DNA of 64,000 nt from Terrimicrobium sacchariphilum (GTDB taxonomy: Bacteria; Verrucomicrobiota; Verrucomicrobiia; Chthoniobacterales; Terrimicrobiaceae): NCBI RefSeq assembly GCF_001613545.1, contig NZ_BDCO01000001.1, positions 62,001 through 126,000 on the forward strand, given 5' to 3'. This document shows positions 1 to 64,000 of this stretch, in pieces (the first letter of the stretch is position 1; each line of letters opens with the position of its first letter). The notes under the pieces were generated by a model. It was not told where the DNA came from, searched no databases, and was given only the letters and a program-made list of their open reading frames with translations. The position numbers and the translations under genes were made by a program.

Positions 1-374
1 CAATTCCTGAAAGAAGACGTTTCTCCGTTTGCCCACACCCAATTCCCCTCGGATGCAAAATCTGAAAGCCCAATCCACAAATCTTTGTAGGTGCCGCCAT
101 AAAACGAGAAAGTGGATAACACCCAGGCGTTTTCGTCCGCGTCATTGATCGTCGTCAAATGACCGCCAAGATCGATGGCTTCGTTTTCCGAGGCTGTCCA
201 AATATTCGAATTCAGCAAGTAATAGGTGTGTCCGTTCGCCGGATTTACCACCGGGCCCGTGAGTACTGCAGCCTCGACCGCTCCCGTGGCAGAGAGGATA
301 AAGACCGCCGCCAAAAGATGTGCGGCAATGCCCTGCGAGAGGGTTGCGAAGACGGCGGATATTTTCTCGGACAT
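1..374 (-). CDS. Secreted C-type lectin-domain protein (partial, 3' end beyond the window)
   Basis: Reading leftwards from the ATG at 374, an open frame of 124 codons continues off the window edge. Residues 1 to about 36 form a hydrophobic export signal ending in an Ala-rich stretch (...SATGAVEAA). The following segment has the C-type lectin-fold signature: a WTASENEA start, an LGGHLTTIND motif, then LWIGLSD and NWVWANGE. Such domains occur in many exported verrucomicrobial proteins, where a C-terminal PEP-CTERM anchor is common. The C-terminus lies outside the window, so an anchor cannot be checked. It is probably a surface or secreted carbohydrate- or protein-binding protein. It is divergent from the LuxR-type gene at 731. 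Confidence 0.75.
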   Translation of the reverse strand, partial: MSEKISAVFATLSQGIAAHLLAAVFILSATGAVEAAVLTGPVVNPANGHTYYLLNSNIWTASENEAIDLGGHLTTINDADENAWVLSTFSFYGGTYKDLWIGLSDFASEGNWVWANGETSSFRN

Positions 375-730
375 ATTCGGTCTAGCTGAGTGTAATGGTG
401 GCAGCGGGGCCGGGGGGCTCGGGGTCTCCGCTGGGAGCCTGTCCCAATGACCAATACCCTGCCGTGCTGAAAGATCCGTTTTTCATGAATGGAGTTGGGT
501 TTGGGCCTGAATCTTGCAATGAGAGGATTCGTCGGGAGTTTCGACTGATCCATCCGCCTGATCTATCGGCGGTTTGTTTATGGGAAAACCGGAGCTCTGC
601 CTACCCCCACGATTGGGGGGAAGAAATAGAGGCGTTATCAGGAACGAGGCCTGAAGACACTTTCCCGCAGCTTTCATGGGCGCGGACTTTGCATCCTTTC
701 CACCGGGCCGGTAAATACGGAGAAATGCGT
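375..730. other. Intergenic region between the lectin gene and the LuxR gene
   Basis: I see no convincing gene in these 356 bases. The frame of the downstream regulator stays open back to 395, but that extension is Gly/Pro-rich, matches no known domain and lacks a good ribosome site. A 6-bp perfect stem (CCCCCA-CGAT-TGGGGG, 604-619) is present without a T tract. The region must hold the promoters of both divergent genes. Confidence 0.5.
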
Positions 731-1540
731 ATGGCCAGATGTCGTCCTGGCTGTAAGGATCATGCTCGGCGCATGGAGATCGCGCAAAGTAGGGAAATGA
801 ATCTCGCAATTCTAAGGAGCCGCGAACTGAAAGCTTACTCCGAGGCCGTGGAAAGAATTCACGCTGCCTCGGATACAAAGGATTTTTCCCAGTCGGTCTT
901 TTCGGCTCTGGCAGAGTTGATTCCGGCAAGTTTCATTACTTCCGACGCGTACCACCTGGCGTCAGGCATTTCGAGACACGCATCCTCGCGCCAAGGCCCC
1001 CGCGGTTGGGCGGAAAGGCTTTCGGAACTCGTGGAAAAAGAGCATCCTGCGTATTTCGCCATCCGCGACGGACTGCGTGAGCCGTTACGTCTGGACGACC
1101 TGATCAGCCAGAGGAGACTGCGCCGTCTTGCCCTCTACCACGATGTCTTTCGTCCTTTGAACGGAGGACACCAAATCGTTCTGCCGCTGGTCGCGCCGGG
1201 CTTCGTAGCCGGCTTCACGATCAACCGCGACACCCCGTTCACGGAGGAGGAAATGTGCCTGGCTCGCTTGCTTGGCCCTCATCTGGCGCTGGCTCATCTG
1301 CACTCGCGAAGCGAGATGGAGGCATGCCGGGGATTTCCTGATGAGCGCACGGTCACTCCCCGGGAGAGGGAGGTTTTGCACTGGATCGGCCAGGGGAAAA
1401 GGGATGCGGAAATCGCGCTCATCCTGGGCATAGCGAGACGCACCGTAAGCAAGCATGTCGAACACATCCTGGCGAAGCTCGGATGCGAAACGCGAACGGC
1501 GGCCCTCAGCGCCCTTAACGAGCACCGGCGCGAGGTTTGA
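731..1540 (+). CDS. LuxR-type helix-turn-helix transcriptional regulator
   Basis: A 269-residue protein with a C-terminal LuxR/GerE DNA-binding domain. The typical VTPREREVL entry, an IALILGIARRTVSKHVEHIL recognition region and an LGCETRTAA end are all visible in the last 60 residues. The N-terminal ~180 residues resemble the poorly conserved sensor part seen in many verrucomicrobial LuxR proteins and carry no recognisable receiver aspartate, so this is probably not a classical response regulator. I chose the ATG at 731 because GGAGA (719-723) lies 7 bases upstream. ATG 725 and ATG 773 are alternatives. It is convergent with a decayed LuxR fragment at 1544. Its targets are unknown; the lectin gene is the nearest divergent candidate. 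Confidence 0.75.
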   Translation: MARCRPGCKDHARRMEIAQSREMNLAILRSRELKAYSEAVERIHAASDTKDFSQSVFSALAELIPASFITSDAYHLASGISRHASSRQGPRGWAERLSELVEKEHPAYFAIRDGLREPLRLDDLISQRRLRRLALYHDVFRPLNGGHQIVLPLVAPGFVAGFTINRDTPFTEEEMCLARLLGPHLALAHLHSRSEMEACRGFPDERTVTPREREVLHWIGQGKRDAEIALILGIARRTVSKHVEHILAKLGCETRTAALSALNEHRREV

Positions 1541-1543
1541 CGG

Positions 1544-1800
1544 TCACAAGTCCTCCTCGCAATGCGACCGGAATCTGCTCAGCAACTCTGCATGGGAAGG
1601 AACTCCGAAATACCGATAAATCGCCTTCAGGCATCCCGAAACGGTGTTTTCGCTGATGGTCTGGTAAGCCACGATCTGATTTTTCCCAGGTCCGTCGAGA
1701 AGCAGTTTGAGGACCAGTCCGGACTTCGCAACAACTCGGGCACAGTCGCCCATCGATTCTCTGGCCATCCCATTTCGTGCAGCCAAGGCACCTCGCTCAG
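1544..1800 (-). pseudogene. Remnant of a LuxR-type HTH regulator
   Basis: On the minus strand the translation contains LKLLLDGPGKNQIVAYQTIS followed by ENTVSGCLKAIYRYFGVPSH and AELLSRF. This is the pattern of a LuxR helix-turn-helix (LL.G..KqIA....S..TV...vKaIYr.FgV.S.aELL.rF). Nothing upstream in the same frame resembles the rest of such a protein, there is no credible ATG, and only a TTG near 1786 could start it. Short stretches in other frames up to about 2000 faintly resemble sensor-part sequence but are broken by stops. The simplest reading is a truncated, frame-broken paralogue. A very short functional HTH protein is less likely. Confidence 0.55.
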
Positions 1801-2063
1801 AACGACATGAGCGATGCGAGATTCCCGGTCGGAGAATTCCTTTTCATCCTTTCCTCGGTGAAGCCCTCACTGCTTACGGATCATAACCGATGGGCCTCAA
1901 CAAGAGAATAAGCGGGCCGATATCTGATAAGGGAATGAGAACCGTCGCTTCCATGCCGATGGATGAAATTTTCCAAGGAATCGAATTCATAAATGCGATG
2001 GCCCGGTGCAGTCTCCTGCAAAGGTGCCATCTCTAGCGAAGATGCTGCCGGGATGAGGCCTGG

Positions 2064-3491
2064 CTACAAGGATGCACCGTTGGACGCAATCACCTGCTGA
2101 TACCAGTGATATGAGGCCTTGGGAGTCCGCTTCAGTGATTCAAAATCCACATGAATCAGGCCAAAGCGCTGTTTATAGCCCTCGGCCCATTCGAAGTTGT
2201 CCATCAACGACCAATGAAAATAGCCGCGAACGTCGACGCCGTCGGCGATTGCCGCACCCAGGGCGCGGAGATAGCGCCGGGTAAAGTCGATGCGTTGGGG
2301 GTCCTCCACGGCGCCGTCGAGATTCACCCAGTCGGGATTGGCGATACCATTCTCGGTGATCACCACGGGCAGCTTGTATCGCTCGTGCAGGAAGCGCGGC
2401 CCCCAATACAAGGCTTCAGGCGTGATCGCCCATTGGAAGGATGAGCGCGGCGTCCCCGGCATGGGCTCGACCCTTTGGGCGAACCCATCTTCCGTGGCGC
2501 GCACCGTGAGAGCATGGTAGATGTTGACTCCAAAGAAATCGATCGGAGCGGATATGGTCCGCATCTCCTCCGACGTGAAAGCCGGAGCATCCGCTCCGAA
2601 TGCGCTCAACTCATCCTCCGGGTAGTGCCCGAAAATGACCGGATCGCCCCACCACGTATTGCTCCAGACGCAAGTATCGTCCCAGGGATTGACGATCATT
2701 CGCCGGCTGTCTCTAGCAAACATCGCGCGCCTGGCCGCATCGATATCCGATTCGGTCTCGGATGCTGGCAATGCAACCACCCCGACGGGAGCGCAGCCGA
2801 TAAGCGGACTGCTTTTCGCATGTTCGCGTATTACCTCCACCGCGCGGCCATGGGCCAGCAGCGCGTGATGTGACGCTCGGAGGATCTGAGCGCGGGAGAG
2901 CCGGATACCGGGAGCATGAATGCCGCTGTCCAGCCCCAGCCCGATGAAGCATTGAGGTTCGTTGAGCGTTATCCAGTGCCTGACCCGGTCGGAAAGCCGG
3001 GCTACCACGACCTGGGCATAATCGGCGAAAAGGCCCGGCATGGCGGAGTTCATCCATCCCCCACGATGGTAGAGCGCGCTGGGGAGGTCCCAGTGATAAA
3101 GCGTCACCCAGGGTTCGATCCCTGCAGCCAGCAGTTCATCCACGAGCGAGTCATAGAAATCGAGACCAGCCTCGTTGACCATCCCCTCGCCCTGCGGAAT
3201 GATCCGAGGCCAGGCAAGCGAGAACCGATACGCCTTCAAGCCCAGCTCACGCATCAACGCCACGTCCTCCTTCCAACGATGATAATGATCGCAGGCAATA
3301 GTCCCGGAGTTTCCCTCCCACACCCGGCCGGGGGTGCGGCAAAAATCGTCCCAGATCGAGGATCCGCGCCCTCCCTCCTCGACGGCTCCCTCGACTTGAT
3401 AGGATGCCGTCGCGGCGCCCCAGGCAAAGTTGTCGGGAAAGGGACTGGCCTCGAAGGCTTCGCGGGGCCGAAGGAAAGTGTCTGTAATCAT
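2064..3491 (-). CDS. Glycoside hydrolase family 1 beta-glucosidase/beta-galactosidase-like enzyme
   Basis: The full-length GH1 protein (475 residues; usual length 440-480) hydrolyses beta-glucosides or related disaccharides by a retaining mechanism. The N-terminal FAWGAATASYQVEG block is clear. The acid/base glutamate is E178 in TLNEP, and the nucleophile is E380 in ITENG. The C-terminal WSLMDNFEWAEGY block binds glucose. There is no signal peptide, so it should act in the cytoplasm on imported oligosaccharides. No sugar transporter is adjacent. A perfect palindrome lies 57 bases upstream of the ATG and suggests LacI-type control. The exact substrate cannot be read from the sequence. Confidence 0.95.
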   Translation of the reverse strand: MITDTFLRPREAFEASPFPDNFAWGAATASYQVEGAVEEGGRGSSIWDDFCRTPGRVWEGNSGTIACDHYHRWKEDVALMRELGLKAYRFSLAWPRIIPQGEGMVNEAGLDFYDSLVDELLAAGIEPWVTLYHWDLPSALYHRGGWMNSAMPGLFADYAQVVVARLSDRVRHWITLNEPQCFIGLGLDSGIHAPGIRLSRAQILRASHHALLAHGRAVEVIREHAKSSPLIGCAPVGVVALPASETESDIDAARRAMFARDSRRMIVNPWDDTCVWSNTWWGDPVIFGHYPEDELSAFGADAPAFTSEEMRTISAPIDFFGVNIYHALTVRATEDGFAQRVEPMPGTPRSSFQWAITPEALYWGPRFLHERYKLPVVITENGIANPDWVNLDGAVEDPQRIDFTRRYLRALGAAIADGVDVRGYFHWSLMDNFEWAEGYKQRFGLIHVDFESLKRTPKASYHWYQQVIASNGASL

Positions 3492-3834
3492 GAAGAAAAA
3501 TCGCCAGCACTATTTCCTCATCAATTCCCTCGCGCAGGAATTTTCCGGCTCTAACGTTAGAGCATTGGATCGCTGTGAGCTTCGAAGGCAGGATTCATGA
3601 ACCGCGGAGCCAACGGAGAACAATCGGAAGGGTCTCTCTGACGATGCAGCGCCGAAATAATCTCACCGATGGCTCCCCTTACCTACTTCACAGCGAAAGC
3701 TCGCGGAGTGCCTTCAGATGTATCTTCAACATGGAAAATTGCTGCCAATTTCGGCGAAAGCTGTGTAGCCGCCAAGCGGTTTCATCCATTGCCGACAAAT
3801 CAGCAGCCCTGCCGTGGCCATCGTCTGTCCAATC
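3492..3834. other. Intergenic region upstream of the GH1 gene
   Basis: It holds the 3548-3563 palindrome near the GH1 start. The remaining ~270 bases towards the DUF2164 stop show no convincing gene on either strand. Short open frames here lack ribosome sites and recognisable composition. Confidence 0.5.
3548..3563. promoter_or_regulatory. Perfect 16-bp palindrome, probable LacI-family operator
   Basis: GCTCTAACGTTAGAGC reads identically on both strands and has the central CG typical of LacI/GalR-family operators. It sits 57 bases upstream of the GH1 start, a usual position for repressor control. The regulator is not adjacent. The LacI protein at 36415 is one candidate only by family. Confidence 0.6.
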
Positions 3835-4110
3835 CTACCCCCGCTTCCCTCGCCTTTCTTTTTTGCGCTCCGAATATTGGTACTCTGGTTCAAAACAAAC
3901 TGCAGGTAGTTCTGTCATCGCACCCAGCAGATAGCGCCCCGCATCGGATATCGCCTGATTATAGACGGTGGGTGCGATTTCACTGAGGAAGAACCTCAGC
4001 AACAATCCCGTTTGGAGATTGCCGACCTCAAGCTCCAGCTCGGTCGATAAAAACTCCTGAAGGGAACTTGTCATCTCCTTTTCGGCCTCTTTGGAAAGTT
4101 GAACAGGCAC
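3835..4110 (-). CDS. DUF2164 family protein
   Basis: A 91-residue protein matching the DUF2164 pattern: an N-terminal LSKEAEKEM, a central ELEVGNLQTGLLLRFFLSEI, then YNQAISDA and a C-terminal CFEPEYQY. Function is unknown; members are small cytoplasmic proteins. The start is GTG 4110, because a stop codon lies in frame just upstream and there is no later good start before the conserved part. The ribosome site is poor. The tail is very basic (ERKKERRGKRG). It lies downstream of the sulfotransferase on the same strand but is separated from it by 88 bases containing a GC-rich hairpin. Confidence 0.75.
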   Translation of the reverse strand: MPVQLSKEAEKEMTSSLQEFLSTELELEVGNLQTGLLLRFFLSEIAPTVYNQAISDAGRYLLGAMTELPAVCFEPEYQYSERKKERRGKRG

Positions 4111-4162
4111 GGGGGAAGATTATCGCGAGGAGGCGACGAAACCCAAGCTTTCTTGCAGTTCG

Positions 4163-4181
4163 CCCGGCGACGCATGCCGGG
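4163..4181 (-). terminator. GC-rich hairpin after the sulfotransferase gene
   Basis: CCCGGC and GCCGGG flank a 7-base loop, 18 bases past the sulfotransferase stop. There is no T tract, so it is only terminator-like. Confidence 0.3.
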
Positions 4182-4198
4182 GTACCGACTGACTCGGC

Positions 4199-5161
4199 CT
4201 AATTCGCTTTCTTGTCTCGGTCTGTGAAGACAGCAATCCGGCGTTTCACTTTTTGCCAGAAAAGCATCACCCGCAGCTTTGCGTCCAGTAGGAACCGCAA
4301 GCCCCATCGCAGGGGTGTCGTTACCGGGTGAAGCGCTCTTGGTTGCCCCAATTGTTGCATGGTGGAGCCGGCAAAAGACTCGACGACCCAGAGTTCCCAT
4401 GGAGACAACTCCTTCCGCCATCCACCGATATTGGCTACTCCCACCGGATTGCGAGTCTTCACGTGGATGCTGTTCTCCCATGGTGCTGTCTCTTTGGCCG
4501 CTGTGCGATAGAAGTTCAGCATCTCCGGTTCATAAGGTTCCTCCAAGAAATCGCAGATCAAACGGAGATTTCTTTCCGGTTCGGTCACCAGATCCTCATA
4601 ACTGACCTCAAGGTATCGCTCCGGACCAAGAGCCAGCCCCAATCTCGCCGCCCGGGTCATGCCAGTCCATTGTCTGGCTATCCGATGGATGTCCCCTTCA
4701 CACCACCCGCCGTTGCGCATGGACACACAGGTGTCTCTGGCGTCGCGGTACAGGTGGATAAATTTCGCTGAAGGAAATACCTCATGCAGCTTGGTGACAT
4801 AGTAAGAGTATTTGGGAGTTTTTTCTCCCCAGCGCGCTTTGCCTCGCATCCCCGAGCACTCGCGAAAGACCTCATTCACGAGAGAAGAGAGATCCGTCAC
4901 CTTTTCGGAAAAGATCGCCGCTTGAAGGACGTCATCCCCGCATTCCCAATCCTTCCATCTGGAGTGCGTGGAAATCATCTCATATGCCTGCGCTTTTTCC
5001 TCCTCGGTAAGCGGATCCTTCAGCGGAAGCCTGTCGAGCAATGGAATAAGAAACCAGGACTCTCTCGGCACCCGCAGCCGCGGGTGCATGTTAATCATCA
5101 GCCTCAGTATTGTCGTACCGGACCGCCCGGACCCGACGATGAAAAATGGAGACTCCGCCAT
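4199..5161 (-). CDS. Sulfotransferase family protein (PAPS-dependent)
   Basis: A 320-residue protein with the 5'-phosphosulfate-binding loop GSGRSGTT at residues 10-17 and the 3'-phosphate-binding segment FIHLYRDARDTCVSM around residues 134-148. The family transfers sulfate from PAPS to carbohydrates, lipids or proteins. A basic, hydrophobic C-terminus (LRVMLFWQKVKRRIAVF) might associate with membrane. There are no PAPS-synthesis or glycosyltransferase genes nearby, so the acceptor is unknown. The ATG start at 5161 fits the family, because the P-loop begins nine residues later as usual. Confidence 0.85.
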   Translation of the reverse strand: MAESPFFIVGSGRSGTTILRLMINMHPRLRVPRESWFLIPLLDRLPLKDPLTEEEKAQAYEMISTHSRWKDWECGDDVLQAAIFSEKVTDLSSLVNEVFRECSGMRGKARWGEKTPKYSYYVTKLHEVFPSAKFIHLYRDARDTCVSMRNGGWCEGDIHRIARQWTGMTRAARLGLALGPERYLEVSYEDLVTEPERNLRLICDFLEEPYEPEMLNFYRTAAKETAPWENSIHVKTRNPVGVANIGGWRKELSPWELWVVESFAGSTMQQLGQPRALHPVTTPLRWGLRFLLDAKLRVMLFWQKVKRRIAVFTDRDKKAN

Positions 5162-5585
5162 TCTCCTCAGGCGTTCACCCGGATCGAGCTGCTGCCTTGA
5201 ATCCAGAAAGTTTCAAAGTTCATACACATCATAACCCTCCAAGTTTGAAATTGTTTCATAATCACTTCCGCGTACCTAGTGACGCGAACTTTCGTGAAGG
5301 TGAATGGCCTTCCTGGCCCCAAGCAGATTTTGTACCGCTTTACCGGAGAGAGTTTATTCTCCAGATTTTCGCTGACGGGGGCAAGCCTTTATCAGCCAGC
5401 AACTGGTTGTAACAGTCATGCGTCTTGCGTATTCCTTCACTTCCTCCGCCGAAGGAACGACTTTCATACCCGAGCAGGGCTGCGCAGGGGGATTCCTGCT
5501 GATTCTCCAGTATGAACGAACTCGTTCATCAAGGAGCTCGCTTGCGAAGGCGGTACGACTACGCTGCCAACAAATCCCCTTTTCA
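5162..5585. other. Divergent intergenic region with an inverted repeat
   Basis: It separates the sulfotransferase (minus) from the secreted protein at 5586 (plus). Open frames through it lack gene-like sequence. The one clear structure is the inverted repeat at 5512-5529. Confidence 0.5.
5512..5529. promoter_or_regulatory. 18-bp inverted repeat, candidate operator
   Basis: ATGAACGA-AC-TCGTTCAT has two perfect 8-bp arms around a 2-base centre. It lies 56 bases upstream of the ATG at 5586, consistent with an operator bound by a dimeric HTH regulator such as a LacI-family protein. Confidence 0.5.
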
Positions 5586-6146
5586 ATGAAACCTCCTCGC
5601 TTGTTGCTCTCAACTCTCGGACTCGCTGCCTTCAGCTTTTTCACTCTTCTTTGCGACGCGGCAGAGCCAATACCTACGGTCTCCCCGGATCAGGACTCGC
5701 TCACCATCGGCTTCGATGTCGGCAATTGGAAGGGGGCCGAGCTATCGACAGAGCATGTAAAGGCGGGAACTCACTCCGCCCTATGGAAGGATCACCTGAT
5801 TAACGAATCACTTTCCTCTGGAAGCATTCCCCATGACTGGACCAGCTACAATGGGCTGAAACTCTGGATCTACAATGCTGGCAAGCCTCCGGTATCCTTC
5901 ATGATCGTAGCTGTCTCACAGAAAGATCGCGAGGCCTTCTCGTACTATGCTCACCGTGTCGTGGTAGACTGGGAAGGATGGAAGGAAGTGTGGATACCCT
6001 TCAGCGCGTTTGAGCCTAATCGCGATCCCGCGGGGTGGAACAAGATCGATTCCGTCCTTATCACCTCAAAGGGGTGGGCTCTCAAGCCCAGCGCGGACGC
6101 CGTTCTCTATCTCGATGGGCTCCGGCTTGCAAACTCCGCCCCATAA
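5586..6146 (+). CDS. Secreted carbohydrate-binding-like beta-sandwich protein
   Basis: This 186-residue protein starts at ATG 5586. Residues 1-25 are a signal peptide (MKPPRLLLSTLG..., cleavage near LLCDAAEP). The frame is open further upstream, but only this start places the signal at the terminus. The mature part resembles the beta-sandwich domains attached to secreted polysaccharide lyases and glycosidases: a GTHSALWKDH block, DWTSYNGLKLWIYN, VDWEGWKEVWIPFSAF, PAGWNKIDSV and a final VLYLDGLRL. No catalytic domain is attached, so it is a stand-alone binding module or a remnant of a larger enzyme. An inverted repeat upstream suggests regulated expression. Confidence 0.7.
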   Translation: MKPPRLLLSTLGLAAFSFFTLLCDAAEPIPTVSPDQDSLTIGFDVGNWKGAELSTEHVKAGTHSALWKDHLINESLSSGSIPHDWTSYNGLKLWIYNAGKPPVSFMIVAVSQKDREAFSYYAHRVVVDWEGWKEVWIPFSAFEPNRDPAGWNKIDSVLITSKGWALKPSADAVLYLDGLRLANSAP

Positions 6147-6308
6147 AAACCGCCTCCCCCACGGCTGCCCGGCGGGCGAGCAGTTTAGCCCCCCGGACAG
6201 AGAGCGCCAGACGGCGAGGCATTGATCGCACGACGCCTGCTCGCTTCCGCCTCTGCATGGTCCGCGTCGCCATTTGCCGAATTCCACGAAAAGTGCGTTA
6301 CTCTAGCC

Positions 6309-6836
6309 ATGGCCGAACCAACTCATGGCACCTCCGGGCGCTTGCTTGATACCCCGATTCATCCAGCCACCCGCATCGGGCATGTTCATCTCAAGGTGGC
6401 CGACCTGGACCGGGCGATTCATTTCTACCACGACATCCTGGGTTTCGCCGTCACGCAGCGTTACGGGCGGCAGGCAGCATTTCTTTCTGCCGGGGGCTAC
6501 CATCATCACATCGGGCTGAATACCTGGGAGAGCCTGGGCGGGAGTCCGCCTGCCCGCGGCACAACCGGCCTTTATCATCTTGCCATCCTTTACCCCACCC
6601 GGGCAGACCTCGCGGATGCGCTGCTGCGGTTGATCCGGGCTGGCATTTCTCTCGATGGAGCCTCGGATCACGGCGTCAGCGAAGCGCTTTATCTTCGTGA
6701 TCCGGATGAAAACGGAGTCGAGCTTTATTGGGACAAGCCCCAAGAAAGCTGGCCGCTGACCTCGGACGGCGGACTCTCGATGTACACGAAGCCACTCGAT
6801 CTGGAAAGCCTCCTCGCTGCGAAGCGGCAGGACTGA
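6309..6836 (+). CDS. VOC family (glyoxalase/extradiol dioxygenase-like) protein
   Basis: A 175-residue vicinal-oxygen-chelate protein of the catechol-2,3-dioxygenase-like (CatE-type) subgroup. Candidate metal ligands are the His in RIGHVHLKV near the N-terminus, the His residues in GGYHHHIGLN, and the Glu in ENGVELYWD. Two babbab modules are evident in outline. The ATG at 6309 was chosen over an upstream in-frame start because the preceding residues are not conserved in type. The substrate cannot be predicted. It is tail-to-tail with the RND adaptor gene, so the two are unlikely to share transcription. Confidence 0.8.
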   Translation: MAEPTHGTSGRLLDTPIHPATRIGHVHLKVADLDRAIHFYHDILGFAVTQRYGRQAAFLSAGGYHHHIGLNTWESLGGSPPARGTTGLYHLAILYPTRADLADALLRLIRAGISLDGASDHGVSEALYLRDPDENGVELYWDKPQESWPLTSDGGLSMYTKPLDLESLLAAKRQD

Positions 6837-6866
6837 TCCGCCGCCATCGCCCGGCAAGTCGTCCCG

Positions 6867-7946
6867 CTATTTCCCGGCGACGGCGGGCGTAGGCTCAGCC
6901 TTGATGGCATCGCCATCGCGCAACATCGCGTTGGGATTCAGAATGACGGGAGTCTGGGCGGACAGCCCATCCGACATGATCTCAACATTTCGGCCCAGAT
7001 TCCGGCCCGGCAGTACGTCGATAAAGCGCACTTTGCCGTCTTCCGCGATCGCCACTAGATTGCTTCCCTCACGAGAAATCAGGGCATTTGTGGGCACGAG
7101 AAATGTATTAGGCGGCGGAGTTACATCAAAGGTGGCAGTGCCGGTGAGTCCCGCCGGCAGGGTCTTGTCCTTATTGTCCAGCAGCAGTTCGATCCGCATC
7201 GTTCCGCTGGCGGTATCAAAGACTCGGCTGACATGGGCCAGCTTCGCCGTGAAGGTACGACCGGGAAATTCGCGAAACTCCACATGCGCCTCCTTTTCCT
7301 TACCGAGCCGCAATGCAAGGTCAGGACTGGCGTACACGGCAAAGCGCAGAGTATCCAGACGGTCGAGCTGATAAAGCCAGCCTGTGGACGGCGCGGCATC
7401 GCCTCTCGCGAGGTCGCCCCGGTCAAAGTTTCGCGCCGAGATCACACCGTCAAAAGGTGCCATGACGGTCGAGAAGCGCTGCTGCTCCTCGAGCTTGGCC
7501 AGTTCGGCCTCCGCGACTCTCACCGCCGCCGCGGTCTCGCTGGCGGTGGTCTGCCGCTGCTCGGTCTCCTCCTTGGAAACGACCTGGGATTGCAGAAGGC
7601 GGGTGGACCGCTCGGAGAGGGACAAGGCGATACCGGCTCGCGCCTTGACCTGCTCGACATTTGCCTTGGCTGCGTCCACGGCCCGGTCGACCTCGGGGGT
7701 GGCCACGACAGCGAGGACGTCTCCGCTTTTCACCTCATCGCCGATTTCATAGCGCCGTTCACTGATGACTCCGGTGGCCCGGGTAAAAATCGTCGCCGAC
7801 TCAAAGGGCTCCGTGCGACCGGGCACTTCATAACGCGCCGCCTTGGTAGCGGGAACGGGCTGGGCGGTCTTCACCGCCATCGGATCGGCGGCAAAGGCTG
7901 TCGCAATCAGGCAGGATAAAGACAGGATGGTGGCGAGTATCTTCAT
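6867..7946 (-). CDS. RND efflux periplasmic adaptor (membrane fusion protein)
   Basis: This 359-residue adaptor bridges the inner-membrane RND pump to an outer-membrane channel. It has a cleavable signal (MKILATILSLSCLIATAFA), then a barrel-sandwich half motif IFTRATGVISERRYEIGDEV. A coiled-coil hairpin follows at about residues 95-150 (rich in A/E/L/Q), then the second sandwich half VMAPFDGVISARNFDRGDL and beta-barrel and membrane-proximal domains. It overlaps the permease gene by four bases (ATGA), so translation is coupled. No outer-membrane factor gene follows, so a TolC-like partner must be encoded elsewhere. Confidence 0.9.
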   Translation of the reverse strand: MKILATILSLSCLIATAFAADPMAVKTAQPVPATKAARYEVPGRTEPFESATIFTRATGVISERRYEIGDEVKSGDVLAVVATPEVDRAVDAAKANVEQVKARAGIALSLSERSTRLLQSQVVSKEETEQRQTTASETAAAVRVAEAELAKLEEQQRFSTVMAPFDGVISARNFDRGDLARGDAAPSTGWLYQLDRLDTLRFAVYASPDLALRLGKEKEAHVEFREFPGRTFTAKLAHVSRVFDTASGTMRIELLLDNKDKTLPAGLTGTATFDVTPPPNTFLVPTNALISREGSNLVAIAEDGKVRFIDVLPGRNLGRNVEIMSDGLSAQTPVILNPNAMLRDGDAIKAEPTPAVAGK

Positions 7947-10900
7947 GAGCGGGCAAATTCTTCAGAGTCTTTGAGCATTTCCGGCGAGTTCTCAGTTTCG
8001 CGCTCCTCACGGCGATCAAACCGCCTCCTCACGGCGGCAAAGACCACCGGGACCAGAAAGAGCGAGGCTGTCGTGCCAAACACCAGTCCCCCGATAACGG
8101 CCCGGCCGAGAGGTGCATTCTGCTCGCCTCCTTCCGTGTGTCCGATAGCCATCGGGATCACGCCCAGGATCATGGCCGAGGCTGTCATCAGTACTGGCCG
8201 CAGGCGAGTCGTCGCGGCTTCGATCGCGGCCCGCAGGGCCGAGAGGCCGTCATCGGAACGCAGCTTGGCAAAGGTCGTCACCAGCACGCTGTTGGCAGTC
8301 GAGACACCGACCACCATGATGATGCCCATGAGCGCAGGTACGCTGAGCGGAGTCCCGGTGAGCCAGAGACCAAAAAACGCTCCGGAGATGGCGACGGGCA
8401 GTCCGCTCACCGCCACGAAAGGCAGCGTCCAGGACTGGAAATTCACGACCATCACCAGAAATACCAGCAAGGCCGCCAGCCCGAGGCCGCCGATCAGTTC
8501 CCTGTACGACGAGCGCATGAGTTCCGCCTGTCCGACCAGCTCGATCTTGTTGCCGGGCTTGAGCTGGGGACGGAGCTCGCCGATGATCTTCTCCAGATCG
8601 TTGGTCACCGAGCCGAGATCACGGCCATGAGCGTTACCGACGATGGTAAAGACCGGCTGCATCATGCTGCGGGTGACTGTAGCCGGCGAGCGGCGCTCGA
8701 CCACCGAGGCAAACGTGCGAAGAGGTATCCCCTGCCCATTTCCGACGGACGGACGCACCACCAGATTCAGGATATCATCGATCGAGTCGAGCTTATCCGG
8801 CGGCGCGATGACCTGCACATCGTAGGAGGACCCGGTGGCGGGATCGGACCAGAAATTCGGACTCACCGTGCCGCCTGATCCCAACGCGGAAAGGATCGCA
8901 CGCGAGGCATCCTGCTGGCTGATGCCAAATGTCGCCGCACGCACGCGATCGACCTGGATGGCGTAGCGCGGTTGATCGAGCACCTCGCGCAGCGTGACAT
9001 CGACCGCCCCGGGAGTTTCGGCAAACCGCTTCTTCAGCTCCCTGGCAATGGCAAGATTACCTGCCCGGTCCCGCCCGATGACCCGTACTTCAAAGGTCGT
9101 CGGCGCCCCGGAGGACAGCGTCTGGCTGGTCGCGTCAGCGGGCTGGAAGAAGGCCTGCACATCGGCAAATTTCTCGTGCAGGATATCGCGGATCTTTGCG
9201 ACATACTCCTCGCTCGGCGCATGGTTGCCGTGCAACTGGATCAGTATCTCTCCATCCGAGGAACTGATCGCCGCACTCGGCACCCAGGCCAGGTTGATGG
9301 GATTGGGTGCACCGATGTTTTCAACGATGAACTGAAGTTCGCTCGCGGGAATGATCTCGCGAATCTCGCGTTGAATATTCGCCATTTCCCGTGCCGTATC
9401 CTCCACGCGAATGCCGCTGGGGATACGTACGAAGAGCCTGATCAACCCTGCGTCGGTCTTCGGAAAGAACTCCCGACCGGCCTGAGTCGCGCCCCATATG
9501 CCCAAGGCCACCGCAATGCCGACTGGAATGAGGACCAGCACCTTGCGCCGCATAAGAAACGTGAGTACTCCGCGCTGGAACCTGATGATCCGATCCAGTC
9601 CCCCCTCGACCGCATGATGCGTCTTCATCAGCGGATTGGGTCTGCGGTGTTTTGCCTTTTCCTCCGCATTTAGTTCAAAAGGCAGAATCATCGAAGCCAG
9701 CGTAGGCACCAGCGTACGGGCAAGCATGTAGCTGGCCAGCATGGCAAATACGACCGCCATCGCGAGCGGACGGAATACGTCGGCCGCCGTCCCCGTCAAA
9801 AGGAAGATCGGCAGAAAGACGATGCAGATGGAGATGGTCGAAACGAACTCCGGAAACGCCACCTCGCGGGCGCCATCCAGGATCGCCGTACGCACGTCCT
9901 TGCCCAGTCCGATCTGGCGCTTGATGTTCTCGATCTCGACCAGGGCATTGTCGACCAGAATGCCGATGGCCAGGGCAAGCCCGCCCAGGGTCATGAGATT
10001 AAAGGTCGCACCGGTAAGGTTCAGCCCGATGATGGAGCAAAGCAGGGCGAGTGGGATGGAAGTCAGTACGATCAATGTCGACCGCCACGAACCAAGGAAC
10101 AGCAGGACCACCATGGCCACCAACCCGCCAACGAGCAGAATCTCGTGCTGCACACCATGGACAGCGGCACGCACAAAGACCGACTGGTCAAAGATTGGCT
10201 CGATGCTCATGCCGGGAGGCGCTGAGGCCCGGATCTCAGGCAATCGGGCGAGGATGCCATCGATGATGTCGATGGTGGAGGCGTTGCCGAGTTTCAGAAT
10301 CGAGATCATCACGGCATTGCGACCGTCGAGGCGGGCGATGTTTGTCGTCACTGCCTCGCCATCACGCACATTGGCGACATCGCGCAGCAGGACCGTGCGG
10401 CCATCGACGGACCGAAGCGGGATGTCCAGAAAGGCCTGTACCGTCTCCGGGCTGGCATTGATCTCCACCGGTAGTTCCCTATCCCCCTCCCTCAGGGAAC
10501 CGGAGGGCAAGGTGAGGTTTTGCTGCCCAATGATTGCGGAAACATCAGACGCGGTCAGATTAAAGGCATGGAGCGCATCGGGATCGAGATCGACCATGAC
10601 CTGCCGCGCTGCTCCCCCGTATGGCAGCGAAATGCGCAAGCCTGGCACGCTTTGCAACTGACCGCGCAAGGTCAGTCGCGCATAGTCAAATAATTGACCG
10701 CTCGACAGCGTATCCGACGACATGACGAGCTGAACGATCGGCACGCTCGACGGGCTGGTCCGGATAATGAGCGGAGGCGTGGTCCCCGGCGGCATGCGCC
10801 TCAGGATGGTCTGGGAAACACTGGTTGCCTGCGACATCGCCGTGTTCATGTCCACGTACGGCTGAAAAGTCAGGTTCACGAGTCCAACACCGTTGGATGT

Positions 10901-11152
10901 CTCCGAGCTGACCTCAATGAGGTCATCCACATTATTCATGATGGCGATCTCAGAGAACGAGGTGATCTTTGCCGCCATCTCGGTCGCACTCAGCCCGGTG
11001 TACGTCCAGACGATCGTGATCTCGGGACTATCGACTCGTGGCAAAATATCCGTCGACATGCGACGCGACGACATCACCCCAAAGAGCAGGATGAGGATCG
11101 CCAACACGGCAATCGTGTATTTATAGCGAAGCGCAAAAACGACAATCCACAT
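7943..11152 (-). CDS. RND family efflux transporter permease
   Basis: The full-length inner-membrane RND pump (1069 residues) has the usual duplicated 12-TM architecture with two large periplasmic loops. TM1 is residues 10-27. The TM4 proton-relay region reads GILVDNALVEIEN, with D401 present while the second acidic position of the AcrB pair is Asn (N402), as in many non-proteobacterial members. The second half has the matching GVIPMAIG...GRAVIGGLVFGT region. It probably exports drugs, organic compounds or metabolites; there is no metal-binding signature. It is first in an operon with the adaptor and divergent from a two-component system, which may control it. Confidence 0.93.
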   Translation of the reverse strand: MWIVVFALRYKYTIAVLAILILLFGVMSSRRMSTDILPRVDSPEITIVWTYTGLSATEMAAKITSFSEIAIMNNVDDLIEVSSETSNGVGLVNLTFQPYVDMNTAMSQATSVSQTILRRMPPGTTPPLIIRTSPSSVPIVQLVMSSDTLSSGQLFDYARLTLRGQLQSVPGLRISLPYGGAARQVMVDLDPDALHAFNLTASDVSAIIGQQNLTLPSGSLREGDRELPVEINASPETVQAFLDIPLRSVDGRTVLLRDVANVRDGEAVTTNIARLDGRNAVMISILKLGNASTIDIIDGILARLPEIRASAPPGMSIEPIFDQSVFVRAAVHGVQHEILLVGGLVAMVVLLFLGSWRSTLIVLTSIPLALLCSIIGLNLTGATFNLMTLGGLALAIGILVDNALVEIENIKRQIGLGKDVRTAILDGAREVAFPEFVSTISICIVFLPIFLLTGTAADVFRPLAMAVVFAMLASYMLARTLVPTLASMILPFELNAEEKAKHRRPNPLMKTHHAVEGGLDRIIRFQRGVLTFLMRRKVLVLIPVGIAVALGIWGATQAGREFFPKTDAGLIRLFVRIPSGIRVEDTAREMANIQREIREIIPASELQFIVENIGAPNPINLAWVPSAAISSSDGEILIQLHGNHAPSEEYVAKIRDILHEKFADVQAFFQPADATSQTLSSGAPTTFEVRVIGRDRAGNLAIARELKKRFAETPGAVDVTLREVLDQPRYAIQVDRVRAATFGISQQDASRAILSALGSGGTVSPNFWSDPATGSSYDVQVIAPPDKLDSIDDILNLVVRPSVGNGQGIPLRTFASVVERRSPATVTRSMMQPVFTIVGNAHGRDLGSVTNDLEKIIGELRPQLKPGNKIELVGQAELMRSSYRELIGGLGLAALLVFLVMVVNFQSWTLPFVAVSGLPVAISGAFFGLWLTGTPLSVPALMGIIMVVGVSTANSVLVTTFAKLRSDDGLSALRAAIEAATTRLRPVLMTASAMILGVIPMAIGHTEGGEQNAPLGRAVIGGLVFGTTASLFLVPVVFAAVRRRFDRREERETENSPEMLKDSEEFARS

Positions 11153-11225
11153 AGGGTCAGTTCATCAAAGTTCCCCCCACCCTAGCACCTCCGGCGCCCA
11201 AAAGTGTGTCAGTGCAGGCTCTAAA

Positions 11226-11272
11226 TTGTAACAAAGTCTGCCAGAGCCGGGAGAATGATACACCTTGTTACA
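11226..11272. promoter_or_regulatory. Inverted TGTAACAA(A)G / CTTGTTACA boxes between the pump and two-component operons
   Basis: TTGTAACAAAG (11226-11236) and CTTGTTACA (11264-11272) are reverse-complement copies in the 171-base divergent region. TGTAACA-like half-sites resemble boxes bound by OmpR/RstA-type regulators. The adjacent OmpR-family regulator is the natural candidate to bind them and to coordinate both operons. Confidence 0.5.
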
Positions 11273-11323
11273 CTTTTTGAGATTTCTCCTTTCGATTTCC
11301 GCGTATTCTGATGATGCACGTTC

Positions 11324-12043
11324 ATGCCGCCTGTCCCTCACATCGCTGTCGTCGACGACAATCGCGAAATCCGCGAACTGCTCGTGCGCTATCTCGGGGA
11401 GCATGGCTACAAAGTGAGCGCAGCGGAGAATGCCGCAGCCTTTCGCCGGCTGATGGAATCCGGCATGCCTGACCTCATCGTGCTGGATATCATGATGCCG
11501 GGCGATGATGGCCTCGTCCTTTGCCGAGAGCTTCGCGCCAGATTTTCCGTGCCCATCATTTTCCTCACCGCGATGGCGGATGATACGGACCGCATCATTG
11601 GCCTGGAAATGGGCGGTGACGATTATCTGACGAAGCCCTTCAACCCCCGGGAACTTCTCGCCCGCATCAAGGCCGTCATGCGACGCACTCAGAGCATGCC
11701 GCCCATCCGGGAGGCGACCCAGTCGGAAAAAATCACCTTCGGCCCCAAGTCTCTGGATGTGAACCGGCGCGAGGTCGTCGGGCGGGATGGAGTCGCGATT
11801 CCCTTGAGCCACGCGGAGTTTCGGCTCCTCTGTGTTTTCCTGGAACGACCGGGTGTCATTCTCTCTCGCGATCAACTCCTCGACCTTACCTCGGGTCGCA
11901 TCGCGGAAGTCTGGGATCGTAGCATCGACAATCAGGTAAGCCGCCTGCGTCGCAAGATTGAGGACGACCCCTCGCAGCCAGAGTTCATCAAGACCTGCTG
12001 GGGAGATGGCTATCAATTTACTGCGGAGGTTTCCCGCTCATGA
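11324..12043 (+). CDS. OmpR/PhoB-family response regulator
   Basis: A 239-residue protein with an N-terminal receiver domain (residues 5-118). The acidic pocket is D11/D12, the phospho-acceptor is D55 in LIVLDIMMPG, and the conserved Lys is K104 in YLTKPF. A C-terminal winged-helix DNA-binding domain (about 135-235) contains the LSHAEFRLLCVFLERPG and VSRLRRKIEDDP blocks. It overlaps the downstream histidine kinase gene by four bases, so the two are a cognate pair. It is transcribed away from the RND operon and probably controls it through the boxes in the shared promoter region. Confidence 0.95.
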   Translation: MPPVPHIAVVDDNREIRELLVRYLGEHGYKVSAAENAAAFRRLMESGMPDLIVLDIMMPGDDGLVLCRELRARFSVPIIFLTAMADDTDRIIGLEMGGDDYLTKPFNPRELLARIKAVMRRTQSMPPIREATQSEKITFGPKSLDVNRREVVGRDGVAIPLSHAEFRLLCVFLERPGVILSRDQLLDLTSGRIAEVWDRSIDNQVSRLRRKIEDDPSQPEFIKTCWGDGYQFTAEVSRS

Positions 12044-13449
12044 GGATCTGGCCGCGTACTCTCACAGGCCAGTTGATTCTGGTCCTGCTGCTGGCCCTGG
12101 CGATTTCTCAGATCGTCACCCTGTTCATTTATCGCTTTGAACGAGCGCGAGCGCTTCGGGTCGTAATTGGGGAGGAATGCCTCGGTCGGGCCGTTTCCGC
12201 CTTTCGTCTCGCAGAAGGGGTTCCCCCCAACCAAAGAAAGTCGGTTCTCAAGACCATCGAGACCCCGCTCACCCGTTACTGGCTCACCCACGATGAGATT
12301 TCTTCGGAAGAGTGGCAGCGGGAAGCACGCGACCACCTCCTCAAGCCCACCTCCGCCGCTGGCAGCAACAATCCCACCGCGAGCATGTTTGCCCGCGAGA
12401 CGATGCTGAACCAGCTCTCCACCGCATCGTGGCGCGAACTCCCCGGCGGCACGTGGCTCCTCCAGAAACCCCTCCACATCCTGGACCTCGCGGCCTGGAA
12501 TGGCTTTGGCTTCAAAATGCAGCTCAACGATGGCGAGTACCTCAACATGATTTACGCCAAGCCGGAGTACCTCATGCAGTCGGCGCTCACTCCCGGCTAC
12601 TACACCGCGCTCGTCATCACCGTGCTCATCTTTGCCGGAGCCGCGCTACTCATTGCCCGCCGCATCGTGCGCCCGCTCCGCCACCTGACCAAATCCGCCG
12701 AGCGCCTCGGTCGCGGCCACGAGGTGGAGATTCTCAGGGAGGAAGGCCCCGAGGACATCCGCGCGACCATCTCGGCCTTCAACCGCATGCAGGTGCGCCT
12801 GAACCGCTTCCTCACCGACCGCACCCGCATGCTCGCCGCCATCAGCCACGACCTCCGCACGCCCATCACCTCGCTGCGCCTGCGCACGGAGTTCATCGCG
12901 GATGAGGAAATGCGGCAGAAATTCAACGCCACGCTCGACGAAATGCAGGGCATGGCGGAGGCCTCGCTGTCGTTCGCCAAGTCGGAATCCACCGCGGAGA
13001 CCACCCGTGTCGTCGATCTCGACGCCCTGCTGGAGAGCATCTGCGACGATATCACGGAATTGGGCGGCAAGGTCGACTTGACCAGCCCGGGACGGCTTCC
13101 CTACAAGTGCCGCTCCGATTCCCTCCGCCGCGCGCTGCGCAATATCATCGAGAATGCCGTGCGCTACGGCGAGTGCGCCCGCGTTACCCTCCACCGCCAT
13201 TCCGACCGCATCGACATCACCGTGGAAGACGACGGCCCCGGCATCCCGGCAGCCGATCGCGAGCGCGTCTTTGAACCCTTCGTTCGTCTGGAAAGTTCGC
13301 GCAACCGCGATACCGGCGGCGTCGGCCTCGGCCTCTCCATCGCCCGCTCCATCATCCGCAACCACGGCGGCGAGATCACACTCTCGCAGGGCAACAAAGG
13401 CCTCCGCGTCCTGATTCAACTTCCCCCGGTTTGTCCTAATCTGGCCTAG
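12040..13449 (+). CDS. EnvZ-like sensor histidine kinase
   Basis: A 469-residue inner-membrane kinase. TM1 is about residues 10-31, a periplasmic sensor region covers 32-183, TM2 is about 184-206, and a HAMP linker follows. The HisKA motif AAISHDLRTPITSL contains phospho-acceptor H270. The HATPase domain shows the N box (LRNIIENAVRYG), G1 (EDDGPGIP) and G2 (GGVGLGLSIA). It overlaps the response regulator gene by four bases. The periplasmic domain has no family I recognise, so the signal is unknown, though an envelope stress or pump substrate would fit the context. Its 3' end overlaps the convergent gene by 14 bases. Confidence 0.93.
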   Translation: MRIWPRTLTGQLILVLLLALAISQIVTLFIYRFERARALRVVIGEECLGRAVSAFRLAEGVPPNQRKSVLKTIETPLTRYWLTHDEISSEEWQREARDHLLKPTSAAGSNNPTASMFARETMLNQLSTASWRELPGGTWLLQKPLHILDLAAWNGFGFKMQLNDGEYLNMIYAKPEYLMQSALTPGYYTALVITVLIFAGAALLIARRIVRPLRHLTKSAERLGRGHEVEILREEGPEDIRATISAFNRMQVRLNRFLTDRTRMLAAISHDLRTPITSLRLRTEFIADEEMRQKFNATLDEMQGMAEASLSFAKSESTAETTRVVDLDALLESICDDITELGGKVDLTSPGRLPYKCRSDSLRRALRNIIENAVRYGECARVTLHRHSDRIDITVEDDGPGIPAADRERVFEPFVRLESSRNRDTGGVGLGLSIARSIIRNHGGEITLSQGNKGLRVLIQLPPVCPNLA

Positions 13450-14272
13450 AGCCTAACGACGCCAGCACGGCAGCCTCCAACTCAGGGGGTGCGTCAACGA
13501 CCTTCCCCTCGCCGGAGATCGCGGCAACCTGCGGTCCGCTCTGAGGCAGCCCATGCCAGGGCAGGAACTCAAGGACGACAAAATCCCGCCCGTCCAACGA
13601 TGCGAGCGAGATCTGAAACAGCGTAAATTGCCCCAGGAACTCCGCTTTTCGAGAAAACTTAACCGGGCCTGACGGTATACGCTCCAACGCTCCGCCATCG
13701 ATTTTCACCCACCAGGCAGGCCTTTCAGGAAAATCCACCTCCAGCCCGGTTTGGGTAAGTTTCACGCTTCGAAAATAGAAGCTCAGCCATTCCGCTGCGG
13801 TGCGCGATTTACTGGCCGATTGTTTGCACTCTTCGATAATGTCCCGCCCGAAATGGACAGGTAGTGCAGCCAGCATGACACGGTCGTAGCCTCGATCGAA
13901 CTCATCATCCTGCGGCAGCCCCCCAAAGCATCCCCGCATACCGGTTGAACCCACCCCGAAACGAAACTGGAGCTCGTTCGCTATCGCTCGTCGCTCTTGA
14001 ACTCGTCTCTCTTCACTATCAACCTTCATAGGTATCGAATGGAGAAAGAACCTCCCTCTGGCCACATCGCACAAAGCTGACACATACCCAACCGGCCATC
14101 CCCACGGCGTGAACCAGAACGCAGCCACCAGGATCACCAGCGCCCAGAACTTTCGTGCATCCGCATGCAGCCCTTCCCGAAACCTTGATGAGAACGGTGC
14201 GATCACCAAGGCAAGAACCAGGGCCAGCGTAACACACACCCCGGCCAGATAGATCAACACCATGGCCGTCAT
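13436..14272 (-). CDS. Uncharacterised membrane protein
   Basis: A 278-residue protein of no family I recognise. Two N-terminal membrane segments (about residues 5-25 and 42-68, including FWALVILVAAFWFTPWGWP) are followed by a ~200-residue soluble domain. That domain has an FGVGSTGMRGCFGG stretch and several Trp/Phe-rich beta-like segments (LEVDFPERPAWWVKIDGG). It is last in a minus-strand group after the secreted protein at 14331 and overlaps the end of the kinase gene by 14 bases. The base composition is like the surroundings. Confidence 0.6.
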   Translation of the reverse strand: MTAMVLIYLAGVCVTLALVLALVIAPFSSRFREGLHADARKFWALVILVAAFWFTPWGWPVGYVSALCDVARGRFFLHSIPMKVDSEERRVQERRAIANELQFRFGVGSTGMRGCFGGLPQDDEFDRGYDRVMLAALPVHFGRDIIEECKQSASKSRTAAEWLSFYFRSVKLTQTGLEVDFPERPAWWVKIDGGALERIPSGPVKFSRKAEFLGQFTLFQISLASLDGRDFVVLEFLPWHGLPQSGPQVAAISGEGKVVDAPPELEAAVLASLGSRPD

Positions 14273-14330
14273 TTGTTTCTCACGCTAAGCCTTTCTCCCC
14301 GATATTCGGAGAAAAAAACAAAGGTCGCCT

Positions 14331-14867
14331 CTACGCTTCCCTTAGTCGCAGGAAGAAAACTGTCGCTAATCCAGCCTCTTTCCCCGGCACGGATAGAACG
14401 AGCACCGACCCGGGCTCCAGCACGCCCTCGTTGGTCTGCCCCGCTTCCACGCCGTCCACCGTCACGCTCAGATCGCGCTTGTGTACGGGTTTGGTCCCGA
14501 GCGAGATCGTTGCTGCGGGGTTCTTCAAGGTCGGAGCCTCCAGCACGAGCTTGTCACCCTCCACCCGTGGCGTGATGGATACGATGGCAATCCCTTCCGC
14601 CGCCAGCGCGCGGCGAACGACCGCGCTCACGCTCGGAATGAGAATGCCACGCACCGGACGCTTCACGTCGAGAGGCAACTCCTCCGGCTTGCCCGCATTA
14701 ACCGGCTGCTTGCCGGGCAGGAACATTCCTTCCATTCCCATCTCGCGAATCTTCTCCACCGGGCAGGTGAAAGACTCCACGCTGATCCTGGAATCCGCCG
14801 CCAGCGCCGAAAACATCCCCGCCAGCAAACCCAGCAGGGAGACAGCCAATACGGCCCCGCGCTTCAT
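14331..14867 (-). CDS. Secreted protein of unknown function
   Basis: A 178-residue protein with a clear signal peptide (MKRGAVLAVSLLGLLAGMFSALAADS). The mature part contains two extended beta-rich blocks (RISVESFTCPVEKIREMGME; LVLEAPTLKNPAATISLG) and a single Cys, with no domain I can name. Its start overlaps the stop of the upstream VOC gene by four bases, so the two are translationally coupled. It is probably periplasmic. Confidence 0.65.
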   Translation of the reverse strand: MKRGAVLAVSLLGLLAGMFSALAADSRISVESFTCPVEKIREMGMEGMFLPGKQPVNAGKPEELPLDVKRPVRGILIPSVSAVVRRALAAEGIAIVSITPRVEGDKLVLEAPTLKNPAATISLGTKPVHKRDLSVTVDGVEAGQTNEGVLEPGSVLVLSVPGKEAGLATVFFLRLREA

Positions 14868-15262
14868 CGTCCGGCCCCCGATTCGCTCAGGGCGTTTGAC
14901 ACCTCGATGAGGTTGCCATCCGGGTCGCGAAAATAGACGGAAAGAATCGGCCCGCCCGCCCCTGCCCTCACCACCGGCCCTTCCACGACATCGACGCCAT
15001 GGGTGGCGAGGCTTTGAAACAAGCCCTCCACGGGCTCATCGGAGAGAAAACACAGGTCCGCCGAGCCGGGCGTGGCGCGGGCGGCGTGAGGTTCGAGTTC
15101 CCGCCCGGCCTCATGCAATTTGATCATCTGGGAGCCAAAAGACAGGGCATCGCGCCCGTCACCGAGAGGCACCACAGTCATGCCGAGAACCTCGGAATAA
15201 AACCGGATCGTCCGGGGAATATCCGCCACTGTTAATACCAGGTGATCCAGATGCGAAATCAT
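14864..15262 (-). CDS. VOC family protein (glyoxalase I-like, small)
   Basis: A 132-residue single-domain VOC protein similar in layout to small glyoxalase/bleomycin-resistance family proteins. It opens with a HLDHLVLTVADIPRTIRFYS motif (His ligand), continues with FGSQMIKLHE (second ligand region) and ends with FRDPDGNLIEVSN (Glu ligand). Dimerisation would build the metal site. It is first gene of a minus-strand group with two envelope proteins and divergent from dprA. The substrate is unknown. Confidence 0.85.
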   Translation of the reverse strand: MISHLDHLVLTVADIPRTIRFYSEVLGMTVVPLGDGRDALSFGSQMIKLHEAGRELEPHAARATPGSADLCFLSDEPVEGLFQSLATHGVDVVEGPVVRAGAGGPILSVYFRDPDGNLIEVSNALSESGAGR

Positions 15263-15425
15263 GGACTACTTCTATTCCATTCCGCCCATCATCTCAAGCC
15301 GCGCCAACGGCCGTCCCCTCGACGGCCTGGATACGTAGCGTTCCTTAGTTTGCCTCTCCCTCGGAGATTCCAGCGCAAAACAGGAGGATTGCATTCCATG
15401 CGAAAGCCACCTAATTGCACCCGCG

Positions 15426-16517
15426 ATGACAGAGACACAGGCATTCGTTGCGCTCAACCTCCTTCCCGGCATGGGGCCGGTTCGCGTGCGACGACTGTTG
15501 GCGAGATTCGGCTCCGCCGGAGCCATCCTCGCAGCGAATGCCCGCGAGCTACGGCAAGTCGAAGGCATCGGATCCGAGACCGGAGATACGATTGTCTCGT
15601 GGCAGGATCGGGTCGATCCGGCAAAGGAGCTGGAAAGAGTCGCAGCCTTTGGAGCGACGGTTGTCTCGCTGGCCGATCCCGAGTACCCGGAAACCCTGCG
15701 CGAACTGCACGACGCGCCTATATTACTCTACGTCTGGGGCGATCCGTCCGTACTGGCCTCCTCTCAGTTGGGGGTGGTCGGTACGCGCAAGCCCTCCCAC
15801 TACGCCGCCGAGTGCGCCAAAAAACTCTCCTACCAGTTGGCCTATGCGGGCATCACAGTGACCAGCGGACTCGCCCGCGGGGTGGACGCCCTCGCCCATC
15901 AGGCCGCGCTCGCCGCACGCGGGCGCACGGTCGCTGTGTTGGGCAGCGGACTGAATAATCTCTATCCGCCGGAAAACCGCGAGTTGGCCGAAAAAATCGC
16001 CATCACCGGGGCGGTTGTCAGTGAGTATCCCATGGATACCAGGCCGGACCCCCGGCAGTTCCCGATGCGGAACCGGATCATTTCCGGCCTCTCCTTTGGC
16101 CTCCTTGTCGTCGAGGCGGGAACCAAAAGCGGTTCGCTCATCAGCGCCTCGCAGGCCACCGAGCAGGGGCGCTCTGTGTATGCCGTCCCAGGCCGCATCG
16201 ACCAACCCAACGCCCTCGGGTCCAACCGCTTGATCCAGCAGGGGGCCAAGCTCGTCATGAGCGCCCAGGACATCTTGGACGACCTCGGTTTACTCTTCTC
16301 CGAAACACCCAAATTGACCAAATCCGCACCAGCCATTTCTCTGAGCGGATCAGAAAAGACTGTCCATGAGGCACTTGGCGACGAGGAAACCACGATTGAC
16401 GACCTGATTGCCAAATGCGGGTTGCCAACGCATGAGGTCTCTTCTACGTTGCTCGCCCTTGAAATGAGGCGGCTGGTCAAGCAACTCCCCGGTGGCCGCT
16501 TCGTAAAATTAAACTGA
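15426..16517 (+). CDS. dprA: DNA-protecting protein DprA (Smf)
   Basis: A 363-residue DprA that binds incoming single-stranded DNA and loads RecA during natural transformation. N-terminal helix-hairpin-helix repeats (residues 1-60, LLPGMGPVRVRRLLARFG and VEGIGSETGD) precede the Rossmann-like core. The core shows VVGTRKPSHYA, TSGLARGVDALAHQAAL, VLGSGLNNLYPPENR and PMRNRIISGLS. A C-terminal winged-helix (about 300-363, TIDDLIAKCGLPTHEVSSTL) is present. It is two bases ahead of the topoisomerase gene, a pairing seen in many bacteria. Confidence 0.95.
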   Translation: MTETQAFVALNLLPGMGPVRVRRLLARFGSAGAILAANARELRQVEGIGSETGDTIVSWQDRVDPAKELERVAAFGATVVSLADPEYPETLRELHDAPILLYVWGDPSVLASSQLGVVGTRKPSHYAAECAKKLSYQLAYAGITVTSGLARGVDALAHQAALAARGRTVAVLGSGLNNLYPPENRELAEKIAITGAVVSEYPMDTRPDPRQFPMRNRIISGLSFGLLVVEAGTKSGSLISASQATEQGRSVYAVPGRIDQPNALGSNRLIQQGAKLVMSAQDILDDLGLLFSETPKLTKSAPAISLSGSEKTVHEALGDEETTIDDLIAKCGLPTHEVSSTLLALEMRRLVKQLPGGRFVKLN

Positions 16518-16519
16518 CC

Positions 16520-18997
16520 ATGCCCAAAACTCTCGTCATCGCCGAAAAGCCCAGCGTAGCCGCGGACCTCGCCCGTGCTCTCGGCAAAATCCCGAAGAAG
16601 GACGACCTCTTCGAGAACGACGAGTATGTCATTACCTCGGCCATCGGCCACCTCGTGGAGCTCTGCCTCCCCAACGAGATGGACAAGAAGCGGGGCAAGT
16701 GGTCCTTCGCCGCGCTGCCGATCATTCCTGAGGAATTTGACCTCAAGCCGATCGAGAAAACGCAGTCGCGCTTCAATCTCCTCAAGCGCCTCCTGAAGCG
16801 CTCCGACATCGATGTCGTCGTGAACGCCTGCGACGCCGGGCGCGAGGGCGAACTCATTTTCCATTATCTGGTCAAGCTGGCTGGTTCCAAAAAGCCCACC
16901 CAGCGTCTCTGGCTGCAAAGCATGACGCCCGAGGCCATCCGCGACGGCTTCTCGAAGCTCCGCGAGGGCGAGGAAATGCGCCCGCTGGCCGACGCCGCCG
17001 TCTGCCGCAGCGAAAGCGACTGGCTCGTGGGTATCAACGGCACCCGCGCCATGACCGCCTTTAATTCCAAGGGCGGAGGCTTCCAGCTCACCCCGGTGGG
17101 CCGCGTCCAGACCCCCACCCTCGCCATTCTGGCCGAGCGTGAGGTGAAGATTCGTGGCTTCAAACCCCGCCCGTATTTCGAGGTCTTCGGCGACTTCGGC
17201 GTGCAGGCTGGCAGCTATCGCGGTCGCTGGTTTGACGAGGCTTTCAAAAAGGGCGCGGACGAAGACGGTCGCGCCGAGCGCATCTGGACCCGCGAGCAGG
17301 CCGACGCCATTGCCGCAAAGTGCCTGGGCAAACCCGGTATCGTCACCGAGGAGAAAAAGCCCGCCACCCAGATCTCGCCCCAGCTTTACGACCTGACGAC
17401 GCTCCAGCGCGAGGCCAACTCGCGTTTCTCGCTCAGCGCCCGCCGCACGCTGCAAATCGCCCAGGCGCTCTACGAAAAGCACAAGGTCCTCACCTACCCG
17501 CGTACCGACTCGCGCTACCTGCCCGAGGATTACGTGGGCAATGTGAAGGCCGCGCTGACCAAGTTCGACAACCCGGAGCTCGCCGGGCATGCGCAGAAGG
17601 CGCTTTCCCAGGGCTGGGTGCGTCCAAACAAGCGCATCTTCAACGACGCCAAGGTCACCGACCACCACGCCATCATCCCGACCGGCGTTGCGCCCAAAAA
17701 TCTCGATGAGATCGAGATGAAGGTCTACGACATGGTGGCCCGCCGGTTCATCGCCGTCTTCTATCCCGCCGCCGAGTTTGAGATCACGACCCGCATCACG
17801 CGCGTCGAGGGCGAACCCTTCAAGAGCGATGGCAAGATCATCGTCAACCCGGGGTGGATGGCCGTTTACGGCAAGCAGGCCGCCACGGGCGACGACCAGA
17901 CCCTTTGCCCCGTCGTCTCGGGCGAAACCGCCCAGACCGAGAATACCGAGGTCAAACAGAACGAGACCAAGCCGCCGGCGCGGTTCACGGAAGCCACCCT
18001 GCTTTCCGCCATGGAAGGCGCGGGCAAGCTCGTCGAGGACGAGGAACTCCGCGAGGCCATGAGCCAGCGCGGCCTCGGCACCCCGGCCACGCGCGCCCAG
18101 ATCATCGAAGGGCTCATCCTCGATTCCTACATCAACCGCCAGGGCCGCGACCTCATCGTGACCCAGAAGGGCCTCTCGCTCATCAATCTCCTGCGCGGCA
18201 TCGGCATCAATGCCCTCACCTCCCCGGAACTCACGGGCGAGTGGGAGTTCAAGCTCAAGCAGATGGAGCGCGGCGCCATGCCCCGTCCGCAGTTCATGGA
18301 CGAGATTCGGCACTTCACCGAGGAGATCGTCGCCAAGGCCAAGGACTACTCGGGAGACGCCGTCGAGGGACAATTCCACGACCTGGAAGCCAAGTGCCCA
18401 AAGTGCGGCAACGTCGGCTTCAAGGAATCCTACAAGGCCTACGAGTGCAAATCCTGCGCCCTCCTCGTCTGGAAAAACATGGCCGGACGCGAACTCGAGC
18501 GCGAGGAAGTGCAGACCCTTCTCGAAAAAGGAGCCGTCGGCCCGCTGGAGGGCTTCCGCAGCAAGCTCGGTCGTCCCTTTTCCGCCGTCATCAAGCTCGA
18601 CCCGGAGTTTAAGCAGAGCTTCGACTTTGGCACGTCCGACGCCGCCGAGGCGCAGACCATCGACTTTTCCGCCCTGCCCGTCATCACCACCTGCCCGGTC
18701 TGCAAGACCGGCTCCGTGCGCGACACCGGCAGCGCCTACCAGTGCGACAACACGGGCAAGTGCAAGTTCCGTATGGGCAAATCCATCTGCCAGCGGGAGA
18801 TTCCTGCAGAGCAGGTCATCAAGCTCGCGGAAAACGGCAAGACCGACCTCATCCCGCGCTTCATCTCCAAGAAGGGCAAGCCGTTCTCGGCCTTCCTCAA
18901 GCTGGAGGGCACGCGCGTGGCGTTCGAGTTCGAGCCCCGCAAACCCGCGGCCAAAAAGACCTCGGCGCGAGCGGCTTCCTCCGCGGCTGCGGCCTGA
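16520..18997 (+). CDS. topB: Type IA DNA topoisomerase (topoisomerase III-like)
   Basis: An 825-residue type IA topoisomerase that relaxes or decatenates DNA. It has an N-terminal Toprim domain (LVIAEKPSVAADLARALG; acidic motif VVNACDAGREGEL). The catalytic tyrosine is Y326 in LTYPRTDSRYLP, and a QRGLGTPATRA motif lies near residue 515. The C-terminus has a Cys4 zinc motif (CPKCG...CKSC, about 625-645) flanked by two copies of a module ending in GRPFSAVIKL and GKPFSAFLKL, as in TopB-type proteins with repeated C-terminal Toprim-associated domains. The start 2 bases after dprA implies co-transcription. The tail is Lys/Ala-rich. Confidence 0.92.
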   Translation: MPKTLVIAEKPSVAADLARALGKIPKKDDLFENDEYVITSAIGHLVELCLPNEMDKKRGKWSFAALPIIPEEFDLKPIEKTQSRFNLLKRLLKRSDIDVVVNACDAGREGELIFHYLVKLAGSKKPTQRLWLQSMTPEAIRDGFSKLREGEEMRPLADAAVCRSESDWLVGINGTRAMTAFNSKGGGFQLTPVGRVQTPTLAILAEREVKIRGFKPRPYFEVFGDFGVQAGSYRGRWFDEAFKKGADEDGRAERIWTREQADAIAAKCLGKPGIVTEEKKPATQISPQLYDLTTLQREANSRFSLSARRTLQIAQALYEKHKVLTYPRTDSRYLPEDYVGNVKAALTKFDNPELAGHAQKALSQGWVRPNKRIFNDAKVTDHHAIIPTGVAPKNLDEIEMKVYDMVARRFIAVFYPAAEFEITTRITRVEGEPFKSDGKIIVNPGWMAVYGKQAATGDDQTLCPVVSGETAQTENTEVKQNETKPPARFTEATLLSAMEGAGKLVEDEELREAMSQRGLGTPATRAQIIEGLILDSYINRQGRDLIVTQKGLSLINLLRGIGINALTSPELTGEWEFKLKQMERGAMPRPQFMDEIRHFTEEIVAKAKDYSGDAVEGQFHDLEAKCPKCGNVGFKESYKAYECKSCALLVWKNMAGRELEREEVQTLLEKGAVGPLEGFRSKLGRPFSAVIKLDPEFKQSFDFGTSDAAEAQTIDFSALPVITTCPVCKTGSVRDTGSAYQCDNTGKCKFRMGKSICQREIPAEQVIKLAENGKTDLIPRFISKKGKPFSAFLKLEGTRVAFEFEPRKPAAKKTSARAASSAAAA

Positions 18998-19076
18998 TCG
19001 CATTAGCTTATTTTCATAAATATTAGGGTTCCGCTTTACATATCGCGGGATCGTGTTTAGGTGGCGTCGTTGTTCA

Positions 19077-20930
19077 ATGACCAGCCCTGAGGCCAGTCAA
19101 TCGTCCCCGTCGGGTTTTCGAATTCTTGTCGATCTTACCCTGCGCTACCCTCGTCTTCTGGGGGTCATCATCCTCCTGGGCTTCCTCTCCAGCCTGGTGA
19201 GCGCCCCCACGCCGTACCTCGGCAAGATCATCATCGATGACCTGATTTTCCGCGGCGGCGCGGCGGCAGGCCACGAGGTTTCCGGCTGGCTGGGCATCTC
19301 GCACACCGTCTGGATGATGACCGGCATCGTCGCCCTCGGCGTGTTCCTGAAAGTCGTCGGCAGCCTGCTGGGAGGTTGGCAATGTCATTACATCCTCCAG
19401 ATCACCCGCAACTCGCTCTACGACGTGCGCCTGAATACCGCGCTCCGCCTCATGGGCGCGCGGCAGGAGAAGCTCGAGCGGCTGGAGGCCGGGCGTATTG
19501 CCTCCCGCATCGGTTTCGATGTGAACCAGATGGATGGCGCCATCTTCAGCATCCTGCGGAATTTCCTCTCCAGCGTCTTCCTCGTCATCGTGGTCGTCGG
19601 GTTCATGGTCTTTATCAATCCGTGGCTGACCCTCGTCGTGCTGGCCACCATGCCGGTCACCGCGATCCTCAGCATGGTGTCGTACTCGAAGCTCCGGGAG
19701 TTCAGCCGCGAGGAGTCCGACCGCGTGGCCGATCTCACCGCGACCACGGCGGAAACCTTTGGCGCGCTCAAGGTCATTCGCGTCTTTGCCTCGGAGGGTT
19801 TTTTCCTCTCCCGCCTGCAAAAGCGCTGCGAGGCGCTGCGCTATGAGGGTCTTTACCACTGGACGCGCTTTCACGCCCTTAACCTCCTGCTCACCCTGCT
19901 CAGCAGCCTCGGCGGTGACATCTTCCTCCTCGTCGGCGGCATCCTCGCGATCAAGGGCGAGATCACCTTTGGCTCCTTCTTCGCCTTCTACGGCTACCAG
20001 GCCATGCTCTGGGGCCCCATCGGCACGCTCCTCAACGCCGGTCAGATCATGCAAACCGGCACCGCCAGCGCGGAAAAGGTGCGGACCATGGCCCTGCTGG
20101 AGCAGGAGCCTTACCTGAACAACGCCCGGCCCAAGCCCTCGCAGGCCTTCCAAGGCGAGATCATCGCGGAGAACCTCACCTTTGCCTACAATGCGGGCGA
20201 GCCCATCATTCGCGACCTGAGTTTCCGCATCGCCCCGGGCTCCATGGTCGCCCTCGTCGGCCAGTCCGGCTCCGGCAAGACCACGCTGGCCAATCTCCTC
20301 CTCGGCATGTACCTGCCAACCGGCGGCAAGCTCTACATCGACGGCACGGATATCCGCGACTGGGACCTTCAGGCGCTCCGCGCCCACATGGGCGTCGTCC
20401 TACAGGATGCCATGCTCTTCAACGACACGCTGCGCACGAATCTCTGCATGGGCCGCGAGCACCCCGATGAACGCATCTGGGCCGCCCTCGCTGGCGCGCA
20501 CCTCGATACCTTCGTGCGCGGATTGCCCAAGGGCCTCGACGAGCACGCGGGCATCGGCGGCACGCGACTCTCCGGCGGCCAGAAGCAGCGCATCGCCATC
20601 GCCCGCGTGTTTCTCAAGAACCCCAAGCTCCTCATCCTCGACGAAGCCACCAGCGCCCTCGACAGCGAGACGGAAAAGGCCATCCAGCGCTCCTTTGACG
20701 CCCTCATGGCGGGCCGCACCTCCGTCGTGATCGCGCACCGCCTTTCCACCATCTACCAGGCCGACCAGATCCTCGTCCTCCACCAGGGTCGCCTCGTCGA
20801 GAGCGGCACGCACGAGGAACTCGTCAGCCGCCCCGCAGGCCATTATCGCGAACTCTACGAAGCCCAGGTCGAGGGCATGATCCCCATGAGCGGCGCCACT
20901 CGCCGGTCCTGGACAGAGCCCCGCCACTAA
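19077..20930 (+). CDS. ABC transporter, fused membrane and ATPase domains (exporter type)
   Basis: A 617-residue half-transporter. The transmembrane domain covers about residues 20-320, with six predicted helices such as GVIILLGFLSSLVSA. The ATPase has Walker A GQSGSGKTTLANLLLG, signature LSGGQKQRIAIARVFL, Walker B LLILDEATSALD and H-loop IAHRLST. There is no N-terminal C39 peptidase, so it does not itself process a double-glycine leader. The HlyD-type adaptor gene starts six bases after its stop, indicating a type I secretion or export unit. ATG 19077 is preferred; a GTG at 19053 is an alternative. No cargo gene is visible nearby. Confidence 0.9.
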   Translation: MTSPEASQSSPSGFRILVDLTLRYPRLLGVIILLGFLSSLVSAPTPYLGKIIIDDLIFRGGAAAGHEVSGWLGISHTVWMMTGIVALGVFLKVVGSLLGGWQCHYILQITRNSLYDVRLNTALRLMGARQEKLERLEAGRIASRIGFDVNQMDGAIFSILRNFLSSVFLVIVVVGFMVFINPWLTLVVLATMPVTAILSMVSYSKLREFSREESDRVADLTATTAETFGALKVIRVFASEGFFLSRLQKRCEALRYEGLYHWTRFHALNLLLTLLSSLGGDIFLLVGGILAIKGEITFGSFFAFYGYQAMLWGPIGTLLNAGQIMQTGTASAEKVRTMALLEQEPYLNNARPKPSQAFQGEIIAENLTFAYNAGEPIIRDLSFRIAPGSMVALVGQSGSGKTTLANLLLGMYLPTGGKLYIDGTDIRDWDLQALRAHMGVVLQDAMLFNDTLRTNLCMGREHPDERIWAALAGAHLDTFVRGLPKGLDEHAGIGGTRLSGGQKQRIAIARVFLKNPKLLILDEATSALDSETEKAIQRSFDALMAGRTSVVIAHRLSTIYQADQILVLHQGRLVESGTHEELVSRPAGHYRELYEAQVEGMIPMSGATRRSWTEPRH

Positions 20931-20936
20931 CTCGCC

Positions 20937-22136
20937 ATGGTCGTCGACGAAATCACATCGAAGCGCTCCGACGTGCGAACGAAATCGCCGCTCTGCGATG
21001 ACGATTACCGCCTGCCGCTAGCGAAGCTTCCCAAGGCCATTCCGCCTCGCTGGATGTACACCAGCATGCTCTGGAGCATCGGCGTCACCGTCGTGCTCAC
21101 CGCCGCGACTCTCCTCAGCCCCATGGATGAGTATGTCACGGCTCCCGGCGAGGTGCGTCCGGCCGAGTACGCCTACGTCTTCAGCCGGGCCGAGGGCATC
21201 CTGGAGACCATCGACGTGAAGGACGGCGAAAAAGTCCGCCAGGGCCAGGTGCTCGCCCGTCTCGATGGCTGGGAAATCCGCAAGCGCATCCGGGAAATCG
21301 AGGCCGACATCGCCCAGACGGAAGCCGAGCTCGCCATGTCCGAGGCCGCCCAGCGCAAGGTCACCGCCGCGCCCGTCCCCGCCGAGTTTCTCTTCAGCGC
21401 CGTCGAGATGGAGCGCCAAAAGGAAATTCAGGGCCTCCAGCAGGATTACCTCCATCGCCTGAACGAACTCCAGAAAACGGGAGCCGCCTCCGGCACGGAA
21501 CTCCTCAACATCCGCCTCCAGCTCATCGCCTCGGAATCGATGCTCAAGCGCAGCCAGCAGGCCTACGATCTCTTCAAGGGCGACTACGGCGCGGCCTCGC
21601 AAACCGAAGCAGCCGAAAAAGTGCGCGTCACCGAGGCCCGGCTCGCCGGGTTGCGCTCCCGCCTGGAATCCGCCCAGAGCGACCTGAAGCGCCTGGAGAT
21701 CATCGCCCCCACCGACGGCAACATCCTCACGACCGCCCGCCGCTTCCCCGGGGAAAAAATCGCCGCAGGCACCGCCCTCTTCAAGATCAGCGACGACAAC
21801 GACAAGACCGAGCTGCGCCTCTACGCCACCGAGGACCGCGTGAACCTCATCCAGCCCGGCCAGCTCGTGCGCTTCCGCGCCAACAACAACCCCGACCGCC
21901 TCGCCCCCCTCGCCATCGCCCGCGTCACCGAGGTCGCCCGCGACCGCGACCTCGCCTCCGAGGAGGATGCCGCCGATACGAACAGGCTGAGCACCTATCG
22001 CGTGAAGGCGGCTATTGAAGAGGCACAATACCCTCTCGCCGTCGGCGCCACCGTCGAGGCCGAGATCGTCCTCGAGCGCCGCCCCTTCTGGCGCCTCCTC
22101 CTCATGAAGCCCCAGCCCACCGGCTCCAAGCTTTAA
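20937..22136 (+). CDS. HlyD-family periplasmic adaptor
   Basis: A 399-residue adaptor. A short cytoplasmic N-terminus precedes one membrane anchor (about residues 44-62, LWSIGVTVVLTAATLLS). Next comes the lipoyl half motif SRAEGILETIDVKDGEKVRQG, a long alpha-helical coiled coil (about 118-245) and the second lipoyl half IIAPTDGNILTTARRFPGEK. A beta-barrel end follows (LRLYATEDRVNLIQPGQLVRF). It works with the ABC protein immediately upstream. No TolC-like gene is adjacent. The next gene is separated by 316 bases and differs in character. Confidence 0.88.
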   Translation: MVVDEITSKRSDVRTKSPLCDDDYRLPLAKLPKAIPPRWMYTSMLWSIGVTVVLTAATLLSPMDEYVTAPGEVRPAEYAYVFSRAEGILETIDVKDGEKVRQGQVLARLDGWEIRKRIREIEADIAQTEAELAMSEAAQRKVTAAPVPAEFLFSAVEMERQKEIQGLQQDYLHRLNELQKTGAASGTELLNIRLQLIASESMLKRSQQAYDLFKGDYGAASQTEAAEKVRVTEARLAGLRSRLESAQSDLKRLEIIAPTDGNILTTARRFPGEKIAAGTALFKISDDNDKTELRLYATEDRVNLIQPGQLVRFRANNNPDRLAPLAIARVTEVARDRDLASEEDAADTNRLSTYRVKAAIEEAQYPLAVGATVEAEIVLERRPFWRLLLMKPQPTGSKL

Positions 22137-22452
22137 CGCAGATCAACTAAAGATGCGCCCCCTGCCCGGTGCCCACCCGGGGCCGACACGGTGACCCTAA
22201 CTCCAGAAATGGGCTCGTGAACGGATTTAGGACTTTGGGGATGCGTCCATATCCGGTCATCCTCAGGGGAGAATGACGATTTCGACATTTTCGCTCTCCC
22301 ATATCTCCAGACCTCCACTCATCGTCGCTACCGATCACGCATTCGGCCCAAGCAACTTAAATTTGACATTTGACTCCTGATCCCCACTTCGGTGAATACC
22401 TAAATACACGCAACGCCCCCGGAGAAATCGGACGCTTCACCTCCTAGCCACA
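22137..22452. other. Intergenic region at the edge of the accessory patch
   Basis: No gene is seen in these 316 bases. Base composition changes from GC-rich to mixed from about 22230 onward, which may mark the left boundary of acquired DNA. No tRNA fragment, IS end or clear repeat was found. Confidence 0.4.
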
Positions 22453-23397
22453 ATGCCTATTCGCAACCATCTTGATATAGTTGGCCATCGCAAGTTTGAT
22501 GTGGCAGAAGTGTTGTCCGGGATGGTCCCGATCAACAACATTCTGATCGATACGGGGAAACCTGATGACGAGTGGCTGAAGAAGTCGACAGAGTTGATCG
22601 CGGAGTGGCGGGCTATCTTTCGCTCAATTTACATCAAGTGGGCCCTCGCCCTGAACGGTTTGGACGTCGCTGTCGAAAAGTATTCTGCTCCGGCTTGGCA
22701 GGCCAAGAAACGATTCTTCGTTACCTCGCTTCGCACAGAGAGGTCCGGGCTGTCAAAAATTACAGAAATCGCAGATTGGAATGGAGGTGACGCAGCCGCT
22801 AACCATCAGTCCGTCATCCCCTACATCGCGGGTTGGGGAATCATCGACCTCGGTTCAGCGCTCGAAGAGTTCATCTTCGATCTCTACCGGATATTTCTTT
22901 GGCAACACACGGAGCATTTGACCCAAGGGGCTGAATTCAAAAATCTTCGCAGACTGCGTACGGATGCCATGAACAGCCCACAAGATTTGGCAAAGTGGGA
23001 AGAAGCGTTCGCCGAGCGTCTGGACAACTGGCAGCGGAACGCCGTCTATAAATCAAAACGCGAACTTTTCCTCGCCTACTGCAATCACGCAGGGCTGAAG
23101 ACCCCCTCGATCTACAAACACACAACGCTGGAAACCTGGGCTGACTGTCTCAACGGGGTCTGCATTCTTCGGAATTGCCTTATTCACCCGAACGCGAAGG
23201 TTCCGAAGGAGCTGGGTGACTTTTCCGCTTCGAAACTTAACATCGGTTATGATTTCAAGGAGGGCCATCCGCTCCAAGTGACTTTGCAGCATCTGCAATG
23301 CACGGAGTGTTTCCTCGACCAATTGCTGACAGGACTCAACTTCTCGTTTGTGGAGCGCACAGGCGTGAGACTGCCCGAAACCAAGAATACCCCATAA
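22453..23397 (+). CDS. HEPN-motif protein of unknown specificity
   Basis: A 314-residue, probably all-alpha protein. Its most telling feature is the R240-x4-H245 motif (LRNCLIHPNAKV) in a helix near the C-terminus. This is the Rx4-6H signature of HEPN domains, many of which are RNases in toxin-antitoxin or phage-defence systems. An acidic/hydrophobic helix IIDLGSALEEFIFDLYRIF around residues 130-148 looks like the other core HEPN helix. There is no signal peptide. It stands alone on this strand, facing the HTH-P63C gene. I recognise no further domain. An RNA-cleaving role is inference from the motif only. Confidence 0.6.
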   Translation: MPIRNHLDIVGHRKFDVAEVLSGMVPINNILIDTGKPDDEWLKKSTELIAEWRAIFRSIYIKWALALNGLDVAVEKYSAPAWQAKKRFFVTSLRTERSGLSKITEIADWNGGDAAANHQSVIPYIAGWGIIDLGSALEEFIFDLYRIFLWQHTEHLTQGAEFKNLRRLRTDAMNSPQDLAKWEEAFAERLDNWQRNAVYKSKRELFLAYCNHAGLKTPSIYKHTTLETWADCLNGVCILRNCLIHPNAKVPKELGDFSASKLNIGYDFKEGHPLQVTLQHLQCTECFLDQLLTGLNFSFVERTGVRLPETKNTP

Positions 23398-23710
23398 CAG
23401 GCGCCACGTTTAACCTATTGTAACCATTCAAACTAAATTACGCACGAGAGAAGGGGGCAGGCGCCTGAATGGCATTAAGATAACGCCTATTTGGGAGCGT
23501 TTTGCTCTGTCGGAGAGCGCCGCAGGTGTTGACTTGGCTGCTCCTGACCCATTCGTTTCAGTAAATTTACGGGCCAACCGAGAGTCTGACTGCCGAGGGT
23601 TGAGCCTGCTTCCAGCGGCTTTTTGAGCGTTTGGCCGGTTCAATTGCGCACTCGAAAAGGCTCATTATATTAATGCCATTCACTCCAGCCCCCCACATTT
23701 AAAACTGAAA
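23398..23710. other. Intergenic region between the convergent HEPN and P63C genes
   Basis: I see no believable gene in these 313 bases. The 8-base word CAGGCGCC occurs twice (23398-23405 and 23458-23465), which may be chance. No U-tract terminator is evident. Confidence 0.4.
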
Positions 23711-24835
23711 TCACTCAGACTCACCCGTCGATTTCGGCGGAAGATACATAGTGAGTTGAACGGGAATACGACCAAATTTCTCGGCCATACGGCGGCGCAG
23801 CTCGGACATTGTTTCACAGGCTGACGCCATGCCTACCACCATCCAAATATGTTCAATCAATTTCTTAAGACCGTATTGACTACTCATCCATTGATGATAA
23901 TTTTGACCAGCAATCGGCTTGGGGGCATGATCTTTAAGCCATTTTGCAACATCTTTATCTAGGTATCCGTAAATCAGTTCCATAACCAATTTGCCCCAGT
24001 ATTTCGGGCGATGGTGAAGCTGGCCGCTCCATTTGGTGAGCCTACCGAATTCCACCCACAATTGATCCGGGAAAGTCTTTTCCCATTTCCTCATTTCTTC
24101 CTCCAAGAAGATTTTCATTTTCAATTGGAGAGCATCAACAGGGCGGTCGTATTGGTAGCCGGTGGCTTCATCAACGAGAGCAACAATTCCCGTCTTCGCT
24201 GCGGCTCGGAGAAACGTGCTCGCCTTGACGGCGATCTCCATTTGGCGCGCGGTTAGCTTTGAGTCGCTTGCGCCAGAGGCAAAATTCTGCAGCGCACTTG
24301 AATAGGCTCCGCAGAGATCCATAAACTTCTCAACATCCAAGCCCAGAGCATGTTGCGCAATCCCAGATGCCCCGGTATCGAACTGAAAAAGGGCCGAAAC
24401 CTTACCATTTTCTGCAGGAATCAAATCTTTCGGCAGATATGGCTGCAGCACCTTTACTTTTAGGTACTCCGCAAGCTGTCCACCATCGGTTCCTATCAGA
24501 CTGACGACAATTCCTTTCAGGCTGAAGACGCGAATTCCGTTCTCCAGAACATAGCAAGGAATTTCAACCTCCCCGATTTTAAGAGAACCCCAGTGCGTAG
24601 CTTTTGGAATATAAACCTGATCAACGATAACTTCAGGGGTAGCAATGAAGTCAGCAGGTGAAAGATCAATCCCCTTCTGCTCGGCAAGTTCCAGTAGCTT
24701 GGGTTGCCATTTCGCCGGGATATGCCCTTTTGACGCCCAATATTGAACTGTTGTTTGTCCCTTTCCGATGAGGGTCGCCAAAGCGGATTGCCCGCCAAAC
24801 TTTTCAATGATCCTTCCCGCTATGCCGTGTCGCAT
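23711..24835 (-). CDS. HTH-P63C domain protein
   Basis: A 374-residue protein. Residues 1-60 look like a small Cro/YdaS-type helix-turn-helix (GGQSALATLIGKGQTTVQYW then HIPAKWQPKLLELAEQKGI). The central and C-terminal part carries the P63C signature, GIVALVDEATGYQYDRP followed by KMKIFLEEEMRKWEKTFPDQ. P63C domains are known mainly from phage and mobile-element proteins of unknown function. A promoter-like sequence and an inverted repeat lie directly upstream, suggesting an independent, self-regulated unit. The gene is visibly richer in A+T than the flanking housekeeping genes, a sign of transfer. The start ATG 24835 is well placed relative to the HTH. Confidence 0.75.
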   Translation of the reverse strand: MRHGIAGRIIEKFGGQSALATLIGKGQTTVQYWASKGHIPAKWQPKLLELAEQKGIDLSPADFIATPEVIVDQVYIPKATHWGSLKIGEVEIPCYVLENGIRVFSLKGIVVSLIGTDGGQLAEYLKVKVLQPYLPKDLIPAENGKVSALFQFDTGASGIAQHALGLDVEKFMDLCGAYSSALQNFASGASDSKLTARQMEIAVKASTFLRAAAKTGIVALVDEATGYQYDRPVDALQLKMKIFLEEEMRKWEKTFPDQLWVEFGRLTKWSGQLHHRPKYWGKLVMELIYGYLDKDVAKWLKDHAPKPIAGQNYHQWMSSQYGLKKLIEHIWMVVGMASACETMSELRRRMAEKFGRIPVQLTMYLPPKSTGESE

Positions 24836-24841
24836 AAAGGC

Positions 24842-24884
24842 AAAGTATCAGTAAACCAAAAAACAGTCAATCAGTTTTTCTGAT
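24842..24884 (-). promoter_or_regulatory. Sigma70-like promoter and inverted repeat upstream of the HTH-P63C gene
   Basis: On the minus strand TTGACT (24870-24865) and TACTTT (24847-24842) are 17 bases apart, a good -35/-10 layout, with the ATG 7 bases beyond the -10. The inverted repeat ATCAG-TTTTT-CTGAT (24870-24884) abuts the -35 box, where a repressor could act. The encoded HTH domain makes autoregulation plausible. The leader would be nearly absent. Confidence 0.5.
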
Positions 24885-24993
24885 GAGGCAACCTTTACAG
24901 CTTTGATAGCATCGAATTTCATTTACGAATTTCCACTCTGCCTGTTCGCCCTTTTTACACCCGGCCCGGAGTGTCCACTTGCGCCACCATCTC

Positions 24994-26331
24994 TCACCCC
25001 CCTCTACCCCCCTTTGCGGCGTCGTAGGCTGCAAGCACCTGGCGGAAGACAGGGCTGAAGTCCTGCGGGGTCCGGGCGAGCCACTCGCGTACCTGGGGCA
25101 TCGCGAAAAACGCGCCGGTTTCCAGTTCCATGCGGGGGAGGACAAACGGGCCGTCGTGGGTGCCGGAGTACAGCTCGATGAACTCAAAGCCGGTCTCCGC
25201 CGAGCACCCGAGGCGACCGAATTTCTCCAGCGGAATCCGAATTCCCAATTCCTCCAGAATTTCACGTTCCGCCGCTCCGTCGTAGGTTTCCCCGGCATCG
25301 ACATGTCCCGCTGCGCTGGAGTCCCAGACGCCAGGATTCTTGTCCTTCCAGATCGAGCGCTTTTGCAGGAAGAGCTCCCCGGCCTGGTTGAAAATCAGCA
25401 TGTGAACAGCCCGATGGCGGAAGTTATTCACATGGACAGTATTCCGCGTCTCCGAGCCGATGACGCGATCAGATTCGTCCACGATGTCAAACATTTCGTC
25501 ACCGCTTTGCGCCCTGGCCGGAGCCACCATCTGCGTGAGCTTTTCCCACTGTTGTAATGACAACTCCTCCGCCCGCACGGTCTCCGGGAGACCCAGCGCA
25601 GCGCAGGCGTCGGGCCACAATTCCCGGTACTCCGGCAGGAGCTTGCGCAGCTGTTTGCGGCGTTCGGAAAATCCCTTGCGCACGAGGTACTCAAAGAGCG
25701 CTTCATCGCACGCGGGCACCTCGTCGGCGCTCTTCTTTTCGAGGATGACGACAGCCGACGCGACCTTGGGCTGCGGGAAGAAAACGGTGTGCGGAATTTT
25801 CTTCGCGTAGCTCACCTTCCACCTCCGCGCGGTGCACACGCTCATCGCGCCAAAATCCTTCGTGCCCGGAGTCGCCGCGAGCCTCGCCGCCACCTCGTGC
25901 TGGAGCATCAGAACAAGTATTGATGCGGGTGAGAGGGCGGATGCGTATTTCGCGATCAGTGGGGTTGACACGTAATACGGCAGGTTTCCGACGATCTTCA
26001 CCGGCCCCTTTCCGTAGAGCTTGCGCAGGTCAAAATCCAGCGCGTCCATGTGGAACAGTTCTACGGGCTGACCCGCGAATTTTTTGCTCAGCCACTCCAC
26101 CATGAGACCATCCTTCTCGATGAGCGTGACAGTCACCCCCGGCTGCACCAGACACTCGCTGAGCGACCCCAGCCCCGGCCCGACTTCCACGACGTGCTCA
26201 CCCTCACGCAACGACAGTTGCGCAGCGATCCAGCGGGCGATGTTTTGATCGTGTAAAAAGTTCTGCCCCAGGCTCTGGCGAGGCCGGGTTTCCAATTCGG
26301 CCAGAGCATGCTGGATTTCCGTGAGCGTCAT
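24994..26331 (-). CDS. rsmA: 16S rRNA dimethyladenosine transferase RsmA fused to a Nudix hydrolase
   Basis: A 445-residue two-domain protein. Residues 1-270 are a complete RsmA/KsgA: LGQNFLHD at 21-28, the SAM-binding VVEVGPGLGSLS at 47-58, catalytic NLPYY at 116-120, and FSERRKQLRKLL at 221-232. It would dimethylate the two adjacent adenosines near the 3' end of 16S rRNA. Residues 280-445 form a Nudix domain resembling YfcD/IPP-isomerase types (FDIVDESDRVIG). Its full Nudix box runs from G342 to I364 (G-x5-E-x7-RE-x2-EE-x-G-I). KsgA is normally about 270 residues, so the fusion is the oddity. ATG 26331 (MTLTEIQ) fits the family better than an upstream GTG. Confidence 0.9.
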   Translation of the reverse strand: MTLTEIQHALAELETRPRQSLGQNFLHDQNIARWIAAQLSLREGEHVVEVGPGLGSLSECLVQPGVTVTLIEKDGLMVEWLSKKFAGQPVELFHMDALDFDLRKLYGKGPVKIVGNLPYYVSTPLIAKYASALSPASILVLMLQHEVAARLAATPGTKDFGAMSVCTARRWKVSYAKKIPHTVFFPQPKVASAVVILEKKSADEVPACDEALFEYLVRKGFSERRKQLRKLLPEYRELWPDACAALGLPETVRAEELSLQQWEKLTQMVAPARAQSGDEMFDIVDESDRVIGSETRNTVHVNNFRHRAVHMLIFNQAGELFLQKRSIWKDKNPGVWDSSAAGHVDAGETYDGAAEREILEELGIRIPLEKFGRLGCSAETGFEFIELYSGTHDGPFVLPRMELETGAFFAMPQVREWLARTPQDFSPVFRQVLAAYDAAKGGRGG

Positions 26332-26512
26332 GCACTTGGGATACAGGAAAGAACTCCGTTTCACAAACACGAGGTGAGGGCTTGCGGAGGAAAGTGGGGA
26401 TTTTTTCGCAAGTTATTCACAATCGGCTGTCAACTGGGAAAATCGCCTTGCGGCAATTCCCTCGGATACCGCTTGAGACAGGAGCCAACATCAGTCAGGG
26501 TACGGCCTTTCC

Positions 26513-27520
26513 ATGAAAAAGTCGGGTTGTGTCATTCTCGCGCTCTTCTTCCTGGTTTGCATCAGCATGTTTGCGAACCTGCTCCTCTTCTTCGCTCTCA
26601 TCGGGAGCTTCAAGGGCTCGACCAGCGTGGCTGGCGTGAAGGTGCTCCGACCTCGGGAGTTTGAGGAGGTCGTGGAAAAGGAGGGCACCACGTCGTCCTC
26701 CCGCATCGCGGTCATCCCGCTGGAGGGAGTCATCGCCCACGGTGCGCCCGGCCCGCTCGGCGAGGACATGGTGAATGATTTCAAGCGCGCCCTGGAACAA
26801 GCCCGCGACGACGACCGGGTGAAAGCCGTCATCATCTCCGTCGACAGCCCTGGCGGCGAGGTCACCGCCTCGGATGTGCTCTACAACAGCCTGAAGGAAT
26901 TCAGCCGCCACAAGCCCTCCATCATCTACTTCAACTCCATCGGAGCCTCCGGCGCGTACTACACCGCCTGCGGCGCCTCCTGGATCATGTGCAACGACAC
27001 GACCTTCACCGGGTCGATCGGCGTCATCATTTCCACTCTGAACTACCGGGAGCTCTTTGGAAAAATCGGCCTGGAGTCGGTGGTCTTCAAGAGCGGAAAG
27101 TTCAAGGACATGCTCAATGGCGCCCGTGAGATGAGCCCCGAGGAGCGCGCCTATGTCGAGGGTCTCGTGATGCAAAGCTACGGCCGCTTCGTCGGCATCG
27201 TCGCCAAGGCCCGCAAGATCGATGAGAATACTCTCCGCAACGGCGTGGCCGATGGCCGCATCCTCAGCGGAGTCGACGCATTCGACGCCAAGCTGGTCGA
27301 TCAACTCGGCTACATCGAGGATGCCTACGCCAAGGCCCGCGAACTCGGCAAGGCCCCCGGCGCGCAAATCGTGCGCTACAAGCGCGTGGTGACTTTTGCC
27401 AGCCTCTTCCGCGCCTTCAGCGAGACCAAGACGCCGGCCATCAAGGTGGACGTCTTCGAAAACCTTCCCAAGCTCCAGCCCGGCCGGGTGTACCTGATGC
27501 CCGCCATCTTCGCGCCTTAA
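26513..27520 (+). CDS. sppA: Signal peptide peptidase SppA (S49 family, short form)
   Basis: A 335-residue membrane-anchored serine protease that degrades cleaved signal peptides. The N-terminal anchor is about residues 5-30. The catalytic nucleophile is Ser146 in SIGASGAYY and the general base is probably Lys198 in KSGKFKDM, close to the spacing in Bacillus SppA. This is the short single-domain form rather than the duplicated E. coli type. It begins a plus-strand run with a CPBP protease (3 bases on), thiL, corA and a glycosyltransferase. Confidence 0.93.
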   Translation: MKKSGCVILALFFLVCISMFANLLLFFALIGSFKGSTSVAGVKVLRPREFEEVVEKEGTTSSSRIAVIPLEGVIAHGAPGPLGEDMVNDFKRALEQARDDDRVKAVIISVDSPGGEVTASDVLYNSLKEFSRHKPSIIYFNSIGASGAYYTACGASWIMCNDTTFTGSIGVIISTLNYRELFGKIGLESVVFKSGKFKDMLNGAREMSPEERAYVEGLVMQSYGRFVGIVAKARKIDENTLRNGVADGRILSGVDAFDAKLVDQLGYIEDAYAKARELGKAPGAQIVRYKRVVTFASLFRAFSETKTPAIKVDVFENLPKLQPGRVYLMPAIFAP

Positions 27521-27523
27521 GCC

Positions 27524-28297
27524 GTGTCCATCGCTATCTGGGCAGTATTGGCAATCCTCGGGCTTGCCTATTGGTTCTATTATCTTCGCGGCCTTCCCCG
27601 TCCGGTCCTTCCCACCGAAAAGGCGGCGTCATTCGGCCCGGGAGACATGGTGGCAGGTCTTCTTCTGGGCGCCTATCTGGCTTCCAACATCTTCATCGCC
27701 AGCCAGAAGCCTCCAGCAGTCACTCGCGATATCATCATCGTGAGTTGCGTCTATTACGGGCTGATCGTCATCATGCTGCTCAGCCTGCTGATCGTGCGGA
27801 ACCGCAATCCGGTCCTGCTCTTCGGCCTGCGTTGGCCCACGTGGAAAAGGGACCTCCCGTTCACGGTCCTCGCGCTCCTTGCCCTCTATCCGGTGCTCAA
27901 TCTCACCCAGGAGGTGATCCTGTCCTTTGTGGGGGAAAAGGAGGCAACCCAGGAAGTGCTTCTCTTCCTAATCCGATCGACGACATGGGAGGACAAGGTG
28001 CTGGTAGCCGTGATGGCCCTGGTATTTGCCCCTGTCTCCGAGGAGTTGATTTTCCGGGGCTTTCTGTACGGAGTGGCACGCCAGTATGGTGGCCGGTGGG
28101 CGGGCATGACGGTTTCCGCCGCCTTATTTGCGGCCATCCATATCCATCTCCCCTCGATGCCGGCCCTGTTTCTGCTGGCGATTGGCCTGACACTCATCTA
28201 TGAGCGAACGAGGTCGCTCTGGGCTCCGATCATCGTCCATATGCTGTTCAATGCAGGCACGGTGATTTACGTACTGATCGCCAAACCCCAGCTATGA
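27524..28297 (+). CDS. CPBP family intramembrane metalloprotease
   Basis: A 257-residue integral membrane protein with about seven hydrophobic segments. The Abi/CPBP motifs are all present: EELIFRG with E173/E174 and R178, FAAIHIH with H206, and a third histidine H239 in IIVHMLFN. The family includes prenyl-protein proteases and bacterial proteins of mostly unknown substrate. GTG 27524 is the likely start. The stop overlaps the start of thiL by four bases, so expression is coupled. Confidence 0.88.
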   Translation: MSIAIWAVLAILGLAYWFYYLRGLPRPVLPTEKAASFGPGDMVAGLLLGAYLASNIFIASQKPPAVTRDIIIVSCVYYGLIVIMLLSLLIVRNRNPVLLFGLRWPTWKRDLPFTVLALLALYPVLNLTQEVILSFVGEKEATQEVLLFLIRSTTWEDKVLVAVMALVFAPVSEELIFRGFLYGVARQYGGRWAGMTVSAALFAAIHIHLPSMPALFLLAIGLTLIYERTRSLWAPIIVHMLFNAGTVIYVLIAKPQL

Positions 28298-29199
28298 AAC
28301 GGCTCGACCAGGTTCGCGAAGACGATCTGGTAAGGGAACTCATCCGCCACCTCCCGGCTGGAGCAGGCACGCTCCTGGGAGCTGGAGACGACTGCGCCAT
28401 CCTCAAGCCCAAGCTCGGCAGCTATCTGGTCTACAAGACCGACTGCATCGTCGAGGGCGTTCATTATCTCGCGGAGGACCGCCCAGCCCTGGTCGCCCGA
28501 AAAGCGCTCTGCCGCAACCTGAGCGACATCGCCGCGATGGGCGGAGTACCCCGCTGGGCACTCGTCACGATACTGAGTCCCCCGGAAAAGCCCGTACGAT
28601 ACTGGACCGCGTTTTATCGGGGACTCGGAAAGACTGCCCAAAGGTTTGGCTTGGGCATCGTCGGCGGCGAGGTATCCCGCAGTCGGCAGGCAGCCATCTC
28701 TGTGGCGCTGATCGGCGAACTGCCGGAGAATCGTTATGTCACGCGCATGGGAGGAAGGGCCGGAGACCGGATTTTCGTCACCGGAAAGCTGGGCGGTTCC
28801 TTTGCCAGTCGCAGGCATCTCACATTTACCCCCCGCCTCAAGGAAGGCCAGTGGCTCGCCGAGCAACGATTCGCTACGGCAATGATGGATATCAGCGATG
28901 GCCTCGGCTCCGACCTTCCCAGGCTCGCCCGGCTGAGTCGTTGCGGATACTCCATCATGCCAGAGTCCCTTCCCCGCCATCGTGGCTGCACCATCGAGCA
29001 GGCCATTCGTGATGGAGAGGATTACGAACTGCTCTTCACCGTCCCGCCCCGGCGGGTGGCGGAACTCCGGGAAAAATGGCCCTTTACCAAGACACCGCTT
29101 ACCGAAATCGGCGCCCTGACCCGCTCAACTGCCTCAAAGATCCCCGCAGGTTTCGATCACTTTTTCCATTGCCAGCCCGCAGAGAAAAAGGCGTCCTAG
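28294..29199 (+). CDS. thiL: Thiamine-monophosphate kinase
   Basis: A 301-residue ThiL that phosphorylates thiamine monophosphate to the cofactor TPP. Conserved segments include LGAGDDCAIL at the N-terminus, KTDCIVEGVHY, the KALCRNLSDIAAMGG helix, GIVGGEVSRS, MMDISDGLGSDL and the RDGEDYELLFTV end. The length is slightly short for the family but complete. It overlaps the CPBP gene by four bases. No other thiamine genes and no TPP riboswitch are visible here. TPP is the cofactor of the phosphoketolase encoded at 54890. Confidence 0.93.
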   Translation: MKRLDQVREDDLVRELIRHLPAGAGTLLGAGDDCAILKPKLGSYLVYKTDCIVEGVHYLAEDRPALVARKALCRNLSDIAAMGGVPRWALVTILSPPEKPVRYWTAFYRGLGKTAQRFGLGIVGGEVSRSRQAAISVALIGELPENRYVTRMGGRAGDRIFVTGKLGGSFASRRHLTFTPRLKEGQWLAEQRFATAMMDISDGLGSDLPRLARLSRCGYSIMPESLPRHRGCTIEQAIRDGEDYELLFTVPPRRVAELREKWPFTKTPLTEIGALTRSTASKIPAGFDHFFHCQPAEKKAS

Positions 29200-29206
29200 A
29201 CACGCG

Positions 29207-30280
29207 ATGATCAGGATCAAGTATCACGCCCCCGGCACACCCCCGGCGACCCTGGTTGCCAATACCGACGAGGCGGCAAAACCCTCCGTCCTCACGCTCA
29301 TCCAGTACGACAAGGAGGGGATATTCGAAGGTCGCTTCGACACCTTTGAGGAACTGATGCAGCGCTACGATCCCGCCAAGGTGAACTGGATCAACATCGA
29401 CGGTCTGGGCAGCCTCGACATGCTCCGCCAGGTTGCCGAGCGTTTCAACATCCACCCGCTCGCCCTGGAGGATGTGCTCAATACGAGCCAGCGCCCCAAG
29501 GTGGATGTCTACGAAGATCATTTTTTCATCGTCAGCGAGATGCTCTACACAGAGACCGACCACCGCGTGGTCCTCGAGCAGCTCAGCATGTTTCTCGGCG
29601 ACCATTACGTACTCACCATCCAGGAGGAGAGTGAGCACGATGTGTTTCAGAAAATCCGCGAGCGCCTGCGCTCGGGTCGAGGCTATGCGCGGACAATGCA
29701 GGCCGACTATCTGGCCTATGCCCTGCTTGACGCCACGGTCGACCAGTTTTATCCCACCCTGGAATCCATCGCCGACAGCCTGGAAGACCTGGAGGAGCGC
29801 CTCCTCGAAAGGCCAAGCAAGGACCTGATGCGAAAGCTCTACGGCATCAAGCGCCTCCTGCTTCAGCTCCGCCGCGCAGCATGGCCGCAACGTGAAATCT
29901 TCAACGCTCTCATCCGCGATGAGAGCGGCATGATCTCCCAGGGGACACAGGTATTTCTGCGCGATTGTTATGATCACACCACGCAGATCATCGATATCCT
30001 CGAGAGTTTCCGAGACCTTGCAGCGGGCCTCATGGAGGTCTATCTCACGAGCCTGGGATTCCGCACCAACGAGATCATGCGAGTGCTCACCGTCATATCG
30101 AGCATCTTCATTCCCCTCACGTTTATTGCCGGCATTTACGGGATGAATTTCAACACCTCCAACTCGCCCTTCAACATGCCCGAGCTCGATTGGAAATTCG
30201 GATATTTGTATTGCCTCGGCCTCATGGGCTGCGTCGCTCTGGGCATGATTATCTTTTTCAAAAGAAAGCACTGGCTGTGA
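29207..30280 (+). CDS. corA: CorA family magnesium/cobalt transporter
   Basis: A 357-residue CorA. A long cytoplasmic funnel domain (1-295) rich in charged helices is followed by two C-terminal transmembrane helices. The defining YGMNF motif ends TM1 at about residue 310, followed by the periplasmic loop and TM2 (GYLYCLGLMGCVALGMIIFF). The gene lies 7 bases after thiL, and its stop overlaps the GTG start of the next gene. No Mg2+ riboswitch is possible in such a short gap. Confidence 0.93.
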   Translation: MIRIKYHAPGTPPATLVANTDEAAKPSVLTLIQYDKEGIFEGRFDTFEELMQRYDPAKVNWINIDGLGSLDMLRQVAERFNIHPLALEDVLNTSQRPKVDVYEDHFFIVSEMLYTETDHRVVLEQLSMFLGDHYVLTIQEESEHDVFQKIRERLRSGRGYARTMQADYLAYALLDATVDQFYPTLESIADSLEDLEERLLERPSKDLMRKLYGIKRLLLQLRRAAWPQREIFNALIRDESGMISQGTQVFLRDCYDHTTQIIDILESFRDLAAGLMEVYLTSLGFRTNEIMRVLTVISSIFIPLTFIAGIYGMNFNTSNSPFNMPELDWKFGYLYCLGLMGCVALGMIIFFKRKHWL

Positions 30281-31413
30281 GCAGCATATTGATCCTGACG
30301 GCCAGCTTCGGCGAGGGCCACAACGCCGCCGCCCGCAATCTCCGGGAAGCCATCGCGGCGAGGTCGCCGGACACTCCAGTGACCATCTGCGACATTTATC
30401 GCGATACCTACGGATGGTTCAACGAACTGACCAAGCAGACCTATCTCCGGCTGATCAACCACGCACCGCAGGTCTGGAAGCTCGCCTTCGATCTGCTCGA
30501 TCGTACGCCCCTCGTGGAATGGCAGACCAAACTTCATGGCATCGCCGCCCGCAAGCTCGCTCGGATCATCGAGGAAAGCGGAGCCACCACCGTTGTATCG
30601 ACCTTTCCCGGCTGCAACCACCTGCTTGATCATGCGTACCGGCATCGGCTTAAACGCCCATTTCGCCTCGTGACGATAATCACGGATTCCATCTCGATCA
30701 ACTCGGTCTGGCACCGCTCCTGCAGTGAATGGTTCATCGTGGGTAACCAGCCGACCGCCGACGTTCTGGTGCGGGCCGGCGTACCGGAATACAAGATCCG
30801 CATCGACGGGTTTCCGGTACCTCGGGTCTTCTCAGAGTTGCATAGATCGAAAACTCCGCCCGGCCGAGGCGAGAAATGGCGCATCCTCTATGTCGTCAAC
30901 TCCGGCCATCATCTCGCCCCGGGCATCGTGCGCAGTATTCTCGGCATCGAGAATATCGATCTCACCGTGACGGTCGGCAGACATCCCACGCTCCAGCAGG
31001 AACTAGAAAAGGTTTCCCTCGACCTCAATACTCCCATCTCTGTTCTGGGATGGACGCCCGAGATGCCGCGGTTGATGGCCGAAAGCCATCTCATCATCAG
31101 CAAGGCAGGTGGAGCCACCGTCCAGGAGACACTGGCTGCGGGGACTCCGATGATCATCACCCAGGTGATCCCCGGCCAGGAGGAAGGCAATGCCACACTG
31201 GTCATCGAGGCTGGCGCGGGTGCATTTGCCGACACGCCGCAGACGATCGCCCGGACCATACGAGAAGCTATCGCCAGCAATGGCGCTCAATGGATCAACT
31301 GGCGCGATCAAGTCCTTCGTCTCAGTCGACCAGATGCCGCCGACAGGATTGCGGACTTCGTTCTTGAGCTTAACGGTTCACCGTCACGCGATCTCCAGCC
31401 GCAGGCAGATTGA
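30277..31413 (+). CDS. GT28 family glycosyltransferase, MGDG-synthase/UgtP-like
   Basis: A 378-residue protein starting with GTG 30277, which overlaps the corA stop (GTGA). The N-terminus ILILTASFGEGHNAAARNL is the signature of diacylglycerol glucosyl/galactosyltransferases (UgtP, MGDG synthase). The C-terminal half carries the UDP-sugar-binding ISKAGGATVQETLAAGTPMI and PGQEEGNA segments. It would add a sugar to diacylglycerol at the inner membrane, producing glycolipids that can replace phospholipids. The true acceptor is uncertain. Its last 44 bases overlap the convergent kinase gene. Confidence 0.85.
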   Translation: MSSILILTASFGEGHNAAARNLREAIAARSPDTPVTICDIYRDTYGWFNELTKQTYLRLINHAPQVWKLAFDLLDRTPLVEWQTKLHGIAARKLARIIEESGATTVVSTFPGCNHLLDHAYRHRLKRPFRLVTIITDSISINSVWHRSCSEWFIVGNQPTADVLVRAGVPEYKIRIDGFPVPRVFSELHRSKTPPGRGEKWRILYVVNSGHHLAPGIVRSILGIENIDLTVTVGRHPTLQQELEKVSLDLNTPISVLGWTPEMPRLMAESHLIISKAGGATVQETLAAGTPMIITQVIPGQEEGNATLVIEAGAGAFADTPQTIARTIREAIASNGAQWINWRDQVLRLSRPDAADRIADFVLELNGSPSRDLQPQAD

Positions 31414-33145
31414 CGACGCAGACAAACCGGGTTCCCTCACCGGGCGTGCTCGTCACAGTGATGTCGCCGCCCATCATCCGGCTCAGGCTCTGAGCGATGA
31501 CCAGCCCCAGGCCGCTGCCTCCAAACTGGCGCGTCGTCGAGCTATCGGCCTGAGCGAAAGGCTTGAACAGTCGGCTCAGTTGATGGGACTGGATGCCAAT
31601 GCCCGTATCGATGACTTCAAAAATGGCCGCATCACCTTCTCCTCGCTTCACCAGCAAATCGATGCGTCCGGTCGATGTAAACTTCACGGCATTGCTCACG
31701 AGGTTCGTCAGGATCTGCCCAAGGCGCAGGCTGTCGCCAACAACGATATCCTCAACATCCGGAGCCAGCTTGGATTCGAGAATCAATCCCTTGAGCTTGG
31801 CCGCAGGCAACTGGAGGCGGCAAACCCGGCCGACAACATCGCGGAGAGAAAACGCCAGATGCTCGATCTGCATGCCCCCCGCCTCGATCTTGGAGTAATC
31901 CAGCACATCGTTCAGGATACACAGGAGGGATTGGCTGCTATCGGCTATGAGGTTGACATAATCCGCCTGTTCCTCGGAAAGCTGCGTCGTTTTGAGCAAA
32001 TCGAGAAACCCGATGACACCATTCATCGGTGTACGCACCTCGTGACTCATGGTGGCAAGAAAGCGCCCCTTGGCTCGATTGGCATTTTCCGCTTCCTCCC
32101 TCGCCTGTTGCACCAGTTTATCGGCGACCTTGCGCTCGGTGACGTCGCGCAGGAGGATGATACGCGCGGATGGCTCCTCCGCATCCTCGGGTACTGGAAT
32201 GATGGAGCACTCCCAGATACCGCCCGCGCTTACCTCCACCTCCACATTCTCCACCGCCCGCTGCTCCAAGAGGTTGGTCACACCGCTCCATCCCCGAAGC
32301 AGACGCTGAACGGGGCGGTCCAGAGCGACCTTCGCCGCTACGTCAAAGGCACGACAGGCCGCGCGATTGAGATCCAGCACCAGCCCTCGCGAATCGATGA
32401 CGATAAGGCACTCCTTGAGATGCTCCACGAGCAGAACCCTGGCGACCGGAGCCAGATCATCCATGCGGCTGCCGAGGAGAGCCCAGATCGCCAGCCAGGC
32501 GGTGAACGCCAGCACGATGGGGGTGTAGTTAAATCCCATCGTGGGCGACCAGCCGACCATGAAGAGTCCATTCACAGCCGTCGGCAACAAGCCGCTCATG
32601 AACATCAAAAACTCCCCTCGTCGAGACCAGGGAGGGGCGTGACGAAGGTGGGCGGCCAGCCAGTAGAGCGCGGTAATGGCAAATACCGCGACAAACGTAA
32701 AGTAAACGATCGTCATCGGCCCGACCCGATAGACGAGCACGGCAAACTCCGAGTTCCGAGTCAGCCGGATGTCGTCAATCCAGAGCGAGCCCAAACGCGG
32801 CGTCCATGCCACGACCAGCATGGAGAGAGGAATAATGAGCGAAAGATAAAGCCTCTCCCTGACCAGAAAGCGGGTCCCCTTCACCAGTCGATGGACTGCC
32901 TCGGCGAAGAGCAAGGGAACAAACGGCAGGATGGTGAAGCGCAACTTGAGAAGCAGCACCTTGTCCGCCACGGTCGTGGAGGAAACCTCGGCAGCAGCGA
33001 GAATGCACCAGATGCCAACAAGCACCAGAGCGATCGCGTACGGTCGCGTCGCCAGGATCTGCACGCGACGATAGGCTATCGCCGAAAGCGCAAAAGCCAG
33101 CCCCGAGGCGATGAGGGCGACGAAAAACTGCCAAGCGAAGCTCAT
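31370..33145 (-). CDS. Orphan sensor histidine kinase with 7TM and PAS domains
   Basis: A 591-residue kinase. Residues 1-225 form an N-terminal seven-helix region of the histidine-kinase 7TM type. A PAS domain (about 240-340) ends in the RDVTERK motif, followed by a short coiled coil. HisKA has phospho-acceptor H368 in ATMSHEVRTPMNG, and the HATPase domain has NLVSNAVKFTSTG, DTGIGI and FGGSGLGLVIAQSL. The HisKA/HATPase type is that of hybrid kinases, but there is no receiver domain and no adjacent response regulator, so the partner is elsewhere. The signal is unknown. Confidence 0.9.
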   Translation of the reverse strand: MSFAWQFFVALIASGLAFALSAIAYRRVQILATRPYAIALVLVGIWCILAAAEVSSTTVADKVLLLKLRFTILPFVPLLFAEAVHRLVKGTRFLVRERLYLSLIIPLSMLVVAWTPRLGSLWIDDIRLTRNSEFAVLVYRVGPMTIVYFTFVAVFAITALYWLAAHLRHAPPWSRRGEFLMFMSGLLPTAVNGLFMVGWSPTMGFNYTPIVLAFTAWLAIWALLGSRMDDLAPVARVLLVEHLKECLIVIDSRGLVLDLNRAACRAFDVAAKVALDRPVQRLLRGWSGVTNLLEQRAVENVEVEVSAGGIWECSIIPVPEDAEEPSARIILLRDVTERKVADKLVQQAREEAENANRAKGRFLATMSHEVRTPMNGVIGFLDLLKTTQLSEEQADYVNLIADSSQSLLCILNDVLDYSKIEAGGMQIEHLAFSLRDVVGRVCRLQLPAAKLKGLILESKLAPDVEDIVVGDSLRLGQILTNLVSNAVKFTSTGRIDLLVKRGEGDAAIFEVIDTGIGIQSHQLSRLFKPFAQADSSTTRQFGGSGLGLVIAQSLSRMMGGDITVTSTPGEGTRFVCVVNLPAAGDRVTVNR

Positions 33146-33324
33146 CCGAGACCTCTCTCTCCAGCCACCCTATCCAAGAAAAGCCGATGGCATGCCGTTG
33201 ACCCCAGGTCGACGACGCCCGGAAACGGAAAAACGGGGGGAATTCCGCCCTGAGACGAGCGCTTCATGAACGAACGACACCTACCGTGCCGTCATTCACT
33301 TGTCGAACATCTCTGGCGATTCAA

Positions 33325-33343
33325 ACGCGGATTTTTTCCGCGT
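33325..33343 (-). terminator. Hairpin just past the oxidoreductase operon
   Basis: ACGCGGA-TTTTT-TCCGCGT is a perfect 7-bp GC-rich stem that starts 3 bases after the stop of the minus-strand gene ending at 33347. On that strand it is followed only by TTTGAATC, so it is a weak intrinsic terminator candidate. Confidence 0.4.
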
Positions 33344-33346
33344 CCA

Positions 33347-34426
33347 CTAACCGTGAATACGCCGGGAGAGCAGTTGAGCCTTCAGGCAGAGTTCCGCCGC
33401 CTTGAACGCATGTGCCTGAGTCATCGCGTTTTCCGTGCGGTTGAGGCAATCCAGAATCAACTGGCCAAAGAAGGGGTACCCGACCTTGCCCGCACATTCG
33501 ATACGTTGCTCACTCTGCTGGTCGACAAGGAACAGGACATCCTTGTCGGCACCCTGGCTCGTGATGTCGATATACTTGCGCATCTCGATATATCCCTTGG
33601 TTCCCAGAATGAGAGTACGTCCATCTCCCCAGGAGCGCAGGCCATCGGGTGTCAGCCAGTCCACACGGTAATACCCCGATGCGCCATTGTTACCGACGAG
33701 CGATGCCTCGCCAAAATCCTCCAACTCCGGGTAATCCGGGTTGGCAAAATTACCGACGGAACTCGACACGACGGAAGCATCGCTGCTGCCGGTGTAGTAG
33801 AGGAACTGCTCGCTTTGATGGCTGCCGATATCGCACAGGATGCCACCGTACTCCTCCTTGTTGAAGAACCATGCGGGACGAGCCGAGGCGCTCAACCGAT
33901 GCGGACCAAAACCCGCGGTCTGCACCACGCGGCCGATCGCGCCGGAAGCGATCAACTGACCGGCAAAGACCGCGCTCTCCACGTGCAGGCGCTCGCTGTA
34001 GTAGACCATGTAGCGCTGACCCGTGCGGGCGGCGACTTCGCGGGCTTCGTCGAGTTGTGCCAGCGTGGTAAACGGTGTTTTGTCTGTGAAGTAATCCTTC
34101 CCCGCCTCAAGCACCTTGCACCCGAGCGGACCGCGCTTGTTCGGGATGGCCGCCGCGGCCACCATCTTGATGGAGGCATCATCGAGGATCTCTTCCAGAG
34201 ATCCTGCCGCCTTGGCTGTCGGGAAGCTCTTTTGAAATGCCGCGACCTTCGCCGGATCGGAGTCGTAAACCCATTTCACCTCTCCACCTGCCTCGACCAG
34301 ACCATTGGTCTGTCCGTAAATGTGGCCGTGATCCAGCGCCACGGCAGCGAAGAGAAACTCCCCGGGCTTGCAAACCGGTGCCGGCTTGCCCTGGGGGGCG
34401 TATGTCATTCCGTCGGAATTTGTCAT
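33347..34426 (-). CDS. Gfo/Idh/MocA family oxidoreductase (divergent)
   Basis: A 359-residue member of the sugar/inositol dehydrogenase-like family. The N-terminal Rossmann region is atypical: FAAVALDHGHIYGQTNGLV replaces a standard GxGxxG loop, and the usual EKP is TDKTPF. The C-terminal alpha/beta domain (ILCDIGSHQSEQFLYYTG) is family-like. It probably oxidises or modifies a sugar or cyclitol with NAD(P). The start ATG 34426 lies one base after the stop of the isomerase gene. It is the last gene of a three-gene operon divergent from a LacI regulator. Confidence 0.85.
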   Translation of the reverse strand: MTNSDGMTYAPQGKPAPVCKPGEFLFAAVALDHGHIYGQTNGLVEAGGEVKWVYDSDPAKVAAFQKSFPTAKAAGSLEEILDDASIKMVAAAAIPNKRGPLGCKVLEAGKDYFTDKTPFTTLAQLDEAREVAARTGQRYMVYYSERLHVESAVFAGQLIASGAIGRVVQTAGFGPHRLSASARPAWFFNKEEYGGILCDIGSHQSEQFLYYTGSSDASVVSSSVGNFANPDYPELEDFGEASLVGNNGASGYYRVDWLTPDGLRSWGDGRTLILGTKGYIEMRKYIDITSQGADKDVLFLVDQQSEQRIECAGKVGYPFFGQLILDCLNRTENAMTQAHAFKAAELCLKAQLLSRRIHG

Positions 34427-34427
34427 G

Positions 34428-35198
34428 TCAGGAAACAAAGGTCTTTGAGAGGTAATCGAAACTGAGCTTGATCGACTCGAATGGGTCGCCCGGGCAGGTA
34501 TCCTGCTCGACGACGAACCACTCCGTACCGGCCTTCTCAGCCGCGGCCACGATGGCTAGCCAGTTCAGGTTTCCATAACCCACCTCGGCAAAGCGAGGTT
34601 TATCCGGGGGTTCCACCACATAGTCTTTGCAATGAAGCACCGGCACACGACCGCTAAGCTTCTCGATCCATGTCACGGGGTCGCCTCCACCGTACTGCAC
34701 CCAGTACGTGTCGGGCTCGGCAGCGAGGTTGCGAGGGTCGGTCTCCGCGTAAATGCGGTCGAGGACCGTCCTGTTGCCGCTCCGAATGAACTCGTGGGCG
34801 TGATTGTGATAGAGAAGCGTCTGTCCGGCGCTGGCCAGCACGGCCCCGGATTTATCGAGTCCACTGATGAGTCCCTGCACAGATGCCTCATCGGCAAAGT
34901 CGATGCCGGCGGGAAACGGATATGCCGTATATTTGCACCCAAGCTTGGAAAGCCGCTCTACCACTTTCTCGGGAGACTTCAGAATGACGTCCCCAGGTTC
35001 GTGCGTGGCACAGATCGTCAGCCCCTCTCCCTGACAGATGGCGACAAGCTCGCTCTCCTCGATCGGCCCCATGCCGCTAACCTGGACCGCACGATACCCG
35101 ATCTGTGCGACCCGCTTCAGCGTGGCAGCGATGTCGGCAGGCGTCCGAATGAATTCCCTCAGCGTGTAGAGCTGAATTGCAATATTTTCGACTTTCAT
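34428..35198 (-). CDS. Sugar phosphate isomerase/epimerase family (TIM barrel)
   Basis: A 256-residue xylose-isomerase-like TIM barrel. Metal-site features are visible: E47/E48 region (MGPIEESEL), ATHEPGD, LYHNHAHEF, LHCKDYVV and the terminal WFVVEQDTCPGDP. Members isomerise or epimerise sugars or act in inositol breakdown. It lies 9 bases after one oxidoreductase gene and one base before another, so the three are a single operon that presumably interconverts keto and hydroxyl groups of one sugar. Confidence 0.88.
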   Translation of the reverse strand: MKVENIAIQLYTLREFIRTPADIAATLKRVAQIGYRAVQVSGMGPIEESELVAICQGEGLTICATHEPGDVILKSPEKVVERLSKLGCKYTAYPFPAGIDFADEASVQGLISGLDKSGAVLASAGQTLLYHNHAHEFIRSGNRTVLDRIYAETDPRNLAAEPDTYWVQYGGGDPVTWIEKLSGRVPVLHCKDYVVEPPDKPRFAEVGYGNLNWLAIVAAAEKAGTEWFVVEQDTCPGDPFESIKLSFDYLSKTFVS

Positions 35199-35207
35199 GG
35201 CGAAGCC

Positions 35208-36359
35208 TTAGTGAGCGAAGGAAAGAGTGAAATCGGAGGCTTTCACCTCCACGGTCTTTTTGACAAAGGTCGACTCAGCGATCTTCTTCTTCAGCCAGCT
35301 CTCGTATTCCGCACCATCAAATGGCATCTCGAGCGTCTCGCTGCGAGCCGAGGAAAGCAGCATGGCATTGGCGAGTTCCACCGAATGAATTCCCTCCTCC
35401 GCAGGAGCAATCAGAGGTTCCTTGTCGAGAATGGCCGCCGTAAAATTCCTCAGGATTTCCACGTGCTGCCCACCGTGTCCGGAGAGCGGAATCTCCACGT
35501 TCCAGACCGGAGGACGGGAGTACATGGCGTCGACCGTCTTGCTAAAGTCCGACATGCGCGTCTCGTTACGAGTATAAAGAAACTTGTTATCCTCGATCAC
35601 CACGCGCCCCTGCTCTCCCACGACCTCCAGCCGATTGGTGCCGGGGGCTTCGCCTGTCGAGGTGATGAATGTGCCGTGCATCCCGCTGGGGTACTCCATG
35701 TACGCGGTCACGTCGTCCTCCACCTCGATGTCGTGATAGCGACTGATGTGGCAGAAAGCACGTACCCGCGAAGGGCGCCCAAAGAACCAATACCAGAGAT
35801 CCAGGTTATGAGGGCACTGGTTGAGCAGCACCCCGCCGCCTTCCCCGCCCCAAGTCGCACGCCATCCGCCTGATGCATAATAAAGATAGGTGCGGAACCA
35901 GTCCGTGATCGTCCAGCTCGCACGGCGAATCTCGCCCAGCTCTCCGCTCTGAATCATCTCCCGCAGCTTGATGTAATACGGGTCCGTCCGCTGATTGAAC
36001 ATCGCCGCGAAAACCTGGTCGGTCGATTTGTGGGCGGCAATCAGCTTCTCGCAATCCGCCTTGTGCACGGAAATCGGCTTTTCTACCAGCACGTGCAGGC
36101 CGGCATTGAGCGCGTCAATACCGATCGTCGTATGAGAGTAGTGCGGGGTCGCGATCAGGATCGCGTCGATTTCTCCGGAGGCGATCATCTCTCCCGCCGT
36201 GGCGAAGCCTTTCGCTTGGGGATAGCGATTCACCTTTTCGGCGTTTTCATCCGCAACCGCGGTGAGCCGCAGGCGCGGAATTTTCCCAGCGAGGACGTTA
36301 TCCGCGTGTGCGCCGCCCATGTTTCCAAGACCCACGATCCCTAAACGAACTTCATTCAT
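35208..36359 (-). CDS. Gfo/Idh/MocA family oxidoreductase
   Basis: A 383-residue NAD(P)-dependent sugar-type dehydrogenase. The Rossmann loop is GIVGLGNMGG near the N-terminus, the signature Lys is in VEKPISVHKADCEKL, and the conserved HNLDLWYW-type block is CPHNLDLWYWFFGRPSRV. The ATG at 36359 puts the Rossmann strand at the terminus; an in-frame GTG at 36386 is possible but would leave only 28 bases to the divergent regulator. It is first gene of the operon and most likely controlled by the LacI protein next door. Confidence 0.9.
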   Translation of the reverse strand: MNEVRLGIVGLGNMGGAHADNVLAGKIPRLRLTAVADENAEKVNRYPQAKGFATAGEMIASGEIDAILIATPHYSHTTIGIDALNAGLHVLVEKPISVHKADCEKLIAAHKSTDQVFAAMFNQRTDPYYIKLREMIQSGELGEIRRASWTITDWFRTYLYYASGGWRATWGGEGGGVLLNQCPHNLDLWYWFFGRPSRVRAFCHISRYHDIEVEDDVTAYMEYPSGMHGTFITSTGEAPGTNRLEVVGEQGRVVIEDNKFLYTRNETRMSDFSKTVDAMYSRPPVWNVEIPLSGHGGQHVEILRNFTAAILDKEPLIAPAEEGIHSVELANAMLLSSARSETLEMPFDGAEYESWLKKKIAESTFVKKTVEVKASDFTLSFAH

Positions 36360-36382
36360 AGCAAAATGGAGGATTGATTCAC

Positions 36383-36390
36383 ACACGTGT
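36383..36390. promoter_or_regulatory. ACACGTGT palindrome between the sugar operon and the lacI-type gene
   Basis: An 8-bp palindrome with a central CG lies in the 55-base gap between the divergent oxidoreductase and LacI-family genes, extended imperfectly as ACACACGTGTTA. Its place suits an operator through which the regulator represses both itself and the operon. Confidence 0.4.
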
Positions 36391-36414
36391 TAGGTTAGTT
36401 TTGTAGGACAGTCA

Positions 36415-37437
36415 ATGAAAAACCCGGTCCACTCCACCAGTGAACTCGCCCGACGTCTCGGCCTCTCCCGCTGGACAGTCTCACGCGCGCTGAACGGACA
36501 CACAGGCATCAATCCCGAGACCGCGGCCCGCGTACGGGATGAAGCAAAGAAGGCGGGATTCTCCCCCAGCATCCTGGGCCGGGGCCTGAGGAGCGGCCGT
36601 ACGGATCTCATTGGCATCGTCGCCCCCGACCTTGAGGAGTACTTCCTCACCCGCAAGCTTTCCGTACTGCGGTTGCGCATCGAGGAAGCGGGCTATCACG
36701 GCATCATTCAAATGACGGATTCGAGTCCCGCCAGCGAACGTGCCGCGCTTGAGCGATTTCGCGCCATCCGATGCAATGGCGTGCTCACATTTGCCTCCAT
36801 CCTGGGACCACGCGACATTGGGCTGCAGCGTTTGAAAGAGGCAAAAATTCCCTGCGTGCAGATCGACCCGCTCCTAAAAACCTCCGGGATCATCGCCGGA
36901 ACGGACCGCCTCGAAGCCCAGCGTCTGACGCTGGAGCATCTCTTCTCGCTTGGCCACCGCCAAATCGGCGTCTTTGGCATCGACTCCTCCACCACTTACG
37001 GGCGCCAGCGTTACGATGGCATCACGGCCGCCTGCACCGCCGCCGGGCTTTCCCCGGAGAAAACCCTCCGATGGTTTCCCCGGCAACATCCGAAGGATGA
37101 CTTCACAACCGGCTATGCCCTGGCGCATGAATTTGCAAAAACACGCCAAAGACCCACCGCCATCGTCACCATCAATGACCGCATGGCCCTCGGCGCGATA
37201 CGCGGATTGCAGGAAAGCGATCTCGACGTGCCTCGCGACATCTCGGTGATCGGTTACGACAACGCGGATTTTTCCGCATACTGCAATCCCTCACTCACCA
37301 CCATCGATCCTCAAGGAGACACGCTCATGCGAGGGGCGCTCGACATGATTCTCGCCCCAAAAAGCCTCGGACACTTTCGCGTGCAGCCGACCCTGATCGT
37401 CCGTCAGTCCACTGCCGCACCGTCACAAGTTCACTAA
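36415..37437 (+). CDS. LacI family transcriptional regulator
   Basis: A 340-residue LacI/GalR repressor. The N-terminal HTH and hinge helix are clear (STSELARRLGLSRWTVSRAL; NPETAARVRDEAKKAGF), followed by a periplasmic-binding-protein-like effector domain (about 60-335) ending with the SVIGYDNADFSAYCNPSLTT and GALDMIL blocks. An AGGAC sequence lies a few bases before ATG 36415. The gene is divergent from the oxidoreductase/isomerase operon, whose product or substrate is the likely effector. It could also act on distant palindromes such as that upstream of the GH1 gene. Confidence 0.93.
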   Translation: MKNPVHSTSELARRLGLSRWTVSRALNGHTGINPETAARVRDEAKKAGFSPSILGRGLRSGRTDLIGIVAPDLEEYFLTRKLSVLRLRIEEAGYHGIIQMTDSSPASERAALERFRAIRCNGVLTFASILGPRDIGLQRLKEAKIPCVQIDPLLKTSGIIAGTDRLEAQRLTLEHLFSLGHRQIGVFGIDSSTTYGRQRYDGITAACTAAGLSPEKTLRWFPRQHPKDDFTTGYALAHEFAKTRQRPTAIVTINDRMALGAIRGLQESDLDVPRDISVIGYDNADFSAYCNPSLTTIDPQGDTLMRGALDMILAPKSLGHFRVQPTLIVRQSTAAPSQVH

Positions 37438-37522
37438 AAGAACTCATGTTTGCTGCATTCACCCATGCATGGAGACGTTTTGACTTGCCACTTTGGCCGA
37501 AGTTTCGTGTTATGATCCGATT

Positions 37523-37942
37523 ATGAAGGCTGCCGTCACCCTCCTCGCCGTGCTTGCTATCGGCGGAACTGCTTTCGCAGACATCCAGCAACCCCCTGCT
37601 TCCGATTTCGGTCCCACCCGCAAACTCGGGCGCGGTCTCGGTAACGTCGCTTTTGGCGTCACTGAGATCCCTGATTCCATTTTTGGAGTGAACTACTCCG
37701 AAGGCAACTCCGCCGCCTGGAGCTACGGTCTCGTCCGCGGCGTAGGTCGGACCTTTGCCCGCCTCGGCTATGGTCTTTATGAGATGGCCACCTTCCCGGT
37801 GCCTACCGTGAAGGGTTCCTACCGCCCGCCGTACAAGAGCATTGTTCCTTGGATTAATGGTGGTTATGAGGAATTCCCACCGGAGCTTGGATGGGAGACC
37901 CGCTTCAACTACGTTCGCGACTACCAGCGGACTCCCTGGTAG
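37523..37942 (+). CDS. Exosortase system-associated protein, TIGR04073-like
   Basis: A 139-residue exported protein. It has a signal peptide (MKAAVTLLAVLAIGGTAFA) followed by the family-like core RKLGRGLGNVAFGVTEIPDS, then GRTFARLGYGLYEMATFPVP and a YRPPYKS end. Such proteins occur in Verrucomicrobia that carry exosortase/PEP-CTERM systems; their role is unknown. It is monocistronic: a strong intrinsic terminator follows the stop. No exosortase gene is in the window. Confidence 0.8.
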   Translation: MKAAVTLLAVLAIGGTAFADIQQPPASDFGPTRKLGRGLGNVAFGVTEIPDSIFGVNYSEGNSAAWSYGLVRGVGRTFARLGYGLYEMATFPVPTVKGSYRPPYKSIVPWINGGYEEFPPELGWETRFNYVRDYQRTPW

Positions 37943-37970
37943 AAGCCAGTTTCCATTTTAGAGATTTTTA

Positions 37971-38002
37971 TCAGCGCATCGAAAGATGCGCTGATTTTTT
38001 TT
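37971..38002 (+). terminator. Intrinsic terminator of the TIGR04073-like gene
   Basis: A perfect 10-bp stem TCAGCGCATC/GATGCGCTGA with a GAAA tetraloop is followed by eight T residues (37995-38002), 29 bases after the stop. This is the best rho-independent terminator in the window. Confidence 0.93.
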
Positions 38003-38198
38003 ATCGCGGCTCACCAGCCTTGCTTCGGGCAGAGGGATGTTTCCTGGAGGAAAATCAGAAGGCACGGCCCGGAATCAGATTGCAGGTGGCCGAAAGGAAT
38101 GCTGCCTGAGGGAAATCAGAATCCCGCAGGAAGGCGATCGCCTGATTCGGTTTCCGCCACACGGACTGGCCGACGCTGGCGGAAGCGTAGAGCCATCT

Positions 38199-38219
38199 GG
38201 CGCCTCGCGAATAGGCGCC
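38199..38219 (-). terminator. GC-rich hairpin after the permease gene
   Basis: GGCGCCT-CGCGAAT-AGGCGCC forms a perfect 7-bp stem, 7 bases past the stop of the minus-strand permease. There is no T tract. Confidence 0.35.
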
Positions 38220-38226
38220 TTGAGAA

Positions 38227-40041
38227 CTATCCGTAAATAACGAGTTGGATGTTGTCCGGCAGGCTACCAGCTACTTCCGTCGCGACGTTCCCACGGAGCA
38301 ATTTGCTCATGGATCCACGATGGGAAGCGCCGAGCATGAGATAATCCACCCCGAGCGTCGCCGCCATATCGACAATGATAGAAGCCGCATTGGGAGCATT
38401 GACAAAAACTGGTATCGTCGTCACTCCCCGGTGTTTTCCGATTTGAAGCGCGGTCCCGAGAATCGCGCTGGCCTCCGGGTCATTTTTCCAATCGGCCTTG
38501 GGCAAGGCGGCCGCACCCCCACCATAGAGAACCGCAATCTCACGGATGTAGAGAACGTACAGTGCAGCGTTTCGCATCTGAGCTTCCTCAAAGGCAAACC
38601 GTAACACCGGGGTAAGCCCACGCACACTGACCAGGATTTTCTGGGTCTCACTCACCGGAGCAGACATCTTTTCGACCACGTCAGGACGTACGATATCAGC
38701 AAATTCCTTCGAAACCGTAAGGGTGCGAGTGCCACTCAGACGCTGGGCATAGGCCCACAAACCAAGACCGATCACCAGCACACAGATCACAAAAAAGAGC
38801 GCATCGGGTTTAGTCTTGGCCAGAGTCAGTTCAACCGCGACGAGGAGGACAAATGTGAAGAGCATCAATCCGCGCTCAAGCACATTCATCTTCAAGTGCC
38901 GGTTGAACGTGCAGCACCCGAGGTTCACACAGATGGCGCCCACCACACCGATAGCATAGAGTCCAGCCAGCGCCTCAAAGTTGTCCGTAGCGAGGAGCAC
39001 GATAATCGGCAATCCTACCGAGATCCCGAGTGGCGCTAGAGGAACGCCATGGGAGTTCAGCTTCGTAAATGCCCGTGGCATGTCCCCTTCCCTCGACATC
39101 ATGAAGAGGAGTCCGATCAGCGCCGCTATCGCGGTATTTACAGCACTGAGGAGCAGCAGGGCAAAAACAACGCCCACGATGAACCCGAAGATATGACCGA
39201 AACCCGGTCCGAAATTCATCGTGCCATATTGCTCGGCCAAAAAGCGCAACATATCCTCCTTGCGCTTAATCATTTCCGGAGCGAGTTCCTTCGGCAGCGA
39301 GAGCATCGCCCAGCCGAGCAACGCCGTACCGAGACTCACCTCGATTGCCACGGGCAGGATTGCCTTGAAGGCATTACGTCCCACTTGGGGATGACCGATG
39401 ACCGAACCACGGTCCGGCTTCATCGTTCCAGTCAGGTTCGCGATCGCCTCGACACCGCTCAGAGCCAGAATCACACCCACAAATGATACCCAGGTATGCT
39501 GGAAATTGTCATGGAGAGGCTCCATGTGCGTGAACGTAAGGTGAGGTACCGCGAAAAGAATGATCAGCACGACCACGATGACAGTCGGCAACGCCAATGC
39601 GACCGCCAAGCTGCCGCTATGACGGGGACCATAGAAGTTGAGTACGCCCATCAGTAAAATGGCCCCAGTCGTAGAGACCAGAATCCACTTCTCGGGCACC
39701 CCGAGGTAACTCAATGCCGCCCAGCCACTAAGCGCAGCCGTTACTGTCAAGTCGGCTACGAGGAGCAAGGCTCCGACCACGGCCAGCAACCTCCCTTGCT
39801 GCTTCGCCGCGGAATAGACACCGCCTCCATCCGGAAACACCCGGCAGATAACCATGTAGTTGACGCCAACGAGCGCAGTAAGTGCGCAGACCGCAACAAT
39901 GATGGGAAACGAGGAGAAACCAGCGGCAACGAATGCAAGACCAATGACGTATGCTTTACTGGTACCCCAGTCGCCGAAAAGAAGGGCTGAGGCGCGAGGC
40001 CAGTCGAGATTACGCGGCCTATGAATTTCAGGACTATCCAA
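38227..40041 (-). CDS. APC superfamily amino-acid permease with C-terminal UspA-like domain
   Basis: A 604-residue protein. Residues 20-440 carry about 12 transmembrane helices of the APC type, with a first-helix-like LLFGDWGTSKAYVIG and the VGVILALSGVEAIANLTG segment in the middle. Residues 465-604 are a soluble universal-stress-protein-like domain (QKILVSVRGLTPVLRFAFEE; LGVDYLMLGASHRGSMSKLL; nucleotide-binding GxSHRG-type loop). It presumably imports an amino acid or related organic solute, with the Usp-like tail sensing nucleotide or stress. It is divergent from the CNNM-type gene at 40185. Confidence 0.85.
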   Translation of the reverse strand: MDSPEIHRPRNLDWPRASALLFGDWGTSKAYVIGLAFVAAGFSSFPIIVAVCALTALVGVNYMVICRVFPDGGGVYSAAKQQGRLLAVVGALLLVADLTVTAALSGWAALSYLGVPEKWILVSTTGAILLMGVLNFYGPRHSGSLAVALALPTVIVVVLIILFAVPHLTFTHMEPLHDNFQHTWVSFVGVILALSGVEAIANLTGTMKPDRGSVIGHPQVGRNAFKAILPVAIEVSLGTALLGWAMLSLPKELAPEMIKRKEDMLRFLAEQYGTMNFGPGFGHIFGFIVGVVFALLLLSAVNTAIAALIGLLFMMSREGDMPRAFTKLNSHGVPLAPLGISVGLPIIVLLATDNFEALAGLYAIGVVGAICVNLGCCTFNRHLKMNVLERGLMLFTFVLLVAVELTLAKTKPDALFFVICVLVIGLGLWAYAQRLSGTRTLTVSKEFADIVRPDVVEKMSAPVSETQKILVSVRGLTPVLRFAFEEAQMRNAALYVLYIREIAVLYGGGAAALPKADWKNDPEASAILGTALQIGKHRGVTTIPVFVNAPNAASIIVDMAATLGVDYLMLGASHRGSMSKLLRGNVATEVAGSLPDNIQLVIYG

Positions 40042-40184
40042 AGTGATCAGGCAGTTTTAGCGAACGGCATGTTTGTCGTTGGCTGTGCGTCGCCCGTCAA
40101 ATCCTTTCGATGGAAGCTCGCTGAAGTGACCAAGAAACATCCTTTGCTCTCCCCGTCCAGGCAGGCTACTCTCCCCGGCTGAAA

Positions 40185-41537
40185 ATGTCTCAAATCACTT
40201 TTGAACTCATACTGATCGCGGTCCTGCTCGTGGCGAATGGTGTTTTCGCCATGGCGGAGATCGCATTGGTATCCGCCCGCAAGGCGCGCCTGAAGACGCT
40301 TGCGGACGAGGGAGCCTCAGGCGCCAAGCTCGCTCTCGACCTTGCCAACTCACCCGGCAAATTCCTCTCGACCGTCCAGGTCGGCATCACCCTCGTAGGC
40401 GTGCTGGCGGGCGCCGTCGGTGGAGCCAACATCGCAGACAAGCTCACCCACATCCTCGTCGACGTCCCCGTCATTGGGACCTACGCTCACGTCATCTCAA
40501 TGCTGTTCGTCGTGTCGATCATCACCTATCTGTCGGTGATCATCGGCGAACTCGTTCCAAAGCGTCTGGCTCTCAACAACCCGGAGCGTATCGCCTCAAT
40601 CCTGGCGGGACCGATGAACTGGCTGTCAAAAATCGCGAGTCCCCTCGTCAACCTCCTCAACCACTCCAGCGACCTGCTGATGACCCTCATGGGCGTCAAA
40701 AAATCCGACGAACCGCCCGTCTCCGAGGAGGAGGTGCGCGTGCTGATCGACGAAGGCCTGAGCGCCGGCGTCTTCCGCAAGGCGGAGAAGGAATGGGTCG
40801 AGAGCGTCTTCGAACTCGACGAGCAGACCGCCGAGGATCTCATGACGCCCCGCCCGCAGATCGTCTGGCTTTCCCTCGACGATACCGACGAGGAAAACTG
40901 GCGTCGCATAGCAGGCTCCGGCCACTCGAATTTTCCCGTCTACCAGAAAAGCCACGAGCACGTCGTCGGCATGATCTCGGTCAAGTCGCTCTGGGCGAAT
41001 CTCTCGCTCGCGGGCAACGCCGACCTCTCGGCCCTAGTCGTTCCGCCGCTTTACGTACCGACCACGATGCACGCCAGCAAGCTCATCGAGGAATTCAAAA
41101 AATCCGGCAAGCACATCGCCCTCGTGGTGGATGAATTCGGCAGCGTGCAGGGTCTCGTCACCCTCAAGGATCTGATGGTCGCAATCGTCGGCAACCTGCC
41201 CGAAAAGGAGCAGCGCCGCGAGCCCAAGGCCGTTCTGCGCCCCGACGGTTCCTGGCTGGTCGACGCGCTCCTCGACATCGAGGAGGTACGCAAGGTTCTC
41301 AGCATCGAGGATGAACTGCCCGGCGAAGAGGAGGGAAATTTCACCACCCTCGGCGGCTTCCTGCTCGACCGCTTCGGCCACCTGCCCAACGAAGGCGAGA
41401 ACCTCGTGTGGGATCGCCATCGCTTTGAGATCATCGATATGGACAACCAGCGGATCGACAAGGTGCTCGTCACCGAGATCAAGCCGCCCAAGTCCTCCGC
41501 CGAGGACGAAGCCGCGAACTCCGCCGCGAATATCTGA
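40185..41537 (+). CDS. CNNM/CorC-type transporter-associated protein (hemolysin family)
   Basis: A 450-residue protein. An N-terminal DUF21/CNNM membrane domain (about 1-175, AEIALVSARKARLK near the start and IIGELVPKRLAL) is followed by a pair of CBS domains (about 210-350, EDLMTPRPQIVWLSL; ALVVDEFGSVQGLVTLKDL) and a C-terminal CorC_HlyC domain (GGFLLDRFGHLPNEGE). Members are linked to Mg2+ and other divalent cation export; the older name hemolysin is misleading. It ends about 30 bases before rnpB. Confidence 0.92.
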   Translation: MSQITFELILIAVLLVANGVFAMAEIALVSARKARLKTLADEGASGAKLALDLANSPGKFLSTVQVGITLVGVLAGAVGGANIADKLTHILVDVPVIGTYAHVISMLFVVSIITYLSVIIGELVPKRLALNNPERIASILAGPMNWLSKIASPLVNLLNHSSDLLMTLMGVKKSDEPPVSEEEVRVLIDEGLSAGVFRKAEKEWVESVFELDEQTAEDLMTPRPQIVWLSLDDTDEENWRRIAGSGHSNFPVYQKSHEHVVGMISVKSLWANLSLAGNADLSALVVPPLYVPTTMHASKLIEEFKKSGKHIALVVDEFGSVQGLVTLKDLMVAIVGNLPEKEQRREPKAVLRPDGSWLVDALLDIEEVRKVLSIEDELPGEEEGNFTTLGGFLLDRFGHLPNEGENLVWDRHRFEIIDMDNQRIDKVLVTEIKPPKSSAEDEAANSAANI

Positions 41538-41567
41538 ATTGATCCCGCCCCCGCGCCGCCGTATGGT

Positions 41568-41991
41568 GCTCGGAGTGGCGGATGGCCGATTCCGACGTCG
41601 CAAGACGCTCGGGATAGGAAAGTCCGGACACCATAAGGCAGCATGCCCTGTGAAAACGGGGGCGCGCTGAACGAAAGTTCTTTGCGACGGATAGTGTCAC
41701 AGAAAACAAACCGCCGGAGCCCCGCAAGGAGCGCCGGTAAGGGTGAAAAGGCGGAGTAAGAGCCCACCGTCCGCGCCAGTAATGGCCGGAGCCGATAAAC
41801 CCCACGCGGTGCAAGACAAAACAGGAGGTCGGACCGCCTGTCCGTCACGCTGGTCCGCCAGTGTGACAGCCTCCGGGTAATAGTCGCAGCCCTCACGGGC
41901 TGTCCGGCGCGCGAGCGCCAGACAAGATAAATGGCCATCCCCGCGCCTGCTTGCAGGTGCGGGACAAAATCCGGCTTACAGCCACCCAAGC
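41568..41991 (+). ncRNA. rnpB: RNase P RNA (bacterial type A)
   Basis: The catalytic RNA of RNase P, which matures tRNA 5' ends. Diagnostic conserved segments appear in order: ATAGGAAAGTCCGGACACCA (41615-41634), ACAAACCGCC near 41705, GGTAAGGGTGAAAAGGCGG, TAAGAGCCCACCG, GATAAACCCCAC, GATAAATGGCCATCC near 41926-41940, and the 3' element ACAAAATCCGGCTTACAGCC (41964-41983). The closing P1 helix pairs GTGGC near 41574-41579 with GCCAC near 41981-41985. Ends are approximate. The length (~420) is somewhat more than in E. coli. A strong terminator follows directly. Confidence 0.95.
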
Positions 41992-42030
41992 AGGGGCGGT
42001 TCCCCAAAGGAGCCGCCCCTGTCCTGTTTT
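41991..42030 (+). terminator. Intrinsic terminator of rnpB
   Basis: A 13-bp stem with one G-T wobble (CAGGGGCGGTTCC, 41991-42003, with GGAGCCGCCCCTG, 42009-42021) and a 5-base loop is followed by TCCTGTTTT. Confidence 0.85.
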
Positions 42031-42075
42031 ACGCCCCGCATTGCCTTCCCCGGCGATCTGGCGCAAGATGAGCGC

Positions 42076-42717
42076 ATGGATGTGAGTGAATTGCGGCAGG
42101 ACTACCAGATCGGCGCTCTCGACCGGGAGCACATGGCGGCGGACCCGTTTCGCCAGTTCGATGTGTGGTTCAAGGCGGCGCTCAGTTCCAAGGATCTCCG
42201 CGAGCCCAACGCCATGACGCTCGCCACCGCCGGGGCCGACGGCAAGGTCACCGCCCGCACCGTGCTGCTCAAGGCCTGGGACGAAAAGGGCTTCGTGTTT
42301 TACACGAACTACAACAGCCACAAAGCCCACCAGATCGCAGAGAACAGCAACGTCGCGCTCCTCTTCCCGTGGCTCACCATGGAGCGCCAGGTGGAAATCT
42401 GCGGTCGCGCCGAGAAGGTCTCGCTGGCCGAAAGCTTCGCCTACTTTGCCAGCCGACCCTTTTCCAGCCGCCTGGGGGCCTGGGTTTCGCACCAGAGCAG
42501 CGTGATTACATCGCGCAGCCTGCTGGAGATGAAGTTCGACGAAATGAAGCGCAAGTTTGCCAATGGCGAGGTGCCTCTGCCGGATTTCTGGGGTGGCTAT
42601 CGCGTGGTGCCGGAGACGGTCGAGTTCTGGCAGGGCCGGACCAGCCGCCTGCACGATCGTTTCCTCTACAGTCGCCAGCCGGAAGGCGGCTGGAATCTCG
42701 AGCGCCTGTCGCCCTGA
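42076..42717 (+). CDS. pdxH: Pyridoxamine 5'-phosphate oxidase
   Basis: A 213-residue FMN-dependent enzyme making pyridoxal 5'-phosphate. Family blocks are clear: EPNAMTLATAGADGKVTART, VLLKAWDEKGFVFYTNYNSHK, VEICGRAEKVS, RLGAWVSHQS near residue 140 and the C-terminal EFWQGRTSRLHDR with PEGGWNLERLSP. The length is typical. It sits 46 bases after the rnpB terminator and just ahead of a DUF2339 gene. Confidence 0.95.
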   Translation: MDVSELRQDYQIGALDREHMAADPFRQFDVWFKAALSSKDLREPNAMTLATAGADGKVTARTVLLKAWDEKGFVFYTNYNSHKAHQIAENSNVALLFPWLTMERQVEICGRAEKVSLAESFAYFASRPFSSRLGAWVSHQSSVITSRSLLEMKFDEMKRKFANGEVPLPDFWGGYRVVPETVEFWQGRTSRLHDRFLYSRQPEGGWNLERLSP

Positions 42718-42762
42718 GTTTGGAGCTTGCTCCGGGAGAGCATCCCGGAAAGGCTGGCCCCA

Positions 42763-44805
42763 ATGGACAAGGAGATCGCTGAACTGCGAGCCCGCGTCGA
42801 GCGCCTGGAGCGAATGGCCGGGCTCACGCCCCCGACAGAACGCCCCGCGCAACCGCCAGCCGTCGAGCCTGCGCCGGAATCCACCGCGCCTCCGCCACCT
42901 CGCGACCCCGTCCTGCCCCCGCCTGCGTTTCCCTCACCTCCGCCCGTATTGCCGACGCCTCCGCCGCTGCCGGTGCTATCCCCCCGGCCCGCCGGGGCTC
43001 CGGCCCTGCGGTTCAGCGAGGCCTGGCTGGCCCGCACCGGCATCGTCCTGCTCCTCATCGGCGGGATTTTCTTTCTCAAACTCTCGCTCGATCGCGGCTG
43101 GATCACGCCGTTCCTCCAGCTCACCATCGCCGTGATCGCCTGCCTCGGGCTGATGACGTGGGGATTCCTCCTCTCCCGCAAACGCCCGGAACTCGGCGAC
43201 CTCGCCTTTGGCGGCGGCATCGCGGGACTCGTCGGCGTGTGGACCTGCGGACAGTATCTCTATCACCTGTACCCCGGCTCCACGACCATCACGCTGTCCC
43301 TCCTCACGGCGGCGGTCTGTCTCGCCCAGGCCCTGCGGCAAAATTCCCGCGTGCTGTGCATCCTCGCCATCCTGGGAATTTTCATCTCTCCTCTCTTCAT
43401 CGGCCTCGATCAGCCGGGGCTCTTTGCCATTCATGCCACGGTCATCACGATCATCGTTTCGCTGGTCTTCATCCGGCGCGGCTGGCTCGGGGCGTTATTC
43501 ATAGGCGCCGTTACGGCGGGGCTGCTCCTGTACGGGGCCGCCATTTCCTCCCGGCTGGGCATCGACCACGAGCTACGCCCGGTATTGCAGGCCGCGCTGA
43601 TCTTCTGGTGGCTCGCACTCTGGCTGGCCCCGGTCGCGCGCTATCAGCTGCGGGGAGAAGCTCCCGCGCCGGTCGCTGCCGCGTGGTTCACCGCCTTTAC
43701 GCCCGCCCTGCTGACCGCCGGGGCGGCGCTGACGATCTGGGGCACGGATATCCGGCACGCCCTGGGCATCTTTCTCTTGGTCGCGGCCCTGCTCTGCGGG
43801 GTGCTCGGTCGACTTCTGGTCAACAGCGGTTCGCGGGAGATGGCCAGTTCGCAGCAATTTGCCGCAGCACTCCTGGCCGGGGTCGCCCTGCCGGTCCTGC
43901 TTTCCGGGTGGGTGTTTTCCTTTGCCTTTGCCGCCTTTATCATCGCTCTCCATTTCGCCGCCAGCCGGGCAAAAAACACGCCCCTCACCGTCGCCGCCAC
44001 TCTGGCCTCGGCGGCGGGGCTGGTATTCTTCGCGATCGAGGCCATTCAGCTCAGTGATCGCGGGGGCGCTCTCCACGCGCTTTCCGCTCTGGCCTTCGTC
44101 ATCGCCCTCATGGCGGCGGCCTTTGCCCGCTCCGAGGGATCGTTGAAATACTCCCATCAGGTCGCGGCCCAGTGGTTGCTCGCGTTCTGGTTCGCCGCGC
44201 TCTGCCCGCCGGGCATCCTTCCATGGCCTGTGGGAATCGTCCTCGCCAGCATCGCCGCGGGCGCGGGCATGATGGGCCTTCCGGGCGGCAATACCCTCGC
44301 CCTGCGGGCATCGAGCCACATCCTCCTGTTGTTTGTCCTCATCACGGCGGCGCTCCAGCTGATGAACAGCGCAGAGAGCACACCCTGGATCAATGGCCCC
44401 TCCCTCGCCCTACTTTTCGCTCTGGGCATGGCGGCGTTTCTGGCGATTCGTTCCGCCAATCTCAACGTCAAGGCGGTCTATCTCTGGATCGTGCTGGCCG
44501 GAAGCCTCTTCCTGCTCTCGCATGAGTTTGCCCCCATCGGACGCGGAACGCTGGTCAGCATCTCGTGGACGGTGGTCGCCGTCGCGCTCATCCTCGGCGG
44601 CATTGTGCGCGACGTGCGGATGATCCGCATCGCGGGCATCTCCACGCTGGTGCTCGTGCTCGCCCGGCTCTTCACCGTGGATCTCGCCTCGCTCGACCTC
44701 CCGGCCAAGACCCTCGTTTTCCTCGGCATCGGCGTCCTGCTTTTCTCCGCAGGCTATTTCCTCCCGAGGTTTTTACCCCGGGAAAATCCGCCGCCCGAAA
44801 ACTAG
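42763..44805 (+). CDS. DUF2339 family polytopic membrane protein
   Basis: A 680-residue protein. A short N-terminal coiled coil (IAELRARVERLERMAGL) and a long Pro-rich linker (about 25-80) precede roughly 18-20 hydrophobic helices filling the rest. The block ARTGIVLLLIGGIFFLKLSL and the FGGGIAGLVG segment match DUF2339 membrane proteins, whose function is unknown. ATG 42763 has GGAAAGG about 9 bases upstream; an in-frame TTG at 42727 is possible. The 3' end overlaps the convergent gene by four bases. Confidence 0.8.
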   Translation: MDKEIAELRARVERLERMAGLTPPTERPAQPPAVEPAPESTAPPPPRDPVLPPPAFPSPPPVLPTPPPLPVLSPRPAGAPALRFSEAWLARTGIVLLLIGGIFFLKLSLDRGWITPFLQLTIAVIACLGLMTWGFLLSRKRPELGDLAFGGGIAGLVGVWTCGQYLYHLYPGSTTITLSLLTAAVCLAQALRQNSRVLCILAILGIFISPLFIGLDQPGLFAIHATVITIIVSLVFIRRGWLGALFIGAVTAGLLLYGAAISSRLGIDHELRPVLQAALIFWWLALWLAPVARYQLRGEAPAPVAAAWFTAFTPALLTAGAALTIWGTDIRHALGIFLLVAALLCGVLGRLLVNSGSREMASSQQFAAALLAGVALPVLLSGWVFSFAFAAFIIALHFAASRAKNTPLTVAATLASAAGLVFFAIEAIQLSDRGGALHALSALAFVIALMAAAFARSEGSLKYSHQVAAQWLLAFWFAALCPPGILPWPVGIVLASIAAGAGMMGLPGGNTLALRASSHILLLFVLITAALQLMNSAESTPWINGPSLALLFALGMAAFLAIRSANLNVKAVYLWIVLAGSLFLLSHEFAPIGRGTLVSISWTVVAVALILGGIVRDVRMIRIAGISTLVLVLARLFTVDLASLDLPAKTLVFLGIGVLLFSAGYFLPRFLPRENPPPEN

Positions 44806-46238
44806 GCGACGCCTGCGGTTTCCGCCGTCGGCGTCTCGGAGAAGCCAAAGAGCCGCCGGTCGCGAATGATCGACGCCACCTCCGGCGAGACGCTCTTTTC
44901 CCATTGGGAATCTCCGGCGCGAATCTTCGCCAGCACCTCCGAAGAGCGAATCTTCAGGTAATCCTGCTGGTAGCCCTCGATGGCCTCGATGAAGCCATTC
45001 GTGATGAGGTGATTGTAGAGATGCCCGAGATTGTCGGGGGTGAGGAAATTATCTGCCGTGACCAGCTCGCCGCTCTGGCCGATGAAGGGATACACGTAAA
45101 GCTTCACGCCTTTCTTGAAGAGCCGGCCCAGGCCCTCCAGGATGCCACCCTCCAGGTCGCGGTAATACTGCTCCTCGAAAATCTCGACCAGCGCCGGGAT
45201 GCCGAGCGGCAGGCCGATCATGCGGTCGGTGTAGCGGGTCAGGTAATTCACCAGGCGGTAATATTCGCCGTATTTCGAGATGAGCACGGTGCGCCCAATG
45301 GTGCGGAGCATGTCGACTCGGTTGAGGAAATCGCGCAGGTCGAGTTCTCCGCTGGAGAGCAGGTTCTTCATGGTGATCTCCATGAGGATCTCCGGCTCCT
45401 CGTTTTTCACTGTCTCCTCGCGCAGGAACATCGAGCGCGCGCAATCCAGCATGTCGTTGGTGACGAGCGTGACCGGGCGGAAGCTGCCGCGCTCCACCAG
45501 CAGCGGCTTTTTATAAAATGCGTCAGCGGGACTCACCACCTCGCCATCCGCGCGGAACAACGCGGCATCCGTGAGGCCGAGGGCGACCAACTGGAGGGCC
45601 ATAATGCGGTTGTCGATCTCGACGAAATCCGGTCCGCTGAACCGGATCATATCGATCTCAATGCGGCCCGGCTCCAGGTCGTCGAGCAGGGAACGTAGAA
45701 AAGCCTCCGGGTTGTCGCGAAGGTAGAATGCGCCGTGGATGAGATTGACGCCCACGATGCCGAGCGCCTCCTGCTGCTCGAGATTGTGCGGGTCGAGCAT
45801 GCGTACGTGCAGGATGATGTCATTGGTCGGCTGGCGCGGCCTGGATTGAAACCGAATGCCCATCCAGCCATGGGACTCGTCATGGCGGCGAAAGCTGCGG
45901 GCCGCCACCGTATCGGCAAAGGCAAAGAATGTGCGCTCGGACCCCACCTTGGCGTCCAGGCGCTCGATGAGCAGCTCAAACTCGTGCTCCAGCATGCTGT
46001 TCAACCGGGCTTCGCTGACGTAGCGCCCCGAGTAGCCGTAAATCGAGTCGCTGAACGTCATGTCGTAGGCCGACATGGTCTTTGCCACCGTCCCGGCTGC
46101 TCCTCCCACAGTAAAAAACTGCCGCGCAACCTCCTGCCCCGCACCGATTTCCGCAAAGGAGCCGTAAAGCGCAGGGTCGCGATTGATCTTGAAGGCTTTT
46201 TTGCTCACCTGCCGATCGAAGGGCTCCGCTGGAATCAT
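44802..46238 (-). CDS. Conserved uncharacterised protein (~480 residues)
   Basis: A 478-residue soluble protein without signal or membrane segments. It has motifs I remember from a widespread conserved family of unknown function, often given doubtful names in databases (nicotinate-nucleotide adenylyltransferase, TonB receptor): INRDPALYGSFAEIGAGQEV, AGTVAKTMSAYDMTFSD, HGWMGIRFQ, HVRMLDPHN, QEALGIVGVNLIHGAF and DMIRFSGPDF. No nucleotidyltransferase HxGH motif is seen, so the enzyme name is unsupported. ATG 46238 fits the alignment better than an upstream TTG. It is divergent from the binding lipoprotein and convergent with DUF2339. Confidence 0.75.
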   Translation of the reverse strand: MIPAEPFDRQVSKKAFKINRDPALYGSFAEIGAGQEVARQFFTVGGAAGTVAKTMSAYDMTFSDSIYGYSGRYVSEARLNSMLEHEFELLIERLDAKVGSERTFFAFADTVAARSFRRHDESHGWMGIRFQSRPRQPTNDIILHVRMLDPHNLEQQEALGIVGVNLIHGAFYLRDNPEAFLRSLLDDLEPGRIEIDMIRFSGPDFVEIDNRIMALQLVALGLTDAALFRADGEVVSPADAFYKKPLLVERGSFRPVTLVTNDMLDCARSMFLREETVKNEEPEILMEITMKNLLSSGELDLRDFLNRVDMLRTIGRTVLISKYGEYYRLVNYLTRYTDRMIGLPLGIPALVEIFEEQYYRDLEGGILEGLGRLFKKGVKLYVYPFIGQSGELVTADNFLTPDNLGHLYNHLITNGFIEAIEGYQQDYLKIRSSEVLAKIRAGDSQWEKSVSPEVASIIRDRRLFGFSETPTAETAGVA

Positions 46239-46342
46239 CCGCCGAGTTTGCCTGATCCCCCCGGTGAGGCAATAGGCAACTTTCCCGCCCGATGGCAAAA
46301 TAGGCGGTTGCGCATGACGCGTACGGATTTACACTTCCGCCC

Positions 46343-47536
46343 GTGAATTCATTGCGCGTTCTGACCTGCGGTATTTTGCTTTCCGCCGGTCTGGCATTCC
46401 TCGGCGGCTGTGGAAAGAAGGCTCCCGAGCAACCCGCCCCCGCTGCTGAAGCCACCCCGCCCCCGGTCTCCGAGGACCCGTCGGCCACCCGCATCGGGCT
46501 CATCCTGCCCCTCTCCGGCGCACAAGCATCCTTCGGCACGGACGCCATCAAGGGCGCTCAACTGGCGGAGTCTGAAATCAACGCCGAAGGCGGCGTTCTC
46601 GGCCACCCGATCAAGCTGATCGTTCGCGATAGCCAATCCGACACGGAAGCCACGCTCAAAGCGGTGAACGATCTGGCGGAAAAGGAAAACGCCGTGGCTC
46701 TCATAGGAGAAATCGCCAGCGATCGCACCCTGGCGGCTGCTCCGGTCGCGCAGAAACTCGGCATCCCGCTCATCACCCCCGGCGCGACTCATGCGGGCGT
46801 GACGGCGGCGGGAGACTACATTTTCCGCGTCTGCTACACGGACGCCGCGCAGGCGGTCGCGATGGCGAAATTTGCCCGCTCCATCGACGTGACCAAGGCC
46901 GCGATACTCTACGACCAGGCGAATCCCTACAGTTCGGACCTCGCCGCCATCTTCAAGAAGGACTTCACCGAGCATGGCGGGCAGATCGTCGCGGAAGCCA
47001 CGTACCAGTCCGGCGAGTCGAATTTCTCCGCGCAGCTCCAGCAAATCAAAGCCGCCGCCCCGGAGATCATCTTTCTGCCGTCGTATTACCGCGAGGCAGC
47101 CATGGCGATCATCGAGGCGCGCCAGCTTGGGATCGAAGCGCCCTTTCTCGGAACCGACGGCTGGGATTCCTCGGAGTTTCTCCGGGTCGGAGGCAAGGCG
47201 GCGGACAACTCCTACTTCACCAGTCATTTCTCCGCGGAAAGCCGCGACCCGGCGGTGGTCGACTTCGTCAAGCGCTATACGGCCAAGTACAACGCCTCTC
47301 CCGCTCCCCTCGCCGCCCTCGGCTACGACAGCGTTTACCTCGTGGTCGATGCCCTCAAGCGCGCTGGCTCCGACGACCCTGAGCCGCTGAAAAACGCCCT
47401 CGCGGGGACGCAGGATTTCCCCGGCGTGACGGGTAAGATCACCTTCGACGAGAAGCACAATCCGTCCAAACCCGCCTTCGTCCTGCGCGTGCAGGATGGG
47501 AAGTTCAACTACATCGAGACCGTCCAGCCCCGCTGA
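46343..47536 (+). CDS. ABC transporter substrate-binding lipoprotein, branched-chain amino-acid type
   Basis: A 397-residue periplasmic binding protein of the Leu/Ile/Val (type I fold) family. It starts with GTG 46343 and has a lipoprotein signal with Cys23 in FLGGC, then a Pro/Ala linker. The core shows IGLILPLSGAQASFGTDAIKGAQLAE, LIGEIASDRTLAAAPVAQK, PLITPGATH and VAMAKFARSIDVTKAAILYD. No membrane or ATPase subunits are adjacent, so its transporter is elsewhere or it acts as a sensor protein. It ends directly against the convergent acyltransferase gene. Confidence 0.9.
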   Translation: MNSLRVLTCGILLSAGLAFLGGCGKKAPEQPAPAAEATPPPVSEDPSATRIGLILPLSGAQASFGTDAIKGAQLAESEINAEGGVLGHPIKLIVRDSQSDTEATLKAVNDLAEKENAVALIGEIASDRTLAAAPVAQKLGIPLITPGATHAGVTAAGDYIFRVCYTDAAQAVAMAKFARSIDVTKAAILYDQANPYSSDLAAIFKKDFTEHGGQIVAEATYQSGESNFSAQLQQIKAAAPEIIFLPSYYREAAMAIIEARQLGIEAPFLGTDGWDSSEFLRVGGKAADNSYFTSHFSAESRDPAVVDFVKRYTAKYNASPAPLAALGYDSVYLVVDALKRAGSDDPEPLKNALAGTQDFPGVTGKITFDEKHNPSKPAFVLRVQDGKFNYIETVQPR

Positions 47537-48526
47537 TTACGCGGCGCGGTCTTTTTTCGCCTTTTCCGTCTCGCGCAGCAGCTTGTCGAAGCGCTTCGCC
47601 ACGTTTGAGTAAAACGGATACCGCGACGTGTCGCCCTGGCTGGGCTTGAAGCGCCAGTGTTTGTAAGCCCAGAGCCAGAGATGCGGCTCGGCGTGGATGG
47701 AGGGTTCCAGCACATTCCAGCAGAGCTGGGTCACCTCGGCAGCGGTGGCGCCTTCCGGGTACTCCAGAGGCGGGTGGATGTGCATGCGCACGCGACCGTC
47801 CGGCATCGGGTGGCACTCCACCGGCATGATGAGAGCGCCCGTGCGCATGGCCAGTGCGGCGTGCATCTGGGTGGCGCACAGCTTCAACCCGCCGAAGGTC
47901 TCGATGATGACCCCGGCCTCGTCGGGGTCGATATTGAGGTCGTTGAGCATCGAGAATTTCCCGCCGCTCTTGAGATGCTTGAGCATGCGAATCATGGCGC
48001 GCTCCTGCGGGAAAATCTGGTGCCCGGTGCTGGAGCGCAGGCGGTCAAAGATCGCGCCCAGGAGCGGGTTCCTAAACTTCTGCGTGATAACGAGGCCCGG
48101 CTCCACGATGTAGGCGCTGATGAGGCTCATCCACTCGAAGTTGGAATAGTGCAGACACAGGTAGATCACCGGCTTGCCGATCTCCTTGTGGCCCGAGGGA
48201 TGATCCAGCCCCTCGACTACGGCGAGTTGCTGAAACCGCTCCGGCGAGAGATTCGGGGCCCAGAAGAGCTCCAGCATGGTGCGGGCAAACGTCTGGTAGC
48301 TGCGCTCGGCGATGCGCGCTTTTTCCTTCGGCGTGTACTTGTCGCCAAAGGCGGCGTCCAGATTGGCGCGCGCCACCTGCCGGCCGCGCTTGTCGGCGTG
48401 ATAGGCGATCGACCCGACCACGGCGGCGAGACGGCGCAATGCCCCGTAGGGCAGTCGCCCCACCAGCCACACCACGGCTGAGAGGCCGTAGTATTCCAGC
48501 CGCTGCTGAAAGGTCGGCTCCGCCAT
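47537..48526 (-). CDS. LpxL/HtrB-like lysophospholipid or lipid A acyltransferase
   Basis: A 329-residue inner-membrane-associated acyltransferase. An N-terminal hydrophobic helix (residues 12-28) is followed by the catalytic HX4E motif HYSNFEW near residue 145, as in lipid A secondary acyltransferases. RSYQTFARTMLELFW and a later LLGAIFDRLRSSTGHQIF block are typical. It would add an acyl chain to lipid A or a similar glycolipid. It lies three bases after metG on the same strand. Its specific acyl donor is not predictable. Confidence 0.85.
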   Translation of the reverse strand: MAEPTFQQRLEYYGLSAVVWLVGRLPYGALRRLAAVVGSIAYHADKRGRQVARANLDAAFGDKYTPKEKARIAERSYQTFARTMLELFWAPNLSPERFQQLAVVEGLDHPSGHKEIGKPVIYLCLHYSNFEWMSLISAYIVEPGLVITQKFRNPLLGAIFDRLRSSTGHQIFPQERAMIRMLKHLKSGGKFSMLNDLNIDPDEAGVIIETFGGLKLCATQMHAALAMRTGALIMPVECHPMPDGRVRMHIHPPLEYPEGATAAEVTQLCWNVLEPSIHAEPHLWLWAYKHWRFKPSQGDTSRYPFYSNVAKRFDKLLRETEKAKKDRAA

Positions 48527-48529
48527 GGC

Positions 48530-50059
48530 TTACTCTGCCGCTGTCTCGATCCTCGGGAAAAGCACCTGCGGCTCTCCCAGCACATGGCCATCCGGCAATC
48601 CGCCCCAGGCCGTGTCGGCGAGCGTAATCTCACCGGGCGCGGCGAGTTGATCGAGGATGCCGCGCGAGGCCCTGGGCAGCGCGGGAGCAATGAGGATGGC
48701 GAGGATGCGCAAGGACTCGGCCAGCGTGTAGAGCACGGCGTCGAGCTCCTGCGCCTTCTCCGGGTCCTTGGCGAGTTTCCACGGCGCAGACTCCTCGACG
48801 AAGGCGTTGCACCGTGTCGCGAGACCCCACGTGATTTCCAGAGCCTGATGCACGAGATTCTGGTCGAGCGCGGCGGTGTAATCCTTCACCGTCTGGGCGG
48901 CGAAGGCGGAAATCTCGGCGGATTCGCTGCGCACGAGTTTCCCTTGCCGATACCGCTTGGCCATGTTGAGCGTGCGGTTCAGCAGGTTGCCGAGGCTGTT
49001 GGCGAGGTCGACATTGTACCGCTGCACGAGCCGCTGGTCGGTGAAATCCATGTCCTGCCCCACCACGCAATCGCGCATGAGGAAATACCGCAGGCTCTCC
49101 ACGCCGAAGGTGTCGGCAAAGGTGTGCGGGTCGCGGATGTTGCCGATCGACTTGCTCATCTTCTCGCCGTCCACCAGCACGTAGCCGTGAACGAGGAAGC
49201 GCGGCATGTCTTCATCGGCGAAGCCCATGGCCTTCAGCATGGCGAGCCAGTAGATGCCGTGAGCCGGGATGATGATGTCCTTGCCGATGACATGCAGGGC
49301 GGGCCAGAGCTGGCGGAACTTCGCATCGTCCGAGAGATACCCGGCGAAGCTGATGTAGTTCACCAGCGCGTCAAACCACACGTAGGTCACGCAGGACGTA
49401 TCGAAGGGCAGTTCGATGCCCCAGGCGAGGCGGGACTTCGGGCGGGAAATCGAGAGATCGCCGCTCAGGCGCTCGGCGGCATTGCGCAGCTCCGTCTGGC
49501 GGAAGGCGGGCTGGACGCAACCGGGATGCGAATCGAGGAATTGCAGGAGCCAGTCGCGATAGTTGCCGAGGCGGAAGTACCAGTTTTCCTCCTCCAGTTC
49601 GACGACCTCGCCCCACTCGGGGCCGAAGTTGCCATCCTCGCCGCGCTCCTTGTCGGTGAGGAATTGCTCCTGCCGCACGCTGTAAAAGCCGCGATACTTC
49701 GCCTTGTAGATGTCGCCGCGATCGTAGAGATCCTGAAGGATCTTCTGCACGCAGGTCTTGTGCAGCGGGTCGGTCGTGGCCGCCCAGCCGTCATAGCTGA
49801 TCTCCAGCTTTTCCCAGAGATCGATAAACTTTGCCGTCGTCTTGGTGACGAATTCCTCGGGCGAGATGCCCTCCTTGGCCGCGGCCTGCTGGACCTTCTG
49901 CCCATGCTGGTCGACGCCGGTGAGAAAATAGGAACTGTCGCCCTTGAGGCGATGGTAACGCACGAGGACATCGGCGAGGATTTTCTCGTAGGCGTGGCCG
50001 ATGTGCGGAGCCGCGTTGGTGTAGTCGATCGCGGTGGTGATGTAAAACGTCTTGCTCAA
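48530..50059 (-). CDS. metG: Methionyl-tRNA synthetase (short form)
   Basis: A 509-residue class I synthetase charging tRNA-Met. The HIGH motif is residues 19-22 (APHIGHAYEK), and KMSKS occurs near residue 300 (GEKMSKSIGN). The zinc-knuckle cysteines of the connective region are absent, and there is no C-terminal EMAP/tRNA-binding domain, so it is the compact type. The C-terminal anticodon-binding helical bundle includes CNAFVEESAPWKLAKDPEKA. It stands between mqnA and the acyltransferase gene in a minus-strand run. Confidence 0.96.
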   Translation of the reverse strand: MSKTFYITTAIDYTNAAPHIGHAYEKILADVLVRYHRLKGDSSYFLTGVDQHGQKVQQAAAKEGISPEEFVTKTTAKFIDLWEKLEISYDGWAATTDPLHKTCVQKILQDLYDRGDIYKAKYRGFYSVRQEQFLTDKERGEDGNFGPEWGEVVELEEENWYFRLGNYRDWLLQFLDSHPGCVQPAFRQTELRNAAERLSGDLSISRPKSRLAWGIELPFDTSCVTYVWFDALVNYISFAGYLSDDAKFRQLWPALHVIGKDIIIPAHGIYWLAMLKAMGFADEDMPRFLVHGYVLVDGEKMSKSIGNIRDPHTFADTFGVESLRYFLMRDCVVGQDMDFTDQRLVQRYNVDLANSLGNLLNRTLNMAKRYRQGKLVRSESAEISAFAAQTVKDYTAALDQNLVHQALEITWGLATRCNAFVEESAPWKLAKDPEKAQELDAVLYTLAESLRILAILIAPALPRASRGILDQLAAPGEITLADTAWGGLPDGHVLGEPQVLFPRIETAAE

Positions 50060-50152
50060 GGTATGTGCGGCTGGCTGAAACTTTTATGCAGGGAGCGAAA
50101 TGTATATCCGCTCGGCCCGGAGGCGTAAAGCCAAGAGCCGGAACCTGTCACC

Positions 50153-50923
50153 CTAAACGAAATCCAGTTCCGCCGTGCGTGCAAGCAGCCCGTGACGCAG
50201 GGCCAGCTCGCGAAAAAGCAGAATCGCCTCCTTTTCCTTCGCGCCCAGATCGTAGCGAATATAGCGCGTCAAGTACTCGTAGGAGCCACTGGGATCGCCC
50301 GTCTTGCTGGCGATCTCCCGCCGGGCTTCGAGTCCGTCCACCTTGACCTCCCGCAAAGCCCCGGCAACTCCCGCCGCGTCCTTCAACCCCGAGCGCAGCG
50401 CCCAGGCCGCGAAGACAAACGGCAGCCCCGTATGCGAGTGCCAAAGCTCCCCCAGATCGTGATACCGCCAGCCACCATCGTGACGGGCGCGAAACTCCAG
50501 CGCCGGGTCGCCGATGATGAGGCGCGAGGCGTTTACCGGTGGATTCGAGGAAGCCACCAGTTCCCAGTCGCCGGGGTAAAATTCCGAAAGCAGCACCTGC
50601 AAAAGAGCGACCGAACTCCGCGACGACGGATCGAGGTAAATCTCCCCCGGAACGCCAAACTGCCCCCGGCTCGCCACGAAAACGCTGTGCACCGGCCCGA
50701 GGCAGGCGATCGCCACGTCGTCGACAACCTTCTCCACCCCGAGGTGCAGGATTTCAAAAAGCGGGATCAGCGCGACGTCGATCTTTCCGGCCTCGAAGCT
50801 GTTCGTCAGCTTCGCGGGAACCTCGAGAACGACCTTTGCCGGGTCCAGCCCCCAGATGAGGGGCTTCGCATTGAGATAGGAAACACTGCCGACGCGCACG
50901 CCGGCCAGAGCGGCAGGATTCAT
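50153..50923 (-). CDS. mqnA: Chorismate dehydratase (futalosine menaquinone pathway)
   Basis: A 256-residue MqnA converting chorismate to 3-enolpyruvyl-benzoate, the first step of futalosine-dependent menaquinone synthesis. Family features: VRVGSVSYLNAKPLIWGL at the N-terminus, DVALIPLFEIL, the GPVHSVFVASR segment, and LWHSHTGLPFVFAAWAL. The periplasmic-binding-protein-like fold has no signal peptide. Its ATG overlaps the stop of mqnE by one base (TGATG), so the two are translationally coupled. Confidence 0.93.
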   Translation of the reverse strand: MNPAALAGVRVGSVSYLNAKPLIWGLDPAKVVLEVPAKLTNSFEAGKIDVALIPLFEILHLGVEKVVDDVAIACLGPVHSVFVASRGQFGVPGEIYLDPSSRSSVALLQVLLSEFYPGDWELVASSNPPVNASRLIIGDPALEFRARHDGGWRYHDLGELWHSHTGLPFVFAAWALRSGLKDAAGVAGALREVKVDGLEARREIASKTGDPSGSYEYLTRYIRYDLGAKEKEAILLFRELALRHGLLARTAELDFV

Positions 50924-52056
50924 CAGGCCGCGACGAGCTCACCCGACGCTGAGTTGGGAATACGCTCATAGAAGCTGTTTCGCTGCATGGGCACGCGCCC
51001 GGCTTCGCGGATGGCCTTTTCCAGGGCGGCGACGGTCTGCTGCTGCGGAGTCTGCGCGCCTGCCATGTGGAAAATCTTTTCCTCGATGATCGTACCGTGC
51101 AGATCGTCCACCCCGTAGCCGAGAGAGAGCTGGGCCGTCGGCAATCCGAGGCTGATCCAGTACCCTGTGATGTGCGGGATGTTATCGAGGTAAATGCGGC
51201 TGATCGCGATGTTCTTCAGCTCCTCGTACGCCGTGGCGTGCGGGATGCCTTTCAGCGCGGGGCGCGCGCCGTCGGGCTCGAAGGCAAAGGGCACGAAGCC
51301 CGTGAATCCGCCCGTTTCGTCCTGGATTTCCCGCAGGCGGCGCAGGTGGTCGATGCGATGGTGAGCATTCTCGATGTGCCCGTAGAGCATGGTGCAGGTG
51401 CTGTGCTCGCCGAGCTGATGCCAGGTGCGGTGCACCTCGGCCCATTCCTCGGCGGTCTCCTTGCCCTTGCAAATCTGGTCGCGGATGCCCTGGTCGAAAA
51501 TCTCCGCGCCTCCGCCCGTAATGGCTCCCAGGCCGTTCTCGCGGAGCAGGATCAGCGTGTCGCGCACGGGCATCTTGAAAACCCGGTCGGCCAGGTGGCG
51601 AATCTCGACAGCGGTAAAGGCCTTGATGATGAGAGCGGAATCCAGTTCGCGCAACTGGCGGAGCAGGTCGAGATACCAGTCGCCTGTCAGCGTGGGATGC
51701 AGCCCGCCCACCATGTGAATCTCGGTGATGCCGAGCTTCAGCGCATCGCGCACGGTGCCGACGATCTCGGGTATCGCCATCTCAAAGGCATGCTCCTCGC
51801 GTTTCTTCGCCCCAAAGGCGCAGAACTGGCACGAGAGCAGGCAGACGTTGGAGTAGTTGATGTAGCGATTGTGAATATATGTCGCCACATTGCCGTTGAT
51901 TCGCTCCCGGATGATATTGGCGATCGCGCCGATGCCATTGAGATCGCGGGAGCCGTACAGCGTCAGCCCGTCGGCGTCGCTAATCCTCTCGCCAGCAAGG
52001 ACTTTATCACAGATGGGACGCAGTTCCGGGGCGAGCAGTTTCGGATTCAGTGCCAT
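50923..52056 (-). CDS. mqnE: Aminofutalosine synthase (radical SAM)
   Basis: A 377-residue radical-SAM enzyme that joins 3-enolpyruvyl-benzoate to SAM-derived adenosine. The iron-sulfur motif CLLSCQFC (CX3CX2C) follows YINYSNV. MqnE-type segments TMLYGHIENAHHRIDHL and EIQDETGGFTGFVPFAFE distinguish it from MqnC. ATG 52056 is the first good start. It is in front of mqnA and makes its substrate-consuming partner, so the first two futalosine steps are encoded together. Later mqn genes are not in the window. Confidence 0.92.
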   Translation of the reverse strand: MALNPKLLAPELRPICDKVLAGERISDADGLTLYGSRDLNGIGAIANIIRERINGNVATYIHNRYINYSNVCLLSCQFCAFGAKKREEHAFEMAIPEIVGTVRDALKLGITEIHMVGGLHPTLTGDWYLDLLRQLRELDSALIIKAFTAVEIRHLADRVFKMPVRDTLILLRENGLGAITGGGAEIFDQGIRDQICKGKETAEEWAEVHRTWHQLGEHSTCTMLYGHIENAHHRIDHLRRLREIQDETGGFTGFVPFAFEPDGARPALKGIPHATAYEELKNIAISRIYLDNIPHITGYWISLGLPTAQLSLGYGVDDLHGTIIEEKIFHMAGAQTPQQQTVAALEKAIREAGRVPMQRNSFYERIPNSASGELVAA

Positions 52057-52112
52057 GGGTATTTCATCAATCTCACCTGCTACGTTCGTGCATGGCAAGA
52101 CGGATTCAAGTC

Positions 52113-52140
52113 CCCGCCTGAAAATGGAATTTCAGGCGGG
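52113..52140 (-). terminator. Perfect 11-bp hairpin between tex and mqnE
   Basis: CCCGCCTGAAA and TTTCAGGCGGG flank a 6-base loop, 18 bases past the tex stop. It lacks a T tract on the minus strand. It probably ends tex transcripts or protects RNA ends. Confidence 0.5.
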
Positions 52141-52158
52141 TGACTCTTGCAAAGATGT

Positions 52159-54444
52159 CTAGTGCTTCTTGTTCATGGCCGCGGTGAACCAGTCGACCTG
52201 GCCAAAACCGCCGCCTCCCCCGCCTCGGTTGCCGGAGCGATGGCGATCCACGTCGCGGGAGTTGCCTTCCTGGCGCTTCTCACCCGGCTTGCGGGCGGGA
52301 GCGGCCTCGGGCTTGCTCTTCATGGAGAGACCGACGCGCTTGCGGGCGAGATCGACCTCCATGACGGTGACATGGACCTTCTGGCCCACCTTCACCACGT
52401 CCGCAGGATTCTTCACGAACTGGTCGGAAAGCTGGCTGATGTGCACGAGACCGTCCTGATGCACGCCGATGTCAACGAAAGCGCCAAAGGCCGTGACGTT
52501 GGTCACGATGCCCGGGAGCTTCATGCCCGGCTGGAGCTGCTCCAGCTTCTCGACGCCATCGGCAAAGCTGAACGCCTCAAACTGCTGGCGCGGATCGCGG
52601 CCCGGTTTGGCCAGCTCCTGCATGATGTCGTTGAGGGTCGGCAGACCGACGTCGTCCGTGACGTACTTCTTCAGGTCGATCTTGTTGCGCTTCACGCCGT
52701 CCTTGAGCAGCTCGGAAACCGTCGCGCCGATGTCGCGGGCGATGTTGTTGAGGAGTTCGTAACGCTCCGGGTGCACGGCGCTCGCGTCGAGCGGGTCCTC
52801 GCCGTCGCGGATGCGCAGGAAGCCCGCCGCCTGCTCAAACGCCTTGGGTCCGAGATTGGCGACCTTGAGGAGTTCCTTGCGGCTCTTGAAGGGACCATTG
52901 GCATCGCGATGCTCGACGATGCTGGCGGCGGTGCGGGAGTTGAGGCCCGATACGTAGCTCAGCAGGTGCTTGCTCGCGGTGTTGAGTTCCACGCCCACGT
53001 TGTTCACGCAGGAGATGACGATGTCGTCGAGGGAACGCTTGAGCGCATTCTGGTCGACGTCGTGCTGATATTGACCGACACCGATCGACTTCGGGTCGAT
53101 CTTCACCAGCTCCGCCAGCGGGTCCATGAGACGACGACCGATGGAGACCGCGCCGCGCACGGTGATGTCGTGATTCGGGAATTCCTCACGGGCAACCTCC
53201 GAGGCCGAGTAAATCGACGCGCCGGACTCGTTGACCACGACGACCGGGATGGAGGTCGGCAGCTTGATCTTGCGGATAAAAGCCTCCGTCTCGCGGGACG
53301 CCGTGCCGTTGCCGATGGCGATGGCCTCGATGTGATGCTTCTTCACGAGAGAGTGCAACACCTCGGCGGCCTCGACCTGCTCGCGGGTGCTCTTCTCGGG
53401 GTAGATGACTTCGTTCTCGAGCAGCTTGCCCTGGCGATCGAGCACGACCACCTTGCAGCCCGTGCGGAAGCCCGGGTCGATGGCGAGCATCGTCTTCTGG
53501 CCCAGCGGCGAAGCGAGCAGCAGCTCGCGCAGGTTCTCAGCGAAAACGCGGATGGCTTCCTCGTCGGCCTTCTTCTTGAAGAAAATGCGGGCCTCGGCCT
53601 CCATGGCGAAACCGAGGAGACGCTTGTAACAATCCTGCGCGGCGAGGCGCACCTGCTCGGCGGCGGGCGATTTGCCGCGCACGAAGAGGTTTTCCACGAT
53701 AGTGAGCGCGTCCTCCTCCGGCGGAGTAAGGCGGGAGTACAGGAACCCCTCGGACTCGCCACGGCGAATGGCGAGGATGCGGTGCGAAGGCGCGGTGGCG
53801 GCGGGTTCGCTCCAGTCAAAGTAGTCCTTGAACTTCGCGCCCTCCTCTTCCTTGCCCAGGGCGACCTTGGATTTCAGCACGCCCTTGGTGAGGTAAAGGT
53901 CGCGCAGCTTGGCGCGCACCTCGGCGTCGTCGTTGATGCGCTCGGCGATGATGTCGCGGGCTCCGGCCAGCGCGGCCTCGGCGTCCGGCACTTCCTTGGC
54001 GGCGTCGACGAACGGAGCGGCTTCCGCCACCGGGTCGGTCGTGGCGTCCTGCGCCCAGAGGATGTCGGCGAGCGGCTCCAGGCCACGCTCCTTGGCGACA
54101 GTGGCCTTGGTGCGCTTCTTCGGGCGGAAGGGCAGGTAGATATCCTCCAGCGTCGCGAGCGTCTCGGCGCCGTCGATCTTGGCCTTGAGTTCCTCGGTCA
54201 AAAGCTTGCGCTCCTCCAGCGAGGAGACGATGGATTCGCGGCGCTTATCCAGCTCGACGAGCTGCTCGAGGCGGTCGCGAATCGAGGTGATCTGCACTTC
54301 GTCCAGCTCACCCGTGCGCTCTTTGCGGTAACGCGCGATAAAGGGCACCGTGGCTCCCTCCTCCAGGAGCATCGCTGTCGCGGCGACCTGACGGGGCTGC
54401 AGCTTCAGTTCCTGGGTAACTTTCAGTACGTATTTTTCGATCAT
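52159..54444 (-). CDS. tex: Tex family RNA-binding protein
   Basis: A 761-residue Tex/Spt6-like nucleic-acid-binding protein implicated in transcription and toxin gene expression. In order: an N-terminal Tex helical domain (ATVPFIARYRKERTGELDEV), a YqgF-like domain (LAIDPGFRTGCKVVVLD), helix-hairpin-helix repeats (VGVELNTASKHLLSYVSGL; VANLGPKAFEQAAGFLRI) and an S1 domain (PGIVTNVTAFGAFVDIGVHQ). The tail is rich in Arg and Gly and ends near RGGGGGGFGQVDWF. ATG 54444 (MIEKYVLKVTQEL) gives the usual family start; the frame is open to 54627 but without similarity. Confidence 0.95.
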   Translation of the reverse strand: MIEKYVLKVTQELKLQPRQVAATAMLLEEGATVPFIARYRKERTGELDEVQITSIRDRLEQLVELDKRRESIVSSLEERKLLTEELKAKIDGAETLATLEDIYLPFRPKKRTKATVAKERGLEPLADILWAQDATTDPVAEAAPFVDAAKEVPDAEAALAGARDIIAERINDDAEVRAKLRDLYLTKGVLKSKVALGKEEEGAKFKDYFDWSEPAATAPSHRILAIRRGESEGFLYSRLTPPEEDALTIVENLFVRGKSPAAEQVRLAAQDCYKRLLGFAMEAEARIFFKKKADEEAIRVFAENLRELLLASPLGQKTMLAIDPGFRTGCKVVVLDRQGKLLENEVIYPEKSTREQVEAAEVLHSLVKKHHIEAIAIGNGTASRETEAFIRKIKLPTSIPVVVVNESGASIYSASEVAREEFPNHDITVRGAVSIGRRLMDPLAELVKIDPKSIGVGQYQHDVDQNALKRSLDDIVISCVNNVGVELNTASKHLLSYVSGLNSRTAASIVEHRDANGPFKSRKELLKVANLGPKAFEQAAGFLRIRDGEDPLDASAVHPERYELLNNIARDIGATVSELLKDGVKRNKIDLKKYVTDDVGLPTLNDIMQELAKPGRDPRQQFEAFSFADGVEKLEQLQPGMKLPGIVTNVTAFGAFVDIGVHQDGLVHISQLSDQFVKNPADVVKVGQKVHVTVMEVDLARKRVGLSMKSKPEAAPARKPGEKRQEGNSRDVDRHRSGNRGGGGGGFGQVDWFTAAMNKKH

Positions 54445-54889
54445 TGCGGGAGAAAAAGGGTGCGTCATGTTGCGCCAATTCCGCGTGGAGTCAATGAGGA
54501 GAAAATTCCATTTCTCGCTTGCCCAACCCCCGTCGGCTTCCATGGTAGAATTCATCAACTCTGGCGAGGCTTCCCCAAACCGGAGGCCGTTGGAAAACTC
54601 CCGGATTACGTAGAATCCCGGTGCCACATGCCCGCATTACTTCCGATTTTTCCCACATCTCGGAGCATCCCGTGGAAAAACAAGCCTGAGAACTGATTGC
54701 AATTATAAGTTTTTCTTATTTTCTTGTTCGCCATCCCCCCCCGAGGGCATCCTCAGGCCAGTTGGCCGATTGATGAAAATCTTCAATCCCAGACGCGAGA
54801 GGGGTATCAATCCGGACAGTATTCTCCGGAAGGGGCAGTGCGTTTGCCGAGCAAGGAGCCAATCCCTGCATTCCCCGCGATAGCCTACC
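54445..54889. other. Divergent intergenic region tex / phosphoketolase
   Basis: No gene is seen in these 445 bases. A marked A+T-rich stretch (54697-54725) holds TATAAT on the minus strand (54707-54702) and TATAAG on the plus strand (54704-54709), so promoters for either gene may lie here. Neither has a good -35 box. The plus-strand open frame running into the phosphoketolase start has no similarity. Confidence 0.4.
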
Positions 54890-57265
54890 ATGAAACCCTC
54901 GATTCCCCAGGTCTCCGCCCCTTCCGATGAACTGATCGAAAAGATGAACGCCTGGTGGAGGGCCGCGAACTATCTCAACATCGGGCAGATTTACCTCAAG
55001 GCGAACCCGCTCGTGAAGGAGCCGCTCACGGTCGATCATATCAAGCCCCGCCTGCTCGGTCACTGGGGCACGTCGCCGGGACTGAATCTCGTCTACGTCC
55101 ACCTCAACCGGCTGATCAAGCAATACGGTCTCGATGTCGTCTACATGGCGGGGCCCGGCCACGGCGGCCCGGCCTTGGTGGCGAATGTATATCTGGAGGG
55201 GAGCTACACGGAGTTCTTCCCCGAGATCACCCGCGACGAGGCGGGACTGCTGAAGCTGTTCCGCCAGTTCTCCACGCCGGGAGGAATCCCGAGCCATGTC
55301 AGCGCAACCACCCCCGGCTCCATCCACGAAGGCGGCGAGTTGGGTTATGTCCTCGTCCATGCCTTTGGCGCAGTGATGGATAATCCCGAGCTTATCGTTG
55401 CGGCGGTGGTAGGCGACGGCGAGGCGGAGACAGGCCCGCTGGAGGGAAGCTGGAAAGGCATCCGCTTTATCAACCCCGAGCGCGACGGCGCGGTGCTCCC
55501 CATCCTGCACCTGAACGGCTACAAGATCTCCGGCCCCACCGTCTGGGGACGCGAGAGCGACGAGAATATCGCCCGCTTCCTGGAGGGGCATGGTTACGAG
55601 CCGCATTTCGTGGAGGGCGACGATCCGGCGGCGGTTCACCGGGACTTCGCCGTCTGCCTGGAGACCGCCATCCTCAAGATCCAGGCCATCCAGAAGGAAG
55701 CCCGCGAAAACGGCTTTACCACCCGCCCGGTCTGGCCGGCCATCGTCCTGCGCACGCCCAAGGGATGGACCGGCCCGAAGGTCGTCGACGGTCTGCCGGT
55801 GGAGGGAACCTTCCGAGCTCATCAGGTGCCGCTCTCCACGGTGCGGGAAAATCCCACCCATCTGAAGATGCTCGAGGAGTGGCTGCATAGCTACCGACCC
55901 GAGGAGCTTTTCGACGAAAACGGAACCTTCCGCGCCGACCTGTATGCCCTCGCCCCGGCGGGTGATCACCGCATGGGCGCAAACCCTCATGCCAATGGCG
56001 GCAAGCTCACCATCCCGCTCGACCTGCCGGATTTCTCCGATTACGCCGTGCCGGTCCCCTCGCCCGCAAAGGAACGCATCGAGTCGACGCGCGAACTCGG
56101 GAAATTCCTCCGCGATCTCTACAAGCGGAACCCGCATAACTTCCGCCTCTTCTGCCCGGACGAGACGAACTCAAACCGCCTCGGCGCGGTCTTTGAAGTC
56201 ACCGACCGCTGCTTCGTCAGTCCGCTCATCGCCATCGACGACCATGTCTCGCACACGGGCCGCGTAATGGAGGTGCTCAGCGAGCATAACTGCCATGGCT
56301 GGCTGGAGGGCTACAATCTGACGGGACGCCACGGGCTCTTTGCCACCTACGAGGCCTTTGCCATGGTGGCGGATTCCATGTCGATGCAGCACGCGAAGTG
56401 GCTGGAGCACTGCCGCCACATCCCGTGGCGCAAGCCGGTGCCGTCGCTGAATTACCTGCTCACCTCGACCTGCTGGCGCAATGACCACAATGGATTCAGC
56501 CATCAGGGCCCCGGCTTCATCGACAATCTCATCAACAAGCGCCCCGAGGTCGCCCGCGTCTATCTCCCGCCCGATGCGAACTGCCTGCTCAGCGTGGCGG
56601 ATCACTGCTTCCGCAGCACGAACTACCTCAACGCCATCGTCATCGACAAGCAGCCGCAGTTGCAATACCTGACGATGGAACAGGCGCGGGCACATTGCGC
56701 ACGCGGCGCGGATATCTGGACGTGGTGCAGCAATTGCCCGCCGGATGAAGAACCCGACATCGTGCTCGCCTGCGCGGGCGACATCGCGACGCAGGAAACC
56801 GTCGCCGCCGCGTGGCTGCTGCGCCAGCACCTCCCGAGCGTGCGCGTGCGCGTCGTCAACATCGTCGACCTCATGGCGCTACCGCCCCGCGACAAGCATC
56901 CGCACGGGATGGATCACACCGATTTCGTCCGCCTCTTCACGGAGAAAGGGCACGTCATCTTTGCCTTCCACGGCTTCCCTGGCGTGGTGCACCAGCTCAT
57001 TCATGGCCGCCCCGATCAGGACCGCTTCCATGTGCGCGGCTACATTGAAGAGGGCACGACGACCACGCCTTTTGACATGGTGGTGCTCAATAAGATGAGC
57101 CGCATCCACCTTTGCCAGGATGTGATTCGCCACGTGCCACGGCTCGCGGGCGAGGAAACGCGCCTGCTCCAGGCTACCGAGGATTTGCTCCAGAAACACC
57201 GCCGCTATGTCCGCGAGCATTTCGAGGACCTCCCCGAGATCGCGGACTGGGTCTGGACGGACTGA
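54890..57265 (+). CDS. xfp: Phosphoketolase (D-xylulose 5-phosphate/fructose 6-phosphate)
   Basis: A 791-residue TPP-dependent enzyme that cleaves xylulose 5-phosphate or fructose 6-phosphate with phosphate to acetyl phosphate. Typical blocks: [56 protein letters not shown], the TPP/Mg site [24 protein letters not shown], and later [20 protein letters not shown] and [11 protein letters not shown]. The length matches the family (790-830). The P-type ATPase gene starts three bases later, so the two form an operon. It would feed acetate and ATP formation from pentoses or hexoses. Confidence 0.97.
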
Positions 57266-57268
57266 TTT

Positions 57269-59812
57269 ATGCCAGCGTCAAACGACACCCCCATCGTGAA
57301 AACTCCCCAGCAGGTCCTGGCCGAGCAATCGGTCGACCCGGCCAAGGGACTGACCCCGGAGGACGCCTCCGCCCGGCTTCAGAAATATGGCCCGAACGCC
57401 ATCGAGGAAAAGAGCCAGAGCGCGCTGAAGCGCTTCCTCGGTTACTTCTGGGGACCGCTGCCGTGGATGGTGGAGGCGCCTGCCGTGATGGCCGCGCTCA
57501 TCGGCGACTGGGTGGATTTCTCGATCATCGTCTTCATGCTCGTCTTCAATGGCGTGCTGGGATTCTGGGAGGAAAGCACCGCGTCCAACGCGCTCTCCGC
57601 CCTGAAGAATTCCCTCGCCCTCACCGCCAAGGCCCTGCGTAAGGCCGCCTGGGGTGACGTCCCAGCGCGCGACCTCGTGCCCGGCGACATTGTGCGCGTG
57701 CGGCTGGGCGACGTGATTCCCGCCGACGGGGTTCTGCTGGAGGGCGATTATCTCGATATCGACCAGTCGGCGCTCACGGGCGAATCGCTCTCGGTTTCCA
57801 AAAAAGGCGGCGATGTCGTGTACTCCGGCTCCATTGTGAAAAAGGGCGAGATGACGCTTGTCGTCACCGCCACCGGCACGAACACCTTCTTTGGCCGCAC
57901 GGCCAAGCTCGTCGCCTCTGCCGGAACCAAGTCCCACCTTCAGGAAGCCGTCGTCGGCATCGGGAATTTCCTCATCATCCTCACCCTCGCTCTCGCGGCG
58001 GTGCTGATCGTGGATCAGCTCGCGGGAATGCGCGGGCATTTCTCGAAGAACGGCCTCTTCGGCCTCGCGGAATACGTCCTCGTCCTGCTCGTGGCGGCGG
58101 TTCCCTTCACCACGCCGGCCGTCCTTTCCGTCACGATGGCCCTCGGCGCGAAGATGCTCGCCATCAAGAAGGCCATCGTCTCCCGGCTGGAATCCATCGA
58201 GGAACTCGCGGGCATCGACATCCTTTGCTCCGACAAGACGGGCACGCTCACGCAGAACAAGCTCACGCTCGGCGATGTCCTCCCGTGGAATGGCGCGACC
58301 GCGCAGGACGTGATCCTCGCCGGGGTGCTCGCCTCCAAGCTGGAAGACAAAGACCCCATCGACCTCGCCATCGCCGCCGGGCTGAAGGATCAGTCAACCG
58401 CCAGCGCCTGGACGCTGAAAACCTTCGTTCCGTTTGATCCGGTGAGCAAGCGCACGGAGGCTATGCTCACGGACGCCGCAGGCAGGACCATCCAGACCAC
58501 GAAGGGCATGCCAGCGGTCATCCTCAGCCTTTGCGACCTGAGCGACGCCGACCGGAAAAAGGCGGAGGATTCCGTCACCGCGCTGGCCACCCGCGGCATG
58601 CGCGCCCTCGCCTCCGCTCGAAAGGACGAAGGCGGCAAGTGGATCTTTCTCGGCATCCTGCCCCTCATGGACCCGCCGCGCACGGATTCCAAACAGACCA
58701 TCGCGGAAGCCCGCGAACTCGGCGTGCAGGTCAAGATGGTCACCGGCGACGATGTCGCCATCGCCCGCACGATCTCGGGCGAACTCGGCATGGGCGAGAA
58801 CATCCAGCTCGCCTCCGACCTCTTCCCGGAAGGCACCTCGGTCGACAAACTGCCCGCCAATGCCGCCGCCCACATCGCGGCGGTTGACGGGTTTGCCCGC
58901 GTCTTCCCCGAGCACAAATATGGCGTGGTGAAAGCCCTCCAGGATGCGGGGCATATCGTCGGAATGACCGGCGACGGCGTGAACGACGCCCCCGCGCTGA
59001 AACAGGCCGACGTGGGAATCGCCGTCTCGGGAGCAACCGATGCCGCCCGCGCCGCGGCCGCGCTCGTGCTGACTGCTCCCGGCCTGTCCGTCATCATCGA
59101 CGGCATCAAGGAGGCCCGCCGCATCTTTGAGCGGATGATGAGCTACATGCTCTACCGCATCGCCATGACGGTCGCGATCATGTTCTTCGTCGTCACGGCG
59201 GTAGTCTGCTATGACTTCTTCCCGCTCAGCGCTGTGATGATCATCGCCCTCGCGCTGCTGGACGATCTGCCGATCATGACGATCGCGTATGACAATGCCT
59301 CCGCCGCCCCGCAGCCGGTGAAGTGGCACATGCCGCGCATCTTCATGATCTCCTCGATCCTCGGCATCTTCGCCGTGGTGGAGAGCTTTCTCCTGCTCTT
59401 CCTCAGCCAGGACATCTACCACCTCGATAAACCGCACATCCAGACGATGATGTTCCTGCAACTCGTCGCCGGAGGTCACCTGATGCTCTTTGTCACGAGG
59501 GCCACAGGGCCATTCTGGAAACCGCCTTTCCCCGACATGCGGCTCTTCGTCGCCATCGTGGGCACCCAGGTCGTCGCCGTGCTTCTCTGCGGCTTCGGCG
59601 CGGGAACCGTGGTGCCCGCCCTGCCGTGGAACATCATCGGCTGGGTCTGGGTTTACAACATCGCGTGGATGTTCCTCCTCGATTTCGTGAAGCTCATGAT
59701 CTACCGCGTGCTCGACGGCTGGAATCTCCACGAGGGACGGTCGTTCTTCACCACCATCCGCACCCACCTCAGCCCCTTCGGCTCGCTCTATGCGAAGAAG
59801 GGGCCTCGGTAA
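57269..59812 (+). CDS. P-type H+-ATPase (plasma-membrane proton pump type, P3A-like)
   Basis: An 847-residue ATPase. Phosphorylated D322 lies in CSDKTGTLTQNKL, the dephosphorylation loop is ALTGESLSV, and the hinge is MTGDGVNDAPALKQADVGIAV. The cation N-terminal motif (GLTPEDASARLQKYGPNAIEE) and ten predicted helices are present. The region VLVAAVPFTTPAVLSVTMALG and the absence of heavy-metal CPx motifs place it with proton-exporting P-ATPases rather than metal pumps. It is downstream of and probably co-translated with phosphoketolase, suggesting proton export during acid-forming metabolism. Exact ion specificity is inferred. Confidence 0.9.
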   Translation: MPASNDTPIVKTPQQVLAEQSVDPAKGLTPEDASARLQKYGPNAIEEKSQSALKRFLGYFWGPLPWMVEAPAVMAALIGDWVDFSIIVFMLVFNGVLGFWEESTASNALSALKNSLALTAKALRKAAWGDVPARDLVPGDIVRVRLGDVIPADGVLLEGDYLDIDQSALTGESLSVSKKGGDVVYSGSIVKKGEMTLVVTATGTNTFFGRTAKLVASAGTKSHLQEAVVGIGNFLIILTLALAAVLIVDQLAGMRGHFSKNGLFGLAEYVLVLLVAAVPFTTPAVLSVTMALGAKMLAIKKAIVSRLESIEELAGIDILCSDKTGTLTQNKLTLGDVLPWNGATAQDVILAGVLASKLEDKDPIDLAIAAGLKDQSTASAWTLKTFVPFDPVSKRTEAMLTDAAGRTIQTTKGMPAVILSLCDLSDADRKKAEDSVTALATRGMRALASARKDEGGKWIFLGILPLMDPPRTDSKQTIAEARELGVQVKMVTGDDVAIARTISGELGMGENIQLASDLFPEGTSVDKLPANAAAHIAAVDGFARVFPEHKYGVVKALQDAGHIVGMTGDGVNDAPALKQADVGIAVSGATDAARAAAALVLTAPGLSVIIDGIKEARRIFERMMSYMLYRIAMTVAIMFFVVTAVVCYDFFPLSAVMIIALALLDDLPIMTIAYDNASAAPQPVKWHMPRIFMISSILGIFAVVESFLLLFLSQDIYHLDKPHIQTMMFLQLVAGGHLMLFVTRATGPFWKPPFPDMRLFVAIVGTQVVAVLLCGFGAGTVVPALPWNIIGWVWVYNIAWMFLLDFVKLMIYRVLDGWNLHEGRSFFTTIRTHLSPFGSLYAKKGPR

Positions 59813-59824
59813 GGATGTATTAGC

Positions 59825-60367
59825 TTAACGAAGCGGAGCCGTCGCGAGGGTCGCCACGCGGCGGTAGCCTCGGTGGGAAAGTTCCGCCGCAGCGTAGGAC
59901 GCAAAGGCGGGACTCTGCCCGACTGCGGGGAGCAGGACGATCATCTCGTCGCTGATCGCATCGAGCTTCGGCCGGATGTCGCGCTTCAGGTCAAACGGCG
60001 GGTACGCGGGCAGTGTTCCTCCCCGGCTCCAGGAGCGGATGAGCGTCTTCTGGATTGCGCGGGAAGCCGCCATCTGGGCCTTCATGAAGGCCTCGACCTG
60101 CAAAGGAGGCACGCCCCTGGCCTCCCCCTTGCTGACGAGGCCAGCCAAGAGCTCCGCCTCGCGCTTCGGATCGTAGACCGGCAGAGTGTCGCGGAATTTG
60201 ACCCATGCGACCTGCGAGGCGAGGTCCAGCCGGTTACCCATCAGCTCGACCATGCGCTTCTGCGGCAGCGTCGGGTGAAAGGAAGACTGGGATGCAGGCG
60301 TGGCGCATCCCCCGACGAGCGCGAGGCAACACATGGCGAGAAAGGAACGTGTCAGCGTTTTCATCAT
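59825..60367 (-). CDS. Secreted chorismate mutase-like lipoprotein (AroQ gamma type)
   Basis: A 180-residue protein. The N-terminus [21 protein letters not shown] is a lipoprotein-type signal with Cys21. The mature part has the all-helical AroQ pattern: RMVELMGNRLDLASQVAWVK, DPKREAELLAGLVSKGEARG, then VEAFMKAQMAASRAIQ near the active site, with a C-terminal helical extension typical of the gamma class. Such periplasmic chorismate mutases occur in diverse bacteria and their role is debated. The ATG overlaps the stop of the upstream oxidoreductase gene (TGATG), an unexpected operon partner. The active-site residues fit in outline but were not aligned. Confidence 0.7.
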   Translation of the reverse strand: MMKTLTRSFLAMCCLALVGGCATPASQSSFHPTLPQKRMVELMGNRLDLASQVAWVKFRDTLPVYDPKREAELLAGLVSKGEARGVPPLQVEAFMKAQMAASRAIQKTLIRSWSRGGTLPAYPPFDLKRDIRPKLDAISDEMIVLLPAVGQSPAFASYAAAELSHRGYRRVATLATAPLR

Positions 60368-61524
60368 CAGAGCGTGGGAAATTTCACCCACTTCGCGCCG
60401 AGGCTGGAGCTTTTCACCGCCGTCTCGATGAAGGCCATGCCATACACGCCGTCGTCGATCGTCGGGTAATCCACATCCTTCGGTACCTTCTTGCCCGTAA
60501 CCGCCGCACGGATGGCGCGGAAGGCCTCGATGTAGATGTTTCCAAAGGCTTCCAGATAGCCCTCGGGATGCCCGGCGGGAATGCGCGTGAATTTCTGGAG
60601 CTTCGGCGAGAGGTAGCCATTGCCCCGGCCCCAGACCTGGCGCGGCTGGTCGGGGTACTTCACCACGAGCTGGTTCGGATGCTCCTGATGCCACTCCAGG
60701 GAGGCTTTCGAGCCATAGACGCGGATGTTGAGATTATTCTCCTCGCCGATGGCGATCTGCGAGGCGAAGAGCGTGCCCTTCGCGCCGCCCTTGTAACGCA
60801 CAAGAATGCTGCCGTCGTCGTCGAGCAGGCGGCCTTTCACAAAGGTGGAAAGGTCCGCGCAGAGGCTCTCGATCTCCAGCCCGGTGATGTAGTGGGCGAG
60901 ATTCTCGGCATGCGTGCCGATGTCGCCGAGCGAACCCGCCGCGCCGCTGCGCTTTGGGTCCGTGCGCCACGCAGCCTGCTTCTGCCCGTCCTTTTCGAGG
61001 AAGGAACTCAGCCAGCCCTGCGGGTACTCGGCCACCACCTTGCGGATCTCGCCGAGGTAGCCGGAGCGCACGAGCTCGCGCGCCTGCTTCACCATGACAT
61101 TGCCGGTGTAGTTGTGAGTCAATACAAAGATCTTGCCGCTCTTTGCCACCACCTTGCGCAGCTCCTTGGCCTGCCTGAGGTCAAAGGTCACAGGCTTGTC
61201 GCAGATCACGTTGAAGCCGCTCTCCAGGAAAAGCTTCGCCGGACCGAAGTGCTGGTGGTTCGGCGTGACGATGACGACGAAATCGAGGCGCTCGCTGGCG
61301 GGCCGGTCTTTTTCCGCCGCCGCCATTTCCTCATAGCTGCCGTAGACTCGCGAGGGATCGAGGTTCAGATCCGCGCCGGATTCCCGCGAGCGCGTTGCAT
61401 CCGAGGAGAAGGCCCCGGCCACGAGTTCCGCCTGCTGGTCCATCGCCGCCGCGATGCGGTGAACCGCACCAATAAAGGCTCCGCGGCCACCGCCTATCAT
61501 TCCGTATCGAAGTTTGCGTGCCAT
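60367..61524 (-). CDS. Gfo/Idh/MocA family oxidoreductase
   Basis: A 385-residue NAD(P)-dependent sugar-type dehydrogenase. The Rossmann loop [16 protein letters not shown] is near the N-terminus, the catalytic Lys segment is [16 protein letters not shown], and the structural block [17 protein letters not shown] is conserved. It lies 8 bases after an isomerase-like TIM-barrel gene, and the stop overlaps the chorismate mutase start. The operon resembles inositol or other cyclic-sugar degradation modules of Verrucomicrobia. The substrate is not predictable. Confidence 0.92.
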
Positions 61525-61532
61525 AAAAAATC

Positions 61533-62570
61533 CTACTGCTCTGCTTTGTCGAAGGCCGAATCAAACGCGCGTGCGCTGGAGGGAAAATCCAGGGCGCGGA
61601 CAGCGCGAGCCGCCTCGGTCGCGCCGTGGATGCGGTCCATGCGCGCATCCTCCCACTCCACGGAGAGCGGGCCGTGGTAGCCGATGTCGTTGAGCGCAAC
61701 GATCACATCCTCAAAGCGGATGTCGCCGCGCCCGATCGAGCGAAAATCCCAGAACCGCCGTGCATCGCCAAAGCTCGTGTGCCCGCCGAAGACGCCGACT
61801 GATCCGTCACCGTGGCCCCACCAGACGTCCTTCATATGGGCGTGGTAAATGCGGTCGGAGAAGGTACGGATGAACTTCACATAATCCACCCCCTGATAGC
61901 CGAGATGCGAGGGGTCGTAGTTAAAGCCAAAGCGCTTGTGCCCGTCGACGGCCTCAATGGCCCGTTGGGCGGAGACAATATCAAAGGCGATCTCCGTCGG
62001 ATGCACCTCGAGAGCGAAGTTCACATTCAGCGCGTCGAAGGCGTCGAGGATAGGCGTCCAGCGTGCCGCAAAATCCTCAAACCCCTTGTCCCAGTAGGCC
62101 TGCGTCGTCGGCGGAAAGGCATAGATGGAGTGCCAGATCGAGGAGCCGGTGAATCCATTGACCACGGCCAGTTCCCCGGCCTTCGCGCCCGGCTTGGCAT
62201 CGAAAAACGCGCGGGCGGCCTTGCCCGTGGCGATCATCTCCTCGGCAGCCCGCTGGCGAACACCCTCGGGATTTCCATCGCCCCAGACGGCAGGCGGCAG
62301 GATGTTGCGATGGCGGTCGTCAATGAGATCGCACACGGCCTGGCCGACGAGGTGATTGGAGATCGCGTGGCAGGTCAGATCATTTTCCGCGAGGAGCTTC
62401 CAGTGATTCGGAATGTAGTCCGGGTCCGTGAGGGCCTTGCGGACATCGAAGTGGTCGCCCCAGCAGGCGAGTTCAACGCCATCGTATCCCATGGACTTGA
62501 CGAGCGGGAGGAGTTCGCGAACCGGGAGGTCCGCCCATTGGCCGGTAAACAACGTGAGGGGTCGGGGCAT
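61533..62570 (-). CDS. Sugar phosphate isomerase/epimerase family (TIM barrel)
   Basis: A 345-residue xylose-isomerase-like TIM barrel. Metal-ligand regions are seen as [54 protein letters not shown] and [11 protein letters not shown] (E, H, D, H, E order typical of the superfamily). It is first gene of the three-gene minus-strand operon with an oxidoreductase and a secreted chorismate mutase. It is longer than the related enzyme at 34428 (256 residues), so the two are unlikely to be close paralogues. Confidence 0.9.
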
Positions 62571-62659
62571 GAGGCCGTAATGTGTCAGCCTCGCCGCCCG
62601 GGCGCAAGTCGAGGGATTCCCCCTTGTTCCTGCCTGCGATTTGCGCCAGAAACGGGAAA

Positions 62660-64000
62660 GTGCGACCCTTGAAGGCCTTGCGAATCTCTCCTCTTATCCT
62701 CGGTATCACGTTATCTCTGGCCGCTGTGTGCGGGCTCAGCGCCCAAGACCTGCGTCGTCCTCCCACCCCGGCGGACCGTCAGCAGTTCGGCTCCACCGGA
62801 TGGCCCGCCGCCCGGGATCAACTCCAGACCGCCCTGCTCGCCGCCTACGCGCCCGGCGGTTCGCAGCGTCCCGGCAGCACAGGCGTGACAGCCTTCAAGA
62901 GCTGGCTGCTCCTCTGGAAATGGGCCGACCTGCTTTCCAAACCCGAGCAACCTTTCGGCACGAAACCTCAGGAAAGCGCGTCTCCATCCGCAGACATGCG
63001 AACCAATGCCGATATCCTCGATCCCGCTGTCGTTCGCGCATGGATTGCCGATGAGGCTTTCGGCACGATGCTTTTCGCCACGTTGTCGCCGGACGACAAT
63101 GCCACCCAGGTCCTGAAAAACCTCCAGGAAATCTATCAGGCCAATGCCGCGAAGTTCCGGGAATATCAGGCTCTCGCCCTGGCGCTGGCCGTGGTCTACG
63201 ACGAGCCGCTCCCCCGCTACTGGCCGCATCACCAGGTAACACAGTCGCTCATCCCGATCACCAACCAGACCGTGGCCGAGCGCTTCGCCTACTGGACCGG
63301 CGTGAATGATGGGAAGGATCTCCTGCTCGACATCCGGCGGCTGAAAGCCGACCAGCTCAAGTTCCTCGTCGACGCGCCAATCGACCCTGCCGAGTTTGCC
63401 TGGGCGCGCAAGCGGGTGCGCCTGTCGCGGTCCGAGATGCCGAAGGCCTTTTCCATGATCCGCTACGATCGCGACCGGCTCATGAACCAGCAATATTCCT
63501 GGACGGAAGGCCCGTACAAGCTGGACGAGATTTCCTCCAAAGGCGGCATCTGCGTCGACCAGGCCTACTTTGCCTGCATGGTCGGCAAGGCCCGTGGATT
63601 GCCTACCCTGTACTTCTCCGGCCAGGGTGTGGACGGTGGTCACGCGTGGTTTGGCTACATGAAGCTCGATGACAAGTGGGAGTTGGACTGTGGGCGCTAC
63701 GAAAACCAGAACTACGCCACCGGCGAAGCGCTCGACCCGCAAACGTGGACGCCGATCAGCGACCACGAGCTTCAGTTCCTCGCCAAGCGCTTCCGCGATA
63801 CGCCGCTCTACGCCGCCTCGCAGGACGACATTCTTTTTGCCGAGCTGTTCCTCGCCTCGGGCCAGAATGACCGGGCCTTGCGCGCCGCGGACAGTGCTGT
63901 TTCTGTGTGTCCGGAGAATCCGGATGCCTGGAATGAAAAGATCGCGGTGCTGGAAAAGACCCAGGCTTCGCTGCCCGTGCGCCGCACCAACCTGGAAGCG
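62660..64000 (+). CDS. Secreted transglutaminase-like protein (partial, 3' end beyond the window)
   Basis: An open frame of 447 codons to the window end. A signal peptide covers about residues 1-29 (...[19 protein letters not shown]). A transglutaminase-like catalytic core appears late, with Cys in [20 protein letters not shown], His in [13 protein letters not shown] and Asp in [11 protein letters not shown], the C-H-D order of the family. The C-terminal part visible resembles a TPR-like repeat ([19 protein letters not shown]). GTG 62660 is the likely start; TTG 62669, which GGGAAAG precedes at a normal distance, is an alternative. It is probably a periplasmic cross-linking or proteolytic enzyme. 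Confidence 0.75.

Follow-up and report, generated by a model that had tools for sequence, protein, structure and literature searches.

What does the low-GC segment between two ordinary genes at 22137-24993 encode, a single two-gene defence or toxin unit or two unrelated pieces of cargo? The segment lies in a window of 64,000 nucleotides, the whole stretch of DNA that was analysed. Our analysis points to a hotspot that probably holds two independent cargo genes, one for a HEPN endoribonuclease that stands alone and represents an undescribed family, and the other for a phage-derived DNA-binding protein with a Cro-type HTH and a P63C domain.

The segment is the exact interval separating the stop codons of its two flanking genes. 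The following features define this slot:

20937-22136, plus strand: gene for an HlyD-family membrane-fusion protein, left flank of the slot (Pfam HlyD_3, E 2.6e-10; HlyD_D23, E 2e-10)
22137-22193, no strand: left border DNA, found by blastn beside different cargo in the same-genus genome G042 and missing from the same-genus genome G067
24969-24993, no strand: right border DNA, common by blastn to the window and G042
24994-26370, minus strand: rsmA (KsgA) fused to NUDIX, right flank of the slot (Pfam RrnaAD, E 1.6e-49; NUDIX, E 5e-16)

Both flanking genes have close orthologues in two same-genus genomes, at 99% and 96% identity for the HlyD-family gene and 97% and 96% for rsmA-NUDIX. The HlyD matches in two more distant family-member genomes (G016 and G033) reach just 26-27%. 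The GC content of 22196-24961 is 0.498 against 0.608 in the remaining window (0.50 against 0.61 when rounded), and none of 613 equal-length windows (step 100) was found to be as low. When the same-genus genomes are compared, the presence/absence difference maps exactly to the 22137-24993 site. The slot is empty in G067, where the flanking stop codons overlap, and it is filled by a BsuBI/PstI-type restriction-modification (R-M) system with intact genes in G042. The preliminary description, which was made from the letters of the window, had called the segment a compositionally different accessory patch between ordinary genes, and both the composition and the polymorphism of the slot among same-genus genomes bear this out. 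The slot is thus a small variable hotspot for apparently inserted cargo in the three same-genus genomes and, given the empty site and the R-M system, probably a defence hotspot. It resembles the defence hotspots known between core genes, where cargo is swapped, as it holds nothing, an R-M system, or the HEPN-type and P63C genes; it differs from them in that it is seen in three genomes alone. The slot offers an example of cargo turnover among close relatives. An Rfam scan of 20000-27000 gave no match.

The cargo of the window consists of two genes and a transposon-like element:

22453-23397, plus strand: HEPN-type protein of 314 aa, a probable RNase effector (open reading frame with a family of relatives)
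23170-23187, plus strand: Rx4H motif R240-N-C-L-I-H245, with R240 and H245 the same in all 14 aligned rows
23455-23700, no strand: MITE-like element, about 220-245 bp long, whose 18-nt terminal inverted repeats lie at 23466-23483 and 23665-23682
23711-24835, minus strand: Cro-like HTH and P63C protein of 374 aa, a predicted phage-type DNA-binding regulator
23858-24112, minus strand: P63C domain, residues 242-326 (PF10546)
24635-24829, minus strand: N-terminal HTH, residues 3-67 (carph-isopro domain at 8-59; Cro fold in the model)

The convergent arrangement of a HEPN gene facing an HTH-P63C gene is as it had been described, with 313 bp between the two.

Judged from its motif and its predicted structure, the 314-aa protein is a member of an uncharacterised HEPN-like family. 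Fourteen relatives were aligned and one further relative was found in genome G502. The Rx4H signature proposed from the window's sequence is present in the open reading frame, and its two residues are unchanged in the aligned members, which share 28-48% identity with the window protein. The HEPN signature is defined as Rx4-6H with a polar residue following R (PMC3710099), and the 314-aa protein carries such a motif, the residue after the motif R being N or H in the window protein and in the 14 relatives inspected for it. Glutamate E138 is also invariant in the family alignment and position 142 holds F in place of K or R; the second HEPN motif, Ex3[KR], is absent as such. The protein had no match over the cut-off in Pfam, NCBIfam, PHROG or PADLOC, the four libraries in which the family is without an entry, and only chance-level matches to NCBIfam (E 0.22) and PDB sequences (E 0.74). 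RiboL-PSP-HEPN (PF18735) was likewise below its cut-off, with zero Pfam families assigned to the window protein; one of the 14 family members matched HEPN_RiboL-PSP at E 0.13. Comparisons by hhalign with two RiboL-PSP members gave E 0.41 and 0.19 with probabilities below 1%, the second of them aligning the motifs RNCLIH and RNLLVH. Assignment to a named HEPN family was dropped, as no above-chance match was found in Pfam, NCBIfam, PHROGs, PADLOC or PDB sequences. The PF05168 member sequences retrieved are short HEPN domains of a type unlike the 314-aa protein.

The structural model of this protein is helical (pLDDT 86.8), with R240 close to the end of helix 226-244, H245 just beyond it, and a last helix at 278-302. 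The fold typical of the superfamily is all-alpha, built of two hairpins and carrying the motif close to the third helix, and its RNase activity is metal-independent. The top VIA structural match is the HepT HEPN toxin (7ae6), with 139 of its 143 residues aligned at Z 8.0, a level that calls for caution since helical bundles commonly score below about 13; Foldseek returned no PDB match at E <= 0.001. A predicted fold other than HEPN had been named beforehand as the outcome that would speak against the assignment. The helical model and HepT as the first match leave the assignment standing, although a Z of 8.0 is no proof of the fold. With the HEPN superfamily RNases (HepT, RiboL-PSP-HEPN and Abi-type effectors) the protein shares the Rx4H motif with its polar residue and, in its relatives, neighbourhoods with R-M and other defence genes; the invariant acidic E138, in a helix that precedes the motif helix, and the all-helical model may be further likenesses. 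It differs by additional helices at the N-terminus, by a beta hairpin (residues 87-110) and by a long insertion ahead of the motif helix. The gene also differs from HepT/MntA type II toxin-antitoxin systems in having no adjacent MNT or other antitoxin partner. A HEPN/MNT operon was not found here, the neighbour in the window being the HTH-P63C gene on the opposite strand, and the relatives' loci contain no recurrent partner. A further likeness is to Tha (PMC11087260), described as an anti-phage system with a HEPN domain in prophages of Staphylococcus; the 314-aa protein may likewise be an anti-phage protein with a HEPN domain on a mobile element.

Relatives of the HEPN-type gene stand alone and often lie near integrases, CBASS, DarTG or R-M genes. 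Relatives were seen near CBASS and near DarTG. In Pontibacter the relative follows hsdS of a type I R-M operon after a gap of 4 bp, and in two sister loci of Erythrobacteraceae the relative is divergent from a C5 methylase and REase pair; a relative also lies next to a PADLOC candidate gene. The CBASS, DarTG and R-M calls are based on record annotation, individual scans, one member of the neighbour tally and reading of open reading frames, since the family tallies do not say which frame was hit. Integrase genes make up 6 of 92 neighbouring open reading frames, a raw count, like that of the defence neighbours, without a matched control; the tally covers 92 of the 131 frames listed by a mechanical caller. 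The neighbourhoods of three relatives (L009, L017 and L052) are short, and for several relatives no defence gene was seen close by. No neighbour recurs besides the integrases and the one R-M pair of the two sister loci. Relatives were absent from all 50,697 phage records and from two pattern-limited scans of viral contigs, hence the gene is not a typical phage gene. The relative in Pseudoponticoccus sits among open reading frames read as phage structural genes. The gene is a candidate for single-gene defence with two predicted catalytic residues, and it appears to act alone.

The 374-aa protein combines an HTH with the phage-associated P63C domain, in agreement with the preliminary description. 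The P63C domain matches PF10546 at E 3e-22 (79.4 bits against a cut-off of 26.1), the N-terminal HTH matches NCBIfam carph-isopro at E 4e-20, and the protein matches PHROG 2384 at E 2.5e-70. The modelled HTH aligns with Xfaso 1 Cro (3bd1) at Z 7.4 over 62 residues and 2.6 A. The family is phage-borne, viral contigs containing at least 554 stretches related to it (PHROG 2384), and the closest relative found, a full-length match at 66%, is on a viral contig. One viral relative (L020) entered one comparison without its first 43 residues. A promoter of its own had also been claimed for the P63C gene. This was not upheld, as the scan showed no promoter-like site upstream (one in the region against a shuffle mean of 2.5), the best upstream site matching 8 of 12 bases. 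An operator-like palindrome upstream of the gene was at chance level (p 0.45). Foldseek with the model of the protein found nothing in the PDB at E <= 0.001. The body of the protein resembles, only weakly, DdrC, which PMC5436757 describes as a DNA-binding DNA-damage protein of Deinococcus and whose fold joins a winged helix to a helical dimer domain. Model residues 81-358 align along DdrC at Z 6.2 over 181 residues (8u0g) and Z 6.0 over 178 residues (7qvb). The rmsd of 12-14 A implies that the domains are arranged differently, and there is no sequence similarity between the protein and a DdrC chain at E <= 10, so the likeness may be due to chance.

Could the two genes nevertheless form one defence or toxin-antitoxin unit, with a HEPN toxin and a Cro-P63C protein that represses it or senses phage? 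Partners frequently control HEPN proteins (PMC3710099), and the genes are adjacent and both foreign by composition. Repeated co-occurrence in other genomes, on which the joint unit suggested at the outset depended, is absent. A P63C relative was found near a HEPN-gene relative in none of 15 distinct places, and the window's own locus alone, among the loci with P63C relatives, holds both families. Phylum searches of 387 genomes each found the HEPN family in two and the P63C family in five, with the window's genome as the only overlap. The MITE-like element separates the two genes, their third-position GC is unlike (0.63 against 0.50), and their convergent orientation precludes a shared promoter. 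A two-gene HEPN and P63C system was therefore rejected on co-occurrence; we regard a joint unit as very improbable, and the other option raised at the outset, two unrelated cargo genes, gains support from the lack of co-occurrence.

Two further explanations concern what the cargo does now. The HEPN-like protein might be catalytically dead or not a HEPN protein at all, and serve as a helical factor that binds RNA or protein and assists neighbouring R-M and CBASS systems. The lack of a match to any named family and a structural match under the telling level for helical bundles would fit such a role, as would the Pontibacter gene close behind hsdS and the two Erythrobacteraceae genes divergent from an R-M pair. 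The R and H of the Rx4H motif, however, are invariant at 28-48% identity as expected of an active site, and no single R-M system recurs beyond the two sister loci, so that we consider this explanation unlikely. Less likely still is that a mobile element, a prophage or integron-like one, has decayed here and the segment is its remnant, with genes left over without present function. The phage-borne P63C family and the MITE-like element in mid-segment are in keeping with decay, and two HEPN relatives appear broken (L009 by an in-frame stop, L019 by a split into two open reading frames). Both open reading frames of the window are in contrast intact and full-length relative to their homologues, no integrase, clear att-like repeat or further phage gene was found in 22137-24993, and intact R-M genes fill the slot in the sister genome.

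If the hotspot holds two independent cargo genes, the HEPN protein would act as a single-gene abortive-infection effector. It may form a homodimer that is silent in healthy cells and is released by a phage-related trigger, perhaps sensed via its own N-terminal half, after which the R240/H245 site would cut host or phage RNA. The HTH of the P63C protein may control expression of its own gene, replacing the neighbouring repressor used by the phage relatives, and the body would bind DNA and either hinder competing phages or regulate lysogeny. Neither protein would be expected to need the other.

In phages, P63C relatives often occupy the bstA/rexAB slot just downstream of the prophage repressor. 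This position was found in five of the nine annotated records opened. At 44 non-redundant viral loci, repressor-like genes occurred within 2 kb upstream in 15 and downstream in none, using eight queries with low sensitivity, to which two of the 15 loci supplied sequences. P63C relatives share this post-cI slot in P22-like phages (SPN9CC and SI8) with BstA of prophage BTP1, which is a DNA-binding-type protein (PMC8585504), as is predicted for the P63C protein. The window copy differs in standing alone with its own HTH and with no repressor gene alongside. Homology to BstA was rejected on sequence (best blastp E 0.16 over 77 residues; hhalign probability 1%, E 0.054, 22 columns). The repressor-adjacent position provides a concrete hypothesis, lysogen protection, for a family that is common in temperate phages and almost absent from the literature searched, where three papers mention its domain once each. 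A bolder proposal, which we hold tentatively and think somewhat doubtful, is that P63C proteins make up a large class, so far unrecognised, of DNA-binding defence proteins that prophages carry in the bstA/rexAB slot behind the repressor, with a DdrC-like body. The window form would then be chromosomally domesticated, with its own Cro-type operator-binding head and no further need of the repressor promoter, and the HEPN gene would represent a new family of stand-alone anti-phage RNases.

The inverted repeat of the MITE-like element matches at 94%. Of the 39 genomes searched, G042 and G067 have copies and fragments of the element and the other 36 have none; a second copy, at 71%, is located elsewhere in the window's own genome.

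Two convergent genes occupy the segment bounded by the stop codons of an HlyD-family gene (ending at 22136) and an rsmA-NUDIX gene (24994), with a MITE-like element separating the two:

22453-23397, + strand, HEPN-type gene, 314 aa
23455-23700, MITE-like element, terminal inverted repeats of 18 nt
23711-24835, - strand, HTH-P63C gene, 374 aa

The GC content of this segment is 0.498 against 0.608 in the remaining window and lies below that of all 613 same-length windows, which bears out the compositional difference noted in the preliminary description. Third-position GC is 0.63 in the HEPN gene and 0.50 in the P63C gene, compared with 0.87 and 0.75 in the flanking genes.

Both flanking genes have orthologues (96-99% identity) in two genomes of the same genus. 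In one of these (G067) they abut directly with overlapping stop codons, and in the other (G042, locus L033, 2892-5373) the slot holds a different pair of genes, which encode a BsuBI/PstI restriction endonuclease (PF06616 at E 6e-63, PF17728 at E 3e-41) and a methylase of the Eco57I type (E 1.6e-10). G042 and the window's genome have short stretches of border DNA in common, 57 bp at the left edge and 25 bp at the right edge. Across these three genomes the hlyD/rsmA site is a variable slot. The full MITE-like element measures about 220-245 bp here, and a 44-bp piece of it (93%) occurs in the G042 insert; the element is present in all three genomes of the genus and absent from the other 36 of the 39 searched. 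Further fragments of it lie at the ends of G042 contigs and suggest that the genus has a longer, multicopy insertion element sharing these ends.

The two genes had been proposed either as a joint defence or toxin unit or as unrelated cargo, and repeated co-occurrence across genomes was not observed. The P63C family occurs at none of the 15 places carrying the HEPN family, nor was the HEPN family found at loci with the P63C family, among all loci compared with the window's own excluded. When 387 genomes of the phylum were searched for each family, two carried the HEPN family and five the P63C family, the window's genome being the only one with both. These counts speak against a single system made of both genes. 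The genes have a hotspot in common; in the sister genome a restriction-modification (R-M) system occupies that slot.

No family library searched gave a name to the 314-aa protein. Its relatives were found on two plasmids and in 12 genomes (alphaproteobacteria, a Helicobacteraceae MAG, two Bacteroidota and a planctomycete), and also in one genome of the window's phylum; the nearest is the Helicobacteraceae protein (47%), with the same-phylum relative lower at 45%. R240 and H245, both at the positions originally assigned, are invariant in an alignment of 14 members together with E138 and about twenty further residues. In the window protein the motif has the form R-[NH]-x3-H, as it does in the 14 relatives where it was read, in agreement with the HEPN description in section 6 of PMC3710099. 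The AlphaFold2 model is of high confidence (mean pLDDT 86.8, pTM 0.80) and helical with one beta hairpin; R240 sits close to where helix 226-244 ends, and H245 just after it. This model supports a HEPN fold without proving it: the HepT HEPN toxin (7ae6) heads the VIA matches with Z 8.0, rmsd 5.0 and 139 of 143 residues aligned, but unrelated helical bundles come next (Z 7.3 and lower) and Foldseek returned no match at E <= 0.001.

Several relatives lie beside defence genes. The Ensifer gene has a CBASS operon upstream and the Methylobacterium gene DarT/DarG, both with an integrase downstream, while the Hongsoonwoonella gene adjoins a PADLOC candidate (PDC-S32) and an integrase-like ORF. Those of Qipengyuania and Erythrobacter longus are divergent from a C5 methylase and REase II pair, and the Pontibacter relative (L010, 6584-8939) lies 4 bp after hsdS of a type I R-M operon, resembling other HEPN genes sited in R-M operons. 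No clear defence gene was seen at the remaining loci. Integrases account for 6 of the 92 neighbour ORFs scanned (out of 131 listed). The HEPN gene is without a constant partner, since only integrases and the R-M pair of two sister loci recur among all loci compared. With motif and context observed and the fold supported, it is most likely a single-gene abortive-infection RNase, its activity, dimer and trigger being presumed. Two relatives look inactivated, one by an in-frame stop (L009, 2388-3356) and one by a split into two ORFs (L019, 7989-8923); the gene may be costly and have been lost repeatedly, or the breaks may be sequencing errors.

The combination of HTH and P63C domains in the second protein was recovered (P63C domain PF10546, E 3e-22; N-terminal carph-isopro HTH, E 4e-20; PHROG 2384, E 2.5e-70), while support for the separate promoter ascribed to its gene was no better than chance. 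The carph-isopro HTH is absent from all nine P63C relatives scanned. In the model (pLDDT 85.1, pTM 0.55), residues 3-67 match a Cro fold (3bd1, Z 7.4), and residues 81-358 match weakly along Deinococcus DdrC (Z 6.2, rmsd about 14 A), described in PMC5436757 as a DNA-binding, DNA-condensing protein; sequence support for a P63C-DdrC link was looked for and none was found.

P63C relatives are phage-borne, with matches in 45 of 50,697 phage records, 14 of 72,556 plasmid records and at least 554 stretches in viral contigs, 80 of which were kept. The gene directly follows a prophage repressor in five of the nine annotated records examined (Midgardsormr38, an E. coli plasmid with phage genes, SI8, SPN9CC and Kuwabara). 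In the remaining four it lies between regulators and integrase (satellite phage), near the integrase (Pseudomonas phage), beside late genes (Paracoccus phage) or next to an LlaMI endonuclease (small plasmid). Among the 44 of 57 non-redundant viral groups in which over 2 kb of sequence flanks the gene on either side, a same-strand repressor-like gene lies within 2 kb upstream in 15, two of which had themselves supplied query sequences, and downstream in none. Closest among the matches listed is a viral-contig protein (L067, 4001-5134), 66% identical to the window's protein over its full length, HTH included, with a CI-like repressor 1.26 kb upstream; it is a likely source lineage. In BTP1 the slot behind the repressor is occupied by bstA, an abortive-infection gene according to PMC8585504, but sequence comparison detected no homology between BstA and P63C proteins. 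In P22-like phages, P63C genes and bstA alternate in the position behind cI (L060, 3671-4900; L056, 3980-4852; L066, 28112-29035).

From its domains and the phage positions of its relatives, the product of the P63C gene is most likely a DNA-binding protein of phage origin that would govern its own expression through its HTH head, and it may act against phages or in lysogeny. We regard the case as a good, fairly ordinary defence hotspot, and the P63C family as repressor-slot cargo as the more unusual lead.

Finally, the right flanking gene (24994-26370) was observed to fuse an rsmA (KsgA) methyltransferase and a NUDIX domain in one frame, and matches to its orthologues in both same-genus genomes and in two more distant family members (G016 and G033) cover nearly the whole length.
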